A stretch of DNA of 51,026 nt from positions 1-51,026 of the forward strand of contig JAQUWT010000008.1 of NCBI GenBank assembly GCA_028692765.1, read 5' to 3'. The notes under the pieces are model-generated. The model searched no databases. It saw only the letters and a list, made by a program, of their open reading frames with translations, and had not been told where the DNA came from. A program made the translations under genes and the position numbers. Of this stretch, positions 1-51,026 are shown piece after piece; within the stretch, counting starts at the first letter, position 1, and every line of letters begins with the position of its first letter. The stretch is from Patescibacteria group bacterium (lineage in GTDB: Bacteria; Patescibacteriota; Patescibacteriia; Patescibacteriales; UBA12465).

Positions 1-100
1 CGTGGCACCGGCGGCGTCCTGATGGTGGCCGAGAGCGCCATCGACGCACTTTCCGTCGCCACGATGGTGCAGCGGAGCGATGGGCGCTGGCAGTCCTGCC
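1..100. other. Foreign, GC-rich contig-end fragment (probable assembly chimera)
   Basis: By hand count 71 of the first 100 bases are G or C, against 44 of the next 100. Frame 1 is open and reads [17 protein letters not shown], which resembles a TOPRIM-type segment of plasmid or conjugative-element primases (E-x-x-IDALS pattern). The ribosomal protein L18 frame only makes sense from about base 101. I infer that this stretch was joined by mis-assembly, or less likely by a real recombination, and that the true L18 N-terminus is missing. Confidence 0.55.
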
Positions 101-355
101 ATTTCCAATCGCGGGCTTTATCTGCAATTGATTGATGATGCCGCCGGCCGCACTTTAGCCAGCGCTCATATCAAAGAATTAAAGGACAAAAAACTGAAGA
201 AGGTGGAAGCCGCCGCCGCTTTAGGTAAACTTTTAGCGGAAAAGGCCATGGCTTTAGGCATTAAAGAAGCGGTTTTTGACCGCAGTTCCTATCGCTATCA
301 CGGCCGGGTTAAGGCAGTTGCCGAGGCCGCTCGGGAGCAAGGATTAGTTTTCTAA
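101..355 (+). CDS. rplR: 50S ribosomal protein L18, 5'-truncated
   Basis: Binds 5S rRNA in the central protuberance of the large ribosomal subunit. The recognisable part begins at [13 protein letters not shown] and continues through [10 protein letters not shown] and the C-terminal [20 protein letters not shown] block, typical for L18. The basic N-terminal arm of about 30-40 residues is missing. An ATG at base 80 opens the same frame, but its first residues (MGAGSP) are unlike L18 and lie in the foreign GC-rich end, so I treat the gene as partial with no real start in this window. It is followed after 29 bases by rpsE, the standard ribosomal operon order. Confidence 0.9.
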
Positions 356-384
356 ATTTTTAGATAAGTATTAAGATTTTTCAT

Positions 385-1074
385 ATGGCAGACGATAACA
401 AAAAAGTAGAAGCCGGTACTCCGGAAAATAATGTAGCCGCGGCGGTAGCCAAGGATATTTACGGAGGACAGGAAAAACGCCAGCGCGGCGCTTCCGGACG
501 CGGTCCGAGACGCGATAATCGCGGCAGTCGCGATGAACGCAAGGATGAAATGGAACAGCGCATCTTGGAAATTGCCCGCGTTACCCGTGTTATGGCCGGC
601 GGCAAGCGTATGAATTTTCGCGCTTGCGTGGCTATCGGCGACCGCAAGGGCAGTATTGGTTTAGGTTTGGGCAAGGGTGCTGATGTTACCATGGCCGTTA
701 ATAAGGCAGTTAATCGCGCAAAGAAAGACATGCTGAAAGTGAGCGTGGTTAACGACACCATTCCCCATGTCGTGCGCCAGAAATTAGGCGCTGCCGTTAT
801 CGTTTTCAAACCGGCTCAGCAAGGACGCGGTGTCATTGCCGGCGGCGTTGCTCGGGCAATTTTGGAATTAGCCGGCATCAAGAATGTTACTAGTAAAGTT
901 TTAGGCACCAACAATAAGATTAATAACGCCCGCTGCACTTTTGCCGCTTTAGCGAGCCTCCGCCAGTCAGACAAGAAATCCACTAAGGCTAAAGCAGAGA
1001 AGGATGTTAAGACGGAAGTAAAGGAGGAAAAGGCCGTGAAGGCCGCTCCGAAAAAAGCAGCTGCCAAGAAATAA
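385..1074 (+). CDS. rpsE: 30S ribosomal protein S5
   Basis: Component of the small subunit near the decoding site and mRNA entry. The S5 double-stranded-RNA-binding domain starts near residue 56 (ILEIARVTRVMAGGKRMNF) and the C-terminal domain holds KVLGTNNKINNARCTFAAL. At 229 residues it is about 60 longer than the E. coli protein: there is an N-terminal extension of about 50 residues rich in R, G and D, and a lysine/alanine tail ending KAAPKKAAAKK. Both extensions are probably disordered and RNA-binding. rpmD (L30), normally the next gene, is absent. Confidence 0.96.
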   Translation: MADDNKKVEAGTPENNVAAAVAKDIYGGQEKRQRGASGRGPRRDNRGSRDERKDEMEQRILEIARVTRVMAGGKRMNFRACVAIGDRKGSIGLGLGKGADVTMAVNKAVNRAKKDMLKVSVVNDTIPHVVRQKLGAAVIVFKPAQQGRGVIAGGVARAILELAGIKNVTSKVLGTNNKINNARCTFAALASLRQSDKKSTKAKAEKDVKTEVKEEKAVKAAPKKAAAKK

Positions 1075-1102
1075 AAGCAGATTTTAAGATAAAAATAATT
1101 TT

Positions 1103-1519
1103 ATGTTGTCATTGAACAATATCAAGCGCTCTTCCGGCGCTACCCATAAGAAGAAACGCGTCGGCCGCGGCAACGCTTCCGGACATGGTACCTACAGCAC
1201 CCGCGGTTTAAAGGGTCAGAAGTCACGTTCCGGCGTTAGCGGCTTAAAGCGTCTCGGTATGCGCAAGCAGTTGCTGCAGACTCCTAAATTACGCGGCTTC
1301 CGTTCTCTCCAGCCGAAAAATCAGATTGTCGCCGTTGCCGCTATTAATAAGAATTTTAAAGACGGCGATACCGTTACCCCCGAATCTTTAATGCAGGCCG
1401 GCTTAATCAAGGACGCCGCCTTGCCGGTCAAGATTTTAGGCAAGGAAAAATTAACGCTAAAAGTAAAATTCGAGAAGGTCGCCATGAGCGCCGGCGTCAA
1501 GAGCCAGATATCCGCTTAA
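1103..1519 (+). CDS. rplO: 50S ribosomal protein L15
   Basis: Late-assembly protein of the large subunit. The first 50 residues form the usual glycine- and arginine-rich arm (KKRVGRGNASGHGTYSTRG and GLKGQKSRSG), followed by the globular domain with GFRSLQPKNQIVAVAAINK. At 138 residues it has normal length. It lies 28 bases after rpsE and 37 bases before secY, and the direct rpsE-rplO junction shows that no rpmD gene is present. Confidence 0.96.
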   Translation: MLSLNNIKRSSGATHKKKRVGRGNASGHGTYSTRGLKGQKSRSGVSGLKRLGMRKQLLQTPKLRGFRSLQPKNQIVAVAAINKNFKDGDTVTPESLMQAGLIKDAALPVKILGKEKLTLKVKFEKVAMSAGVKSQISA

Positions 1520-1556
1520 GATATTTGGCTTTTGCCTATATTAGTAATTTAAATTT

Positions 1557-2828
1557 ATGTTGGCAAAATTAGAACAAATTTGGAAAGCGAAAGATTTGCG
1601 TAAAAGCGTATTGTTTGTTTTCGCTATGCTGGTGGTTTTCCGTTTGGCGGCCCATATTCCGGTGCCGGGAGTGGATACGGCGGCCCTGAAGAATCTTTTT
1701 GCCTCTAATCAGATATTAGGTTTAATGAATATTTTTTCCGGCGGCGGCATGGAAAATTTTTCCATCGTAATGATGGGAATCGCCCCCTATATTACCTCTT
1801 CCATTATCTTCCAGCTTTTAGGTATGATTATTCCTAAGGTGGAAGAAATGCAGAAAGAAGAGAGCGGCCGGCAGAAGATAAATATGTGGACCCGCTGGGC
1901 GACCGTACCTTTGGCTGCGATGCAGGCCTATGGCATGATTACACTACTGCAGCGTTCCAGCCAGGGAATTTTGGGCGATATCAGCGCTTTCGATTTTGGC
2001 GTCATTATTTTAACCATTACCGCCGGTACCGTTTTCCTGATGTGGATTGGCGAATTGATTTCCGAGAAGAAAATCGGCAATGGCATTTCGCTTTTGATTT
2101 TTGCCGGTATCGTTGCCGGTATTTGGCAGCAGCTTCAGCAGTTTGTTTTGACTTTTGACCAGACTCAAATATTTACCGTCGTCGGTTTCTTGGTTATCGC
2201 CATCCTTACCGTCGTCGGTGTGGTTATCATCAATGAGGGCCAGCGCAATATTCCCGTCCAGTATGCCCGCCAAATCCGCGGCAATCGCGCTTTCGGCGGT
2301 TCCAGCACCCATTTGCCTTTGCGCGTCAATATGGCTGGCGTTATTCCTATCATCTTCGCTATTTCTGTAGTTTTGTTCCCGCCGATGATTGCGCAATTTT
2401 TCTTGCACGCGCGCACCGCTTGGATTGCTAATTTCTCCGCCAAGGTGATTGAGCTTTTCAATAATCAGTTGATTTACGGCATTATCTATTTTATCCTCGT
2501 TTTCGCTTTCACTTACTTTTATACCGAAGTCATCTTCCATCCCGACCAGATTTCTGAAAATTTGCAGAAACAAGGAGGTTTTATTCCCGGCATTCGTCCC
2601 GGTAAGCCGACTAGAGATTATTTGGCTTATACGGCCCATCGCGTTATTTTCGTGGGCGCTTTATTCTTAAGCCTTATCGCCGTTCTGCCTTTGGTAATGC
2701 GTTATTTTACCGGCATCCAGTCAATGGCTATTGGCGGCACCAGCTTGCTTATCGTCGTCTCCGTAGTTATTGAAACTGTCAAGCAGATTGAATCGCAATT
2801 GACGATGAGGGAATATGACGGGGTCTAA
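1557..2828 (+). CDS. secY: Protein translocase subunit SecY
   Basis: Channel subunit of the SecYEG translocon in the cytoplasmic membrane. The 423-residue product has the ten-helix pattern, the conserved N-terminal FRLAAHIPVPGVD, the plug and TM2 region with FSGGGMENFSIVMMGIAPYI, the cytoplasmic loop GQRNIPVQYARQ and the C-terminal loop FIPGIRPGKPTRDYL. It is the last gene of the ribosomal operon and is followed by a strong hairpin terminator at 2872-2897. adk, map and infA, which often follow secY in other bacteria, are not directly downstream; map comes one gene later. Confidence 0.97.
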   Translation: MLAKLEQIWKAKDLRKSVLFVFAMLVVFRLAAHIPVPGVDTAALKNLFASNQILGLMNIFSGGGMENFSIVMMGIAPYITSSIIFQLLGMIIPKVEEMQKEESGRQKINMWTRWATVPLAAMQAYGMITLLQRSSQGILGDISAFDFGVIILTITAGTVFLMWIGELISEKKIGNGISLLIFAGIVAGIWQQLQQFVLTFDQTQIFTVVGFLVIAILTVVGVVIINEGQRNIPVQYARQIRGNRAFGGSSTHLPLRVNMAGVIPIIFAISVVLFPPMIAQFFLHARTAWIANFSAKVIELFNNQLIYGIIYFILVFAFTYFYTEVIFHPDQISENLQKQGGFIPGIRPGKPTRDYLAYTAHRVIFVGALFLSLIAVLPLVMRYFTGIQSMAIGGTSLLIVVSVVIETVKQIESQLTMREYDGV

Positions 2829-2871
2829 TCCCTTGCCTTTAAATATTTTTCAATTAGATAAAAAATCATTT

Positions 2872-2897
2872 AAAAATGTAGCGAAAGCTACATTTTT
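2872..2897 (+). terminator. Intrinsic terminator after secY
   Basis: Perfect 11-bp stem (AAAAATGTAGC / GCTACATTTTT) closed by a GAAA tetraloop and ending in a T run. It closes the ribosomal-protein operon. Confidence 0.9.
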
Positions 2898-2898
2898 G

Positions 2899-2907
2899 TG
2901 ATATAAT
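2899..2907 (+). promoter_or_regulatory. Extended -10 promoter element before the 97-residue gene
   Basis: TGATATAAT, an extended -10 (TGN-TATAAT), lies directly after the secY terminator and 23 bases before the next ATG. The -35 position falls inside the terminator and shows no clear consensus. Confidence 0.55.
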
Positions 2908-2930
2908 CAGCTTGTAGATTATCAAATAAT

Positions 2931-3224
2931 ATGGATTTAAAAGATTTTTTAGCCAACATTAAAGATGAGCCCAGTTATATTATTGAGCGCAAGCTCAATG
3001 AACTTGTGCGGAAAAATTACCATTTTCAGCATCTGAGTTCGGAGAATAAAGAGCTGGTTTTGGGTTTGGTCAAGAGGTATAAGGAAAAATTGCGCACCGG
3101 CGTCGGCGTTTCCCAATATGTTATTAATCGCGATATGTATAAATTATATCAGCAGCGCCATGATTTAAAACTGACCGAGGTTGATCGCGACCATATTCGG
3201 GAAATTTTGGAGAGTTTTAAGTAA
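2931..3224 (+). CDS. Small conserved-looking hypothetical protein
   Basis: A soluble, charged 97-residue protein, probably all-helical (MDLKDFLANIKDEPSYIIER at the start, REILESFK at the end). I do not recognise a named family. It has its own likely extended -10 promoter behind the secY terminator and lies 45 bases upstream of map on the same strand. Its place between secY and map and its host-like codon use suggest a real gene rather than a chance frame. Confidence 0.75.
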   Translation: MDLKDFLANIKDEPSYIIERKLNELVRKNYHFQHLSSENKELVLGLVKRYKEKLRTGVGVSQYVINRDMYKLYQQRHDLKLTEVDRDHIREILESFK

Positions 3225-3269
3225 GGGGTAGGGTGGCTTATTAAACAATGTTGGTTTAGTGATTATATT

Positions 3270-4103
3270 ATGGTTTATATCAAGACAAAAGAAGAAATTG
3301 GCGCTATCCGTGCGGGCGGCAAGATTTTGGCCGGTATTTTAAAGAAGCTGAAAGCGGCCGTCAAGCCGGGAGTCAACACGGCTGATTTGGAAACGATGAT
3401 GCTGGAGATGGTGGCTGAAGCCGGCGGCCGTCCGGCTTTTAAAGACTATCCGATGGGCGGCGGTATTTTTTTCCCTTCCGCTATTTGCGCTTCCATCAAT
3501 GATGAAGTCGTCCACGGGGCGGCTATTCCCGGCCGGATTCTGAAAGCCGGCGATATTATCGATATTGATATCGGCATGGAGTGGCCGGTAAAGCCGGAGT
3601 TAAGGGAAAAATTGGGCCTGCCGCTCAATCCTCATTCTCCGGCCGGCGGTTTTTACACGGATATGTGCGCGACCGTACCGGTGGGCGAAATTAGCCGGGA
3701 AGCGAAAAGATTGCTCAGAGTTACTCGGGAGTGCTTGGAAGCGGGCATTAAGCAGGTTCGTCCCGGAGCGCGCTTGAATGATATCGGGGGACTTATTCAA
3801 AGTATGGCGGAAAGCGCCGGTTACGGCGTGGTCAGGGATTTGGTTGGCCATGGCGTCGGCTATCAGGCTCATGAAGACCCGGAAGTCTACCACTACCGCA
3901 TCAGCGAGCGTTCGGCGGCCAATATCGAACTGAAAGAGGGTATGGTCATCTGCATCGAGCCAATGATAAATGCCGGCACCTATAAGGTTGATGTGGCGGA
4001 AAACGGCTTTACCATCGTTACTGCCGATAAGTCTTTAAGTGCCCATTTTGAACACACTATCGCCGTTACTAAAGACGCTTATGAAATTTTAACTTTGGAA
4101 TAA
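3270..4103 (+). CDS. map: Methionine aminopeptidase, type I
   Basis: Removes the N-terminal methionine from new proteins. All five metal ligands of the family can be seen: the Asp in IIDIDIG, the Asp in GGFYTDMCATV, His194 in VGHGVGYQAHEDP, the Glu in EGMVICIEPMINAG and the Glu in AHFEHTIAVT. At 277 residues it is slightly longer than usual because of an insertion of about 20 residues between the first two ligands (around EWPVKPELREKLGLPLNPHS). ruvX begins one base after its stop codon, so the two are probably co-transcribed. Confidence 0.95.
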   Translation: MVYIKTKEEIGAIRAGGKILAGILKKLKAAVKPGVNTADLETMMLEMVAEAGGRPAFKDYPMGGGIFFPSAICASINDEVVHGAAIPGRILKAGDIIDIDIGMEWPVKPELREKLGLPLNPHSPAGGFYTDMCATVPVGEISREAKRLLRVTRECLEAGIKQVRPGARLNDIGGLIQSMAESAGYGVVRDLVGHGVGYQAHEDPEVYHYRISERSAANIELKEGMVICIEPMINAGTYKVDVAENGFTIVTADKSLSAHFEHTIAVTKDAYEILTLE

Positions 4104-4104
4104 G

Positions 4105-4500
4105 ATGAAAATCAAGGAAGGACAGCAATATCTTGGGGTCGATTGGGGCGAGAAAAGAATCGGCTTAGCAATGGCCGATGCCGAGACGCGCCTCGCTTTG
4201 CCTTTTATGACTGTAGCGGATTTGCGCTCTCTTTTGGCGATAATCGAAACCGAAGATGTCGGCCTGGTGATTATCGGTTCGCCGCGAAAAATGGCGGGAG
4301 AAGAAGCTTCAAACCCTTTATTTCTGCATTTTCTCAGGGAATTAAAATTAAAATCTCCGGTGCCGGTAGTAACGGTTGATGAGCGCTTATCCAGCAAAGC
4401 GGCCGACGCTCTGCCCGGTGGCAAGCGCGATAAGGCGGGCAGGGATGAGATTGCGGCGGTTATTTTTTTACAAAATTATTTAGATAGGGAGGATAAATGA
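4105..4500 (+). CDS. ruvX: RuvX/YqgF-type RNase H-fold protein (putative pre-16S rRNA nuclease)
   Basis: The YqgF family has an RNase H fold and is linked to 16S rRNA 5' maturation and, formerly, to Holliday-junction resolution. Visible motifs are LGVDWGEKRIGLAMAD (catalytic Asp13), IIGSPRKM, VDERLSSKAAD and the C-terminal RDEIAAVIFLQNYLD. The length of 131 residues is typical. The start is one base after the map stop. It ends in TGA, and recO begins in the same reading frame one codon later, so the two genes are divided by a single stop. Confidence 0.9.
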   Translation: MKIKEGQQYLGVDWGEKRIGLAMADAETRLALPFMTVADLRSLLAIIETEDVGLVIIGSPRKMAGEEASNPLFLHFLRELKLKSPVPVVTVDERLSSKAADALPGGKRDKAGRDEIAAVIFLQNYLDREDK

Positions 4501-4503
4501 TTT

Positions 4504-5244
4504 ATGGATTCCACTTTTCCTACGCGGGCCATTATTTTAAATAGGCGGGACTGGCGCGAGGCTGACCGCCTCGTTTCTGTTTATACGCAGAACTATGGCC
4601 GCTTGTCTTTAGTGGCACGGGGAGCGCGCAAAGCTACTTCGAAATTGGCGGCGCATTTGGAGCCAATCAGTTTGAGCCGCTTATTGGTGGTAAAAGGCAA
4701 AGGTTTTGATTATGTCGGCGCCTCTTTAATGGAAGAGCCTTTCTTGGCAATAAAACAGGATTTGAATAAGCTCTATTTTGCCGGTGAGGCCTTGCGCCAA
4801 TTCAGTCTTTTAGTTCGGGAAGGGGAAGCGGACGCGAATTTGTTTTCCTGGCTGGAAAAGTGGCTATTGAGCCTGGAGGGGGCCGGAGAGAAAAGCGGCT
4901 TGGATAAAGATGAAGGGCGTTTTCGTTTAGCCTTATTTTCATGGCGATTATTCAAACTGCTCGGGCACAAACCGCGGCTTGATGTTTGTACGGCTTGCGG
5001 CCGAATTATTCAATCAAGCAATAATTATTTTGATTTTAGCCGCGGCGGCCTGCTTTGTCCCGATTGCCACTTAACTAATGCGGCAAACGCTATTTCCGGT
5101 TCCGTCCTGCCGATTTCCGATAATTGTATTAAATTATTGCGGATATCATTAAGCGGTGGCGGGCATAATTTAAAATTTTCTCCCAAGATATTGAAGGAAT
5201 GGGAAAATTTGAATTTTCATTTCAGTTTTTGGCTCCGTTCCTAA
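4504..5244 (+). CDS. recO: DNA repair protein RecO
   Basis: RecO acts with RecF/RecR to load RecA on SSB-coated single-stranded DNA. The N-terminal OB fold (residues about 1-80) has TRAIILNRRDWREADRLVSV and YGRLSLVARGARK. The helical C-terminal part contains a four-cysteine zinc site seen as CTACGR and CPDCH. At 246 residues it matches the family. The start is 3 bases after the ruvX stop; the gene is probably the last of a map-ruvX-recO unit. Confidence 0.93.
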   Translation: MDSTFPTRAIILNRRDWREADRLVSVYTQNYGRLSLVARGARKATSKLAAHLEPISLSRLLVVKGKGFDYVGASLMEEPFLAIKQDLNKLYFAGEALRQFSLLVREGEADANLFSWLEKWLLSLEGAGEKSGLDKDEGRFRLALFSWRLFKLLGHKPRLDVCTACGRIIQSSNNYFDFSRGGLLCPDCHLTNAANAISGSVLPISDNCIKLLRISLSGGGHNLKFSPKILKEWENLNFHFSFWLRS

Positions 5245-5304
5245 AAATTGGTTTTTTGTCAATTTTTGCTGGTGAAATAAAGTATAAATTTTCGTTTTTT
5301 CAAC

Positions 5305-5333
5305 TTGCTAAAAGACCTTAAATGCGATAAGAT
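5305..5333 (+). promoter_or_regulatory. Promoter for aspS-asnS
   Basis: TTGCTA, a 17-base spacer and TAAGAT lie in the 145-base AT-rich gap between recO and aspS, about 57 bases before the aspS start. No terminator hairpin was found in this gap. Confidence 0.5.
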
Positions 5334-5389
5334 TAGATGGTAAAAAATAGACAAAAAGTCGGATATTTTTATAATTAAATTTTGAAAAT

Positions 5390-6694
5390 ATGTCAAAAAT
5401 AAGCATTAAAGCCGCCAAAGAACAGGCTGAGGGCGAAGTAGAGCTCCATGGCTTCGTTCAAAATCTCCGTTTGATGAAAGGTTTGGTTTTTATCGACTTG
5501 CGGGATGTGAGCGGCAATATGCAATTAGTGCTGGAAGAAAAAATCGGCGCCTCTTTTGCGGCGGCCGAAGCTTTGACTTTGGAGAGTTTTGTTAAGGTTG
5601 TCGGCGAATTGAAAGAGAAGCCTGCGAAGAAGAACGACCCTAATCCGGTTAAAGATTTTGAATTATCCGTTTCTTCCCTTGAGGTTATCAGTTCGGCCGA
5701 TGCGAACTTGCCGATTCCGGTTTTAAATAAAATTGACAATGAAGCCAATATCGATAATCGTTTCGATTGGCGCTGGCTGGATTTACGCCGTCCGGAACAT
5801 CGCCTGATTTTCCAGGTTTGGACTCAGCTGGAGGCCGGTTTCCGCGAACAATTGCTGGCCGAGGGCTTTATGCAGATTTATACGCCCTGCTTGATGAATA
5901 CCGCCAGCGAGACCGGTTCGGAAGTGTTCGAGGTTAAATATTTCGACCGTAAAGCCTATCTTTCCCAGTCGCCGCAGTTCTATAAGCAGATGGCCATTGC
6001 TTCCGGCTTTGAAAAAGTTTTTATGACCGGTCCGGTCTTTCGCGCCGAGGCTTCCTATACCAGCCGCCATGTGACCGAATTTACCGGCTGGGACTTTGAA
6101 TTCGCCGACATTGAATCGCATCAAGATATTATGGCTTTAGAAGAGCGCGCTCTGGCCAAAGCCTTTGCCAAAGTCAAGGAATTGGGCTTGGAGATTGAAA
6201 TTCCGGCTATGCCTTTTCCCAAAATGAGCTTGGCCGAAGTGAAAGAGAAACTGAAAGCGGCCGGTGTTAAGAGCGAAAAAGACCATGATTTATCGCCGGA
6301 AGAAGAGCGGGAAATCTGCCGTTTGGTAAAAGAAGAGTTTAATCATGATTTTGTCTTCGTGACCGACTACCCGATTGCCGCCCGTCCTTTCTATCATATG
6401 CGCCATGCCGATAATCCCGGGTTGACCAAGAGTTTCGATTTGCTTTACCGTGGCTTGGAGGTGACTACCGGCGCTCAGCGCGAGCACCGCGTGGACATTT
6501 TGGAAAAGCAGGCTTTGGAAAAGGAAATGAATCTTGAAGAACTGCATGACTACCTTAATTTCTTCCGCTACGGCTGTCCGGCTCATGGCGGCGTCGGCAT
6601 CGGTCCGGCCCGTTTGGTCATGAAGATAATCGGCGTCGATAATGTCAAAGAAGTCTGCTTCCTGCCGCGCGACGTCAAACGCTTGCGCCCTTAA
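5390..6694 (+). CDS. aspS: Aspartyl-tRNA synthetase, archaeal/eukaryotic-like short form
   Basis: Charges tRNA-Asp. At 434 residues it lacks the large GAD insertion of the usual bacterial AspRS (about 590 residues) and resembles the archaeal type. The N-terminal OB anticodon-binding domain (residues about 15-110) is followed by the class II core: motif 2 region TGPVFRAEASYTSRHVTEFT, the YLSQSPQFYKQ segment, and motif 3 GVGIGPARLVM ending FLPRDVKRLRP. The adjacent asnS predicts a discriminating enzyme that makes only Asp-tRNA-Asp, but residue-level specificity would need an alignment. Confidence 0.92.
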   Translation: MSKISIKAAKEQAEGEVELHGFVQNLRLMKGLVFIDLRDVSGNMQLVLEEKIGASFAAAEALTLESFVKVVGELKEKPAKKNDPNPVKDFELSVSSLEVISSADANLPIPVLNKIDNEANIDNRFDWRWLDLRRPEHRLIFQVWTQLEAGFREQLLAEGFMQIYTPCLMNTASETGSEVFEVKYFDRKAYLSQSPQFYKQMAIASGFEKVFMTGPVFRAEASYTSRHVTEFTGWDFEFADIESHQDIMALEERALAKAFAKVKELGLEIEIPAMPFPKMSLAEVKEKLKAAGVKSEKDHDLSPEEEREICRLVKEEFNHDFVFVTDYPIAARPFYHMRHADNPGLTKSFDLLYRGLEVTTGAQREHRVDILEKQALEKEMNLEELHDYLNFFRYGCPAHGGVGIGPARLVMKIIGVDNVKEVCFLPRDVKRLRP

Positions 6695-6706
6695 TCATTT
6701 AAATAT

Positions 6707-8095
6707 ATGTATACGACCATCAAACAATTGTATCGGCAGACGGACGAATTTCTGAATAAGGAAATATCGGTTGCCGGCTGGGTGCGCACGGTGCGCTCTT
6801 CCGGCGACGTCGCTTTTATCGAACTTAATGACGGCAGTTTTTTCAAAGGTTTGCAAATCGTAATCAACAATGGCTTGCCCAACTTTGTCGCTTTGGAAAA
6901 ATTGAATATCGGCTCCTCTGTAGAAGTAAAAGGCTTGCTCGCGCCTTCACCGGCCGCCGGCCAGGCTTTTGAGCTTCCGGCCAAGGAGGTAGTGGTAATT
7001 AATGAAGCCAAGGAAGATTATCCTTTGCAGAAAAAGAGGCATAGTTTTGAATTCTTGCGGGAAATCGCCCACTTGCGTCCGCGCAGCAATACTTTTTCCG
7101 CGGTTTTCCGCTTGCGCTCCGCTTTAAGCTATGCGATTCATAAATTTTTTCAAGAAGAAGGCTTCGCTTACGTCCATACCCCGATTATTTCCACCAGCGA
7201 TTGCGAAGGGGCAGGGGAAATGTTCCAAGTGACGACTCTGGATTTGAAAAAAGTGCCGGTTAAAAAAGACGGCGAAGTGGATTTTGACAAAGATTTCTTC
7301 GGACAGAAAGCGGGTCTTACCGTCAGCGGCCAATTGAACGCCGAGGCTTTGATTATGGGCTTGAATAAAGTCTATACTTTCGGTCCGACTTTTAGGGCGG
7401 AAAATTCCAACACTACCCGCCATGCTTCCGAATTCTGGATGATTGAGCCGGAAATGGCTTTTGCCGAATTGAAAGACGACATGGATTTGGCGGAGAAGAT
7501 GCTTAAATATCTCATTAATTATGTTTTAACGGAATTGCCGGAAGAAATGGAATTTTTCAACCAGTTCATCGATAACGGCTTGATTGAAAGGCTGAAGGCG
7601 GTGGCAATAGCCGATTTCGGCCGGGTGACTTACACCGAAGCGATTGACTTGCTTTTAAAGAGCGGCGAAAATTTTGCTTATCCGGTTTCCTGGGGTATAG
7701 ATTTGCAGACCGAACATGAGCGCTATTTGGCGGAGAAGATTTTTAACAGGCCGATGTTTTTAACGGATTACCCCAAAGAGATTAAGGCTTTCTATATGCG
7801 TCAGAATGATGACGGTAAGACGGTGGCGGCGATGGATTTATTGGTGCCCGGTATCGGCGAGATTATCGGAGGCAGTCAGAGGGAAGAGCGCTATGAGTTG
7901 TTGGAGAGTAGAATCGCCGAGATGGGCATGAATACCGAAGATTACCGCTGGTATCTTGATTTGCGCCAATACGGCTCCATTAAGCATGCCGGTTTTGGCC
8001 TCGGCTTCGAACGGGCAATCATGTATCTTTCCGGCATGGCCAATATCCGCGACGTCATTCCGTTTCCGCGTACGCCCAAGAATGCGAAGTTTTAA
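6707..8095 (+). CDS. asnS: Asparaginyl-tRNA synthetase
   Basis: Charges tRNA-Asn directly with asparagine. The 462-residue product shows the OB fold ([20 protein letters not shown]), the AsnRS-specific [13 protein letters not shown] segment, the motif 2 region [20 protein letters not shown] and motif 3 [20 protein letters not shown] followed by IPFPRTP. It begins 12 bases after aspS, so the two paralogous class IIb enzymes form one operon and may have arisen by ancient duplication. The tRNA-Asn(GTT) gene is 7.5 kb downstream. Confidence 0.95.
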
Positions 8096-8103
8096 TTTTT
8101 AGG

Positions 8104-9120
8104 ATGCTGTTCATTTTTTTCGTTTTCTTAATATTCTTCCTGGCTTTTTCCGTTTTAGCGGCGAGGCGGGAAGAATCTAACAATATGGCTAATAATCACA
8201 ACGCCAAGTATGCTTTTTACTACCTCTTATCCTTGGCGGCCCTAATTTTTACCGCTTTATCTGTCGGCATGATTGTTTTTGGAATTATTGATAAAAGCGT
8301 GGCGGACGCTTTGAACTATAACAGCTACAGCAACGTTGACTCTCAGCTTAAATTTGCCATCTCCGCTTTATTTATCGCCGCTCCCATTTATTATTTCCTT
8401 TCCCGCTTGATTAGCCGCGGCTTGAAGCAGCAGGAACTGGATATTGATTCGCCTCTGCGTCGCTGGCTGACTTATTTTATCATCCTGGTCGCTTCGATGA
8501 TAATTCTCGGCGTCTTTATCGGCGTTATCAACAATTTTCTTTCCGGGGAATTAACCTCGCGCTTCATCCTAAAAGCTTTAGCCATGTTACTGATTGCGGC
8601 CATCGTTTTTTCTTTCTATTTCTACGATATCAAGCGCAAAGTGCTTGCCGGCAAAGACCGGGTGATATGTATTTTCGCCTGGGCTTCGGCGGCTTTGGTG
8701 GTAGCGGCGTTTGTGGCTGCTTGGTTTTTTGTCACCCCGCCGCAAGTGGCCCGAGCCAAGCGTCTTGACCAGAATTTAAGCAGTAATATCTACCAATTAG
8801 AAAACGCCGTGAACAGCTATTATGCTCAATACGGAAGTTTGCCGGATAATCTGGAGGAAATAAAAAATTCCGATATTTATTTTGATGCCAGAGCGGCGCT
8901 TGACCCCGAAACTAAGGAGGCGATTGTCTATCAGCGCGAAGGCGATGATAAGTTTTCTTTCTGCGCGACTTTCCGCCTGGCCAGCGATGAAAATAATCCC
9001 GACTATAGCTATCCTGCCGGCAAGAAGGGGCACAAGGCCGGATATGATTGTGTAAACGGCCAGCTTTGGAGCAAGGCGGAGGCGGAAAAAAACGGCGCCC
9101 AGCCGGTTTTAGTTGATTAG
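8104..9120 (+). CDS. DUF5671-type membrane protein with pseudopilin-like C-terminal domain
   Basis: About five hydrophobic segments fill residues 1-220 (a first one at 1-20, then AKYAFYYLLSLAALIFTALS and others), matching the DUF5671 type frequent in CPR genomes. After the last helix, residues about 225-338 form a soluble domain beginning LDQNLSSNIYQLENAVNSYY with YGSLPDNLEEIK, which resembles the C-terminal part of type II/IV pseudopilins. The chosen ATG is 8 bases after asnS; an alternative ATG at 8185 would remove the first hydrophobic stretch. It probably belongs to the same transcript as scpA. Function unknown. Confidence 0.75.
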   Translation: MLFIFFVFLIFFLAFSVLAARREESNNMANNHNAKYAFYYLLSLAALIFTALSVGMIVFGIIDKSVADALNYNSYSNVDSQLKFAISALFIAAPIYYFLSRLISRGLKQQELDIDSPLRRWLTYFIILVASMIILGVFIGVINNFLSGELTSRFILKALAMLLIAAIVFSFYFYDIKRKVLAGKDRVICIFAWASAALVVAAFVAAWFFVTPPQVARAKRLDQNLSSNIYQLENAVNSYYAQYGSLPDNLEEIKNSDIYFDARAALDPETKEAIVYQREGDDKFSFCATFRLASDENNPDYSYPAGKKGHKAGYDCVNGQLWSKAEAEKNGAQPVLVD

Positions 9121-9122
9121 TT

Positions 9123-9842
9123 ATGATTGATTTTCAAGTAGAAAAATTTCAAGGGCCCTTGGGACTGTTGTTACAGCTGATTGAAAGCGAAGAGATGGAT
9201 ATTACGGAAATCGCCCTGGCGGCGATTGCCGACCAATACGTTGCCTATGTCGAACGGGCGGAAAATATCGACCCGGAGGAAATTGCGGATTTTTTAGTGA
9301 TTGCCGCCCGTTTGCTTTATATCAAATCCAAAGCTCTCTTGCCTTATCTGAGCACGGAAGAGGAAGAAGCGGAAATCGGCGATTTGGAGAGGCAGTTAAA
9401 GATGTATAAGGAATTTATCGAAGCCAGTTTGAAAGTTTCTGCTTTGATTGATAGCGACCGGAGATTATTCGCGCCGGTATTTACCAAAGGAGGGCGCCGC
9501 GGTTTTGCCGCCGCCGCGCCGTCTTTTATCCCGCCTAAACAGTTGCTTGCTTCCGACTTGGAGAGTATTTGGCGCCAGGCCTTAGCGCGCTTGCGGAAGC
9601 AGGAAAAAAAATTGCCCGAAGCGCGACTGGAACCTAAAGTCAGCATCGATGAGCGCATCAGCCATATTCGCGGGCTGTTGGCGGAACAGCTGTCTTTGAG
9701 CTTCCAGCGCTTGCTGGAGAAGGCCGAAACGAAAGTGGAGGTTATCGTCAATATTTTAGCCGTCTTGGAATTAGCCAAACAGCGGGAATTAGTTTTTGAA
9801 CAGGAGGAGCTTTTTAGCGAAATCAGGGTGTTAAAAATTTAA
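9123..9842 (+). CDS. scpA: Segregation and condensation protein A
   Basis: Kleisin subunit that bridges the SMC dimer and binds ScpB in chromosome condensation. The N-terminus FQVEKFQGPLGLLLQLIESE and MDITEIALAAIADQYV are characteristic, as is the C-terminal winged helix around VEVIVNILAVLELAKQRE. The length of 239 residues is normal. It starts 2 bases after the DUF5671 gene and is followed by scpB after 48 bases. Confidence 0.94.
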   Translation: MIDFQVEKFQGPLGLLLQLIESEEMDITEIALAAIADQYVAYVERAENIDPEEIADFLVIAARLLYIKSKALLPYLSTEEEEAEIGDLERQLKMYKEFIEASLKVSALIDSDRRLFAPVFTKGGRRGFAAAAPSFIPPKQLLASDLESIWRQALARLRKQEKKLPEARLEPKVSIDERISHIRGLLAEQLSLSFQRLLEKAETKVEVIVNILAVLELAKQRELVFEQEELFSEIRVLKI

Positions 9843-9890
9843 GGATTTAACTCCGGCTTTTAAATAATTTTTAATTTTTGTGAAATACTT

Positions 9891-10442
9891 ATGTCTAGCC
9901 TATCTTCCCAATTAGAATCCCTCTTGCTCGTTGCCAGTAAGCCGCTCAGTCTCAAGGAGTTGAGCGCCGCTTTAGGTGTCAAAGCGGCGGAGGTGGCCGA
10001 GGCTTTGGCGCTTTTAAGTCGCGAATACGAGGAATCCGGCCGGGGCTGGCGTCTAGCCAGCGCCGCTAACAACTATCAGCTGGTCAGCGCACCGGAACAT
10101 GCGGATTTGATTAAGACTTTTTTGAAAGCGGAGGCGAATGGGGAATTATCCCAGCCGAGCTTGGAAGCTTTAACCATCATCGCCTATCGCGGCCCGGTCA
10201 GCAAGATTGAGCTTGACCGCATTCGGGGAGTCAACTGCAGCCTGATTATCCGCAATCTTCTCTTAAGGGGTTTGATTGAAGAGGAATTTGATAAGAAGAA
10301 AAATGAAAATTATTATCAAGTCACTTTAGATTTTGTCCGTTTTTTGGGTTTAAATAATATGGCGGAATTGCCTGATTACGAGCGTTTGCATCAGCAGGAA
10401 GAATTGATGTCGCTCTTAGCCGAATCTGAAAAAGCATGTTAA
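9891..10442 (+). CDS. scpB: Segregation and condensation protein B
   Basis: Partner of ScpA in the SMC condensin complex; two winged-helix domains. Recognisable segments are LESLLLVASKPLSLKELSAA, the LVSAPEHADLIKTFL region, SQPSLEALTIIAYRGPVSK and the IRGVNCSLIIRNLLLRGLIE block. Length 183 residues, normal. Its last 7 bases overlap the start of the carboxypeptidase gene, which suggests translational coupling. Confidence 0.94.
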   Translation: MSSLSSQLESLLLVASKPLSLKELSAALGVKAAEVAEALALLSREYEESGRGWRLASAANNYQLVSAPEHADLIKTFLKAEANGELSQPSLEALTIIAYRGPVSKIELDRIRGVNCSLIIRNLLLRGLIEEEFDKKKNENYYQVTLDFVRFLGLNNMAELPDYERLHQQEELMSLLAESEKAC

Positions 10443-11347
10443 GTTTAGTCGCCAATTTACTGGCTTTAAGCTGGTCCTTCTTGACTCCGCCGATAAACGC
10501 CGTCTATAGCAGCGGTCCTGTGCGCGGCACGGAGGCTTGTCTTGAATCTAGGCGCCTGCCCCTTAATGATGATGCTGCGCCGCAGAAGATGCCGGCGCCC
10601 AGTATTGCCGCTAAAAGTGCGGCCGTGCTTACCGATGATGGCCATGTCTGGCTGGAGGCTAAAGCTCCGGAAAGGCGCCAAGCCATCGCCAGTATTACCA
10701 AATTAATGACCGCCTTGGTTTTTTTAGAGCATAATCCCGGCTGGGAGAAGGAGTATACCATCAGCCGTGCCGATATGGTCGAGGGCGGAAAGGTCAATCT
10801 TTTTTTAGGCGAAACCGTGAGAGTGAAGGATTTGTTCAATGCCAGCCTAGTCGCTTCCGATAACGGCGCGACCCTCGCCTTGGCCCGCTCGACCGGCCTC
10901 TCTGAAACTGAATTCATCCTTGCTATGAACAATAAAGCCAAGGATTTAGGTTTGCTGCAGACTGAGTTTGCCGACCCGGTCGGATTGAGCAATAATAATT
11001 TATCCAATGCCCGCGATGTCGCCCGCTTGGCGCAAGCGGCTTTAAGCCGCGAAGAAATAGAAAAATCCGTCGCCTTGCCCGCCTATCGCTTCCAGACTCT
11101 GCAGGGGCGGGATAAGCTGTTAGAATCGACTGATTGGCTCTTGGACTCATCTTCGTCCTCGGCGCTTAAAGCTCTGGGCGGAAAAACCGGCTATACCGAC
11201 CAAGCCGGCTATTGCTTCGTCGGTCGTTTTCAGGATAAAGACGGGCGCAGCGTGATTGTCGCCGTCTTAGATACCGGGGGCAAGAACGAGCGTTTCTTGC
11301 AGGCCCGCGCCTTAGCCTCCTGGGCTTTCACTTATTGCCAATGGTAA
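10436..11347 (+). CDS. D-alanyl-D-alanine carboxypeptidase (peptidase S11, PBP5-like)
   Basis: Trims the terminal D-Ala of peptidoglycan pentapeptides outside the membrane. All three active-site motifs are present: S86-I-T-K in IASITKLMTALVF, SDN in VASDNGATLALA and KTG in GGKTGYTDQAGYC. The first 20 or so residues are hydrophobic and act as a signal peptide or anchor. At 303 residues it lacks the C-terminal beta domain of larger PBP5 proteins. It overlaps scpB by 7 bases; a GtrA protein gene follows 6 bases later, hinting at a cell-envelope sub-operon. Confidence 0.93.
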   Translation: MLSLVANLLALSWSFLTPPINAVYSSGPVRGTEACLESRRLPLNDDAAPQKMPAPSIAAKSAAVLTDDGHVWLEAKAPERRQAIASITKLMTALVFLEHNPGWEKEYTISRADMVEGGKVNLFLGETVRVKDLFNASLVASDNGATLALARSTGLSETEFILAMNNKAKDLGLLQTEFADPVGLSNNNLSNARDVARLAQAALSREEIEKSVALPAYRFQTLQGRDKLLESTDWLLDSSSSSALKALGGKTGYTDQAGYCFVGRFQDKDGRSVIVAVLDTGGKNERFLQARALASWAFTYCQW

Positions 11348-11353
11348 AATAAT

Positions 11354-11836
11354 ATGCCTCTTATCAACCGTTTCTACGATTATTTCCGCCGCTTTTTTGC
11401 CGGCCGCTTTCCCAAGATTTTTGCTTTTTGCGACCGCCGAAAAGCGATTGTCAAATTTTTCATTGCCGGAGCCTTTGCCGGCACCGTTGATTTGGTCGCT
11501 TTGTTTATCTTCCACGGCCTGCTTGCTTGGGATATCGTCCTTTCGACTTCTTTGGCTTTCCTTTTTTCCTTCTTAGTGAGTTTCAGTTTGCAAAAGCTGT
11601 GGACTTTCCGCAATTACAGCCAGAAGCGCCTGCCCCATCAACTATTCCTGTATTTCGGCGCCGCTTTCATCAGCATGAACCTAAACGGCTTGGGCATGCA
11701 CATTCTCGTTAACAATCTCCATATCTGGTATCTTTTGTCCCAGATTCTGGTTAATATCGTTTTGGGGATTATTAACTTTTTTACCTATAAATTTATTGTT
11801 TTCCGTAAAACTAACGAAGATGAAAATCAAAATTGA
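11354..11836 (+). CDS. GtrA family membrane protein
   Basis: Four hydrophobic helices, beginning VKFFIAGAFAGTVDLVALFI and ending INFFTYKFIVF, fit the GtrA family, which flips or transfers polyprenyl-linked sugars or shapes cell-surface polysaccharides. A positively charged N-terminal stretch precedes TM1. The length of 160 residues is typical. It ends in TGA and overlaps the next gene by 17 bases (using the preferred start at 11820). The substrate cannot be judged from the sequence. Confidence 0.88.
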   Translation: MPLINRFYDYFRRFFAGRFPKIFAFCDRRKAIVKFFIAGAFAGTVDLVALFIFHGLLAWDIVLSTSLAFLFSFLVSFSLQKLWTFRNYSQKRLPHQLFLYFGAAFISMNLNGLGMHILVNNLHIWYLLSQILVNIVLGIINFFTYKFIVFRKTNEDENQN

Positions 11837-12248
11837 CAATCAGCAATTGGGAGGGGTTTCGCCGGCGCAATGGCTGCGCCGGGCAGGCTATGCTTTTTTG
11901 ACCGATCGCCAAAGCGGCCAGGAAAGTTTTGCCCGCCGTTTGAGCCGTGATTTCTATCCCCGCTTCCATCTCTATGTCCAGAATCGGGAAGAGGGCGGAT
12001 ATTTTTTTAATTTGCATTTGGACCATAAGAAGGCAAGCTATGAGGGCCAGTCCCGCCATAGCGCTGATTATGAGGGGGAAATGGTCGCAGAGGAGGCGGC
12101 GCGCCTGTCGTCGCTCCTTTTGCCTCTAGCGGCAGATTCTTCGCCGCTTGCCCCTCAATTTCAGCCGGACGTGCTGGCCAGCTTGAAGCCGTCTTTAACT
12201 CCGCCGCCGGCACCTAAGCGTTCTTGGTGGCAAAGATTATTTTCATAA
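11820..12248 (+). CDS. Hypothetical protein between GtrA and DnaG genes
   Basis: 142 residues. No family recognised. It contains an aromatic-rich middle (FYPRFHLYVQNREEGGYFFN), an acidic stretch, and a proline-rich C-terminus ending PPPAPKRSWWQRLFS. The reading frame is open further upstream to an ATG at 11796, but the ATG at 11820 gives a shorter overlap with the GtrA gene and a sensible MKIKIDNQQLGG start. dnaG begins 3 bases after its stop, so it is part of the same transcript. Confidence 0.7.
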   Translation: MKIKIDNQQLGGVSPAQWLRRAGYAFLTDRQSGQESFARRLSRDFYPRFHLYVQNREEGGYFFNLHLDHKKASYEGQSRHSADYEGEMVAEEAARLSSLLLPLAADSSPLAPQFQPDVLASLKPSLTPPPAPKRSWWQRLFS

Positions 12249-12251
12249 CCT

Positions 12252-14054
12252 ATGTCTCCGGCCGAAGAGATAAAATCAAAATTGGATATTGTTGAAGTTA
12301 TCCGGGAATATATCCAGGTGAAGGCGGCAGGCGTTAATTTTCAGGCGCTCTGTCCTTTTCATCGGGAAAAGTCCCCGTCTTTTGTGATTTCTCCGGATAA
12401 GCAGATTTGGCATTGTTTCGGCTGCGGCAAGGGCGGCGATGTCTTGTCTTTTGTACAGGAAATGGAAGGATTGAGTTTTCCCGACACTTTGCGCCTCTTG
12501 GCCCCCAAAGCCGGCGTAGTTTTGCGCCAGGAGTCTAATCCGGAATATTCAAAGCGAGGGCGTTTGCTTGATTGTCTGGAAAGCGCCGCTAAGCAGTATG
12601 TCCATTATTTGGAAACGGACGCTATCGGCCAGAAAATGAAAGCCTATCTTTTAAAAAGAGGCTTGAGTGAAAAGACAATTAAAGAGTGGCAGGTCGGCTA
12701 CGGCCCGGAGCAATGGACGGCCCTGCTTGATTATTTACGTTCCCAGAAATTTACGGACCAGGAAATTTTTGCTGCCGGCCTGGCAGGACGGAGCGAACGG
12801 GGAAGCGCCTATGACCGTTTCCGCGACCGTATCGTATTTCCTATCAGGGACGTAAGCGGCGCGCTTATCGCCTTTACCGCCCGGGTCAATCCGGATAAGG
12901 CGGATACGGTTCCCGGAGGAAAATATATCAATAGCCCGCAAACGGAAGTTTATGACAAGAGCCGCGTATTATTTGCATTGGATAAAGCGAAGAAGGCGAT
13001 TAAAGAGCGCGGCTTCGCTATCGTCGTCGAAGGGCAGATGGACGCCATCGCTTGCCATCAGCACGGATTTACCAATACCGTCGCTTCTTCCGGTACGGCT
13101 TTGACTGTCGAGCAACTGAAGCTTTTAAAGCGTTTTTCAAATAATTTGATTCTTTCTTTTGATATGGACAGCGCCGGCCAGCTGGCGGCCGATCGCGGCA
13201 TTAAAGAAGCGATGGCGCTGGATATGAATATCAAGATTATCGTTTTGCCTTCCCAATATAAAGATCCGGATGAATGTTTGCGCGCCAATCCCGAAGATTT
13301 CAAGCAGGCCCTGATTAATTCCCGGCCGATGATGGAATATTATTTTGAAAAAGTGAAGTCTGGCAAGGATTTGCGTAAACTCAGTGACAAGAAAGAGGTG
13401 GCGGGCGCGATGCTGGCCATGATTGCCAAGTTTTCCAATAAAATCGACCGCGATTATTGGCTGCAGCGTTTGGCGGAAAATTTAGGCATTTCCGAACAAG
13501 CTTTGCGGGAAAGCTTGCCGGCTCTTAAGAGCGGCAAGCCTGATTTGGCGGCTTCTTTGGCCCCAGCTCCGGCCGCGCCCGTTTTGGGACTTAACCGCGA
13601 AGAAAGATTGTCGGAAATATTATTGGCCCTGCTGTTAAAATCGCCCGATTTCATTACCTATAGCGCCTCGCACTTGGAACCGGATGACTTATCCGGAGAG
13701 ACGCTCATTTCGTTTTACAAGAATTTGATTATCTATTATAATAAGTTTGCTGTCTTAGACTATGATTCTTTTCGCTTATATTTGCAAGAACAAGCTGATG
13801 GCAGCGCCGAAGTGATAGACCGTTTGGCGCTTTTGGGCGAGAAAGACTATTATCAGCATGATGCCAATCAGCTCAAGACGGAAATTACGCAAGTATTGCT
13901 GGAGTTAAAGCGCTTCAGTTTGAAGCGCAAAATCAAGTCTTTGCAGGACCAAATCAGCGCGGCTGAAGCCGGTGGCGAAAGCGAAGGCATGGCCATGCTG
14001 ATGGCGGAAATAAAAAATTTGACCGAGCAGCTTAATTCGCTGCGCAGCCTCTAA
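12252..14054 (+). CDS. dnaG: DNA primase
   Basis: Makes RNA primers at the replication fork. The N-terminal CHC2 zinc-binding domain has Cys34, His37, Cys55 and Cys58 ([11 protein letters not shown] ... [10 protein letters not shown]). The TOPRIM catalytic core follows ([18 protein letters not shown], then [17 protein letters not shown]), and the last 150 residues form the helical DnaB-binding region. At 600 residues it has normal length. rpoD begins 4 bases after the stop, a small macromolecular-synthesis operon reminiscent of rpsU-dnaG-rpoD without rpsU. Confidence 0.96.
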
Positions 14055-14058
14055 ATTT

Positions 14059-15399
14059 ATGGCCTCAACTAAAAAAACAAGCAAAACAACCAAGAAGCCA
14101 GCCAAGAAAGCGGCCCCTAAAAAGAGCGCGCCCAAAACAGCCGTCAAGAAAGCTCCGGCCAAGAAAGCGGCTGTCAAGGCTGTTAAAAAAGCGCCAATTA
14201 AGAAAGCGGCCCCAAAAAAGAGCGCGCCCAAAAAAGCCGTCAAGAAAGCTCCGCTTAAGTCGGTAAAAAATACGGCCAAAGTCAAAGCGGCGCCGCGTCC
14301 GCCCCGTGAAGTCGTCCAGCCGACGGAAGAGCAGTTGAAGAAGCTTTTGGATAAAGGCCGTTTGCGCGGTTTTGTGACGGAAACAGAATTGTTGTATCTT
14401 TTTCCGGAGGTGGAAGAGTATGTTTATGAATATGATGTTTTTTTAGGAGAACTGCAGAAGAACGGCATCCGCATCGCTGAAGATTCCGGTCGGATTTTAG
14501 ACGTCCAAGAAAAGAATCCCAATATCACCTCGGCCAAAGCGGCCGCGGCTGTTACTTTTGATTTATCCAAGCTCAGCGCCGACTCTATACAGATGTATTT
14601 GAAAGAAATCGGCAAAGTGCCTTTGCTTTCCGGCGAGGAAGAGGTGGAGTTGGCAAAGAGGAAAGAGAAGGGTGACAAGGAGGCGGAGAAAAAGATTATT
14701 GAGGCTAATTTGCGCTTGGTCGTGTCTATTGCCAAGAAGTTTGCCGGAGCCAAGGGCTTGAGCCTTTTGGATTTGATTCAGGAGGGCAATATCGGCTTGT
14801 TTAGGGCCGTAGAGAAGTTTGAGTACCGCAAGGGCTATAAGTTCTCAACTTATGCCACTTGGTGGATTAGGCAGGCGATTACCAGGGCTTTAGCCGACCA
14901 GAGCCGCACCATTCGCATTCCGGTCCACATGGTAGAAACGATTAATAAATTCCAGCAGGTTCAGCGGACGCTTATCCAGGAATTGGGAAGGGAGCCTTTA
15001 GCCGAAGAGATTGCTTCGGAGATGGGAGAAGACATTGAGAAGGTCAGATATATTATCAAGATTTCCCAGGATACTATTTCTCTGGAAACCAGCATCGGCG
15101 ATGATGAAGAGGATTCGACTCTGGAAGACTTTATTGAAGATGTAAAGAATGTTACCCCGGATAGAGCGGCCGCTTTGCAATTACTCCGTGATTATGTGAA
15201 AAATATTGTCGCCCAGCTGTCTCCGCGGGAACAGAAGATTTTAGAGATGCGTTTCGGTTTGGCTGACGGTGTCGCCCATACTTTGGAAGAAGTGGGACAG
15301 GAGTTCGAAGTTACGCGTGAGCGCATCCGCCAGATTGAATCTAAGGCTTTGGAAAAAATCAGGAAGCTCAAAGGTCTGGAAAAGCTGAAAGATTACTAG
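14059..15399 (+). CDS. rpoD: RNA polymerase primary sigma factor
   Basis: Housekeeping sigma-70. Region 1.2 begins at [20 protein letters not shown]; region 2 holds [20 protein letters not shown] and [14 protein letters not shown] (-10 recognition); region 3 and region 4 follow, the latter with [19 protein letters not shown] (-35 recognition). Residues 3-76 form an unusual lysine/alanine/proline-rich tail of histone-H1-like repeats ([11 protein letters not shown]), encoded by an internal 54-base repeat. The many TTGACA/TATAAT promoters in this window fit such a sigma factor. Confidence 0.97.
14104..14253 (+). repeat. 54-base direct repeat inside rpoD
   Basis: Bases 14104-14157 and 14200-14253 match at 52 of 54 positions by hand alignment. 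Both encode a [18 protein letters not shown] block in the rpoD N-terminal tail. The near identity at the DNA level suggests a recent internal duplication or ongoing slippage. Confidence 0.85.
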
Positions 15400-15422
15400 A
15401 TTTGTCCGCTGTAGAGCTAAAA

Positions 15423-15471
15423 AGCTGATTATCGTTGGCACTAATATGCTTATTTTCCCTTATAATCAGCT
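15423..15471. repeat. Inverted repeat between rpoD and tRNA-Asn
   Basis: Perfect 10-base arms AGCTGATTAT (15423-15432) and ATAATCAGCT (15462-15471) enclose a 29-base loop. No T run follows on the plus strand, so it is not a textbook terminator, though it could end or stabilise the rpoD message. Confidence 0.5.
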
Positions 15472-15483
15472 AAAAACATCCTC

Positions 15484-15512
15484 TTGACTTGAGGTTTAAT
15501 TTCTCCTAAAAT
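15484..15512 (+). promoter_or_regulatory. Promoter for tRNA-Asn
   Basis: TTGACT, a 17-base spacer and TAAAAT, ending 49 bases before the mature tRNA 5' end. Confidence 0.65.
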
Positions 15513-15545
15513 AGAGGGGAAATGTTGCATTCAACATTTTTTGTT

Positions 15546-16994
15546 TTAACAATTGAATAATTCCCGGGTAGCGCAGCGGTAGCGCAGTTGGCTGTTAACC
15601 AATTGGTCGTGGGTTCGAATCCCACCCCGGGAGCCAGAGTTCAAATCGTGACGTTTAAAGAGGGCTGCAAAGCCTTCTTTTGCGTTAAAATTAGCTATTT
15701 CTTTGTTGTATATAGTGAGTTCGGAAAACACTTGTGTAGCTATTTCGTGCTTTTCGGTATCAAGTGCGTGTTCGTAGTAAACATTAGCCATTTTTACGAG
15801 TTCGGAAAAAGTTACGATATACTTTAACATTTCACCGGCAGCCTCCTTATGAGCGGCTGTTTTTTCGTCTATAAGTTCCAGTTCATCATTTAATCTTTTT
15901 TCATCCTTGCCAATTTCTTCAATCGTCATCGTGCCATTACGGAGTAAGCTGATTTTGTTTTTTGTAATATAATTCAAGTCTGCATAAATTCGTTTGCGCT
16001 CATTATTTAGATTATCCAATTCTTTTTCTCGTTTAGTAGAGATATTGTCCAACTCGAATTTGGCCCGTGCTTCAATTTCAATTTTTTCTTCATCAGTAAA
16101 ATGGATCAAACCTAAAATATCCCGGACCTTTTCGTGGATCAAGCTTTCATTTATATTTTTGTGATTGTTTTGACAGTTATCCAAACAACGAGATCGATAA
16201 TAATTTATCCCTTTCTTTTGATATGGAGAATATGATCTCCCACATTCGCATTTGATCAAATTACGGTAAGTAAAAAAATCTTTATCAACATAATGCACTC
16301 CCACGTTTTTTGATTTTAATACAGCTTGAACTTTATTAAATAAAGCAGTATCAATAAGGGCTTGATGGGTGCCGTCAATGTATTCACCAGTTTTTCGATT
16401 AACTTTTAACTTGCCGATATAAAATGGGTTAGTTAAGATATTTTCAATTGTTTTATTATTTACCGGACGGCTAACTTTTTTTATTTCATCTATTTCAACA
16501 CCATTTAACAATTCCTGTTTAGTTCGATTTCTTCTTGTTGGTTTAGTTGTTAAACCTTGCTTATTAGCCCATCTGGCTAATTGGAATAAGCTCCATTCTC
16601 CCGTGGCATAAAGTTGAAAAATCCTGACAATAATATAAGCTCTTTCTGGATCAATTGGTTTATTACCCGACCCTTCATCAAGATAGCCAATCGGGGCCAT
16701 ATAAATACATTTACCTTCGGATCTTAACTTTTCAGCCGCAGCTTTAACTTTTTCACTTATCACTCTTGAATAATGGGCCGAGAACATACCGTCTATGTCT
16801 CTATGTAGAGCTCCGGAGCTGCTTTTCTCATATCTCGCTTGAACGAATTGAATATCAGCACCTTTATCCATCAATTCCTTTATTATAAATCCATCCTGCT
16901 CATTACGACTGATCCTGTCCCAGCATAGGCAAATTAAGCCCTTAAACTCTTTATTTAAGAGCTTTTGGACCATAACTTGAAATTTGGGCCGTTC
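15546..16994 (-). pseudogene. Large serine recombinase, N-terminally truncated, reading antisense through tRNA-Asn
   Basis: Homology begins at ERPKFQVMVQKLLN, just downstream of an in-frame TGA (17004-17006), and the first ATG is at 16973. The N-terminal 60-70 residues with the catalytic serine are therefore missing, while the later DRISRNEQDG motif, the recombinase domain (IGYLDEGSGNKPIDPERAYI ... FYIGKLKVNRKTG), the zinc ribbon (IKCECGRSYSPYQKKG) and a coiled coil remain. The last roughly 30 residues (GGIRTHDQLVNSQLRYRC) are the antisense of the tRNA gene, so the native C-terminus was replaced at integration. Probably inactive remnant of the integrase that brought in the island. Confidence 0.85.
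15562..15636 (+). tRNA. tRNA-Asn (anticodon GTT), CCA encoded
   Basis: The acceptor stem is TCCCGGG (15562-15568) with CCCGGGA (15626-15632), discriminator G and an encoded CCA. The T arm is GTGGG-TTCGAAT-CCCAC and the anticodon loop is CTGTTAA, giving anticodon GTT. The D arm GCGC-AGCGGTA-GCGC is complete. The AT-rich accessory island begins immediately downstream, and an antisense recombinase frame runs through the whole tRNA, so this gene is the likely integration target. Confidence 0.96.
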
Positions 16995-17431
16995 AATCTT
17001 ATATCAAGATAGTATTGTCCCTTACCTTTTCTAAGCATTGTCTCGTCAGATTTGTTGCCGTCAATTGACACTGCCGGTATACCGCCGTTACTTTCAAGTG
17101 TAGTTCCTTCTTTCATAACATAAACCATACAAAGGGAGTAATCTCCGCCAGTGGTTTTATAAATAATTTTTTGTTGGCCACCTTGAAGATTAAAGGCCTT
17201 AGTTTGTTTTTCTGAGTTGGCAGTAATTTTAAAAACCGAAGTCCACACCTTTTCTTTTGGTTGTTCTGTCTGAACAGTCTCTTGTTGGTCATTGTTTGTG
17301 TTTGCTGTGTTGGGAGTGGATTTATTTTCTCCTCCCAGTGCATTGCCGATAATGATAATGGCAAAGATGATAATGATGACCGAGAGAATTTTGTGTTTCT
17401 TGGCCCATTCCGTGAGTTTGTTTTGGCTCAT
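16955..17431 (-). CDS. Membrane-anchored extracytoplasmic protein, probably 3'-truncated
   Basis: Starts MSQNKLTEWAKKHK, followed by one transmembrane helix (ILSVIIIIFAIIIIGNAL), a Ser/Thr/Asn-rich linker and a small beta-rich domain (VWTSVFKITANSEKQTKAF ... SLCMVYVMKEG). After GKGQYYLDI the last 14 residues (RLNGPNFKLWSKSS) are encoded by recombinase-derived DNA in another frame, so the original C-terminus appears lost at the same junction that truncated the recombinase. The frame is open further upstream, but that part lies inside a structured element, so I use the ATG at 17431. Function unknown. Confidence 0.65.
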   Translation of the reverse strand: MSQNKLTEWAKKHKILSVIIIIFAIIIIGNALGGENKSTPNTANTNNDQQETVQTEQPKEKVWTSVFKITANSEKQTKAFNLQGGQQKIIYKTTGGDYSLCMVYVMKEGTTLESNGGIPAVSIDGNKSDETMLRKGKGQYYLDIRLNGPNFKLWSKSS

Positions 17432-17463
17432 AGATTTTTTATTTAGTTTATAAAATATCAACT

Positions 17464-17619
17464 TGCCCAACAAAAAAGGGCAGTCAACCTGACTACCCAC
17501 TGTTAGCAATAGCACGAAGCTACCGTTTTGCGGAGGTCAACTGCCCATTTCTGGCCGTAAAACGGCAAGACTAAGCAGTCTTTTCATGCTTTTTATTGCT
17601 AACAAATTGTAGGTAGTCA
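17464..17619 (-). ncRNA. Structured, pseudoknot-forming element with terminator-like end
   Basis: Nested and crossing complementarity: 17490-17497 with 17612-17619 (8 bp) and 17501-17511 with 17594-17604 (11 bp, perfect); 17522-17533 with 17555-17566 (12 positions, one mismatch, one wobble); hairpin AAGACT/AGTCTT at 17567-17582; and 17478-17489 with 17535-17546 (12 positions, two G-U), which crosses the long helix and makes a pseudoknot. On the minus strand the last helix ends in a T run (TGCCCTTTTTTG), like an intrinsic terminator, and TGCCC can also pair with GGGCA (hairpin 17464-17482). It sits just upstream of the minus-strand membrane protein gene. A cis-regulatory leader or an independent small RNA are both possible; the plus strand cannot be excluded. 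Confidence 0.55.
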
Positions 17620-17666
17620 TTTATAATTTAACACTAATCTTTCAAAAAATCAACTTGACCAAATGG

Positions 17667-17695
17667 TTTACAAAATGGTGTAAAAAAGGTAAAAT
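17667..17695 (+). promoter_or_regulatory. Promoter of the defence operon with overlapping inverted-repeat operator
   Basis: TTTACA, a 17-base spacer and TAAAAT lie 32 bases before the druA-like ATG. The -35 box is half of an inverted repeat TTTACA-N6-TGTAAA (17667-17684), the right size and place for a repressor site. A second TTGACC (17655) lies just upstream. Confidence 0.55.
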
Positions 17696-17727
17696 TATGG
17701 TAGGAGATTTTTATTCTCTATTTAATT

Positions 17728-18891
17728 ATGGCGAAGATTGTTGAAACAAAATTAAAGCAAAAGGTTGTATCTATCCTTACTAAACAAGGCTATGTTGTTA
17801 ATAGTAAAGGTTTTGTTTTAAAAGATGATAGCAGAGAAGTAAAGAGAGACGCTCATGTTTTTGCAAAAGCTGAAAGAATAAGTAAAAGTGAGAAATTTAT
17901 TACCGATAACATCGATTTAATAAGTCAGTATATGGTTGACGGAAAGAATTTAGATATCGCAAAGATTGATCCTCAGATTATAGAGGTAAAAACTGGATCA
18001 AAGTATGAAAAGATTTTTCGTTGGTGGAATTTAGTGTGGTGGAGTCTTCCTTATGAAAGGGCTTATGGAAGACAAATGCGTTTTGTAATTTGGGATCGTT
18101 TTCATAAGGCCCCCATCGGCCTTATTGGTTTACAAAGCCCTATTTTGAGTTGGAGTATTAGAGATAGTTATCTTGGTATAACTAAAGAAAAAAGAGACTA
18201 TTGGGTTAATCAATCATTGAGTGCGCAGAGGTTGGGTGCTTTGCCGCCATATAATTACATTTTAGGAGGAAAGTTGATCGCATCTTTAATGACCGCTGCA
18301 GTTATAAGGAAAAAATTTGAAAATAAATATAAGGGTCAAAAAACTATAATAAAAAATAGAAAATTGCCATCAAAATTATTATTTATTACAACAACGGGAG
18401 CCTACGGGAAAAGTAGTGTTTATAATAGACTTAAATTTAATGATGACTATATTTCTAAGTTTATTGGTTATACCCATGGGAGTGGATCCTTTCATATTCC
18501 GAATAATATTTATGAAGATTTTTTAATATATTTAAAGGATAAAGATTATGATATAAAGAGAGGATACGGCGCTGGGCCATCAAGGAAGTTGCGTTTAATA
18601 AATCAAGCAATGGAGTGTTTAGGAATATCAAATGGCACCAACCATGGTATTAAAAGGGCTATATATTTATTTCCCTTGGCCAAGAATTTAAAATCGGTAA
18701 TATCAGATAATGAAAAACCAAAATGGTTTGATAGAAATATTAAAGATTTGACTTCATTTTGGCGGGAAAGATGGGCTATGCCAAGATCAGAAAAACACAA
18801 AGAATATCTCGGTTTTTGTGCGGATAAATTTATAAAAGATACTATAGATGAGATAGGGAAATATAAAAAATTACATAACAGTGCAAAGTAA
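17728..18891 (+). CDS. DUF4338 / DruA-like protein
   Basis: Recognisable DUF4338 pattern in order: RWWNLVWWSLPYERAYGRQM, FHKAPIGLIGLQSPI, YWVNQSLSAQRLGALPPYNY, then FITTTGAYGKSSVYNRLKF, FIGYTHGSGSFHIPNNIYED, GAGPSRKLRLI and HGIKRAIYLFPLAKN. DUF4338 is the domain of DruA in type I Druantia anti-phage systems, whose molecular role is not settled; nucleic-acid cleavage or binding is often suspected. The Druantia helicase DruE is not present in this window. At 387 residues it looks complete. AT-rich codon use differs from the core genes. The NurA-like gene begins 2 bases after its stop. Confidence 0.85.
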   Translation: MAKIVETKLKQKVVSILTKQGYVVNSKGFVLKDDSREVKRDAHVFAKAERISKSEKFITDNIDLISQYMVDGKNLDIAKIDPQIIEVKTGSKYEKIFRWWNLVWWSLPYERAYGRQMRFVIWDRFHKAPIGLIGLQSPILSWSIRDSYLGITKEKRDYWVNQSLSAQRLGALPPYNYILGGKLIASLMTAAVIRKKFENKYKGQKTIIKNRKLPSKLLFITTTGAYGKSSVYNRLKFNDDYISKFIGYTHGSGSFHIPNNIYEDFLIYLKDKDYDIKRGYGAGPSRKLRLINQAMECLGISNGTNHGIKRAIYLFPLAKNLKSVISDNEKPKWFDRNIKDLTSFWRERWAMPRSEKHKEYLGFCADKFIKDTIDEIGKYKKLHNSAK

Positions 18892-18893
18892 AT

Positions 18894-20096
18894 ATGGATC
18901 AGCAAAACAAAAATTCTAATTACGCTTTTTTGCCAGATGATTTGTTGATGAAAATGTTGGATAAAGTTCCTGATACCGTTGGAAAAATGAACGGTATGTT
19001 TGATGTCCAGGACGAACCAATAAAGAAAGGCATAGAGGAGTTAAAAAATAAGGGGCTGATAAACAAAATAACAAGCAAAGAACATACTACTTCCTTAATC
19101 GCTGTAGACGGGAGTAATATTGTAGAAAAAATGACAGGAACAGACATTTTGCTTGCAATGGGTGTCGGCGTAGAAGGATTAACTAATGGAGAAACTGTTG
19201 GATGGGAAGACAATAAAAATCAGTATTATCAATGGCAAACTGTTTTACCTCACGGAGATGCAAATGCGAGGTTAATTCAAGGAATAATGTTTCTAATGGA
19301 GTTGAGTGTATTAGCTCATGCAAGCCATGAAGTTAGAATAATGGACGGCAATCACATGACTCCTATCTTAAAAATAAATAGCATGTTAAGCGCCAAGGAT
19401 GAAAATGCTGGTCCTGAATACTGCTCTGCTTTAACGGAATTTTTAAAAGAAACATATAATAAAATAATTCCTGATATTCCAGATATCGTATCAGCTGCCT
19501 TTAGTAATGAAAATATTGTAGCTATGGTTAAATATAGTTCCTCTCGGGATATACTTGAAAGCCACCTAAAAGATCATAAGGATATTAGGGTTGATGATAA
19601 AACTTTTTTTTCTCTTGGCCTTGCCCAAGACGAATATACCAAGCCATTATCCGTTGGACAGAGTAAAGATGAAAATAGAATATGGGGTGATCTTCATATA
19701 AAATGTAATTTAGATGCCATAAAGGAAAAAGATGAGTTGAATAAGGAATTTAAAAAGGTGTTGGAAAAAATAAAGACCAAGGATTATAAAGGGAGGTCCA
19801 AAGAGTCGGAAATATATTTTACATATTATAAACCATATGATGATGGACCGGCTTACAGGATTGAAATAAAAAAAGGGATAGCAAATAATCTTCCTAAATT
19901 GGAAAAATATCTTTTAAGCATAAAAAACCAAATAGTTTTCCCAGAAATTAGAGAACCTTATCCTCAGTATTTAGTAGATTTGATGGCCAAGAGTATCGCC
20001 ATGGGTCTTTTTTCAATTCAAGAAGCCATTCGTTTGTCTCCTGATTTAAAAATTGATCGAGGCAAATTTAATTTATTGTTTAATTATAGAACATAA
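18894..20096 (+). CDS. NurA-like 5'-3' nuclease
   Basis: NurA family nucleases form toroids that dock on HerA hexamers and resect DNA ends. The hallmark acidic motifs are visible: LIAVDGSN (catalytic Asp near residue 71) and the second one in VRIMDGNHMTPIL near residue 150. C-terminal segments PQYLVDLMAKSIAMGLFSIQ are also in keeping with the family. At 400 residues it is within range. The gene is tightly placed between the DUF4338 gene (2-base gap) and the HerA-like gene (13-base gap). Assignment rests on motif pattern plus the HerA neighbour. Confidence 0.8.
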   Translation: MDQQNKNSNYAFLPDDLLMKMLDKVPDTVGKMNGMFDVQDEPIKKGIEELKNKGLINKITSKEHTTSLIAVDGSNIVEKMTGTDILLAMGVGVEGLTNGETVGWEDNKNQYYQWQTVLPHGDANARLIQGIMFLMELSVLAHASHEVRIMDGNHMTPILKINSMLSAKDENAGPEYCSALTEFLKETYNKIIPDIPDIVSAAFSNENIVAMVKYSSSRDILESHLKDHKDIRVDDKTFFSLGLAQDEYTKPLSVGQSKDENRIWGDLHIKCNLDAIKEKDELNKEFKKVLEKIKTKDYKGRSKESEIYFTYYKPYDDGPAYRIEIKKGIANNLPKLEKYLLSIKNQIVFPEIREPYPQYLVDLMAKSIAMGLFSIQEAIRLSPDLKIDRGKFNLLFNYRT

Positions 20097-20109
20097 TTTT
20101 TATAAAAAT

Positions 20110-21906
20110 ATGTCAGATAAAATAAATTTTTCAAAAGAAATAATTGATGTAATTGCTAAACAGGATTCAACTATTGGTATTACTGGATCGCCAAGTACAA
20201 CTCTTGATATTGAAATTGATATTACGGAGGATAAAAAAACTGAAAGGGCTTTAGGGCAGATGGTTTTTGTTATGTTGAATGAGGACGGTAAAGATGTTTT
20301 AGTTATCGGACAAATAATATCCGTTGAAACTCAAAACAGATGGCACGAAGACCCATCATTTAAAGGTGTTATAAAAAGACATGGTAAGCTGCCGCATTTA
20401 AGCGGAACGGCAGATAATAGAATAGCAACAATTAGCGTACAGGCATGTTATGCGCTTGATGCCAATGAACCCATGGGTCATATTTTAGGAACATCGCCGT
20501 CTACAGGTGAAAATGTAAAAAAAATGAACAATGATGTTATGAAGGCTTTAGTAAAGAAACACGAAAAACATATAACTTATATGGGGAAAGTTTACGGAAC
20601 TGATGTTGATTTACCTTTATGGTTTAAACATTTTGACAAAACTAATAACGATGAGCTCGGCGCTAATGATGCGTACCATATAGGGGTGTTTGGTAAAACA
20701 GGCTCGGGTAAAACAGTGACAGCAAGTTATATGTTACTTGGATATACAAAAAATAAAAATAATTTGAGTGTCTTAGTTCTTGATCCCCAGGGGCAATTTT
20801 ATAATGACAAAGATTTATTGCCACCAAGAGGCCAAAAATTTGAGGATAGGGTAAAAGCAAGTGGAATGAACTTTAATAAATATGAAATAACAAAAGATGT
20901 ATATTTGCCAGGTGATAAATATGAGCTGTTTGGTGAATTATTGCAAAATAATAAATTTTTAGAGGAGGCGTTTAGACCGTTATATACAGAGGATAAAATT
21001 GAGGCTGCTAAGAATGTTATAGTTGATTATCTAAGAGGGAGATCAAATAAGCCCGGATTTAATTTAGGCAGCATAACGGACAGTAAAAAGTTATTAGAAG
21101 AAATGTTAAAAAGATTTTTAGAGGTGAAAGATGATGAGGAGAAAAAAATCGGTTTTTCAAAATATGTATATGGAATATTTGGAACTAAGGAGACAAGAAC
21201 GAGATTGCAATCAAGAATCAAATCTATTAGTGAAAATATAGATAGGCAAACCGGTATTTTGTCTAAATGGAATAATGCCTTGTACTTGTTTACACAAAAG
21301 AAAGAAGATAATACTAACAAGGTGTCGGTAGATGATATTGTGGACAAGATAGTAAACAATAATGGTAATTTTGTGGTTCTTGATTTAAGTCCCAAAAAAG
21401 GAGAAATAGAGAATGAAAATTTGCAGGCTTTATTTGTTAGTATAATTGAGTCAAAAATTGTTGAGGTTGGGGCGGATTTGTTTGCAAAGGGCGAGAAGGC
21501 AAATTGTTTGATAGTTTTAGACGAAGCGCATAGATTTATTTCCAAAGAGTCATCTGATCCAAGAATTAAGGAATTTACTAAGGAAATAATCGGCTCGGTT
21601 AGAACGACCAGAAAATATGGCATTGGTTATATGTTTATTACACAAACAATAGAGTCTTTAGATAATGAAATTTTAAATCAAATGAGAATATTTTCATTTG
21701 GCTATGGTTTGACTTCGGGATCTGAATTAAGAAAAGTTAGCGAAGTTATAAACAATAAATCAGCTGTTCAGCTTTATAAATCATTTATTGATCCAAGCAG
21801 TAATAACAGATTTCCTTTTATGTTCTTTGGTCCAATATCTCCTTTGTCGTTTACAGGATCACCTTTGTTTATGGAGGTTTACGGGGATATTTCAATGTTT
21901 AGTTAA
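20110..21906 (+). CDS. HerA-like FtsK/HerA-clade ATPase
   Basis: A 598-residue AAA+/RecA-like motor that forms hexamers and pumps DNA. It has an N-terminal HAS-type beta barrel (residues about 15-110, AVIGQIISVET-like strands), Walker A FGKTGSGKTVTAS near residue 195, Walker B CLIVLDEAHRFI near residue 470, a sensor/arginine-finger region SVRTTRKYGIGYMFITQT and a C-terminal brace. The frame is open upstream to 20053 but that part overlaps the NurA gene; the ATG at 20110 gives a clean 13-base gap. With NurA it would make a DNA-end-processing complex. Confidence 0.9.
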   Translation: MSDKINFSKEIIDVIAKQDSTIGITGSPSTTLDIEIDITEDKKTERALGQMVFVMLNEDGKDVLVIGQIISVETQNRWHEDPSFKGVIKRHGKLPHLSGTADNRIATISVQACYALDANEPMGHILGTSPSTGENVKKMNNDVMKALVKKHEKHITYMGKVYGTDVDLPLWFKHFDKTNNDELGANDAYHIGVFGKTGSGKTVTASYMLLGYTKNKNNLSVLVLDPQGQFYNDKDLLPPRGQKFEDRVKASGMNFNKYEITKDVYLPGDKYELFGELLQNNKFLEEAFRPLYTEDKIEAAKNVIVDYLRGRSNKPGFNLGSITDSKKLLEEMLKRFLEVKDDEEKKIGFSKYVYGIFGTKETRTRLQSRIKSISENIDRQTGILSKWNNALYLFTQKKEDNTNKVSVDDIVDKIVNNNGNFVVLDLSPKKGEIENENLQALFVSIIESKIVEVGADLFAKGEKANCLIVLDEAHRFISKESSDPRIKEFTKEIIGSVRTTRKYGIGYMFITQTIESLDNEILNQMRIFSFGYGLTSGSELRKVSEVINNKSAVQLYKSFIDPSSNNRFPFMFFGPISPLSFTGSPLFMEVYGDISMFS

Positions 21907-21922
21907 TTGTTAAATTAAAAAT

Positions 21923-22297
21923 ATGAAAAGAGTTTTTATTAGTTTCGCAATCGAAGATAAATATGCCAGAGATCATTTGGCATATCAGGCAAACAATGCA
22001 AAGGTGCCTTTTGAATTTGTTGATATGTCAGTTAAAGAGCCTTGGGATAGTTCCTGGAAAACAAGATGTAGAGAAAGAATTAAGCAGTGTGATGGTGTGA
22101 TTGCTCTGTTAAGTAAAAAAACGAGATTGGCCGATGGCGCTAAATGGGAGATGAAGTGTGCCGTTGAAGAAGGTGTTCCGATAATTGGCGTTCATATTCA
22201 CTCTGATGACAAAGGGCAAATACCTTCTGAACTTGAAGGTAAACGTGTAATTGAGTGGACTTGGGACGGGATAAAGAATTTTATTGATAGATTATAA
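21923..22297 (+). CDS. TIR-like (ThsB / DUF1863-type) protein
   Basis: A stand-alone 124-residue TIR-fold protein. The start KRVFISFAIEDKYARDHLA, the central KTRCRERIKQCDGVIALLSK and KWEMKCAVEEGVPIIGVHI match the ThsB-like TIR proteins that sense phage and make NAD-derived signals in Thoeris systems. Glu76 in AKWEMK is at the position expected for the catalytic glutamate. It begins 16 bases after the HerA gene and is followed after one base by a membrane protein gene, which suggests a sensor-effector pair. No ThsA-type SIR2-SLOG gene is present. Confidence 0.82.
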   Translation: MKRVFISFAIEDKYARDHLAYQANNAKVPFEFVDMSVKEPWDSSWKTRCRERIKQCDGVIALLSKKTRLADGAKWEMKCAVEEGVPIIGVHIHSDDKGQIPSELEGKRVIEWTWDGIKNFIDRL

Positions 22298-22298
22298 T

Positions 22299-22796
22299 AT
22301 GAGCCATAAAGAGTTATTTCAAATTGATAAAACCGTCTACGGCGATAATTACAACGAACACTTGTTGGAGCAGTATAAGCTTTATGTTGAAGGAATAGAA
22401 AAGATAAGCGATCGTCGCCATAATGCAAATAATTATTTTATAACAGTTAACACTGCCATCATAACTCTTATTGGATTATCTTTTAATGTAGATTTTTTAA
22501 AAGATAATAGTTGGATTAGGATTGTAATTGCTTTACTGGGTATTATTATTAGTGTTATATTTTGGTATTTAATTAGAGCTTATAAGCAGTTAAATACTGG
22601 AAAATTTACTGTTATACATAAAATAGAAGAAAGAATGCCATTGTCTCTTTATTCTTACGAATGGGATGTTTTGGGAAACGGAAAGGATAATGAAAAATAC
22701 TATCCATTTTCTCACATAGAACTTATTATCCCTCGGGTGTTTGGAATTTTGTATTTTATATTAGGTATTTTGTTTTTGTTGGGTTGTTTGAAATAA
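22299..22796 (+). CDS. Small membrane protein, likely partner/effector of the TIR protein
   Basis: 165 residues with an N-terminal soluble helix (LLEQYKLYVEGIEKISDRRH), two adjacent transmembrane helices (ANNYFITVNTAIITLIGLSF; IVIALLGIIISVIFWYLI), a cytosolic segment with KFTVIHKIEERMP, and a third helix at the C-terminus. The pattern resembles the RipA-like octameric membrane proteins, but I am not certain of that family. The ATG at 22299, one base after the TIR stop, is preferred over a start 15 bases upstream. By position it is a candidate for a membrane-disrupting effector. It is the last gene of the operon. Confidence 0.72.
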   Translation: MSHKELFQIDKTVYGDNYNEHLLEQYKLYVEGIEKISDRRHNANNYFITVNTAIITLIGLSFNVDFLKDNSWIRIVIALLGIIISVIFWYLIRAYKQLNTGKFTVIHKIEERMPLSLYSYEWDVLGNGKDNEKYYPFSHIELIIPRVFGILYFILGILFLLGCLK

Positions 22797-22945
22797 TTTC
22801 AATAATGCAACATGGATTTTTCTAACTTTTTCATACTAATTTGTCATAAAATATAATAAAATACCATGATTTATGACGCTATTGTGAGGTAAAAAACTCA
22901 ATGTTTTTAGAATTTGATTTTTTTATTTTTAAATCTTCATATATA

Positions 22946-22974
22946 TTGACAAATAAATATATATATGTTATAAT
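22946..22974 (+). promoter_or_regulatory. Perfect consensus sigma-70 promoter
   Basis: TTGACA (22946-22951), 17-base spacer, TATAAT (22969-22974) with an extended -10 TG at 22966-22967. It drives the PH-domain membrane protein after a leader of about 100 bases. Perfect consensus promoters are rare and imply strong or tightly repressed expression. Confidence 0.85.
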
Positions 22975-23004
22975 TAAGTTTAATAAAATTGTTCTTTAAA
23001 AATA

Positions 23005-23058
23005 ATTAGGTTAATTGCCAAGCTCATCCACGGGGACGAGTTTAGGAGTTAACCTAAT
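23005..23058 (+). promoter_or_regulatory. Structured 5' leader of the PH-domain membrane protein
   Basis: Perfect 10-base arms ATTAGGTTAA (23005-23014) and TTAACCTAAT (23049-23058) enclose an inner hairpin CTCATCC-ACG-GGGACGAG (23023-23040, one mismatch). The structure lies in the transcribed leader, 20 bases before the ATG, with no T run, so translation control or mRNA stabilisation is more likely than attenuation. I could not match it to a known riboswitch. Confidence 0.5.
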
Positions 23059-23078
23059 AATAATCAAATATTAAAAAA

Positions 23079-23639
23079 ATGAAAAAATTTGAAATTAAGA
23101 GCACTTTTGAAGGTATGCTCACTTCTTTGTTCAATTCTGTAATTTGGATTGTTATTCCAATTATTTGTGCTTATATTCTTGATTGGTGTTGCGCGTACTT
23201 CGGGTGGTCAAAAAGTATTGTTTATGATGATTTAATCGTGACACTTATGACAATTGGTTATATTATAATGGCGATTATTGCTCTTTGCTCATTTTGGAAT
23301 TTTTTTATGACTGCTTTTTATGGACCCACTAATGTCATGGTATTCTACATGAATGATCAGGAAAAAATCACCAAAATAACCGATACATGGTTTAGCTTCG
23401 TAAAAGTAAGGCACAACAAAGAGATTATTTGCGATCGTGTATTAAGTGTGGATGTTTATATTCCAACACTGGGATCAATCTTTAATACCGGCACACTAAC
23501 TATTACTTTTGTCAGCTTCGCAAACGCTGATTATAAAAAAGAGACTTGGGAAATAAGTGGTGTGAAATTTCCTGATATTATGAAGGAAAAAATTATCGGA
23601 GCCTCATCGGCTCATGAAGGTTTAAAGATTTCTCACTAA
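23079..23639 (+). CDS. Two-TM membrane protein with bacterial PH-like domain
   Basis: 186 residues. Two hydrophobic segments (residues about 14-36 and 54-80) are followed by a cytosolic beta-rich domain with the run DRVLSVDVYIPTLGSIFNT and WEISGVKFPDIMKEKI, which fits the bPH_2 type of membrane-associated PH-like domains. Function unknown. It has its own perfect consensus promoter and leader, and a terminator follows. AT-rich like the defence genes, so it is probably also cargo of the island. Confidence 0.7.
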   Translation: MKKFEIKSTFEGMLTSLFNSVIWIVIPIICAYILDWCCAYFGWSKSIVYDDLIVTLMTIGYIIMAIIALCSFWNFFMTAFYGPTNVMVFYMNDQEKITKITDTWFSFVKVRHNKEIICDRVLSVDVYIPTLGSIFNTGTLTITFVSFANADYKKETWEISGVKFPDIMKEKIIGASSAHEGLKISH

Positions 23640-23694
23640 TGAAGTATCATAAAAAAGCAAAAGGTACATTGTTCACCTAAAAAAGAACGACAAA

Positions 23695-23722
23695 TAACGG
23701 GCCCAAGGACCCGTTTTTATTT
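23695..23722 (+). terminator. Intrinsic terminator after the PH-domain gene
   Basis: ACGGG / CCCGT stem (23697-23701 with 23710-23714) followed by TTTTTATTTT. Confidence 0.75.
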
Positions 23723-23900
23723 TGTTAAAATATATTTTTTATGGGGTTTAATTGACAAAAATGGTTAGTGAAAATACCATATTTGATGTGATATTAAATT
23801 AGAATGCAAAATAAATTTAAACCGGACCAGCATTTATATAAATAAATATTCAAAAAGTAGTGAGTAGTGCGATTAAATAAAATATGTTATTATTTTATAT

Positions 23901-24170
23901 ATGAAAGTATTTAATATAATATTTGCTATTATTATTATCTTTTTCGTTTCTATTTTTATAATATATGGAACGATAAGCCCTTGCGGTATATTGAAAAAAG
24001 AAATCGCCAGACAATCTGGCGCAGAAAAAGAAGGGAAGGCAATGTATGCATTATTTGGCGGTTTTATTGAAAGGGGCGTTGATACACTTAGCCCGACTCA
24101 ATGTGTAATGGGAGTATATAAGGTAAAAACAGGAGGGGTTGATAAGACGATGAATGAATTGTTGAAATAA
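23901..24170 (+). CDS. Small single-TM membrane protein
   Basis: 89 residues: an N-terminal transmembrane helix (FNIIFAIIIIFFVSIFIIYG), then a soluble part with SPCGILKKEIARQSG, two cysteines and a C-terminus VDKTMNELLK. No named family recognised. AT-rich composition matches the island, and it is the last gene before composition returns to host-like at about 24271. The 200-base stretch upstream is AT rich without a clear structure. Confidence 0.6.
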   Translation: MKVFNIIFAIIIIFFVSIFIIYGTISPCGILKKEIARQSGAEKEGKAMYALFGGFIERGVDTLSPTQCVMGVYKVKTGGVDKTMNELLK

Positions 24171-24270
24171 AATATCGAGTAGAGTGGCGTGGTAAATTAT
24201 GAATCACGATTGTTACCTTTCCCCGATTATTTCGTTTATTATTATATTATAAATTTATTTTATTAATAAT

Positions 24271-24990
24271 ATGGAAAAGCATCCTCGTTTTGTGTTGTTG
24301 GGTTTGATTTTGGGCCTGAGCTTGATTGCCGCCGCCGCGGTGGTTTCCGGTTCTTTGCTGGAAATCAGGAAGTTAGATAATGTCGTGTCCGTTTCCGGTT
24401 CCGCTAAGCAGGCGGTGACGGCTGATTCAGCTCGCTGGACCGGTAATTTTTCCAGAACAGCAACGGTGGAACGGTTGAAGGAGAGTTATGTGCGGATGAA
24501 GGCCGATGAAAAAGCGGTCAGTGATTTTTTGCTGGCTCAAGGTTTTCAGGGGAAATTTGAGATTTCTCCGGTATTTATGAATGAAATTTGGAAAAATGAC
24601 GGCAATGCCCCCAAGGAATATAATTTGATTCAGAATATTGAGATTAAATCCGATGACGTCAACAAGATGAAAGAGCTGGCCAAAAACAGCGATAAGCTGG
24701 CGGAGCAGGGGATTATCTTTTCCGCCAATCCCGTGGAATACTATTACAGCAAATTACCGGAAATACGCGTTTCTTTATTGCCGGAGGCAATTAAAGACGC
24801 CAAGAATAGAGCGGAAGCGATTGCTTTAAGCAGCGGTAAAAAGGTGGATGTGGTTAAATCGGTGAGTATGGGGGTGGTGCAGGTGATGCCGGTGGGAGCG
24901 GTGGAAATTTCCGACTACGGCTCCTATGATACTTCCGGAATTGAAAAGGAAGTGATGGTGACAGTCAAAGCTTCTTTTGGATTAAAATAA
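24271..24990 (+). CDS. SIMPL domain-containing protein (DUF541)
   Basis: 239 residues with an N-terminal signal anchor (FVLLGLILGLSLIAAAAVVSG) and the SIMPL domain starting VVSVSGSAKQAVTADSARW. SIMPL/DUF541 proteins form oligomeric periplasmic or surface assemblies of uncertain role. Host-like GC and codon use mark the end of the accessory island. A second SIMPL gene lies at 33089-33829; the two are only distantly similar. Followed by a terminator, so monocistronic. Confidence 0.85.
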   Translation: MEKHPRFVLLGLILGLSLIAAAAVVSGSLLEIRKLDNVVSVSGSAKQAVTADSARWTGNFSRTATVERLKESYVRMKADEKAVSDFLLAQGFQGKFEISPVFMNEIWKNDGNAPKEYNLIQNIEIKSDDVNKMKELAKNSDKLAEQGIIFSANPVEYYYSKLPEIRVSLLPEAIKDAKNRAEAIALSSGKKVDVVKSVSMGVVQVMPVGAVEISDYGSYDTSGIEKEVMVTVKASFGLK

Positions 24991-24997
24991 GATTGTT

Positions 24998-25026
24998 AAA
25001 AAAGAGTCATTCAAGGCTCTTTTTTG
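24998..25026 (+). terminator. Intrinsic terminator after the first SIMPL gene
   Basis: AAAAAGAG / CTCTTTTTT arms around a 10-base loop. Confidence 0.85.
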
Positions 25027-25086
25027 CTATTTAAGTTTTACAATAATTCCATAATATGTTAATATATTAAAATAATTATTAATTGT

Positions 25087-25102
25087 CCAAACTTAAGTTT
25101 GG
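25087..25102. promoter_or_regulatory. 16-base perfect palindrome before the DUF378 gene
   Basis: CCAAACTTAAGTTTGG ends 10 bases before the ATG. Either a regulator-binding site or an mRNA hairpin that covers the ribosome-binding region. Confidence 0.45.
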
Positions 25103-25112
25103 CTAAAAAATT

Positions 25113-25307
25113 ATGAAAACATTAAATGTGATCGCGTTAGTCTTAATTATCGTCGGTGGTTTAAATTGGGGCTTGGTCGGTTTATTTAATTTCGATTTGG
25201 TGGCCGCAATTTTTGGCGATATGTCCACTTTAAGCCGCGTCGTTTATTCTCTCGTCGGCATCAGCGCCGTGGTAGCTGCTTTCTCTTTGCCTAAATTCAG
25301 CAAATAA
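25113..25307 (+). CDS. DUF378 membrane protein
   Basis: 64 residues, two transmembrane helices. MKTLNVIALVLIIVGGLNWG and LVGLFNFDLVAAIFG are the DUF378 signature. Function unknown; these small proteins are widespread in CPR genomes and Firmicutes. Flanked by a palindrome upstream and a perfect terminator downstream, so it is transcribed alone. Confidence 0.9.
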   Translation: MKTLNVIALVLIIVGGLNWGLVGLFNFDLVAAIFGDMSTLSRVVYSLVGISAVVAAFSLPKFSK

Positions 25308-25323
25308 CTATAGAAGATTATAT

Positions 25324-25348
25324 AAAAAGCATACTGAGTATGCTTTTT
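25324..25348 (+). terminator. Intrinsic terminator after the DUF378 gene
   Basis: Perfect 11-bp stem AAAAAGCATAC / GTATGCTTTTT with a TGA loop. Confidence 0.9.
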
Positions 25349-25408
25349 ATATTTAATTATTTTTTTGTCGCCATTAATTCTTTTTTTTTGGCGGCGTTTC
25401 CTAAGTAT

Positions 25409-25717
25409 ATGCAAACATGTGCGGCCTGTGGCATGCCTTTGCTTAAAAAAGAAGATTTTGCTTTAGGCGATGAAAATTCCAATTTTTGCCTTCATTGTGC
25501 CAATCCTGACGGCAGCTTGAAGACTTGCGAGGAAATATTCCAAGGAGGGGTAGAATTCTTTTTGGAGTCATTGGGCGGAAGCAGGGAAATGGCCGAAAAA
25601 ATCACCCGTAAAAATATGCTGTCATTGCCGGCTTGGCAGGGGAAAGATTGTGAAGTTTTAAAAGGCGAGCTGGCTAGCGATGAAGAATTCGCCGCGGCTA
25701 TGTCGAAGTTAGCCTAA
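25409..25717 (+). CDS. Putative zinc-ribbon domain protein
   Basis: 102 residues. The N-terminal CAACGMPLLKKEDFALGDEN followed by FCLHCANPDGSLKTC matches the putative zinc ribbon type (Zn_ribbon_2) with C-x2-C ... C-x2-C. The rest is helical, with EMAEKITRKNMLSLPAWQ. The frame is open from an ATG at 25340, but that ATG lies within the upstream terminator hairpin, so the ATG at 25409 is the real start. Role unknown. Confidence 0.82.
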   Translation: MQTCAACGMPLLKKEDFALGDENSNFCLHCANPDGSLKTCEEIFQGGVEFFLESLGGSREMAEKITRKNMLSLPAWQGKDCEVLKGELASDEEFAAAMSKLA

Positions 25718-25732
25718 TTGGGTGCAGATATT

Positions 25733-25763
25733 AAAAAAGAAGGATATTTATACCTTCTTTTTT
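25733..25763. terminator. Bidirectional terminator between zinc-ribbon and DUF2975 genes
   Basis: AAAAAAGAAGG (25733-25743) pairs with CCTTCTTTTTT (25753-25763); serves the converging genes on both strands. Confidence 0.88.
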
Positions 25764-25774
25764 AATTTATATAT

Positions 25775-26230
25775 TTATTTGTCTCTCTCAATGTTTTTGA
25801 TGCGCTTACTCAAAGATGCGGCGGTGCTGGCTATCAGGCCGCTTATCAATATAGACATCAGCCCCATAAAGATTCCGCCAGCCCGGTCATCGCTCGGGCC
25901 CATCGCAATTATTATCTCTCCTATTAGGGCCAATCCTATCAGGCTTAGCGCCAAGTATTCTATCATCTTCAGCCTGGGTAGAGATGCGTCTGAAAATATT
26001 TTTTTACCTCTAGCGTTTTCTAAGATTTTGAAAGCTTGGTACAGGATGATAAAGAAGGGAATCGAGGCGCAGTAGACGTAAGCCAGAAAGGCGTCTCGGC
26101 AATAAATTTGTAAGAGCGTGGCGTGGGCGTTTCTGCCTTCAAGCCGCGGCTCTGCTAGCATAAAAAATAGGACTGCCGTTCCGCTTAGAATGATTGCCGT
26201 TTGCAGGAGTTTGATGGTCTTTGCTTTCAT
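25775..26230 (-). CDS. DUF2975 family membrane protein
   Basis: 151 residues with four hydrophobic helices; the segment PFFIILYQAFKILENARGKK and FSDASLPRLKMIEYLALSLI are characteristic of DUF2975. Such proteins are often next to a small HTH regulator, but none is present here. It lies alone on the minus strand, converging with the zinc-ribbon gene and divergent from the ferredoxin lipoprotein gene. Function unknown. Confidence 0.82.
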   Translation of the reverse strand: MKAKTIKLLQTAIILSGTAVLFFMLAEPRLEGRNAHATLLQIYCRDAFLAYVYCASIPFFIILYQAFKILENARGKKIFSDASLPRLKMIEYLALSLIGLALIGEIIIAMGPSDDRAGGIFMGLMSILISGLIASTAASLSKRIKNIERDK

Positions 26231-26340
26231 ATTATTGATATTAACCGGACCTAAAGGTTTTGTAAATGAAAGCTTAGCAATGAAGAAAATTTGGCGCCTA
26301 GCGTAATAGTTAGCAGTCTGTTATTATTAATATATCTAAT

Positions 26341-26691
26341 ATGTCTAAGAAAAACTATTTTACCTTCATTTCGCTGTTGTTTTTTAATGTTTTATTACTT
26401 TCTGCCTGTAGTTCCAGCCAGAATAGCCAAGCCGTCCCCGCTTCCCCTACAGATAGCAACGACAGCGATAGCGACCAGGGCAATGTCAGCCAAGAGATGG
26501 CTGACAAGACTATCGTCATTAACGCCAATCGCTGTTCCGGATGCGGCCGTTGTGCACAGATTGATTCGGAGCATTTTTCTTTCGATCGGTCTGTGCGCAA
26601 GGGGGTAGTGATTGCTCAAGGAAATACCGGCTCTTCGAATTTACAGATGGCTATTGCCATGTGCCGCGACCGAGCCATCAGCCTCGATTAA
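26341..26691 (+). CDS. Lipid-anchored [4Fe-4S] ferredoxin-like protein
   Basis: 116 residues. A signal peptide ends in the lipobox LLLSAC (lipidated Cys near residue 23), then comes an Asp/Ser-rich linker of about 25 residues and a single-cluster ferredoxin domain: NRCSGCGRCAQI with a fourth Cys in AMCRDRAISL. The domain would therefore sit on the outer face of the cytoplasmic membrane. A membrane protein with heme-like histidines follows 9 bases later. Extracytoplasmic one-electron carrier is the likely role; partner and direction of electron flow are unknown. Confidence 0.85.
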   Translation: MSKKNYFTFISLLFFNVLLLSACSSSQNSQAVPASPTDSNDSDSDQGNVSQEMADKTIVINANRCSGCGRCAQIDSEHFSFDRSVRKGVVIAQGNTGSSNLQMAIAMCRDRAISLD

Positions 26692-26700
26692 TTTAAATTT

Positions 26701-27030
26701 ATGACTGACTATCATTTTCTGCCCATTACTTTAATTACTTTGCTTATTTATGTTTTGAGCCGTTTGGCGGTCAAATATAAAAAAGTGTCTTTATTTTGGC
26801 AAAGGCGTTTTTGCAATTATTTTCTCTTGCTTAGTTTTTTAGTATGTGCCTTTTCCAGTTTGGTCTTGGTGATGTCTATAGAATATCAGTGGTATCTAGC
26901 CGCCTATCGTCGCATCCTTTGGCTTCATGTCGAATCCGGCGTTGTCATGCTGGTTCTATCCATTATCCACATTCTGTGGCATTTACGTTATTTTTTTCCA
27001 AGAAGAACGGCAGTCGAATCTAAACAATAG
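26701..27030 (+). CDS. Small membrane protein, cytochrome-b-like / DUF4405-like
   Basis: 109 residues with three transmembrane helices. The last helix has WLHVESGVVMLVLSIIHILW with histidines spaced as in b-type heme-binding membrane proteins (H near residues 80, 95 and 99). It starts 9 bases after the lipid-anchored ferredoxin gene, so the pair probably forms a small trans-membrane electron transfer unit. Family assignment is tentative because only a few residues are diagnostic. Confidence 0.6.
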   Translation: MTDYHFLPITLITLLIYVLSRLAVKYKKVSLFWQRRFCNYFLLLSFLVCAFSSLVLVMSIEYQWYLAAYRRILWLHVESGVVMLVLSIIHILWHLRYFFPRRTAVESKQ

Positions 27031-27171
27031 TCGTTTGATTAGATATAGATATAGGCGGAAACGGTTTTGGCTGAGCGCTGAGACCGTTTTATTTTATTGA
27101 GCGGTCTTTTTATCTCTGCTATAATCATATCAAACTTAGTTTTAGCGAAAACAAATTTAAACTTTAAAGCT

Positions 27172-28524
27172 ATGAATAAAAGAAAATTAAGGAAATTAAT
27201 CTTTTTTGTCGGATTACTTTTAATAATTCTTGGACTTTATTTGGTTATAAGGGTACAGATAGAATCTCGGTTGCAGCCATCGCCTTCTGATTCTGCCGCA
27301 GTTTTGGAGGATTTTAGGCCTTTAGACGCTACTTATATTCTCGATGGTCAGGCGATAGCGTTTAAAGACGGCCAAAATGCCGATAAGTCCATTACCATTT
27401 TCGGGGAGCCTGCTTTCGGCGATTTAAACGGGGATGGCCGAAATGATGCGGCTGTCTTGCTTTTTGAAGATTCTGTAGGTAGCGGTTCCTTTTTCTATGT
27501 CGCCGCCGCTCTCAACCTTAGTACCGGCGCTCAAGGCACGGAAGCGATTTTCTTGGGCGATAGGATTGCTCCGCAAAATTTAGCCATTAAAGACGGGCAG
27601 ATAGCGGTCAATTATGCCGACCGCCGGGCCGGTGAAGCTATGGCCACTCCGCCTTCAGTCGGCGTGAGTGCTTATTTTTCCATCAAAGATGGAGTTTTGC
27701 AAAAAATTGAAGCTTCAGCCAAGATTGATTCTTATCTCGTTTCCGATGAAGATGCTACAAAATATTGTAATGGGGCCGAGATGGATAGCGAGGGCTACCG
27801 CCAAACGATTAATATAATTAAGCCGCTTATTACAACAGAAGCCAATCCGACTTTAAAACAGACAATTTCGGCCGTAATCAATGCCGCGACGACCGGCAAT
27901 TGTCAGCAGGTAGCCGGTAATTTCGGGATTTCCGGTGATGGCAGCACTGTTTATATTGCTCCGATTGATGCTTGGGCGGGTGTTTCCATCGCGATGTGCA
28001 GCTGCCAGCCGCAAGTTGAAGTAAATCTTTTGCGTTTGCCTGGAATAAAAAAAGTTACTTGGTTGCCGGCGGTCAGCAATTTTGAAGAATGTGCAGCTCT
28101 TAGCGGAGCCGTCATGGAATCATATCCTCGCCAGTGCCGTTACGGTGAACAGAATTTTACCGAAAATATTGGGAATGAATTAGAACAGTCTGATAATATT
28201 ATTTTAGATTATCCTCGGCCCAATCAGAATATCTCCAGTCCTTTAACAGTGAAGGGCAGGGCGCGCGGCTCTTGGTTTTTTGAGGCGAGTTTTCCGATTG
28301 TTCTCACTGATTGGGACGGAAAGATTATCGCTCAAGGCATTGCCCAGGCGCAAGGAGATTGGATGACAAGCGACTTTGTGCCCTTTGAAGCCACTTTATC
28401 TTTTACGGCTGATAAGAGTGCTTATAGTAATCGAGGCAGTTTGATTTTAAAGAAAGACAATCCTTCCGGCCTGGCTAGCCTTGATGCTGCTTTAGAAATA
28501 CCGGTAATGATAGCGGCTGAGTAA
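27172..28524 (+). CDS. Gmad2 immunoglobulin-like domain lipid-free surface protein
   Basis: 450 residues. N-terminal membrane anchor (RKLIFFVGLLLIILGLYLVI), a segment with the FG-GAP/dockerin-like calcium motif GDLNGDGRNDAAVLL near residue 90, a middle region with paired cysteines (CSCQPQVEV), a short cysteine module (ECAALSGAVMESYPRQC) and a C-terminal Gmad2 domain (SPLTVKGRARGSWFFEASFP). Gmad2 domains occur in secreted bacterial proteins. The start at 27172 follows an extended -10 (TGCTATAAT, 27116-27124); an upstream in-frame start at 27097 lies before this promoter. A GNAT gene follows 8 bases later. Confidence 0.82.
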   Translation: MNKRKLRKLIFFVGLLLIILGLYLVIRVQIESRLQPSPSDSAAVLEDFRPLDATYILDGQAIAFKDGQNADKSITIFGEPAFGDLNGDGRNDAAVLLFEDSVGSGSFFYVAAALNLSTGAQGTEAIFLGDRIAPQNLAIKDGQIAVNYADRRAGEAMATPPSVGVSAYFSIKDGVLQKIEASAKIDSYLVSDEDATKYCNGAEMDSEGYRQTINIIKPLITTEANPTLKQTISAVINAATTGNCQQVAGNFGISGDGSTVYIAPIDAWAGVSIAMCSCQPQVEVNLLRLPGIKKVTWLPAVSNFEECAALSGAVMESYPRQCRYGEQNFTENIGNELEQSDNIILDYPRPNQNISSPLTVKGRARGSWFFEASFPIVLTDWDGKIIAQGIAQAQGDWMTSDFVPFEATLSFTADKSAYSNRGSLILKKDNPSGLASLDAALEIPVMIAAE

Positions 28525-28532
28525 GTTCGTTT

Positions 28533-28970
28533 ATGCCTTATCAAATTAGACAACTTAATTTAGAAGATTTAAGCCGTCCTTCTTTTTTCCAAACTCTTGC
28601 CAATTTGCGGCCTATTGAGAATTTAAGTCCGGAAGTAGCGGAAAGCATATTTAAAGATTGCGTCCGTTTAGGCATCGAAACCTACGTCGCCCTTGACGGA
28701 GGGGAGGTCATCGGTACTTTGCGTTTGTTATTGGAGCCGAAATTCTATCACCAGGGACGTTTGGCTGCCCATATTGAAGACGTGGCCACTCGCGCCGATT
28801 ATCAAGGGAAGGGCGTGGCTAGCGCTTTAATTCGCCGTGTCTTGGAAATTTGCCGGGTAAAGAATTGCTATCGCTTGACCCTAGATTGCTCCGATGAACT
28901 GGTAGATTTTTATCGTCGCTTTAATTTTCACCCCCATAATCATAGTTTACGTCTGGACTTTGATGACTAG
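28533..28970 (+). CDS. GNAT family N-acetyltransferase
   Basis: 145 residues. The acetyl-CoA binding motif A is seen in VATRADYQGKGVASALIRRV (Q/R-x-x-G-x-G/A), preceded by the AHIED strand and followed by CYRLTLDCSDELVDFYRRFNF. The layout resembles the glucosamine-6-phosphate N-acetyltransferase (GNA1) group, but the substrate cannot be told. Lies 8 bases after the Gmad2 gene and ahead of a strong terminator. Confidence 0.88.
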   Translation: MPYQIRQLNLEDLSRPSFFQTLANLRPIENLSPEVAESIFKDCVRLGIETYVALDGGEVIGTLRLLLEPKFYHQGRLAAHIEDVATRADYQGKGVASALIRRVLEICRVKNCYRLTLDCSDELVDFYRRFNFHPHNHSLRLDFDD

Positions 28971-29008
28971 CTACTGACTTTGCTGTTATTTTTTAGTTTA
29001 TTAATACA

Positions 29009-29040
29009 AAAAAAGCCCGCTCATTTAGGCGGGCTTTTTT
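29009..29040. terminator. Bidirectional terminator after the GNAT gene
   Basis: Perfect 12-bp arms AAAAAAGCCCGC / GCGGGCTTTTTT with an 8-base loop; it also closes the C39-like gene on the minus strand. Confidence 0.92.
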
Positions 29041-29044
29041 ATAA

Positions 29045-29572
29045 TCAATTCATGTGTTCCGGGGCTTTTAATTTATCTTTAGTTGCGCTGCCAATAACAG
29101 CCAATCCCCAGTTTAAATATTTTTTACCGTTGCTATCAATATCGTGCCAGCGATTTTCTAATTCTTGGTAATTTAGAAAAGTAGTACGGAAACTGGAGGG
29201 GTCGGAAAAATATATTTTTTTACTATCATAGCCGATTGCTACGACATAATGACCGTCTTGCCAGTCATTACTCCAATCTATTTTTTGTTTTTTTGTCCAA
29301 GCTTGAAGCAGAATAATAACGGGAATTTCACGGTCTAGATAATTTTTTATCTCTTCAATGCTAATTTTTCCGCCTTCGATAGCGAGTTTATATTTGTTTA
29401 GAGTTTTTTTTATTCCCCTGACAGGAGTGCCTTTTTTATTGGTGCCGGCTAATTTAATAATAATTTCTTCACGAATATCGAAGCCATAGTAGGCTAAAAC
29501 TGATTGCAGGGCGCTGGCACCGCAATCCCATTCGTAACTTTGGCGCAGACAAGGGAATGAAATTATTCTCAT
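29045..29572 (-). CDS. C39-like cysteine peptidase
   Basis: 175 residues without a signal peptide. The papain-like triad is visible: Gln11 and Cys17 in LRQSYEWDCGASALQSVLAY, His in WQDGHYVVAIGYD near residue 108, and Asp in FSDPSS. C39-like peptidases cleave double-glycine leader peptides, usually fused to ABC exporters; this one is a free-standing soluble enzyme and no exporter or double-glycine peptide gene is adjacent. AT-rich codon use compared with neighbours suggests transfer. Confidence 0.85.
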   Translation of the reverse strand: MRIISFPCLRQSYEWDCGASALQSVLAYYGFDIREEIIIKLAGTNKKGTPVRGIKKTLNKYKLAIEGGKISIEEIKNYLDREIPVIILLQAWTKKQKIDWSNDWQDGHYVVAIGYDSKKIYFSDPSSFRTTFLNYQELENRWHDIDSNGKKYLNWGLAVIGSATKDKLKAPEHMN

Positions 29573-29632
29573 ATAGTTGATGATACTATTTTATTATAAG
29601 GAATTTTAATCATAAGTCCAAATCCTCGCCTA

Positions 29633-29663
29633 GAAAAATAAAAAAGACCGATTTGCTCGGTCT
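29633..29663 (-). terminator. Intrinsic terminator of the minus-strand membrane gene
   Basis: AGACCGA / TCGGTCT stem (29645-29663) followed on the minus strand by TTTTTTATTTTT; the stem overlaps the TAG stop of the gene. Confidence 0.8.
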
Positions 29664-30153
29664 AAAAGAAGTTGAGGCTGTCAGTGGCAAGCCATTTTAA
29701 AGATAGTAAGAAGGCGGCTATCAGCGATATAATCACGATTATAAATATAATCTTTTTTATTAATTGGCTGATTTTGATGGCTGTTTGCAAATCTTTGTCA
29801 AGCATTCTGAGCCTAAGGATATGTTTATGGGCGGTCTCAATTTCTTCCTGTCTTGAGGCGGAAGATATTTTTAAAGCTTCATATTGGAATATTTTTTGTA
29901 TCCGCTCGCCCCGTTCAAGTTTTTTCTCCAGTTTTTTAATTATCCTGTGAGTTACAGCCGGTCCAGCATAAATAATGAATGATGTTGCCAGTAGTATTAG
30001 CGCTATCTGTAAATGCAGTAAAAAGAAGACGGATACAAGCATTAATATGGGAAAAAGAAAGCGGTATCTTACCAAGATATTATGCGTTGTAATGGTAAGA
30101 TTAAGGCGGATAACCCTGCCTATAAACATTAAAGTCAAAATAGTTACTATCAT
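29662..30153 (-). CDS. Membrane protein with central coiled coil
   Basis: 163 residues. Hydrophobic helices at about 35-65 (FLFPILMLVSVFFLLHLQIA) and at the C-terminus (IIFIIVIISLIAAFLLSLKW), separated by a charged helical segment (RIIKKLEKKLERGERIQKIF). No named family recognised. The stop overlaps its own terminator. AT-rich, in a region (29045-30300) of AT-rich minus-strand genes. Confidence 0.65.
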   Translation of the reverse strand: MIVTILTLMFIGRVIRLNLTITTHNILVRYRFLFPILMLVSVFFLLHLQIALILLATSFIIYAGPAVTHRIIKKLEKKLERGERIQKIFQYEALKISSASRQEEIETAHKHILRLRMLDKDLQTAIKISQLIKKIIFIIVIISLIAAFLLSLKWLATDSLNFF

Positions 30154-30275
30154 TTGTTTTCTGGTTTTAAATGTGCAAATTTATTTCTTTCGTTTTTAAT
30201 ATTACAATATTATTAATATTTTGTCAATAATAAGTTAATATTTATTTAATATTAGATTAATTTATTGTATATAAT

Positions 30276-30301
30276 ATAAAAAGCCGCTAAAAGCGGCTTT
30301 A
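30276..30301 (-). terminator. Intrinsic terminator after mscL
   Basis: AAAGCCGCT / AGCGGCTTT arms; on the minus strand followed by a T run. Located 20 bases after the mscL stop. Confidence 0.85.
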
Positions 30302-30321
30302 TTTTTTCTTTGAATTTTTAA

Positions 30322-30744
30322 TTATTCTTTGCTTTTTAAGATATCTCTAATTTCGGCAAGAAGCTTGCTTTCGGCGCTGGGCTCCGGTGCAACTGGTGCT
30401 TCTTCTTTCTTTTCTTCTTCTTTTTTAAATTTATTTTTAATCTGTAGAAGTATTTTAATCATCAAGAAGACCGAGGCGGAGATTATAAGGAAGTCGATAA
30501 TGTTTTGGATAAAAATTCCGGCATTGAGGTTGAGAGCGGCCTTTTCCGCTGTTGCCGGGCGGAGAATAATTTTCCAAGCGCTGAAATCGGTGCCACCGGT
30601 GAGCAGACCGACTATAGGCATAATAATATCGGCTACCAGGGAGGAGACAATTTTTCCAAAGGCGCCGCCGATAATCACGGCGGTGGCCAAATCGATAACA
30701 TTGCCCTTAATGGCGAATTCTTTAAATTCTCTTAGTAATTTCAT
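30322..30744 (-). CDS. mscL: Large-conductance mechanosensitive channel
   Basis: Opens under membrane tension to release solutes on osmotic downshock; forms homopentamers. Residues 1-50 include FKEFAIKGNVIDLATAVIIG and FGKIVSSLVADIIMPIVG (TM1), TM2 is NIIDFLIISASVFLMIKIL, and the C-terminal helix after a Glu/Lys/Pro linker ends LLAEIRDILKSKE. At 140 residues it is complete. Monocistronic, with a terminator 20 bases downstream. Confidence 0.96.
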   Translation of the reverse strand: MKLLREFKEFAIKGNVIDLATAVIIGGAFGKIVSSLVADIIMPIVGLLTGGTDFSAWKIILRPATAEKAALNLNAGIFIQNIIDFLIISASVFLMIKILLQIKNKFKKEEEKKEEAPVAPEPSAESKLLAEIRDILKSKE

Positions 30745-30891
30745 AAATTTTAAATTTAATTTAGCTTTATTTTAGCATGAAAATTGTCTTTATCCAAATC
30801 TCATATCCTTGACATATTATAATATTTTTAGTAATATTTTTTATTAATAATTTTTGTATTATTTACAATTTAAAACACAAATATTGAAGCC

Positions 30892-31518
30892 ATGAGAAAT
30901 TTAAGCTTAAGGCCAGTTGAGCAGCTATTCTTATTAGTCTTAACCGGCCATGAAAATTGTCTGAATGCCGATTATTTATCGGCTATCCTGTCATTCTTCC
31001 ATGAGCGCGGTCTCATTAATGTCTCCAACCAGCGGATAAGCATCTCCGCTTACGGTGAAAATTGCTTGGCCAAAGAGCGCGTTTTGTCCGGATACGAGAT
31101 TTTAGCCTTAAATGCTATCAGATCGGATGATTTAGTTGCTTTTGCTGATAGCTTTGATGAAAATGTTATCAGACGCGAAATCATCAGCAAGGGTTATCTG
31201 GAAAAAGTTCCTCGGTTCAGCAATGTCTCTAAAGCCATCCCAATTTTAGGGGAAATTTGCAAGCGTTGCGCCGTCTCTCCGGCCGGAGAGGAAAAAATTA
31301 AGGAGTTGCTTTTGAATAAGGAGAAGCTTATTCGCAAAGTGTCCTTGGGGCAGTCCCTGGATATTGTCCAGCTCTCCATTTTCCCGTCCGTAAAAGTCGA
31401 AAAAAAGACCGATGGCATTCGGTCAATATTGATTGATTATGCTTGGAAATCAATTCAGGCTTTTAGCTCTTTTTTTCATCCGGAATATAGCGAATATCCG
31501 GCACCTGGCCAGTTTTGA
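30892..31518 (+). CDS. Hypothetical protein, helical
   Basis: 208 residues, no signal peptide or transmembrane helix. The first 120 residues look like repeated helices (LRPVEQLFLLVLTGHENCLN, GYEILALNAIRSDDLVAFAD). I do not recognise a family. It has its own terminator at 31541-31574 and ends in TGA. Host-like codon use. Confidence 0.65.
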   Translation: MRNLSLRPVEQLFLLVLTGHENCLNADYLSAILSFFHERGLINVSNQRISISAYGENCLAKERVLSGYEILALNAIRSDDLVAFADSFDENVIRREIISKGYLEKVPRFSNVSKAIPILGEICKRCAVSPAGEEKIKELLLNKEKLIRKVSLGQSLDIVQLSIFPSVKVEKKTDGIRSILIDYAWKSIQAFSSFFHPEYSEYPAPGQF

Positions 31519-31540
31519 CTCTACCCTAGTCCTTTGGAAT

Positions 31541-31574
31541 CGCCCCATCTAAAAATCAGATGGGGCGGTTTTTT
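31541..31574 (+). terminator. Intrinsic terminator after the helical hypothetical gene
   Basis: Perfect 10-bp stem CGCCCCATCT / AGATGGGGCG followed by a T run. Confidence 0.92.
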
Positions 31575-31634
31575 ATTTGGTTTTTTTAAGTCATCTTGTT
31601 ATAATAATAAAAGATTGGATATTAATTATTTTCT

Positions 31635-33023
31635 ATGGCCAAATTACAATTTCCCAAGCCTCTTAGCTTAAAAAAAATGATTGGACCGAGTTTTATTATC
31701 CTCGCCCTCGGCTTGGGTTCCGGTGAGATTATTCTCTGGCCATATTTAGTTTCCAATTACGGTTTGGGCGTCGCTTGGGGGGCTGTCTTGGGAATTTCTT
31801 TCCAATTTTTCATTAATATGGAGATTGAGCGTTATGCTTTGGTGAAAGGGGAGAGTGTTTTCGTCGGCATCGCTCGTTTTTTTCCTAAGGCTATATATTG
31901 GTTTATCATCTCTACTTTTATCGGCTTCGGTCTTCCCGGTATTGTTGCCGCTTCCGCTCAGGTTTTAGCTAGTGTTTTCGGCTGGGCTGATTTTCGGTGG
32001 CTGGCCATCGCCTTGCTTTTGTTGATCGGCGTTATCTTGACGGTCGGACGCACTATCTACAGCCTGATGGAGCATATTACTAAGATAATTATTTTCTTGG
32101 GCGTGCCTTTTATTTTTGTCTTGGCGGTTTATTTCGGCACGGCCGATGGCTGGCTGTCTTTAGGTCAGGGTTTAATTGGCAAAGGGGAAGGCTTCTGGTT
32201 TTTGGCGCCGGGCATTGCTATCGCGACTTTTTTGGGGGCCTTTGCCTATAGCGGCGCCGGCGGCAATTTAAACTTAACCCAGTCGATTTATATCAAGGAA
32301 AAGGGTTACGGCATGGGTGCTTATTCCCAGAAAATTGCCGGTTTGTTCGCTCAGAGAGGGAAGAAGCAGGAGATAAAATTGAGCGGTGAAGATTTTGAAA
32401 TCAATCAGGAAAATATTGGTATCTTTAAAAAATGGTGGCGCTTGATTAATTTGGAGCACTTGATTGTCTTCTGGCTGATTGGCACTATCTCCATGGTGAT
32501 GCTGATGTTTCTTGCCTATAGCACCGTTTATGGCCTCGCCGGCAATGCCCAGGGGATTAATTTCGTTATCAGCGAGGGCAGCCGCATCGGTTTCCTGACC
32601 AATCCGCTCTTAGGTTTGTTTTTCTTGGTGGTTGTCGGGATTATGCTTTTCCAGACCCAGCTGGGCATCATGGATTCTACCAGCCGTATCATGTCGGAAA
32701 ACGCCGCCTTGGAAAAATTGAGGCGGAGCGGGGATAATAAGGTTAATTTGTCGAAAATTTATTATATTTTTGTTTGGGCCCAGATTGCTTTCGGCATTAT
32801 TTTATTCTTGCTTAATTTCTATGAACCCAAGAGCCTGATTGTTTTAGGGGCGGTGATTAATGCTGTGGCGATGTTGGTTCATGTGATTTTGGTCACCATT
32901 CTCAATCGCCGCGCTTTGGCCAAGCCTTTTCAAACAGCGCTGTGGCGGCGGATTATTTTGGGTATTATTATTATTTTCTTTGCCGTTTTCAGTGTCATCG
33001 TGGCCAAGGCTCAGCTGTTTTAA
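31635..33023 (+). CDS. Nramp-like transporter lacking the canonical metal-binding motifs
   Basis: 462 residues with about eleven transmembrane helices in the LeuT/Nramp arrangement. In true Nramps TM1 carries DPGN and TM6 carries MPH; here TM1 reads GLGSGEIILWPYLV and TM6 reads FAYSGAGGNLNLTQS. The overall pattern (GPSFIILALGLGSGEI start, QSIYIKEKGYGMG loop) fits a divergent Nramp-related clade whose substrate is not established. A -10 TATAAT at 31599-31604 precedes it. A P-type ATPase gene lies 0.9 kb downstream. Confidence 0.8.
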   Translation: MAKLQFPKPLSLKKMIGPSFIILALGLGSGEIILWPYLVSNYGLGVAWGAVLGISFQFFINMEIERYALVKGESVFVGIARFFPKAIYWFIISTFIGFGLPGIVAASAQVLASVFGWADFRWLAIALLLLIGVILTVGRTIYSLMEHITKIIIFLGVPFIFVLAVYFGTADGWLSLGQGLIGKGEGFWFLAPGIAIATFLGAFAYSGAGGNLNLTQSIYIKEKGYGMGAYSQKIAGLFAQRGKKQEIKLSGEDFEINQENIGIFKKWWRLINLEHLIVFWLIGTISMVMLMFLAYSTVYGLAGNAQGINFVISEGSRIGFLTNPLLGLFFLVVVGIMLFQTQLGIMDSTSRIMSENAALEKLRRSGDNKVNLSKIYYIFVWAQIAFGIILFLLNFYEPKSLIVLGAVINAVAMLVHVILVTILNRRALAKPFQTALWRRIILGIIIIFFAVFSVIVAKAQLF

Positions 33024-33088
33024 TTTGTTACCTTTTGTCTCTGGTAACGTTATATTATTTATAATCAAATAAACTAATTTTAAAAATT

Positions 33089-33829
33089 ATGAAAAAAGGC
33101 ACAATTATTATCGCGCTTGTCGGCATTTTAGCTATTGCCGGCATAGCCGCTTATTCTGTTTATATGGGCAATCGCTCCATTAATCAGGATCGTTTTTCAG
33201 TTTCCGGTTCGGGCACGGTCTACGCTAAGGCCGATATCGCCAATATCACGGTCGGTTTGCGTACGGATGTGAAAAAGACGGCGGCTGAAGCCACCAAGGA
33301 GAGCACCGAAAAAATGAATGCTATCATTTCCAGTATTAAAGATTTGGGTATTGAAGAGAAAGATATAAAAACGACCGACTATTCTTTAAATCCGATTTAT
33401 AATTGGATTGACGGCCGCGGCCAGGTCTTGCAGGGCTATCAAGTTTCCCAGAATGTCAGCGTTAAGGTCAGGGATTTGGATAAGATTGGCGATGTTATCG
33501 CTAAAACCACCGAACAGGGAGCCAACCAAATCGGCAATGTCAGCTTTACCATCGACGACGAGTATGATTTAAAAAATCAGGCCAGGGAATTGGCGATTCA
33601 GAAAGCCAAAGAAAAGGCCGCGATGATGGCCGAACAGACGGGCATGAAATTGGGTAGAATCAAGGGCGTATATGAAAGCGCCGATATCGCCACTCCGGTG
33701 CCGATGTATGCCAACGCTAAATTAATGTTAGATGAAAGTGCGGCCGGGCTTTCTCTGGAGTCGGCCAATATTCAGACCGGCCAGAATGAAATCAGGGTGG
33801 AAGTGACTTTGACTTACGAAGTCAAGTAG
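33089..33829 (+). CDS. SIMPL domain-containing protein (DUF541), second copy
   Basis: 246 residues with an N-terminal signal anchor (TIIIALVGILAIAGIAAYSV) and a full SIMPL domain: RFSVSGSGTVYAKADIANIT, then IKTTDYSLNPIYNW and LARELAIQKAKEKA-like helices, ending EVTLTYEVK. Role unknown; SIMPL proteins are secreted or membrane-anchored. Its neighbours are transporters, but a terminator after it separates it from the P-type ATPase. Confidence 0.9.
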   Translation: MKKGTIIIALVGILAIAGIAAYSVYMGNRSINQDRFSVSGSGTVYAKADIANITVGLRTDVKKTAAEATKESTEKMNAIISSIKDLGIEEKDIKTTDYSLNPIYNWIDGRGQVLQGYQVSQNVSVKVRDLDKIGDVIAKTTEQGANQIGNVSFTIDDEYDLKNQARELAIQKAKEKAAMMAEQTGMKLGRIKGVYESADIATPVPMYANAKLMLDESAAGLSLESANIQTGQNEIRVEVTLTYEVK

Positions 33830-33845
33830 ACTTTATTTTTCCTTT

Positions 33846-33874
33846 AAAGCCGTCCCTGATTGGGGCGGCTTTTT
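33846..33874 (+). terminator. Intrinsic terminator after the second SIMPL gene
   Basis: AAAGCCGTCCC / GGGGCGGCTTT stem with a T run. Confidence 0.88.
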
Positions 33875-33935
33875 GTTTTGCTAAAAAGTCGGGAAAAGGG
33901 TAAAATTAAAATATTAATGATTTAATTATTTTTTT

Positions 33936-36491
33936 ATGTCTTGGCAGGATTTTGCGTCTTTAGATGCCTTGGAGGCTTGTAAAAATCTCGGCAGTGTCTG
34001 CGAGAACGGCTTAAGCGCCCAGGAAGCGCGCCGGCGTTTGCTGGCTCAGGGGAAAAATCGCGTTAGCTCCGCTCATCTTAGCGCCGGGCAGATTTTTTGG
34101 CGCCAATTAAAATCGCCTTTCATTTATTTGCTTTTATTTGCATCCTTGCTTTCCTTCGTTTTGCAGAATTTTGCCGAAGGTTTCATGATTATCCTGTTTA
34201 TTTTTATCAATACCGCACTCGGTTTTTTCCAAGAATACCGTTCAGAAAAGACCGCACAGATGCTTTCTCGCCTGATTACTTGGCGCTCTAAAGTGATTCG
34301 CGGCGGCAAGGAGCAGTCGGTTTTAACCGAAGAATTGGTGGCCGGAGATATTATTCTGCTGGAAACCGGCGATAAGGTCGGGGCGGATGCCCGTCTTATC
34401 TACACTCAGAATTTCAGTGTTGACGAATCGGCCCTGACCGGAGAATCGGTCGCGGTTTTTAAAGAAAGCGAGCGTTGCCATGTCGGGGATGGAGGCTTGG
34501 AAGCGGCGCTTAATATGGTTTTTGCCGGCACGGCGGTAGTCGGCGGCAAGGCGACCGCTATTATCACTGCCACCGGCCTAAAGACTGAATTTGGACAGAT
34601 TGCCGGCTTGGTAGCTAAAACTAAAAGGGTGAGTAGTTTTGAAGTCGGGATTAACAAATTTTCCAATTTTATTCTAAAGCTGACTTTGGTGACTTTGGCT
34701 TTTGTAATTCTGTTAAATTTCATTATTAAAGGTTCAAGCTTAAATTGGCTTGAACTTATAATTTTCGCCATCGCCTTGGCTATCGGCGTGATTCCCGAAG
34801 CCTTGCCTTTGGTTATGACTTTTTCTTTTTCCAAGGGAGCGGCCAAGTTGGCCAAGAAAAAAGTGGTGGTTAAGCGCTTATCGGCAGTGGAAGATTTGGG
34901 AAACATTGAAATTCTGTGTTCAGATAAGACAGGGACTCTTACGGAAAACCGTTTGCAAGTCGCCGAGCGCTTTGCTTCAGAAAGCGGCAAGGAAGAAGAG
35001 GTGCTCCTGTTTTCGCTTTTGGCTTCGGCGGCCGCGGCTGATAGCGGCGACCCTTTTGACGAGTCTATCCGCTTAGCGGCCGGTAAAAGCGGCCGGCAGT
35101 GGCGGGAAAATTATCAAGTTTTATTTGACTCTCCTTTTGATCCGCGCTATTTGCGCAATAATGTTTTAGCGGAAAAGGACGGAAAAGTAATTTTTTTAGT
35201 GCGTGGCGCTTTGGAGGTAATCGCGCCGATGTGCAGCCAGGGGGAAATTGAGGCCGCTCAAGCCTGGGCCAAAGAGCAGGGGCGGCGAGGACGGCGCGTC
35301 TTGGCTATCGCTTCCAAGCCGATAGATAATCTTGATTTTGATGATTTTTGCGCGCGTTTCCGTGAAGAAGAGCAGTCTTTGTCTCTGCGGGGACTGATTT
35401 CTTTTGTCGACCCGGTGAAGGCGAGTACGATTTCGGCGGTCGGCAAAGCTAAAGAATTGGGAGTCGGCATCAAAGTCATTACCGGCGACAGTTTGGATGT
35501 AGCCGCCGCCGTCGGCTTTGAAGTCGGCCTCTGTCAAAGTCCGGAGGAAGCCATCAGCGCCGCTGATTTCAATAAGCTGGATGAGGTGGGTAAAGAAGAG
35601 GCTCTGCGCCGCTACCATATTTTTGCCCGGGTGGCGCCGGAACAGAAGCATGACATTATCAAGCGTCTGCAGGCGCAATATAGCGTCGGCTATCTCGGTG
35701 ACGGTATTAATGACGCTCCGGCCTTAAAAGCGGCCGGTGTGTCTTTAGCGGTTGATAACGCTTCCGATATCGCGCGGGAAGCGGCCGATATCATCCTTTT
35801 GGAGAATGATTTGAATATCATTATTGAAGGCATCCGTGAGGGCCGGGCGATTTTTGCCAATAGCATCAAATACATCAAGGCGACTTTAGCTTCTAATTTC
35901 GGTAATTTTTATGCGGTCGCCATCGCCTCTTTACTGATTGATTATCTGCCGATGCTGCCTTTGCAGATATTGCTCCTGAATTTAGTTTCTGATTTTCCGA
36001 TGATTGCCATTGCTGGCGACAATGTCGACGATGAAGAATTATTGACCCCGCGCCGCTACGAGGTGCGCGATATCATTATCGCCGCCCTGGCTCTCGGCGT
36101 AATCAGCACAATTTTTGATTTTGTCTTTTTTGCCTTGTTCAGCCGGATTTCTCCCCAGGTTTTGCAGACCAATTGGTTTATCGCCAGCACTTTAACGGAG
36201 CTGCTCTTCATTTTCTCGATTCGCAGCCGTTTGTCTATCTTTAAGGCGCGCCGCCCCAGCGCCATTCTGGCTTATTTGACTGTGCCGGCGGCCCTGCTGG
36301 CCATTATTATCCCTTATACCCGCTTCGGCCAAGATTTTTTCGCTTTCACGCCGCCGGCACCCCAGCATCTTTTGTGGATATTGGGCATCGCTTTGCTTTA
36401 TCTGGTCTCAACGGAAATTTTCAAGCTCTTGTATTACCGGCAGAAAAATCTGCGCCTAGGGCCGTCTTCGCGCCTATCGGCCGATATTTAG
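33936..36491 (+). CDS. Cation-transporting P-type ATPase (P2/P3-like)
   Basis: 851 residues. The order is cation-ATPase N domain (EACKNLGSVCENGLSAQEA), actuator TGES at about residue 168, M4 with IPEALPLVM, phosphorylation motif DKTGTLTEN (Asp330), and hinge GDGINDAPALKAAGVSLAV. M4 IPEALP differs from PEGLP of calcium pumps and PEMLP of MgtA magnesium pumps, so the ion is uncertain; the block VEDLGNIEILCSDKTG is nearest to MgtA-like pumps. Ten transmembrane helices. Followed by a terminator; single-gene unit. Confidence 0.9.
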   Translation: MSWQDFASLDALEACKNLGSVCENGLSAQEARRRLLAQGKNRVSSAHLSAGQIFWRQLKSPFIYLLLFASLLSFVLQNFAEGFMIILFIFINTALGFFQEYRSEKTAQMLSRLITWRSKVIRGGKEQSVLTEELVAGDIILLETGDKVGADARLIYTQNFSVDESALTGESVAVFKESERCHVGDGGLEAALNMVFAGTAVVGGKATAIITATGLKTEFGQIAGLVAKTKRVSSFEVGINKFSNFILKLTLVTLAFVILLNFIIKGSSLNWLELIIFAIALAIGVIPEALPLVMTFSFSKGAAKLAKKKVVVKRLSAVEDLGNIEILCSDKTGTLTENRLQVAERFASESGKEEEVLLFSLLASAAAADSGDPFDESIRLAAGKSGRQWRENYQVLFDSPFDPRYLRNNVLAEKDGKVIFLVRGALEVIAPMCSQGEIEAAQAWAKEQGRRGRRVLAIASKPIDNLDFDDFCARFREEEQSLSLRGLISFVDPVKASTISAVGKAKELGVGIKVITGDSLDVAAAVGFEVGLCQSPEEAISAADFNKLDEVGKEEALRRYHIFARVAPEQKHDIIKRLQAQYSVGYLGDGINDAPALKAAGVSLAVDNASDIAREAADIILLENDLNIIIEGIREGRAIFANSIKYIKATLASNFGNFYAVAIASLLIDYLPMLPLQILLLNLVSDFPMIAIAGDNVDDEELLTPRRYEVRDIIIAALALGVISTIFDFVFFALFSRISPQVLQTNWFIASTLTELLFIFSIRSRLSIFKARRPSAILAYLTVPAALLAIIIPYTRFGQDFFAFTPPAPQHLLWILGIALLYLVSTEIFKLLYYRQKNLRLGPSSRLSADI

Positions 36492-36504
36492 AATTTGGAT
36501 AAAC

Positions 36505-36536
36505 AAAAACAGGCTCGGAAAAGCAGCCTGTTTTTT
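36505..36536. terminator. Terminator after the P-type ATPase
   Basis: AAAAACAGGCT / AGCCTGTTTTTT arms. The converging flavoprotein gene ends 8 bases away, so it can act in both directions. Confidence 0.88.
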
Positions 36537-36543
36537 GTATGTC

Positions 36544-37119
36544 TTATTTTAAATATTCCATTATCCTCTCCGCCATCTTATTCAGCCGGCCTTTGTTTTT
36601 TTCTAGTTTTTGCGCTCCGCCCAGCAGGAATCCTTTAGTTTGCATCCCGCAGAATCCGAGCGTGTGCTTCAAGAGGACGCGCAGGGAAGAACTGCCGGTA
36701 AAAAAGCGAGTATATACCAGCGGTCCGCCGCTGGTGGTGAAAGCGGCCGCTTTTTTGCCTTTAAGCAGGCCGACCGGCAGGCCGTTTTTATAGACGAAGC
36801 CGAAATGGCTGGCAAATACTCTATCCAGGAATCCCTTTAGGACAGCGGGCATATTCTGCCACCAGGTCGGGTAGATAAAAAGCAGGCGGTCGGCGGCTTT
36901 GATTTTTTCTTGAAAGCCCAAGTTTTCCGGACTGACTTCCCGGCGCCCAGCCGTATATAGTTCCGAATCTTTTAGGACTGGGTCGTAATTTAGGGCGTAG
37001 AGGTCGAGGATTTCCCAGTCGGCTTGTTGCTTTTCCAGTTGTTCTTGGACGCGGCCAAGGAGGTAGCCGCAATGGCCTTCGCGGTTAGGGTGGGCGTAGA
37101 CAATGAGATACTTGGGCAT
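36544..37119 (-). CDS. NAD(P)H-dependent flavin/quinone oxidoreductase (flavodoxin-like fold)
   Basis: 191 residues. YLIVYAHPNREGHCGYLLGR at the N-terminus and the FIYPTWWQNMPAVLKGFLDR block are typical of the NQO1/KefF/MdaB/YwrO family, which reduces quinones by two electrons with bound FMN or FAD. TTSGGP marks another flavin-contact loop. It follows an HxlR regulator gene on the same strand 49 bases upstream, an arrangement like quinone- or aldehyde-stress operons. Confidence 0.88.
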   Translation of the reverse strand: MPKYLIVYAHPNREGHCGYLLGRVQEQLEKQQADWEILDLYALNYDPVLKDSELYTAGRREVSPENLGFQEKIKAADRLLFIYPTWWQNMPAVLKGFLDRVFASHFGFVYKNGLPVGLLKGKKAAAFTTSGGPLVYTRFFTGSSSLRVLLKHTLGFCGMQTKGFLLGGAQKLEKNKGRLNKMAERIMEYLK

Positions 37120-37168
37120 AAATTTATTTGGCCGCTGTTTTTATCTTTTCAACGGCGCTGATTTGTTA

Positions 37169-37507
37169 TTATTTATTTTTTTTAAATTTAAGGCGATGTT
37201 TATTTCCCCAGTCCGCCGTGGCAGAAAGGACTTTTTCCAGGCTTTGGCCGTAGGGCGTTATCCAATACTCCACTTTCGGCGGCACTTGGCGGTAGATTTC
37301 GCGGTGGACGATGCCGTCTTTTTCCAGCGAGCGCAATTCTCCGGTCAGGACTTTTTGCGAGATGCTCCCCAGGCTTTTTTGTAATTCGTTAAAACGCATC
37401 TTTTTTTCAAAAAGGTGCCAAAGAATCAGGGGTTTCCATTTGCCGCCGATTATCTCCAGTGTTGCCTGGATGGCGGCGTGACATTTGAATTTATCGTGTT
37501 TAGCCAT
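37169..37507 (-). CDS. HxlR family winged-helix transcriptional regulator
   Basis: 112 residues. HxlR pattern: CHAAIQATLEIIGGKWKPLI, MRFNELQKSLGSISQKVLTG (recognition helix) and VPPKVEYWITPYGQSL. Cys8 in KFKCHA is at the position of the redox-sensing cysteine of YodB/HypR-type members, so control by quinones or disulfide stress is plausible. It is first in an operon with a quinone-reductase-like gene and divergent from a YceI lipoprotein gene; a palindrome in its promoter suggests autoregulation. Confidence 0.9.
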   Translation of the reverse strand: MAKHDKFKCHAAIQATLEIIGGKWKPLILWHLFEKKMRFNELQKSLGSISQKVLTGELRSLEKDGIVHREIYRQVPPKVEYWITPYGQSLEKVLSATADWGNKHRLKFKKNK

Positions 37508-37527
37508 ATAGTTACTTTTATATCTGT

Positions 37528-37557
37528 ATTATATATTAAAGTATGTACTTGCGTCAA
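37528..37557 (-). promoter_or_regulatory. hxlR promoter with internal palindromic operator
   Basis: On the minus strand TTGACG, an 18-base spacer and TATAAT. The near-palindrome AAGTATGTACTT (37539-37550) lies in the spacer, where a bound HxlR dimer would block RNA polymerase. A second site, GTATAATGATAC (37563-37574), contains a -10-like box for the divergent YceI gene. Confidence 0.6.
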
Positions 37558-37626
37558 TGTTAGTATAATGATACAATATCTTCACTTTTTAATTAATAAA
37601 TTTTATAAACTTAAAATCATAATTAT

Positions 37627-38307
37627 ATGAAACAGGCATTGTTAGTTATATTTTTAGGCTTCGCTTTAGTCGCCTTAACCGCTTGCACCGGCAACCGTTC
37701 ACGCCAGGCCGATAGCGACGATAAACAGGGCGAAAGCGCTAAGGTTTCGGTCGATGATAAGGGCGCCGAAGGCCCGGTGCTTTTATTGGACGGTTCATAT
37801 CAGCTTGACCCGGCTAATTCCCAGCTGACTTGGCACGGAGAAAAGGTAATCGGCAAGGGGCATACCGGCACCGTCGCTTTCCAATCCGGCGATTTGCAAG
37901 TGCAAGACAATAGTTTAAGCGCCGGCCAATTCGTCATTGATTTGTCCTCTTTAAAGAATGACGAAAATATCGCTTCTTTGGATAATCACTTAAAGAGTGC
38001 CGATTTTTTTGACGTCGCTAATTATCCGACCGCTCAATTGGTAATCACGGGCATCGAGGCGGGTGAAGACGGCCGTTATAAAATTAGCGCCGATTTAAGC
38101 ATTAAAGATGTGACCGCTCCGGTCAATTTCGAGGCTAAATTAGCGCCTACGGTCAACGGTTTATCCGCTAGCGCCCAGTTTGAGATTGACCGCACCGTTT
38201 GGGGCTTAAAATACGGTTCTGGCAAATTTTTTCAAGATTTGGGAGATAACATGATTAATGATGACATCGTTTTCACCGTTAACCTGCAAGCGGTTAGAGC
38301 CAATTAA
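37627..38307 (+). CDS. YceI family lipoprotein
   Basis: 226 residues. Lipoprotein signal peptide with lipobox ALTAC (Cys20), a linker of about 25 residues rich in Asp/Ser/Lys, then the YceI lipocalin-like barrel: YQLDPANSQLTWHGEKVIGK, GTVAFQSGDLQV, LKSADFFDVANYPTAQLVI, SIKDVTAPVNFEAKL and DRTVWGLKYGSG. YceI proteins bind isoprenoids or amphiphiles such as polyprenyl or quinone tails. It is divergent from the HxlR/flavoprotein operon, consistent with a shared quinone or lipid link. Confidence 0.92.
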   Translation: MKQALLVIFLGFALVALTACTGNRSRQADSDDKQGESAKVSVDDKGAEGPVLLLDGSYQLDPANSQLTWHGEKVIGKGHTGTVAFQSGDLQVQDNSLSAGQFVIDLSSLKNDENIASLDNHLKSADFFDVANYPTAQLVITGIEAGEDGRYKISADLSIKDVTAPVNFEAKLAPTVNGLSASAQFEIDRTVWGLKYGSGKFFQDLGDNMINDDIVFTVNLQAVRAN

Positions 38308-38335
38308 TTTATTATTGGCTCACACTTTGCCTCCT

Positions 38336-38365
38336 AAAAAAAGAAGGCCTTAGTCCTTCTTTTTT
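38336..38365 (+). terminator. Intrinsic terminator after the YceI gene
   Basis: AAAAAGAAGG / CCTTCTTTTT arms, T run. Confidence 0.87.
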
Positions 38366-38429
38366 GATTGCCTGGGTCTAGCTTTTTTTTATCTTTTTTG
38401 TTAATCTAAGGGGGAATTAAATTAAAATT

Positions 38430-39893
38430 ATGGCAGAAGAAGTAATCTTAAGATTTGACGAAGTCACTTTCGAATATTTAGCCAAGAAGCCGGTTTTAAA
38501 AGAAGCCAGTTTCAGTGTGCGCCGAGGAGCAAAAATTACCTTGATGGGGCAGAACGGCGCCGGCAAGAGCACGATTTTTTCCTTGCTCAAGGGTGAAATT
38601 ATCCCTAAGAGCGGTAAAATTTCTTTAACTAATCATCCCAGCATCGGCGCCGCCCGCCAGACGATGGCGCGTGAGCATTTAAGCCTGAGTGTGGAAGATT
38701 ATTTTGCCACGGTTTTCAAAGAGAAGCCGGCTAATCTGCGCAGCCGTATCAGCAAGGTTTTGGAAGCGGTTAATTTGGAAGTGCCCTTTGAAAAGATTGT
38801 CGGTGAATTGTCCGGCGGCCAGCAGGCGCGCCTGCTTTTAGCCTACGCCTTGATTCAAGACCCCGACATCCTTTTACTGGATGAGCCGACCAATAATTTG
38901 GATAAAGAGGGAATCGATCATCTGCTTACTTTCTTAATCATGTATGACAAGACGGTGATGGTTATTTCCCATGACGCCGATTTCCTTAATTGTTTTACCG
39001 AAGGCGTTATCTATCTCGATGTTTTTACCCATCAGACCGAAATGTATGTCGGCGACTATTATTCGGTGGTGGAAGAAATCGGCAAGCGGATAGAAAGGGA
39101 AATTAAGAAGAATGCGCAGCTGGAAAAGAAGATTATCGATCGCAAGGAAAAAGTCAATTTTTTCGCCCATAAGGGCGGCAAGATGCGCAAATTGGCACAA
39201 AAAATGAAAGAGGAAACGGAAGAGTTGGAAGAGAATATGGTCGATGTCCGCAAAGAAGATAAAACCATCAGGGACTTCAATATCCCCGTGCAGGAAGATT
39301 TAAGTGGAGAAATCGTCCGTTTGGATAGAGTAAGAGTGATAAAAAATCATGAGCCTGTATTTTGTGAAGTCAATAAAGCCTTAACTCGAAGAACGCGCTT
39401 GTTGGTAACCGGTCCTAACGGTATCGGTAAGAGCACGCTCCTGCGCGCTTTGGTCGGCCGCACTCAGGAAGGCATCAGCATTGCCAAAGGAGTAAAAGTC
39501 GGTTATTACAGCCAGGATTTTTCCAATCTACCCTATGACCAGACTGCCTACCAAGTTTTAGCTGCTGATTTAGTGGAGGGGGCGGGCGAACAAGAGCTTC
39601 GTTCTTTGGCTGCCGGATTCTTGCTGACCGGAGAAGTTTTAGCCTTGCCCGTCGCCGCTTTGTCCGAAGGGCAGAAAGGTCTTTTAGCTTTTGCTCGCTT
39701 GGTGATGTTGAAGCCGGGCTTGTTAATTTTAGATGAACCGACCAATCATATTAATTTCCGCCATATTCCCGTTATCGCCCAGGCTTTAAATGAATATGAA
39801 GGCGCAATTATCATGGTCAGCCACATGCCGGAATTTGTGAACCAGATAAGAATAGACGAAGAATTAGATTTGGGTAAGCTGGGGGAAAAATAA
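38430..39893 (+). CDS. ABC-F family ATP-binding cassette protein
   Basis: 487 residues with two fused ABC domains and no membrane part: Walker A GQNGAGKST near residue 38 and GPNGIGKST near 330; signatures VGELSGGQQARLL and LSEGQKGLLAFARL; Walker B ILLLDEPTNN and LILDEPTNH. A charged helical linker joins the halves (IGKRIEREIKKNAQLEKKII). ABC-F proteins act on the ribosome; some rescue stalled ribosomes or confer antibiotic resistance. The subclass cannot be told. Bounded by terminators on both sides. Confidence 0.93.
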   Translation: MAEEVILRFDEVTFEYLAKKPVLKEASFSVRRGAKITLMGQNGAGKSTIFSLLKGEIIPKSGKISLTNHPSIGAARQTMAREHLSLSVEDYFATVFKEKPANLRSRISKVLEAVNLEVPFEKIVGELSGGQQARLLLAYALIQDPDILLLDEPTNNLDKEGIDHLLTFLIMYDKTVMVISHDADFLNCFTEGVIYLDVFTHQTEMYVGDYYSVVEEIGKRIEREIKKNAQLEKKIIDRKEKVNFFAHKGGKMRKLAQKMKEETEELEENMVDVRKEDKTIRDFNIPVQEDLSGEIVRLDRVRVIKNHEPVFCEVNKALTRRTRLLVTGPNGIGKSTLLRALVGRTQEGISIAKGVKVGYYSQDFSNLPYDQTAYQVLAADLVEGAGEQELRSLAAGFLLTGEVLALPVAALSEGQKGLLAFARLVMLKPGLLILDEPTNHINFRHIPVIAQALNEYEGAIIMVSHMPEFVNQIRIDEELDLGKLGEK

Positions 39894-39912
39894 TTTTTAT
39901 ATGCCAATAAAG

Positions 39913-39946
39913 AAAAAGCTCCTTATCAGATGATGAGGAGCTTTTA
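39913..39946. terminator. Bidirectional terminator after the ABC-F gene
   Basis: AAAAGCTCCT (39914-39923) / AGGAGCTTTT (39936-39945). It also overlaps the stop of the converging membrane protein gene. Confidence 0.88.
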
Positions 39947-40474
39947 TCCTATAAAGAACTTTAGTGTCAAATATAACAGATAGGCACAGCCGGCCAGTAG
40001 CAGGCCGAAGAGGAGTCCGAAAGCGGCAAAGCCGACAATTAGTCCGAATACAAGGGCAAGAAATATGCCCGTAAATTCTTCAAAGGCCAAGCCGCAGACG
40101 GCGGCAAAGAGCATGCCGGCATAAATAGCCAATATGCCTGAAGCTGAGTAATGAGCCAGAATTAAAATTATCAGCATTTCTCCGCTTAAAATCAAAATAT
40201 TGGTCTGTCTATTTATTTTTTTTCTTACGGCCGCTAAGGCATAGATAAAGAGCGGCAGAAAGAAGATATCCCAAAAACGGGAGTAGGGGCGGGGTAATTT
40301 AAAAAATTCCGGCGCACCCAGCGCATAGGTCCAGTCTTTGTAAAGACGGACTTGTTCGATTGCCGGAAATAATATCCAGCCCATTTCTTTTAGCCAGTAC
40401 AATAAGGCTAAAATTACTAGAAATATCCCGGCGCCAATCGCCAGGAAAAACTGTTTTTTTGAAAGTTTTTTCAT
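39944..40474 (-). CDS. Multi-pass membrane protein of unknown function
   Basis: 176 residues with about five transmembrane helices (first FFLAIGAGIFLVILALLYWL; last AAFGLLFGLLLAGCAYLLYL). A loop between helices 1 and 2 holds LYKDWTYALGAPEFFKLPRP. No family recognised. It is divergent from yjjX and converges with the ABC-F gene. Host-like codon use. Confidence 0.72.
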   Translation of the reverse strand: MKKLSKKQFFLAIGAGIFLVILALLYWLKEMGWILFPAIEQVRLYKDWTYALGAPEFFKLPRPYSRFWDIFFLPLFIYALAAVRKKINRQTNILILSGEMLIILILAHYSASGILAIYAGMLFAAVCGLAFEEFTGIFLALVFGLIVGFAAFGLLFGLLLAGCAYLLYLTLKFFIG

Positions 40475-40554
40475 GACGATTTATTTGTTTGGTTAATTGT
40501 AAAGAATATAGTATCATAATATATAGAGCATTTTTTGTAAAGATTGATAATTTT

Positions 40555-41091
40555 ATGATTAAAAAAATCGTGGTTGCTTCTTTGAATCCAGTAAAAATTG
40601 AGGCCGCGCGTTTAAGCTTTGCCAAAGCCTTTCCCGGAGAAGAATTCAGTATTTCCGGGGTGGCGGCTGTCTCTGGAGTTCCCAGTCAGCCTTTGTCCGA
40701 TGAAGAGACGAAGCTCGGGGCCTTAAACCGTCTGCAATCGGCTCGTTCTTTGGAAGCGGGAGCGGATTTTTATGTCGCTTTTGAAGGCGGAGTGGAAGAT
40801 AGCGGCGGCCGTTTGGCGGAATTCGCCTGGGCGGCGGTTTTGTCGGCTGACGGCCGGAACGGAGAAGCGCGCAGCGCTCTTTTCTTCGGTCCTCAAAGTT
40901 TGTATGATTTGGTTATCGGCCAAGGACTGGAAGTGGGCGAGGCGACCGATATTTTATTTAACGATAAAAATTCCAAGCAGAAAATCGGAGCGGTAGGCAA
41001 TTTCAGCAAGGGCGCGGTGACGCGGACAGATTTCTATGTCCAGCCCGGTATTTTAGCTCTTTTGCCGTTTATTCACCCCGAACTTTATTGA
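40555..41091 (+). CDS. yjjX: Inosine/xanthosine triphosphatase (DUF84 family)
   Basis: 178 residues. Hydrolyses non-canonical ITP/XTP to keep the nucleotide pool clean. KKIVVASLNPVKIEAARLSF at the N-terminus, VSGVPSQPLSDEETKLGALN, DFYVAFEGGVED and the GAVGNFSKGAVTRTDFY block are characteristic. The frame is open from 40489, but the ATG at 40555 aligns with the conserved MKKIVVAS start. Confidence 0.9.
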   Translation: MIKKIVVASLNPVKIEAARLSFAKAFPGEEFSISGVAAVSGVPSQPLSDEETKLGALNRLQSARSLEAGADFYVAFEGGVEDSGGRLAEFAWAAVLSADGRNGEARSALFFGPQSLYDLVIGQGLEVGEATDILFNDKNSKQKIGAVGNFSKGAVTRTDFYVQPGILALLPFIHPELY

Positions 41092-41117
41092 GATATTTTT
41101 TATTTTTTTACCTAGTT

Positions 41118-41146
41118 TTAGCCGGCTTAGTCCGGCTTTTATTTTT
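41118..41146 (+). terminator. Intrinsic terminator after yjjX
   Basis: AGCCGG / CCGGCT hairpin (41120-41137) with a following T-rich run. Confidence 0.8.
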
Positions 41147-41181
41147 ATTTATTATTCGCATAAATATAAAATTACTTAGAC

Positions 41182-41210
41182 TTGACAAATAGGGTGATGA
41201 AAATTAAGAT
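41182..41210 (+). promoter_or_regulatory. Promoter for the PIN-PhoH gene
   Basis: TTGACA, 17-base spacer, TAAGAT. The leader of about 75 bases contains a perfect AT-only hairpin with 11-base arms (41224-41234 and 41237-41247). Confidence 0.7.
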
Positions 41211-41292
41211 GGAATTAAGAGCGTTAATAGAATTTTAATTCTATTAATCCAATTCGTAAATTAACAATTAATTTCACCTAAATAAATTAGTC

Positions 41293-42747
41293 ATGGACAG
41301 AAACAAAAATGTTGTGTCTATTCCTAGGAATAGGCGCCCCGTCAAGAACAGTATTAATAAGGAAAAAATCGGTAATGACAATAATTTAGAGAAAAAAGAG
41401 GCAAAAAATATTATTGTCGTTGACACTAACGTCTTAATTCAAGACCCTGATTGTATAAAATTCTTTTTAAGGGGCGGTAATTTAGTTGTTATCCCTTGGC
41501 AGGTTCTTTTAGAACTTGATGGCTTAAAAAGGTCGCGTGAAGTTAGCCTCGAAGCAGGATTAGCTATTAGCAATATTTATAGTTTTATTGCAAAAGATAA
41601 TGCAAATGTTGTCGTAGAAACTAATACTAATTTTACTGACAAAAAAAAGTTAAAGGACAGTATTCCTGATCATATAATTATAGCTACCGCTTTTTTCGTG
41701 GTTAAAAAGTTGACTGACCCAAAAAGCTTTTATTTTTCTTATCAAAAAGTAAAGCTAGTTTCCAATGATTATGGCATGCGCATAGCGGCTAAGGTACTTG
41801 GTAATTATACTCTGTTTTCTTGCGAACCCTATCAAAGGGATATAACAAAGTTAAAAGAAGCTGAATTTACTCTCTTTAATTATATTACCACTCAGGAAAA
41901 TCTAAAAACCAATGAGCAGGGTGTATATATTGAGTTGTCGACTAAAGACAAGAAAAGGATTCCATTTGGGATACCTGTCATGATTAAGATGGGCACAGGC
42001 AAGGATTTAACTCCTTATGGTATAGCTTTAAGACGACAAGACAACTTAGAAATTTTAGACTGTAATATTAGTCTTGCCGGAATAAAAGTAAAAAACAATG
42101 GCTCGATAAATTGGGAACAGATTGCCGCTTTTCATGCTTTATCTGACATTAGAGTTTTTTCTGTGTTTCTTCAGGGAGGATCTGGTAGTGGTAAAACTTT
42201 GTTGGCACTGGCCGCGGCTATCCATCAAAGAGGTCTCAAGCGTTATCAGCAAATACTGGTTATCAGACCCACCGTTTATTTAAGTGATGATGATAATCAA
42301 GGCTATGTTCCTGGTGATATTGAACGCAAACTTTCCCCTTGGTTTTTGGCTATTAGACATAATCTTGCTGTAATAAATAAGCCGAAAAAAAATGCGAAAG
42401 TAGATCCGAATTTAAAAACCGAAATAATTCTTGCCCAAAATGGAATTGAAATACAACCTTTAGGAAATCTAAGAGGAGCTAGTTTTGAAAATTGTTTTAT
42501 GATTGTAGAAGAAGCGCAGAATTTAACGCGTAAGCAGATTAAAGCAATTATAACTAGAGCCGGTAAGGGCACTAAGGTCGTATTTACTGGCGATCTTAAT
42601 CAAATTGATAATCAAGGTTTAACTAGAGAAAGCTCCGGTTTAGCCTATGCTATTAGTAGGTTCAGAAATCAGCCTATTATTGCAATCATCAATTTTGCAC
42701 AAACGCTAAGAAGCGAACTTGCTTCTTTGGCGGATAAAATTTTGTAA
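41293..42747 (+). CDS. PIN-PhoH fusion protein (PhoH2-like)
   Basis: 484 residues. The N-terminal PIN-type ribonuclease domain starts NIIVVDTNVLIQDPDCIKFF (catalytic Asp) and holds LELDGLKRSREV and SNDYGMRIAAKVLG. The C-terminal PhoH ATPase has Walker A FLQGGSGSGKTLLALAAA near residue 295 and Walker B MIVEEAQNLT with VVFTGDLNQID. Such fusions act as RNA helicase-nucleases. Codon use is AT rich (many AGA and ATA) compared with both neighbours, suggesting a different history. Monocistronic. Confidence 0.93.
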   Translation: MDRNKNVVSIPRNRRPVKNSINKEKIGNDNNLEKKEAKNIIVVDTNVLIQDPDCIKFFLRGGNLVVIPWQVLLELDGLKRSREVSLEAGLAISNIYSFIAKDNANVVVETNTNFTDKKKLKDSIPDHIIIATAFFVVKKLTDPKSFYFSYQKVKLVSNDYGMRIAAKVLGNYTLFSCEPYQRDITKLKEAEFTLFNYITTQENLKTNEQGVYIELSTKDKKRIPFGIPVMIKMGTGKDLTPYGIALRRQDNLEILDCNISLAGIKVKNNGSINWEQIAAFHALSDIRVFSVFLQGGSGSGKTLLALAAAIHQRGLKRYQQILVIRPTVYLSDDDNQGYVPGDIERKLSPWFLAIRHNLAVINKPKKNAKVDPNLKTEIILAQNGIEIQPLGNLRGASFENCFMIVEEAQNLTRKQIKAIITRAGKGTKVVFTGDLNQIDNQGLTRESSGLAYAISRFRNQPIIAIINFAQTLRSELASLADKIL

Positions 42748-42763
42748 TTTTTAACCTTTTAGC

Positions 42764-42794
42764 ACAACCCTCTTATTTAGAGGGTTGTTTTTTT
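42764..42794 (+). terminator. Intrinsic terminator after the PhoH gene
   Basis: Perfect 10-bp stem ACAACCCTCT / AGAGGGTTGT with a T run. Confidence 0.92.
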
Positions 42795-42851
42795 ATTCTT
42801 TTAAAATTATGTTATTATAAAAGAAGCATACAATTTAAGCTTGTTTTATAT

Positions 42852-43952
42852 ATGATGATAATTTCCGTGTTAGTTTTTTTATTTTTAGTGGCCTTGGGGC
42901 ATTATTTTGCTTGGCATTTATGTCTGGCGGCTTTTCCTTCTTGGCAAGGCTGGCGATTCTGGTTATTGTCCGTTTTTGTCGCTGTTACTTTGATTTTTCT
43001 GGGAGATTTTATCTGGCTGCATCAAAGCGATAGTGCTTTTTTCCAAGATTTATATGTTGCAAGCGCGATTTTGTTCGGCCTTTTGTCTCAGCTGATGCTT
43101 TTTGGCTTCTTGTTCTATGCCCGGGAAATCCTATTAAAATATTGGTCCTGGCTGCGCTTGCATTGCATTTTACCTCAGCCGAGGGCGGCGGCGCGCTTGC
43201 TTTTGATTCTGGCTGCCGTGTTTTTTTTCCTAGGTACATATAACGCGTTTTTCCCCAGGGTTAAAACTATAGTTTTAAGCGGCTGGCCTGAAGAATTGAA
43301 AGGGAAGAGTTTCGTCCAGCTTTCCGATTTGCATTTGGGGGCGATTTATCGTCCGGCTTGGTTGGCAATGATTAGCGCTAAAGTAAATGCCCTTAATCCC
43401 GATTTTGTTATTATCAGCGGCGATTTATTTGACGGCAGCGATGAACATTTATCTGAATTTATTCCTGCCCTGAGAAGTTTGCCCGCAAAAACAGTATTCG
43501 TTCCCGGCAATCATGACTATTATGTCCCTGAAGATGAGGCGTGGGAAACAGCTTTAGCCGGTAATTTAATATTTTTAAGCGATGCGGCCCTACGCTTGGA
43601 TGGCTTGGAGATTATCGGTTTCAATTATGTTGGTCGAGACGATAGCGGCTTGAATCGGGAAATAAAGGACTTAGCTAGCGATAATAATCTTAGTCGGATT
43701 GTCGTGAATCATGTGCCGGTTGACCAAGCCGAGGCTAAGGCTTTGGATGCGCGTCTGCTTTTATCTGGGCACACTCATCGCGGCCAGATATTTCCTTTTT
43801 CCGTTTTTGTCCGCTGGATTTATGGCCGCTTTTCTTATGGTTTGGAAAATTATGAAGGAATGATGACTTATACTAGCGCTGGAACCGGCACTTGGGGTCC
43901 GCCTTTGCGTACTTTATTTCCGGGGGAGATTATTCGCTTCGTAATTGAATAG
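42852..43952 (+). CDS. Membrane-anchored metallophosphoesterase (YkuE-like)
   Basis: 366 residues. Four N-terminal transmembrane helices (residues about 1-140) precede a calcineurin-like phosphoesterase domain with all metal-binding blocks: QLSDLHLG, IISGDLFDGSD, VPGNHDYY, VVNHVP and LSGHTHRGQ. Enzymes of this group act on membrane or nucleotide phosphates outside the cytoplasm. Ends in front of a bidirectional terminator shared with the histidine kinase gene. Confidence 0.92.
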   Translation: MMIISVLVFLFLVALGHYFAWHLCLAAFPSWQGWRFWLLSVFVAVTLIFLGDFIWLHQSDSAFFQDLYVASAILFGLLSQLMLFGFLFYAREILLKYWSWLRLHCILPQPRAAARLLLILAAVFFFLGTYNAFFPRVKTIVLSGWPEELKGKSFVQLSDLHLGAIYRPAWLAMISAKVNALNPDFVIISGDLFDGSDEHLSEFIPALRSLPAKTVFVPGNHDYYVPEDEAWETALAGNLIFLSDAALRLDGLEIIGFNYVGRDDSGLNREIKDLASDNNLSRIVVNHVPVDQAEAKALDARLLLSGHTHRGQIFPFSVFVRWIYGRFSYGLENYEGMMTYTSAGTGTWGPPLRTLFPGEIIRFVIE

Positions 43953-43962
43953 AATATTTAAT

Positions 43963-44003
43963 AAAAAAAGAAGCCGCTGGACATTGCTGTCAGCGGCTTT
44001 TTG
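43963..44003. terminator. Bidirectional terminator between phosphoesterase and histidine kinase genes
   Basis: AAGCCGCTG (43971-43979) / CAGCGGCTT (43991-43999), flanked by A and T runs. Confidence 0.9.
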
Positions 44004-44019
44004 TATTACCTTGAAAGTT

Positions 44020-45042
44020 TTAAGATTTTGGGATAATCATTGTCAGGACAACCTTATCGCCTTCATTGGCGATAGTGACCTGCCCGTTATGGGCTTCAAT
44101 TATCATTTTAATCATGGGTATTCCCATCCCATTTCCACCTTTTGTGGAGAAGGTGATATCGGGATTAAAGATTTTTTGAAAATCTTCTGCTGGAATGTGT
44201 CCGATATTTATAATTCGGATAATCGCTAAATTATCGTTTTCGGAAATTTCCAACTTAATGTGTTTACCCGCGGCAGTAGCCTCGGCTGCATTTTTAAGCG
44301 CGTTCATGAGCGCATTTTTTATCAACGCATAGTCAGCTATAATAATTGCCTCGCCACTGGCGTCAACTAGGATTCCTTTTTCGCGGAAGGACACCTCGAT
44401 GAGATGTTTGACGTTTTCCCCCATTTCCCTTAAATTGATGGCATCTTTTTTAATTTGGCTTATGCCATCTTTGATTCTAATAAAGGATAGGTAGGCATCG
44501 ATATCTTTGGACATTGTTTTACCGATTCTGTAAATTTGCCTGAGGTACTCATTAACGTCAATAAACCTTCTTTCCTCCATAGCATCAATCGCTAAATCGG
44601 AGAAGCCGATAATGGCATTAAGAGGAGTTTTAAGGTCGTGAACTATTTGTCCAGTTCTTTCGGTGTGTTTTTTTTCGACCTCTAAAAGCTGGTGATTATG
44701 TTTTTTTTCCATTTCAGGGATTATACCGTTTTTGGCATTTAATTCCCTGACCGTTACTAGGTATCCATTTTTTAAGGGCGTTGTAATATACTCCACAAAA
44801 CTGGAGGCAATGTGCCGACGAATCGGCTCATTGGTTCTGGGTGGCCAAACATGATTCTGGCCGATAATATCGGCAATATATTTGCCTTCCAATTCGGTTT
44901 TGGTTTTTACTGTCTGGTTAGCCCATTCAACCAAGCCATTGCGGCTAATAATTAAAACTCCTTCCGCGGAGTTTTTAAAAATAGCCATCAGTGCTCTTTT
45001 TTGAAAAAAGGCTAAAAATTGAGGTAACCCAAGTCTTTTCAT
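44020..45042 (-). CDS. Cytosolic PAS-containing sensor histidine kinase (orphan)
   Basis: 340 residues, no transmembrane helix. PAS-like domain at 15-100 (MAIFKNSAEGVLIISRNGLV), a coiled coil, HisKA with His135 in GQIVHDLKTPLNAIIGFSDL, N box NALMNALKNAAEATAAG, G1 in IRIINIGHIPAED and G2 in GGNGMGIPMIK. In G1 the usual Asp of DxGxG is replaced by Asn-x-Gly, which occurs in other kinases. No response regulator gene is in the window. It would sense an intracellular ligand or redox signal. Confidence 0.92.
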   Translation of the reverse strand: MKRLGLPQFLAFFQKRALMAIFKNSAEGVLIISRNGLVEWANQTVKTKTELEGKYIADIIGQNHVWPPRTNEPIRRHIASSFVEYITTPLKNGYLVTVRELNAKNGIIPEMEKKHNHQLLEVEKKHTERTGQIVHDLKTPLNAIIGFSDLAIDAMEERRFIDVNEYLRQIYRIGKTMSKDIDAYLSFIRIKDGISQIKKDAINLREMGENVKHLIEVSFREKGILVDASGEAIIIADYALIKNALMNALKNAAEATAAGKHIKLEISENDNLAIIRIINIGHIPAEDFQKIFNPDITFSTKGGNGMGIPMIKMIIEAHNGQVTIANEGDKVVLTMIIPKS

Positions 45043-45164
45043 TATCCGTGATTTTTATTGTTAATAAACATTTTTATTGGGTTAATTATATCACTTTTTG
45101 AATTAAAAGTCAATAGTAGATGATTATTTTAGGTTAATATTAGCAATATTTATTTTAATTATAA

Positions 45165-45192
45165 TTGACAAATTTTTTTTATTACTTAAAAT
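45165..45192 (+). promoter_or_regulatory. Promoter before the interrupted small gene
   Basis: TTGACA, 16-base spacer, TAAAAT, ending 20 bases before the ATG at 45213. Confidence 0.6.
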
Positions 45193-45212
45193 TATATACA
45201 AATCTTGTCGCC

Positions 45213-45533
45213 ATGAAAAATAATAATCGCAATGACGACTATCACGCTCATGAATAGCGTGATCCCGAAGGGCGCTATCAGCATCAAAATCCTTTTTCCT
45301 CCAATAATCGGAAAGGAGTCCGGCAAGTGGAAGGACGCTACCAAGAGGCGAATGAGCGGGATGATTGGCCTAGTTGTCCATTCATTCATTATCTTCATCC
45401 TGATTGGCAGGGCGGCCATAATCTTTCCGGCGGCTTCTCTCTTTTTAGTAAGGGGGTAAAATGGATAAAAGTGGACGGCGCAGGAAATATTGTTGATCGC
45501 GGAATTAACAATAATTTCCGCGGTGAAGTTTAA
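45213..45533 (+). pseudogene. Small hydrophilic protein gene interrupted by an amber codon
   Basis: From the ATG at 45213 the frame reads MKNNNRNDDYHAHE, then TAG (45255-45257), then stays open for 92 more codons (RDPEGRYQHQNPFSSNNRKG ... GAGNIVDRGINNNFRGEV) to a TAA. The two parts look like one Asn/Asp/Arg-rich protein with a repeated EGRYQ motif. A promoter precedes the ATG and a terminator follows the TAA. A single base change (CAG or GAG to TAG) or a sequencing error would explain it. The second half could also start alone at a GTG (45327). This covers the only gene-free stretch over 300 bases here, 45043-45621. Confidence 0.45.
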
Positions 45534-45539
45534 CGTGAA

Positions 45540-45568
45540 TTGCCGGTAAGGGAGGGCCGGCTTTTTTA
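45540..45568 (+). terminator. Intrinsic terminator before the Fur-family gene
   Basis: GCCGG (45542-45546) / CCGGC (45557-45561) followed by TTTTTT. Confidence 0.75.
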
Positions 45569-45569
45569 T

Positions 45570-45598
45570 TTGACACCTTAAAATTACGATGCTATTAT
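45570..45598 (+). promoter_or_regulatory. Promoter of the fur-znu operon
   Basis: TTGACA, 17-base spacer, TATTAT. Transcription would start near 45605, inside the palindromic operator. Confidence 0.78.
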
Positions 45599-45602
45599 TA
45601 TA

Positions 45603-45617
45603 TGCGACTCAGTCGCA
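45603..45617. promoter_or_regulatory. Fur/Zur-type operator, 7-1-7 palindrome
   Basis: TGCGACTCAGTCGCA, perfect seven-base arms around one base, the geometry known for Fur-family sites. It covers the predicted transcription start of the Fur-family gene, four bases before its ATG, so autorepression and control of the downstream metal transporter are expected. Confidence 0.8.
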
Positions 45618-45621
45618 ATAT

Positions 45622-46059
45622 ATGTCTAAATCGGAATTTCAAGAATTAATCAGCTCTTTGAAGTGCCGCGGTTGCCGTTTGTCCGGCGGCCGCGAAGCTT
45701 TGTTGCAAGCTTTGGCGTCCGCAGGCAAGCCTTTGACGGCGGCGGCTATTATGCGTTCGGCGGCGGTCAAGAAGGCAAACCTGGACAGGGCGACTGTCTA
45801 TCGGGCTTTAAGTTTTTGGGAAAAAGAGGGCTTGGTAGAAATTTTACGCTTGGAAGGCGATGAGCGCTTGTATCATCTCAATCTCCATCATCACCATCAT
45901 CTGATTTGCACCGCCTGCAAAAAAATTGCTTCGCTTGATTTCTGTCGGAGTTTAAAGCAAGAAGAAGCGATGATAGCCAAGCAAACCGGTTTTAAAATCC
46001 AGCGCCATACTTTGGAATTTTACGGCCTATGTCCGGAATGCGCTCAAAAAAATAATTAA
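45622..46059 (+). CDS. Fur family metalloregulator (Zur-like)
   Basis: 145 residues. N-terminal winged helix (CRLSGGREALLQALASAGKP, then NLDRATVYRALSFWEKEGLV) and the metal-binding dimerisation domain with LNLHHHHHLICTACKKIASL and GLCPECAQ; the two CxxC pairs form the structural zinc site. The ATG at 45622 is chosen because the upstream in-frame ATG lies in the operator. It is the first gene of an operon with a Znu-type ABC transporter, which points to zinc (or manganese) sensing. Confidence 0.9.
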   Translation: MSKSEFQELISSLKCRGCRLSGGREALLQALASAGKPLTAAAIMRSAAVKKANLDRATVYRALSFWEKEGLVEILRLEGDERLYHLNLHHHHHLICTACKKIASLDFCRSLKQEEAMIAKQTGFKIQRHTLEFYGLCPECAQKNN

Positions 46060-46077
46060 TATTAAATTTTAATTTAT

Positions 46078-47085
46078 ATGCCTAAACGTTTTATTTTCAT
46101 GGGGATATTCGTTCTCATCATTGCCGCTTCCGCTTGGGCGGCGGCCGATGGCTGGCAGAAGAAGCATCAGCTTCAAGAAGCAGCCGAAAGCGAAGATATT
46201 CAAGAAGCTGAGGTTTATAGTGATTCTGCGCCAATCAGCATCGTTACCAGTCTTTTCCCTTGGTATGATTTAAGCAAGGAAATCGGCGGCGACAGGGTGA
46301 GCGTCAAATTGATATTGCCGCCGGGAGTGGAGGCACACGCTTTTGAGCCGACACCAAGCGATATGATTACCATCAGCAAAGCCGATTTGTTTATTTACAC
46401 CGGCGATTATATGGAACCTTGGGCGCAAGATATTTTAGATGGTTTAGACGGCAACGCTCCGGAGTCTTTGATTATCGGTAAAGATTTGGCGGTTTTGCAG
46501 GGAGAAGAACATGAACATGAAGATGAAGACGGCGAAGATGAGCACGGACACTCCGGTTTAGACCCCCATATCTGGCTTGACCCGATGATTATGTCCAAGG
46601 CCGCCGGCCGCTTAGCTCAGACTCTGGCTAAAATTGATGTGGACAACAAAGCCTACTACAATCAGCGCTTGGAAAGCTATCAGGCGCGTTTAGAAAAGCT
46701 TGATTCCGATTACCGTTCCTCTTTGGCAGAATGCCAGCAGACTCATTTCATTTATGCCGGTCATTACGCTTTCGGCTATCTGGCCGCCCGCTACGGACTT
46801 AATTATCAAGCCGCTCAAGGATTCTCTCCGGACGCGGAAAGCAGTCCGCAGCAGCTTAGCGAAATGATTAGCGCCTTAAAGGAAGATAAGGCCGGCTATA
46901 TTTTTGCCGAAGAATTGGATAATCCGCAATTGGCTCAATCTTTGGCCAAAGATGCGGGCGTTAAAATCTTAATGCTCAATTCCGCCCATAATGTCAGCAA
47001 AGACGATTTGAAAACCGGAATCACTTATGAGCAGATAATGAGAAACAATTTGAAAGAATTAGTTCTCGGACTTAAATGCCGCTAA
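46078..47085 (+). CDS. znuA: Metal ABC transporter substrate-binding protein (ZnuA-like)
   Basis: 335 residues. N-terminal signal anchor (FIFMGIFVLIIAASAWAAAD), cluster A-I fold with SLFPWYDLSKEIGGDRV, PPGVEAHAFEPTPSD (first metal His), an acidic His-rich loop at residues about 142-157 (EEHEHEDEDGEDEHGH), LDPHIWLDP (second His), FIYAGHYAFGYLA and IFAEELDNPQLAQSL. The His-rich loop is typical of zinc-specific members. Its end overlaps the ATPase gene by 10 bases. Confidence 0.92.
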   Translation: MPKRFIFMGIFVLIIAASAWAAADGWQKKHQLQEAAESEDIQEAEVYSDSAPISIVTSLFPWYDLSKEIGGDRVSVKLILPPGVEAHAFEPTPSDMITISKADLFIYTGDYMEPWAQDILDGLDGNAPESLIIGKDLAVLQGEEHEHEDEDGEDEHGHSGLDPHIWLDPMIMSKAAGRLAQTLAKIDVDNKAYYNQRLESYQARLEKLDSDYRSSLAECQQTHFIYAGHYAFGYLAARYGLNYQAAQGFSPDAESSPQQLSEMISALKEDKAGYIFAEELDNPQLAQSLAKDAGVKILMLNSAHNVSKDDLKTGITYEQIMRNNLKELVLGLKCR

Positions 47086-47816
47086 TCGTCGAAGTCAAGA
47101 ATTTGGATATCGTCTATAATTCCCGGCCGGTGGTTAAGGGTGTTTCTTTTGGCGTGGATGCCGGCGATTATATCGGCTTGGCCGGGCCTAACGGCGCCGG
47201 TAAAACTAGCTTGGTTAAAGCCTTGTTTAATTTAGTCCCCATCAGCCAAGGGAATATTAAATTGTTCGGCCAGGATTTGGGCGAGTTTAAGCAATGGGAA
47301 CGCTTGGCCTATCTGCCTCAGAAACATCAGTATAATCAACTGTTTCCGGCTAGCGTGCTTGAAGTGGTGTTAAGCGGTTTAGCCGGCATTAAAACGGAAA
47401 AATCCCAGGCTAAGAGCGAGGCTTTATCTTTATTGGCAGAGTTGGCGATGGCGGATAAGGCAGACAAACTTTTCAGTCGCTTGTCCGGTGGCCAGCAGCA
47501 GCGCGTGTTATTGGCGCGGGCGTTAATCAGAAAGCCTGAGCTTTTAATTTTAGACGAACCGACGACCGCCTTGGATCCAATGGTAAGAGAAAAGTTTTTT
47601 GCTTTGCTGGCCCGGGCCAATCAAGAGCAGGGCATGGCGATTATTATGGTGACTCATGATACGGCCGATATCGGACGTTATGCCCGTTCACTTTTATATC
47701 TTGATGAAAGTCTGGTTTTTGCCGGACCTTTTGTCGATTTTTGCCATTCGGCAGCGATGAAAAAATATTTCGGCGATTTTGCCCAGCATTTAATCTGCCA
47801 TCAGCACGACCATTAA
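47076..47816 (+). CDS. znuC: Metal ABC transporter ATP-binding protein (ZnuC-like)
   Basis: 246 residues. Walker A GPNGAGKTSLVKALF, Q loop YLPQKHQ, signature SRLSGGQQQRVLLARAL, Walker B LLILDEPTTALDP and the switch His in MVTHDTAD. The C-terminus ends in a His-containing tail (LICHQHDH) as often seen in zinc uptake ATPases. Starts inside the end of znuA; the permease gene begins 5 bases after its stop. Confidence 0.94.
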   Translation: MPLIVEVKNLDIVYNSRPVVKGVSFGVDAGDYIGLAGPNGAGKTSLVKALFNLVPISQGNIKLFGQDLGEFKQWERLAYLPQKHQYNQLFPASVLEVVLSGLAGIKTEKSQAKSEALSLLAELAMADKADKLFSRLSGGQQQRVLLARALIRKPELLILDEPTTALDPMVREKFFALLARANQEQGMAIIMVTHDTADIGRYARSLLYLDESLVFAGPFVDFCHSAAMKKYFGDFAQHLICHQHDH

Positions 47817-47821
47817 TTTCT

Positions 47822-48634
47822 ATGGAATTTTTATCTTTTTTCCAATATCCTTTCATTATCCGCGCTCTTATCGCCGGTGTCCTCGTGGCTTTGCCGGCGG
47901 CTCTTTTGGGTTTGTTTTTGGTTTTGCGCAAGCTGTCTTTAATCGGGGACGGCTTATCCCATGTCAGTTTCGGAGCTGTCGCTTTAGGCTTGCTGTTCGG
48001 AATTTATCCTTTCTATATCTCCGTGCCTTTAACCGTTGCCGGCGCTTTTTTGGTATTTCGACTCGGCGGCAAGGCTAGAATTTACGGCGATGCCGCCATT
48101 GGCATCGTGTCAGCGGCCGGTGTGGCCGGAGGCGTGATTATCGCCAGCTTGGCCCGCGGTTTCAATGTCGATTTGTTCAGTTATCTTTTTGGCAGCCTCT
48201 TGGCGGTCGGCTTGCCGGAAATTTATTTTTTAGCCTTACTGGCGGTGGCTACCATCCTTTTTGTAATCTATTATTATCGTCCACTTTTTGCTTGGTCATT
48301 TGATGAAAATTCGGCGCGTGCCGCCGGCGTGAAAGTTAATTTTTTAAATAATGTCTTATTGATTTTAACGGCTTTAACCGTGGCGGCAGCGGTTAAGGCG
48401 GTAGGGGTGATGTTGGTTTCGGCTCTGTTGATTTTGCCGGCGGCCGCCGCCTTGCAGGGCGCTCGACACTTTCGGGGTGCGCTTATCGGTTCTGCCGTTT
48501 TTGCCGTTTTTGCCGTCATTATTGGCCTAAGCGCGGCTATTCTCTTGAATTTGCCGGCTGGCGCCAGCGTGGTGATGGCCGGCTTCTTTTTGTTTGTCGG
48601 CGCCTATGCCCGCGCTAAGTTATTGAAAGTTTAA
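47822..48634 (+). CDS. znuB: Metal ABC transporter permease (ZnuB-like)
   Basis: 270 residues with about eight transmembrane helices; LVLRKLSLIGDGLSHVSFGA and the KAVGVMLVSALLILPAAAAL block are family hallmarks. The frame is open upstream into znuC, but the ATG at 47822 gives MEFLSFFQYPFIIRALIAGV, the normal N-terminus. Last gene of the fur-znuA-znuC-znuB operon. Confidence 0.94.
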   Translation: MEFLSFFQYPFIIRALIAGVLVALPAALLGLFLVLRKLSLIGDGLSHVSFGAVALGLLFGIYPFYISVPLTVAGAFLVFRLGGKARIYGDAAIGIVSAAGVAGGVIIASLARGFNVDLFSYLFGSLLAVGLPEIYFLALLAVATILFVIYYYRPLFAWSFDENSARAAGVKVNFLNNVLLILTALTVAAAVKAVGVMLVSALLILPAAAALQGARHFRGALIGSAVFAVFAVIIGLSAAILLNLPAGASVVMAGFFLFVGAYARAKLLKV

Positions 48635-48652
48635 TCTTATATTTTACAGTAT

Positions 48653-48694
48653 AAAAAAGACCCCGGACTGCTTGGCCCGGGGCTAATTTTTTTT
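48653..48694. terminator. Bidirectional terminator after znuB
   Basis: CCCCGG (48661-48666) / CCGGGG (48677-48682) stem with an A run before it and a T run after. Confidence 0.88.
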
Positions 48695-48703
48695 GGAATT
48701 ATA

Positions 48704-48985
48704 TTAATCTGCTTTTGATAATTCCGGGAACATGATGCGCTCAATATTCAGCTTAATCATCCGTTCTTGGATGATAAAGTGGTTTTCGTCAGTTTTGGCT
48801 TTAATTTTTTCTCTTATTTCCAACCAGTAGGTCTGGAAATTAGCTGCTAGTGAGGGGTCATCAATTTTTTCGATGAAAGCCAAGAGTTCATCAATAAGAT
48901 TGTTAACCATCTCTTCATTTTCTGTTTTTTCCAACAGAGAGGCGAAAAGATTGAAAGCCTTTTTTAATTCTTTATTTCCGTTCAT
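48704..48985 (-). CDS. Small helical hypothetical protein
   Basis: 93 residues, soluble, acidic, all-helical pattern (NKELKKAFNLFASLLEKTEN, EEMVNNLIDELLAFIEKIDD). No family recognised; the look is that of CPR-specific small proteins. Lies between znuB and rlmH on the opposite strand and ends at the bidirectional terminator. Confidence 0.7.
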   Translation of the reverse strand: MNGNKELKKAFNLFASLLEKTENEEMVNNLIDELLAFIEKIDDPSLAANFQTYWLEIREKIKAKTDENHFIIQERMIKLNIERIMFPELSKAD

Positions 48986-49096
48986 GTCTTTAAGTTTTAA
49001 AGAATAGTCTTATTTAAATACAAAAATAATCTTTTGTCAAATAGATAAAGAGGTCTTGACCTAAATTAATTTTTGCGCATCTGCTATAATACTTTT

Positions 49097-49561
49097 ATGA
49101 ACAACATTACTCTTATTGCCGTCGGCGCCTTAAAAAACAAGGCTTTACAAAATTTGGCGGCGGACTATCAAAAAAGAATAAAACCCTACGCCCGTTTGCA
49201 GGTACTGGAAACGCCGGCGGCGTCCTTTAGCAAAGCGGAGAAAAATCAGGCGAAAAAGCGGGAAAAAGAAGCTTTGGAAAAAGTTTTGCACAGGTATCCG
49301 AAAGAGTCGATTTTTATTTTGGCGGAAAAGGGCCGGCTTTTCGATTCTTTGACTTTTTCTGATTGGCTGGGTGAATATGATGGCCGAGATTTGGTGTTGG
49401 TGATTGGCGGCGCCTTAGGCTGGGAGGCGGAGTTTGCGGCACGGTATCCGTCCCTCTCTTTATCGCCTCTTACTTTTCCGCATGAGCTTGCCCGCGTTGT
49501 CCTTTTGGAACAGCTATATCGCGGCCTTCTAATTAAGGCGGGCAAGGAATATCATTACTAG
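49097..49561 (+). CDS. rlmH: 23S rRNA (pseudouridine-1915-N3)-methyltransferase
   Basis: 154 residues, SPOUT-fold enzyme that methylates pseudouridine 1915 in helix 69 of 23S rRNA. Clear family blocks: LAEKGRLFDSLTFSDWL, LVLVIGGALGW (cofactor knot) and LSPLTFPHELARVVLLEQLY with the C-terminal KAGKEYHY. The start at 49097 replaces an earlier in-frame ATG at 49073. An extended -10 (TGCTATAAT, 49082-49090) lies just upstream. Confidence 0.95.
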   Translation: MNNITLIAVGALKNKALQNLAADYQKRIKPYARLQVLETPAASFSKAEKNQAKKREKEALEKVLHRYPKESIFILAEKGRLFDSLTFSDWLGEYDGRDLVLVIGGALGWEAEFAARYPSLSLSPLTFPHELARVVLLEQLYRGLLIKAGKEYHY

Positions 49562-49625
49562 GCAAACTTTGATATAATTAAATGAGTTGAGAATTATTAA
49601 TTTATCTTTGACTTGTTTAAATTTT

Positions 49626-50306
49626 ATGCCGCGTGTGAAAAAAATAAGGCCGATGTTTGATAAACAGCAGCGGCGTTTAATTTGGACCACTACCATCCTT
49701 ACCGCCATATCTGCTTGTTTGCTCTTGCTGTTATCTTGGCGTCTTAGCAGGCTTGATTGGCTTTCGCCTTTATCTTCCTTGCCGGCTTTGCCGGACTTGT
49801 TCCAAGGGGAAGTGATGTCGGAAACCCCGGTGGCCGCTTTGCCGGCTTTTTCCGGCACAGAGGAATTGTCTTTTCTCAGTTCTCCGGATGGCCGCAGTTT
49901 CGCCTATATTCTTAATAACCAGAAGAGCCAGCAATTGGTGCTCAATGAAAAAGCGGAGCCGATTGTCGAGAACGTCACCTTCATGGCTTTTTCTCCGGAT
50001 TCTCAAAGCTTCGCTTATACCTATAGGCTAGACGGCCAGGAAAGAGCCTCGATTAATGGCGTGTCTGGTAAGGAATATGATTGGATTTTTAACCCCCGCT
50101 TCTTCACGCCCGATAGCCGCTATTTCGTCTATAAGGCCAGAAAGGACGGGAAGGATATGCTGGTAATAAACAGCCGGGAGAGCCGCTCCTACGACCGCAT
50201 CTATGAGCCTTTCTTGGCGCCGGATGAATCGGCTTTGATTTTTTTTGCCCGCGACGGCGAGAGTTTATGGCGGGGAGAAATTCCTTTAGCCGGATTTGAA
50301 GATTAA
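49626..50306 (+). CDS. Membrane-anchored beta-propeller (PD40/TolB-like) protein
   Basis: 226 residues. One N-terminal transmembrane helix (LIWTTTILTAISACLLLLLS), a proline-rich linker and several short blade repeats (FLSSPDGRSFAYILNNQKSQ, FSPDSQSFAYTYRLDGQ, FFTPDSRYFVYKARKDGKDM, FLAPDESALIFFARDG) of the WD40-like PD40 type. Only four blades are seen, so it may be a short or partner-completed propeller. Start at 49626 is an ATG; an earlier TTG at 49587 is less likely. Confidence 0.78.
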   Translation: MPRVKKIRPMFDKQQRRLIWTTTILTAISACLLLLLSWRLSRLDWLSPLSSLPALPDLFQGEVMSETPVAALPAFSGTEELSFLSSPDGRSFAYILNNQKSQQLVLNEKAEPIVENVTFMAFSPDSQSFAYTYRLDGQERASINGVSGKEYDWIFNPRFFTPDSRYFVYKARKDGKDMLVINSRESRSYDRIYEPFLAPDESALIFFARDGESLWRGEIPLAGFED

Positions 50307-50311
50307 AAGAC

Positions 50312-50347
50312 AAAAGCCTTTCTGAAAAGAAAGGCTTTGTATTTTTT
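50312..50347. terminator. Bidirectional terminator after the propeller gene
   Basis: Perfect AAAGCCTTTCT / AGAAAGGCTTT stem (50313-50323, 50328-50338) with A and T runs on both sides. Confidence 0.88.
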
Positions 50348-50495
50348 AAATTTGCGCTTGGGAGATTAAATCTCGGATGATCGTTAGGATCTTCACTAAG
50401 ATTTCACCCGCCAAGGCAGAAGCTTCCGGGGGCATGGCCCAACGCAGAACCATGATTAGCACTAGGAAGCCGATTAATCCACTTAATTCTTTCAT
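50346..50495 (-). CDS. 49-residue membrane-type small protein
   Basis: ATG at 50495, TAA at 50346-50348. The product is MKELSGLIGFLVLIMVLRWA followed by MPPEASALAGEILVKIL and TIIRDLISQAQI: a hydrophobic helix, a short turn and an amphipathic helix. No family recognised. Support comes from a structured leader just upstream and the terminator at its stop. AT/GC balance and codon use are host-like. Could be a membrane peptide such as a toxin, regulator or small scaffold. Confidence 0.55.
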   Translation of the reverse strand: MKELSGLIGFLVLIMVLRWAMPPEASALAGEILVKILTIIRDLISQAQI

Positions 50496-50527
50496 AAATT
50501 TGAAAGATTAAATTTTTTAGGTCGGGA

Positions 50528-50628
50528 GCCTGAGTGACTAGCTCATGGCCTGCCGCTTTCTTTCTTTTTGAAGAAAGCGGCCCCCGTTCCTTAGCGGCAA
50601 AGTGTTTACCGGCAAAGAACGGGAGGCT
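50528..50628 (-). ncRNA. GC-rich structured leader upstream of the small protein gene
   Basis: Three hairpins: GCCTGAG with CTCATGGC (50528-50549), perfect CCGCTTTCTT / AAGAAAGCGG (50553-50562, 50571-50580), and CCCGTTC / GAACGGG (50583-50589, 50617-50623) whose loop has the 8-base direct repeat CGGCAAAG (50595-50602, 50610-50617). AGCCT (50527-50531) can instead pair with AGGCT (50624-50628), closing the whole domain and competing with the first hairpin. GC rich in an AT-rich gap. Lies 30 bases before the small gene's ATG on the minus strand; strand is not certain and no known riboswitch matched. Confidence 0.5.
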
Positions 50629-50728
50629 GGGGTTTATTTAAGGAACCTTTTTACTCTAATTATACGGATTAATCTTCATTTTGTTACATTTTGTAAAATT
50701 TAGCGTTATTATTAGCAAAAGCATATTT

Positions 50729-51026
50729 ATGCCCCTGGTATTTATAAAATCAGATAAGAAATTGGATGCTTTTTTTCGCCATGCTTATAAGCGGGAAAAA
50801 GCGATAATTTTAGAACGTTTTTTTAAGACCGGGCCGGGCCAATATGGCGAGGGCGACAAGTTTATCGGCATTAATGTGCCGACTCTGCGCTCGCTGGCCA
50901 AAGAATATCGCGAGGCGGGCACTGTGCTTCTGGAAGAATTGTTGGCCAGCCCCTATCATGAAATCAGATTGCTCGGCGCTTTGATTATGACAGCCAGGTA
51001 CGAGCGGGCAAGTACAGACAAAGACA
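50729..51026 (+). CDS. DNA alkylation repair protein (AlkD-like), 3' end outside window
   Basis: The first 99 codons of a gene that runs off the window. RFFKTGPGQYGEGDKFIGIN followed by VPTLRSLAKEYRE and LLASPYHEIRLLGALIM are typical for the HEAT-repeat DNA glycosylases of the AlkC/AlkD group, which excise alkylated bases such as 7-methylguanine. The ATG at 50729 starts MPLVFIKSDKKLDAFF. Preceded by the GC-rich structured region on the opposite strand. Confidence 0.88.
   Translation, partial: MPLVFIKSDKKLDAFFRHAYKREKAIILERFFKTGPGQYGEGDKFIGINVPTLRSLAKEYREAGTVLLEELLASPYHEIRLLGALIMTARYERASTDKD

What the first reader, a model, noticed from the sequence alone, without database searches (positions are those of the whole stretch)
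17464..17619. Pseudoknotted structured element between the recombinase side and the defence operon
Several long complementary pairs, one of which crosses another, occur in only 140 bases; on the minus strand the last helix is followed by six T, and its 3' arm can also pair with a downstream GGGCA. That is the logic of a riboswitch or attenuator, or of a small RNA with its own terminator. It matches no class I can name.
Basis: seen in the sequence. Interest (0 to 1): 0.65.

Follow-up and report, generated by a model that had tools for sequence, protein, structure and literature searches.

The report
New pseudoknotted leader RNA on integrases
A knotted RNA of about 120 to 150 bases, in no RNA family library we searched, sits at the start of transcripts for integration and surface-protein genes of mobile DNA in ultrasmall (CPR) bacteria, and probably limits how often those genes are read.

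Summary
The structure is real and belongs to an RNA class with no Rfam match. From the window copy (minus strand, 17619 to 17472), covariance models collected 86 members in 65 Patescibacteria (CPR) genomes. They share one architecture: an outer helix P1 that begins at the predicted +1 nucleotide, P2, a hairpin K, and a pseudoknot T joining the K loop to the bases just after P1, then a U-tract. On 65 aligned members 95% of pair cells are standard pairs, with 761 double changes. T was not paired in the models, yet pairs in 94.6% of cells.

A -10 box lies exactly 5 nt before the element in 53/65 and in 16/21 members outside the last model. A serine recombinase lies within 3 kb in 47/65 and 20/21. 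Of co-directional recombinases within 1 kb, 27/36 and 14/17 end at a convergent tRNA gene. The window copy fits: RNA, membrane gene, recombinase lacking its N-terminus, tRNA-Asn.

Best reading: a cis-acting leader whose pseudoknot is the terminator stem, limiting readthrough into genes of tRNA-integrated elements. The signal is unknown; switching is not shown. The downstream GGGCA pairing is not class-wide.

The parts
17648..17653 (-). -35 box TTGATT of the leader promoter
   Evidence: read from sequence; 17-nt spacer to the -10 box; in relatives -35-like hexamers peak at the matching offsets 27/28
17625..17630 (-). -10 box TAAATT, 5 nt before the RNA
   Evidence: position shared by 53 of 65 members and 16 of 21 members outside the last model
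17472..17619 (-). the leader RNA (148 nt); predicted +1 at the first P1 base (17618)
   Evidence: R2 121.5 bits, E 3.4e-23; R3 99.3 bits
17609..17618 (-). P1 5' arm (GACUACCUAC)
   Evidence: 14 of 14 P1 pairs show double changes on A4
17491..17500 (-). P1 3' arm (GUGGGUAGUC)
17595..17604 (-). upper extension of P1 in the window copy, 5' arm (UGUUAGCAAU)
17501..17510 (-). upper extension of P1 in the window copy, 3' arm (AUUGCUAACA)
17583..17590 (-). P2 5' arm (AGCAUGAA)
   Evidence: 6 of 6 P2 pairs show double changes
17511..17518 (-). P2 3' arm (UUCGUGCU)
17555..17565 (-). K hairpin 5' arm (CCGUUUUACGG)
   Evidence: 11 of 11 K pairs show double changes
17523..17533 (-). K hairpin 3' arm (CCGCAAAACGG)
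17535..17546 (-). T pseudoknot 5' arm in the K loop (GGGCAGUUGACC)
   Evidence: T pairs in 94.6% of cells though the models did not pair it; 65/65 better than shuffled tails at p<=0.05
17478..17489 (-). T 3' arm (GGUUGACUGCCC), terminator-like stem base
17472..17477 (-). U-tract (6 U)
   Evidence: at least 5 U in the 9 nt after T in 86 of 86, at least 6 in 83
17572..17580 (-). 5' arm of P3 (GACUGCUUA), competitor for the T 5' arm; other arm 17539-17547
   Evidence: window subfamily; p<=0.05 in 13 of 65
17464..17468 (-).
   Evidence: p 0.005 in window; 16 of 65 members
16955..17431 (-). first downstream gene: 158-aa protein with an N-terminal membrane segment (by eye), ATG 40 nt after the RNA
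   Evidence: no Pfam match at E<=0.001
15546..16973 (-). serine recombinase (PF00239 part, PF07508) lacking about 45-60 N-terminal residues, where the catalytic serine is expected (recalled)
   Evidence: tblastn matches start at residue 46-63 for 8 of 8 other recombinase queries
15562..15636 (+). tRNA-Asn, convergent with and inside the recombinase frame
   Evidence: same arrangement in relatives

Best explanation
It is the 5' leader of the integration-side operon of a tRNA-integrated mobile element in a Patescibacterium. Transcription starts at the first base of P1 (predicted). The RNA folds as P1, P2 and K, and when the bases after P1 emerge they pair with the K loop to form T. T has a nearly invariant G-C-rich base next to a U-tract, so it should act as the terminator stem even though its two arms lie on either side of the P1 3' arm. 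Most polymerases would stop there, leaving a roughly 146-nt RNA; occasional or regulated failure to form T lets polymerase into the gene behind: a serine recombinase, a small gene plus recombinase, or membrane, zinc-ribbon or lipoprotein genes. Start codons as close as 2-5 nt behind the aligned end of the element mean T would also block ribosomes. Shown: homology, structure, promoter position, U-tract, gene context. Inferred: termination, readthrough control, and that a protein, ligand or folding kinetics sets T.
For: Covariation of P1, P2, K and T; T in 65/65 and 21/21 members outside the last model. -10 box at one fixed offset (53/65; 16/21). U-rich tract behind T in 86/86. Co-directional ORF within 160 nt in 59/65; for ORFs 2-5 nt behind the RNA there is no room for another promoter. 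20 of 59 downstream proteins match Resolvase, others Ltp lipoprotein, tRNA_anti-like, zinc ribbons, DUF2726. Recombinase within 3 kb in 47/65 and 20/21; its 3' end at a convergent tRNA in 27/36 and 14/17. Seen from the enzyme: 12 of 15 loci with recombinases at least 50% identical to the own-genome one carry the RNA upstream, 2 of 15 of the more distant ones. Not a general genomic repeat: 5 copies in 880 kb, none in 0.9 Mb of phage DNA (best E 2.5).
Against: No transcript or termination data. No competing fold is shared by the class: P3 13/65, downstream pairing 16/65, a small hairpin on the GGGC 6/65, near chance, so regulation is not shown; T could be constitutive. Some members have weak U-tracts (5 of 9 in three of 86; several read ATTT). 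6 of 65 have no co-directional ORF of at least 50 aa within 160 nt. Members were collected by models that contain the conserved GGRC and GYCC letters of T, so those pairs are partly conditioned; the covarying pairs (columns 103-106) are not.
Confidence: 0.6

Rival explanations
1. A stand-alone small RNA with its own promoter and terminator, acting in trans; the neighbouring gene is incidental or uses leakage.
For: Complete promoter-to-terminator unit; a constitutive T would give a stable RNA with its 5' end locked in P1; several copies per genome.
Against: 59/65 have a co-directional ORF within 160 nt, some 2-5 nt behind the RNA; the same gene kinds recur behind very divergent RNAs.
Confidence: 0.17
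2. A ligand-binding riboswitch in the strict sense, where a small molecule stabilises T (a special case of the leader reading).
For: Compact pseudoknotted leader at +1 in front of several gene kinds; letters before T are A-rich and GGRC is near invariant.
Against: No metabolic theme in the downstream genes; no shared alternative fold.
Confidence: 0.15
3. A translational rather than transcriptional leader: T masks the start region and the U-tract is secondary.
For: Start codons 2-20 nt behind the element in many recombinase members; weak U-tracts in a few.
Against: A U-rich tract is kept in 86/86 and long-form members have the start codon 14-66 nt away.
Confidence: 0.12
4. A DNA-level hairpin: attachment site, attC-like site, transposon end or MITE.
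For: Palindromic; beside recombinases; two members also score on the opposite strand.
Against: 103 of 553 paired T cells are G-U, which DNA pairs poorly; flanking repeats no more than chance, 4 of 86; fixed promoter offset; the tRNA overlap lies at the far end of the recombinase.
Confidence: 0.03

Closest known systems
Intrinsic-terminator attenuators and pseudoknotted riboswitches (preQ1-I, fluoride, c-di-GMP-II; recalled)
   Same: 5' leader, loop-to-3'-tail pseudoknot, U-tract, co-directional gene
   Different: here the long-range pseudoknot helix itself would be the terminator stem, the RNA starts at the predicted +1, and no ligand or shared antiterminator is known; no Rfam match
STAXI motif (PMC2864571; passages seen)
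   Same: pseudoknotted RNA near integrase and antirestriction genes
   Different: STAXI is a pseudoknot repeated two or three times; this is one larger structure with promoter and U-tract, and no STAXI match was found
Phage P4 immunity RNA / c4 antisense RNA (recalled; c4 is named in a passage)
   Same: RNA-level control of transcription in a mobile element by early termination
   Different: P4 uses trans RNA-RNA pairing; here the covarying partner is in the same molecule
HK022 put RNA (recalled)
   Same: structured RNA at the start of mobile-element transcripts
   Different: put suppresses termination by binding polymerase; this RNA ends in a terminator-like stem
IS110 bridge RNA (recalled)
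   Same: structured RNA beside a recombinase gene
   Different: enzymes here match Resolvase/Recombinase, and no complementarity to the target tRNA was found

Membership tests
Any Rfam 15 family | match at the family's gathering score | tested here: not met
   only a tRNA in the whole window; best at the element SCARNA7 14.9 bits against 65; 20 relatives' loci: only tRNAs reach gathering scores
Cis-acting leader RNA | conserved structure with covariation, between promoter and co-directional gene | tested here: met
Intrinsic-terminator attenuator | G-C-rich stem followed by a U-tract | tested here: met
   T in 65/65; at least 5 U of 9 in 86/86
Intrinsic-terminator attenuator | mutually exclusive antiterminator fold | tested here: inconclusive
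   P3 13/65, downstream pairing 16/65, mini-hairpin 6/65
Intrinsic-terminator attenuator | termination at the U-tract in vitro or in vivo | not testable with these tools
   no transcript data
Riboswitch | direct ligand binding that changes expression | not testable with these tools
   needs in-line probing
T-box leader | Rfam T-box match; pairing with a tRNA | tested here: not met
   no T-box among matches; own-tRNA pairing no better than swapped (p 0.18 whole RNA, 0.12 anticodon arm, 0.80 tRNA 3' part)
IS110 bridge RNA | beside an IS110-type (DEDD) recombinase | tested here: not met
   20 of 59 downstream proteins match Resolvase; no IS110 transposase among the listed families
Mobile DNA hairpin / MITE | flanking target-site repeats | tested here: not met
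   4 of 86 at p<=0.05
Integron attC | R and L box consensus at the base of a DNA hairpin | not tested
   consensus only recalled

The most novel reading that the evidence does not exclude
The RNA is a dedicated non-coding component of these tRNA-targeting serine-recombinase elements that acts in trans on the recombinase or on sister copies of the leader, so that one element's RNA sets integration and surface-protein genes of all related elements in the cell: an RNA immunity system in CPR mobile DNA.
Probability: 0.08. Interest if true: 0.92.

Novelty: new variant of a known kind. Interest (0 to 1): 0.74.

Why it matters
It gives a mechanistic handle on how mobile DNA is controlled in the Patescibacteria, which are mostly uncultured. 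If the pseudoknot is the terminator stem, it is an unusual terminator design in which a scaffolded long-range helix replaces a simple hairpin. The class also marks integrative elements: most co-directional recombinases behind it run into a convergent tRNA gene, so the RNA can be used to find such elements, their insertion sites and their cargo, here a DruA defence operon nearby.

Tried and rejected
T-box-like sensing of the target tRNA: no signal. A class-wide internal competitor for T: P3 13/65 and downstream pairing 16/65, GGGC mini-hairpin 6/65. DNA mobility of the RNA unit with target repeats: 4/86; the 19-nt near-repeat flanking the window copy (17452-17470 and 17644-17662) is therefore taken as chance. 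IMG/VR: a loose pattern gave 120 loci; R1 on 85 of them found nothing at E<=0.1 (the window itself, searched along, matched), R2 on 100 of them found nothing below E 2.5; three tighter patterns gave 0. Phage and plasmid blastn: only 29-nt Prevotella-phage matches, and none. Copies of the tRNA-Asn elsewhere in the window (the other att end): no shared 13-mer. Not done: phyla other than the window's, metagenome contigs, expression data, structure prediction. Literature: PMC library searches for such an RNA, for CPR RNA motifs and for CPR serine recombinases returned nothing in their listings that describes it; the 2017 list of 224 RNA candidates (recalled) was not held, so prior print mention is not excluded.

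Full report
WHAT IS THERE. On the minus strand, 17619 to 17472 forms a long structured RNA (z -7.2, 0 of 200 shuffles as low; plus strand z -5.2). Coordinates of the arms were read.

HOMOLOGUES. A DNA search of 145 related genomes gave clear matches in a few, and six sequences, window included, were aligned (A1). RNAalifold preferred the K hairpin, with changes on both sides. Model R1 found 13 of 380 class genomes. R2, from 16 aligned members, found 15 of 379 phylum genomes and 32 of 111 genomes of the order. R3, from 65 members, found five copies in the window's own genome and 47 of 371 class genomes. Sixty regions were fetched and scanned with the window: 65 elements from 47 genomes by my count of handles. 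Twenty further regions gave 21 more elements, in all 86 elements in 65 genomes. Of the five named source contigs two are labelled Parcubacteria and one each Falkowbacteria, Paceibacterota and Patescibacteria. Other phyla were not searched.

STRUCTURE IS SELECTED. On A4 (64 distinct rows) the 40 pairs of P1, P2, K and T are standard in 95.2% of 2413 cells, against 64.0% after shuffling; 37 of 40 pairs have double changes, with 761 cells doubly changed against 218.8; the covariation score is 0.777 against 0.227, and at most 0.134 when partners are slid. A4 was fitted to P1, P2 and K but not to T. T alone gives 94.6% paired against 82.1% shuffled, and 6 of 9 pairs with double changes. Its base letters (columns 99-102) hardly vary and are in the models, so they carry less weight; columns 103-106 carry the covariation. 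By duplex energy T beats shuffled tails in 65 of 65 and 21 of 21. G-U pairs make up 103 of 553 paired T cells, which points to RNA rather than DNA.

IT STARTS AND ENDS LIKE A TRANSCRIPT. A -10 hexamer sits exactly 5 nt before the element in 53 of 65, and -35-like hexamers peak 16-17 nt further up; outside the R3 alignment 16 of 21 keep the -10 position. The first P1 base is therefore the predicted +1. Behind T, the next 9 nt hold at least 5 U in 86 of 86 and at least 6 in 83.

GENE CONTEXT. A co-directional ORF of at least 50 aa starts within 160 nt in 59 of 65. Of these 59 proteins, 20 match Resolvase; others match zinc ribbons, DUF2726, Ltp lipoprotein, tRNA_anti-like, a bacterial PH domain and a DNA methylase. 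Many of the rest have N-terminal membrane segments by eye. By tblastn 47 of 65 elements have a serine recombinase within 3 kb and 35 within 500 nt; in the second set 20 of 21 within 3 kb. The own genome has four matches to one such recombinase in 880 kb, so a few per cent would be expected by chance (my estimate). Of co-directional recombinases within 1 kb, 27 of 36 and 14 of 17 end at or overlap a convergent tRNA gene, which suggests integration at tRNA genes. Long-form elements without that arrangement often lie about 200 nt from a divergent serine recombinase (for example L207, L221, L222, L260). Conversely, 12 of 15 loci of recombinases at least 50% identical to the own-genome enzyme carry the RNA; two of the three misses (L269, L272) begin within 200 nt of a contig start; among 15 more distant ones only 2 carry it.

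THE WINDOW COPY. RNA (17619-17472), then a small membrane-anchored protein (17431-16955), then a serine recombinase (16973-15546) running into tRNA-Asn (15562-15636). Eight other recombinases used as queries align only from their residue 46-63 onward, so the window enzyme lacks the part where the catalytic serine is expected (recalled), and the element is probably no longer self-mobile. The DruA, NurA-like and HerA-like genes lie on the other side and are read away from it.

MECHANISM. T has the form of a terminator stem whose arms are separated by the 3' strands of K, P2 and P1. I propose that it stops transcription when the scaffold is folded, so that downstream genes are expressed only at a low or regulated level. 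The steps shown are structure, start, U-tract and gene context. Termination, regulation and the signal are inferred. A conserved competing fold was looked for and not found class-wide: P3 (13 of 65), downstream pairing (16 of 65) and a GGGC mini-hairpin (6 of 65). So a protein, a ligand, folding kinetics or plain leakage remain open. Pairing with the target tRNA was tested and is no better than with swapped tRNAs.

KNOWN KINDS. It works like a leader attenuator. It is not a member of any Rfam family at gathering scores, a T-box, a bridge RNA or a MITE by the tests made. STAXI (PMC2864571, passages only) is the nearest described RNA in theme. The review PMC11665869 (passages) mentions riboswitches only as tools. 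Searches listed no paper describing this RNA; the library is partial and the 2017 motif list was not held.

Noticed in passing
window 15546-16973 and 15562-15636: Serine recombinases behind these leaders end at or inside a convergent tRNA gene (27 of 36), so in many the last codons of the enzyme are read from the tRNA. tRNA targeting is usually ascribed to tyrosine integrases (an abstract in the listing says so).
   Followed up: partly
L231:6243-6461, L234:5963-6196, L238:1290-1523, L236:5250-5447, L214:6156-6374: Small ORFs of 66-78 aa without a Pfam match (two of the five scanned singly) sit between the leader and the recombinase in five elements; candidates for a directionality factor or regulator.
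   Followed up: no
window 17728-22796: DruA followed by NurA-like and HerA-like (DUF87) proteins, then a ThsB-type TIR protein and an 8xMP membrane protein: an unusual defence grouping.
   Followed up: no
L233 just downstream of 5609, against L223:6600: The gene behind the leader in L233 looks like the homologue of the L223 bPH_2 gene but has no ATG at the place where L223 starts.
   Followed up: no
L254 and L253, between leader and start codon: In a distant family this stretch has a clear Shine-Dalgarno that looks masked by a local hairpin, a possible second control step (read).
   Followed up: no
L202, L223, L226, L233: Long-form leaders start about 110-170 nt behind the 3' end of a tRNA-Ser gene, probably an end of an integrated element.
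   Followed up: no

Follow-up and report, generated by a model that had tools for sequence, protein, structure and literature searches.

Does a DruA gene that stands beside genes for a nuclease and a DNA motor, and not beside the other genes of Druantia type I, mark a defence module of its own? The question is raised by three plus-strand genes, hereafter the trio, which encode a DruA/DUF4338 protein, a NurA-family nuclease and a HerA/DUF87 ATPase. They occupy positions 17728–21906 of the window (the whole analysed stretch of 51,026 nucleotides), with gaps of 2 bases between DruA and NurA and 13 bases between NurA and HerA. All three proteins scored above the Pfam cut-offs of 27 bits for DruA (PF14236), 21 bits for NurA (PF09376) and 23.2 bits for the HerA central domain (PF01935) (Table 1). 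A first-pass annotation, made from the sequence alone, had reported this run with the same gaps and had named motifs in NurA and HerA. Open reading frames and Pfam searches upheld the run, and the motifs are all present (AVDGSN and IMDGNH in NurA, GKTGSGKT and LDEAHRF in HerA); the run as reported was incomplete, as TIR and 8xMP genes downstream had been overlooked. Its placing of the genes in an integrated island is supported by low GC content (mostly 0.31–0.38 in the island versus 0.43–0.49 on the left flank), by a serine-recombinase gene at tRNA-Asn and by gene content at this rpoD/tRNA-Asn site that differs among same-genus genomes. The recombinase is probably inactive, an inference from its missing N terminus; a relative in genome G1130 reads further upstream. 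A search of the island's right end yielded no att repeat.

Table 1. Positions of the features discussed, numbered along the window.
Feature	Position	Strand	Evidence
tRNA-Asn(GTT), left edge of island	15562..15636	+	ARAGORN; Rfam tRNA
Large serine recombinase, N terminus missing, 3′ end overlaps tRNA	15546..16973	-	PF07508; PF00239 from profile position 56 only
Small predicted membrane protein inside island, no family	16955..17515	-	No Pfam match above cut-off
DruA / DUF4338 protein, 387 aa	17728..18891	+	PF14236 E 1.7e-64, 218 bits; PADLOC DruA 304 bits
NurA-family nuclease, 400 aa	18894..20096	+	PF09376 E 6.5e-7, 29.5 bits
HerA-like hexameric translocase ATPase, 598 aa, ATG start	20110..21906	+	PF01935 E 1.9e-13, 51.5 bits
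ThsB-like TIR protein, 124 aa	21923..22297	+	PF08937 E 1.2e-10, 42.1 bits (cut-off 21.2)
8xMP octameric membrane protein	22299..22796	+	PF24838 E 3.1e-41

The DruA of the window belongs, over its full length, to the same family as DruA of Druantia I, with about 30% identity. Its AF2 model (mean pLDDT 69.6, pTM 0.72) predicts, with moderate confidence, a GNAT-like core at about residues 77–318, and its listed VIA-align matches (Z 9.0–9.8, about 134–190 residues aligned) are GNAT-fold acyltransferases or assemblies containing such a domain. A GA(L/I/V)PPY...LGGKL motif is common to 15 of the 17 DruA proteins compared, from which neither acyl-CoA binding nor catalysis can be inferred. The active-site motifs of both HerA and NurA are intact. 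In NurA, D72 (in AVDGSN), E136, D151 (in IMDGNH) and K213 are invariant across four divergent NurAs; D72, E136 and D151 are candidate catalytic acids, as inferred from the motif pattern, since no solved NurA structure matched the protein by sequence. Structure prediction failed for NurA (pLDDT 32, very low confidence), which leaves a modest HMM score and the conserved acids as the grounds for the assignment. HerA carries Walker A (GKTGSGKT, K201) and Walker B (LIVLDEAH) motifs.

We compared the trio with known systems. Druantia type I (DruA-DruB-DruC-DruD-DruE) shares the DruA family, whereas the window has NurA and HerA and lacks the rest: there is no large YprA-type DruE helicase in the run and no open reading frame for DruB, DruC or DruD, so that membership of Druantia I fails. 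The same comparison readily detected DruB–E in real Druantia I loci, and canonical loci of this kind, with the same DruA family and DruB–E in place of NurA–HerA, were found in the same samples. Druantia type IV of PADLOC, consisting of DruE, DruF and DruL (PMC8565338), also differs from the trio. HerA-DUF4297 and Sir2-HerA resemble the trio in coupling a HerA-class motor ring with an effector enzyme, and the motor-plus-nuclease principle has been established experimentally for HerA-DUF4297 (PMC11291478). The HerA of the window is detectably similar in sequence to a solved HerA central-domain protein (8wiv); its three solved relatives also include HerA 4d2i and TdpA. The effector of the trio is however a NurA nuclease, accompanied by DruA, and the run lacks both DUF4297 and Sir2. 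It also differs from the phosphorothioate-linked TdpAB system in that no modification gene was recognised there.

The trio is not peculiar to this window. We found it in ten further loci (one, L020, cut by a contig end before HerA), spread patchily over the host's phylum, Alphaproteobacteria, Gammaproteobacteria, Bacteroidota and Poribacteria, with the genes tightly spaced or overlapping across loci. Two gene orders occur, and DruA proteins of three lineages are associated with NurA–HerA. Profile comparison gave no significant match between the NurA of order A and that of order B or two annotated NurAs, so order-A and order-B NurAs are very distant from each other. In a context-blind sample of nine full-length DruA loci, five adjoin NurA–HerA, three are canonical Druantia I and one is neither. 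In our sample of 287 genomes from the phylum, only two contain a full-length DruA, the same two are the only ones with a NurA next to HerA, and in both the genes lie side by side, a co-occurrence with a chance of 2.4e-5 if the two were independent. Partial DUF4338 matches in multi-copy genomes (G355, G675 and G922) align with the profile only in part and were excluded; two further PF09376 matches in the phylum (G050 and G055) were discarded as unrelated open reading frames without HerA or DruA. What points most strongly to a single functional unit is, in our judgement, a distantly related trio in permuted order at the same rpoD/tRNA-Asn hotspot of a same-genus species. Because the genes recur together in independent loci and in permuted order, we reject the reading that these genes are chance neighbours. 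Five scans of viral contigs with narrow patterns (NurA, HerA and the DruA of both orders) returned no relatives, and thus no sign of virus-borne copies.

Several trios adjoin restriction–modification or other defence-type genes; beside one or more of them lie a XhoI restriction endonuclease with its methylase, GmrSD_N with an Eco57I-type methylase, type III restriction–modification genes or a C-5 methylase. Around the L019 and L072 trios we recognised no defence genes. No paper in the open-access literature searched contains both NurA and Druantia. The first-pass annotation had read the trio as an undescribed Druantia-like defence module in which the NurA/HerA motor replaces DruE, a reading to be refuted if homologous operons never kept the three genes together, if PADLOC or DefenseFinder already listed this exact architecture, or if NurA and HerA profile searches failed. 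None of these came true: the ten further loci answer the first, both profile searches succeed and, as far as checked, PADLOC-DB v2 has models that match DruA and HerA and none that matches any NurA protein tested. The overall reading is thus supported. As to replacement of DruE, the gene-content part held, since Druantia I loci carry DruB–E instead; functional replacement, like the term defence module itself, remains an inference without experiment.

On balance, we favour the view that the trio is one anti-phage (or anti-plasmid) module in which DruA licenses a motor and a nuclease, a view inferred from genomic context, as no member has a known phenotype. The hexameric HerA ring would pull double-stranded DNA, and NurA, by analogy with the known NurA–HerA complex, would dock on HerA and degrade the DNA fed through. 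DruA may recognise foreign DNA or replication intermediates, or modify the target, and so license the motor–nuclease; this inferred step is the least certain. NurA–HerA would then take the place held in Druantia I by DruE. To our knowledge, no biochemical role of DruA has been established, even in Druantia I. NurA–HerA also serves DNA repair, a counterpoint to defence.

The trio appears to be undescribed as an anti-virus unit, its nuclease and motor seemingly standing where known Druantia has a large helicase. If the favoured reading is true, it adds a type of defence only partly covered by the PADLOC models examined; DruA would be a partner that can move between DNA motors, and the three-gene form would let its function be studied in the absence of DruE, which is very large. 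A bolder reading, which we regard as possible but fall just short of endorsing, is that bacteria have paired one shared recognition or modification subunit, DruA, with different DNA motors (DruE and at least two deeply separate NurA–HerA lineages), perhaps with GNAT chemistry on DNA; the result would be a new defence class that equals or exceeds Druantia I in frequency in the sampled lineages. That sister species hold distant versions at a single hotspot shows which parts evolution treats as exchangeable.

Other explanations fit the data less well. The trio could act like a restriction–modification system, with a Mom-like GNAT DruA marking bases of host DNA and NurA–HerA destroying unmarked DNA. 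Mom of phage Mu is a DNA-modifying enzyme of the GNAT superfamily, to which the core of DruA is akin; some DndF proteins carry a fused DUF4338 domain that has been termed a GNAT domain (PMC10853773), and trios carry no methylase of their own. However, no DNA modification has been measured, Druantia I has DruA and is not known to modify DNA, and Mom is missing from the listed structural matches, though its absence excludes nothing; we consider this rival unlikely. Somewhat less likely still is a mobile cassette for DNA repair or end processing, in which DruA is a regulator and defence incidental. Bacterial NurA–HerA resects DNA ends (PMC9960219), the same two enzyme families are encoded by adjacent genes in the trio, and NurA and/or HerA genes are also found on plasmids in the absence of DruA, in some cases adjoining genes for an SMC-type ATPase and a metallophosphoesterase. 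Against this, the pair in the trio goes with DruA and with mobile islands, and we recognised neither an SMC-type ATPase gene nor a metallophosphoesterase gene next to the trios. Trios are also distributed patchily, with restriction–modification genes beside several of them, and sister species carry different versions at the hotspot. The genes inspected next to the trio, here and in related loci, include no Mre11/Rad50, a result that covers neither every open reading frame of the window nor the rest of the genome. A remote alternative is abortive infection, with DruA as an acyltransferase toxin released when NurA–HerA senses or is disturbed by phage. The tRNA-acetylating toxins TacT and AtaT2 are among weak Foldseek matches of the DruA model; this likeness is generic to the GNAT fold, however, no antitoxin-like gene is present and DruA, at 387 aa, is much larger than TacT/AtaT toxins.

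Also very unlikely is a single five-gene system in which a TIR/8xMP suicide effector is triggered by a DruA–NurA–HerA sensor. The TIR gene starts 16 bases after HerA, and the five genes form a co-directional run with no larger gap. We do not favour this rival because TIR and 8xMP are absent downstream of every other trio examined; moreover, TIR/8xMP pairs recur without DruA, NurA or HerA. In preference to the five-gene system, we take TIR and 8xMP to be probably a separate portable Thoeris-type pair that is not part of the trio. The TIR protein matches ThsB_TIR, and its closest plasmid homologues (52% identity) are encoded upstream of caspase genes. Whereas none of the known Thoeris effectors (ThsA, TM-macro or caspase) was met here, the adjacent gene encodes 8xMP (PF24838), a putative effector of the TIR gene.

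The window belongs to a genome of 880 kb (99% complete) and carries five consecutive genes separated, in order, by gaps of 2, 13, 16 and 1 bases. The first-pass annotation had proposed the first three, encoding DruA (DUF4338), the nuclease NurA and the ATPase HerA, as an undescribed Druantia-like defence operon. Its coordinates, gaps and motifs for this trio held; the last two genes of the run, for a TIR protein and an octameric membrane protein (8xMP), were absent from it.

Coordinates of the five-gene run and of the trio in a same-genus genome
Feature	Sequence	Position	Strand	Family match
DruA/DUF4338	window	17728-18891	+	above Pfam curated cut-off
NurA	window	18894-20096	+	above Pfam curated cut-off
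HerA	window	20110-21906	+	above Pfam curated cut-off
ThsB-like TIR protein	window	21923-22297	+	above Pfam curated cut-off
8xMP membrane protein	window	22299-22796	+	above Pfam curated cut-off
NurA	G1129, L090	6104-7339		
HerA	G1129, L090	7365-9035		
DruA	G1129, L090	9038-10252		

We found DruA above cut-off in 2 of 287 genomes sampled evenly across the host phylum. These two were also the only ones with a NurA backed by a neighbouring HerA, a coincidence with a probability of about 2.4e-5 if both genes were independent. The second genome, G027 from Gracilibacteria, has the order NurA-HerA-DruA (order B; the window has order A); genes for an XhoI-type restriction enzyme and a methylase come next. 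Scanning GTDB genome contigs with both phylum DruAs as queries identified DruA-NurA-HerA in an Alphaproteobacteria MAG (59, 64 and 64% identity to the window proteins), DruA-NurA cut by the contig end in a Gammaproteobacteria MAG, and NurA-HerA-DruA in one MAG each from Bacteroidetes and Poribacteria. One further locus (L024) was uninformative owing to a contig end inside DruA. We conclude that the trio is a conserved unit. Two other weak PF09376 matches in the phylum sample were discarded, as their ORFs were unrelated. Window-related NurA-HerA pairs without an adjacent DruA were also seen on plasmids of Rhizobium (L003 6860-9893, followed by an unidentified 678-aa ORF), Euzebya (L004 6730-9845) and Natribaculum (L005 7902-10667).

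DruA contexts were also sampled without regard to neighbours, using PF14236 searches of 190 and 229 genomes from the classes of the alphaproteobacterial and gammaproteobacterial matches, 247 that share a phylum with the Bacteroidetes match and 192 same-class genomes, and reading the neighbourhoods of full-length DruAs (more than 200 bits). With search-centre genomes left out and G027 included, NurA-HerA adjoined DruA in five of nine loci (G027, G521, G659, G662 and G696), against three with canonical Druantia I containing DruB-E (G428, G468 and G634) and one with neither (G383). Within this small sample, NurA-HerA is therefore at least as frequent a context for DruA as Druantia I. The G383 DruA (L065 9211-10404), in an alphaproteobacterial-class genome, is Druantia I-like and has a gene for a kinase/ORC-CDC6-like protein nearby on the opposite strand. 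Three genomes (G355, G675 and G922) each contain several partial DUF4338 matches, possibly a repeated, perhaps transposon-linked, subfamily.

A maximum-likelihood tree of 18 DruAs placed those of order A (the window and five others) in a single group and those of order B in another, each with support of 100/100. The G696 DruA, upstream of NurA-HerA, grouped with Druantia I DruAs (98/96), but its long branch leaves its exact placement uncertain. With that reservation, three DruA lineages are likely to be associated with NurA-HerA. Between the orders, HerA identity is only 16–19% and profile comparison found no significant match between the NurA sets, whereas DruA identity is 29–36%, so DruA has been conserved more than the other two. 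The NurA-HerA pair either evolves rapidly or was acquired more than once.

Individual PADLOC-DB v2 models, without system rules, matched DruA and HerA but not the window NurA or the other NurAs tested. NurA and Druantia were not found together in the open-access literature searched, which leaves out subscription papers and outside preprints, so that an earlier description is possible. Within that literature, DUF4338 is mentioned in three papers, and the trio consists of known families in a combination that we did not find described.

HerA retains Walker A and Walker B, and NurA residues D72, E136 and D151 are retained in four divergent homologues. The DruA model was of moderate confidence (pLDDT 69.6, pTM 0.72). 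Foldseek returned nothing below E 0.001, its top matches being nearly all GNAT-type acyltransferases, and the entries listed by VIA-align (Z 9.0–9.8) were, or contained, GNAT domains. The predicted fold agrees with one published remark describing DUF4338 as a GNAT-like domain (PMC10853773); acyl-CoA binding is not established.

HerA rings power effector nucleases, and HerA-DUF4297 shields E. coli from phage lambda, requiring both activities (PMC11291478). We propose that NurA-HerA would pull in and degrade foreign DNA, with DruA supplying recognition or licensing, the putative role common to Druantia I. A published analysis describes the Druantia I helicase as having an inactivated nuclease domain (PMC12458937). 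In either setting, then, DruA adjoins a DNA motor, and cutting would fall to a separate partner protein. Alternatively, DruA may modify bases or be an acyltransferase toxin, or the trio may be a repair cassette.

A further alternative is that all five genes form one composite system. The TIR/8xMP pair follows none of the other trios examined, and TIR and 8xMP adjoin on Polaromonas and Synechococcus plasmids; the pair in the window is therefore probably separate from the trio. The nearest plasmid homologues of the window TIR lie upstream of caspase genes in Agrobacterium and Enterococcus, an arrangement that resembles type IV Thoeris. We regard the pair as a likely separate candidate, Thoeris-like with a membrane effector, and possibly a portable Thoeris variant.

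The same-genus genome G1129 has rpoD and tRNA-Asn as in the window with an order-B trio downstream, nearest to the Gracilibacteria and Bacteroidetes versions and not to that of the window. Two other same-genus genomes (L091 and L092) have different genes at this site, which is probably a hotspot with exchangeable content. The site holds an RNase H-domain protein with the trio in G1129 (L090 2832-10252), and a Schlafen-type helicase and AAA ATPase in another species (L092 5393-12153).

The island in the window has low GC, and its serine recombinase gene overlaps tRNA-Asn. Its right flank is a SIMPL gene (24271-24990) shared with G1133 at 86% protein identity; the DNA match between the two starts at 24265. 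The recombinase lacks an N-terminal part and its G1130 relative extends further upstream; the copy in the window is therefore likely to be inactive, an inference from sequence alone. The tRNA-Asn (15562-15636) is unbroken in the window, G1000 and G1130. It is split at the anticodon region in four same-genus genomes (L090, L092, L093 and L094) by inserts containing group I introns (Rfam 80–89 bits). Of the three intron-less copies, those in the window and G1130 lie next to a serine recombinase gene.
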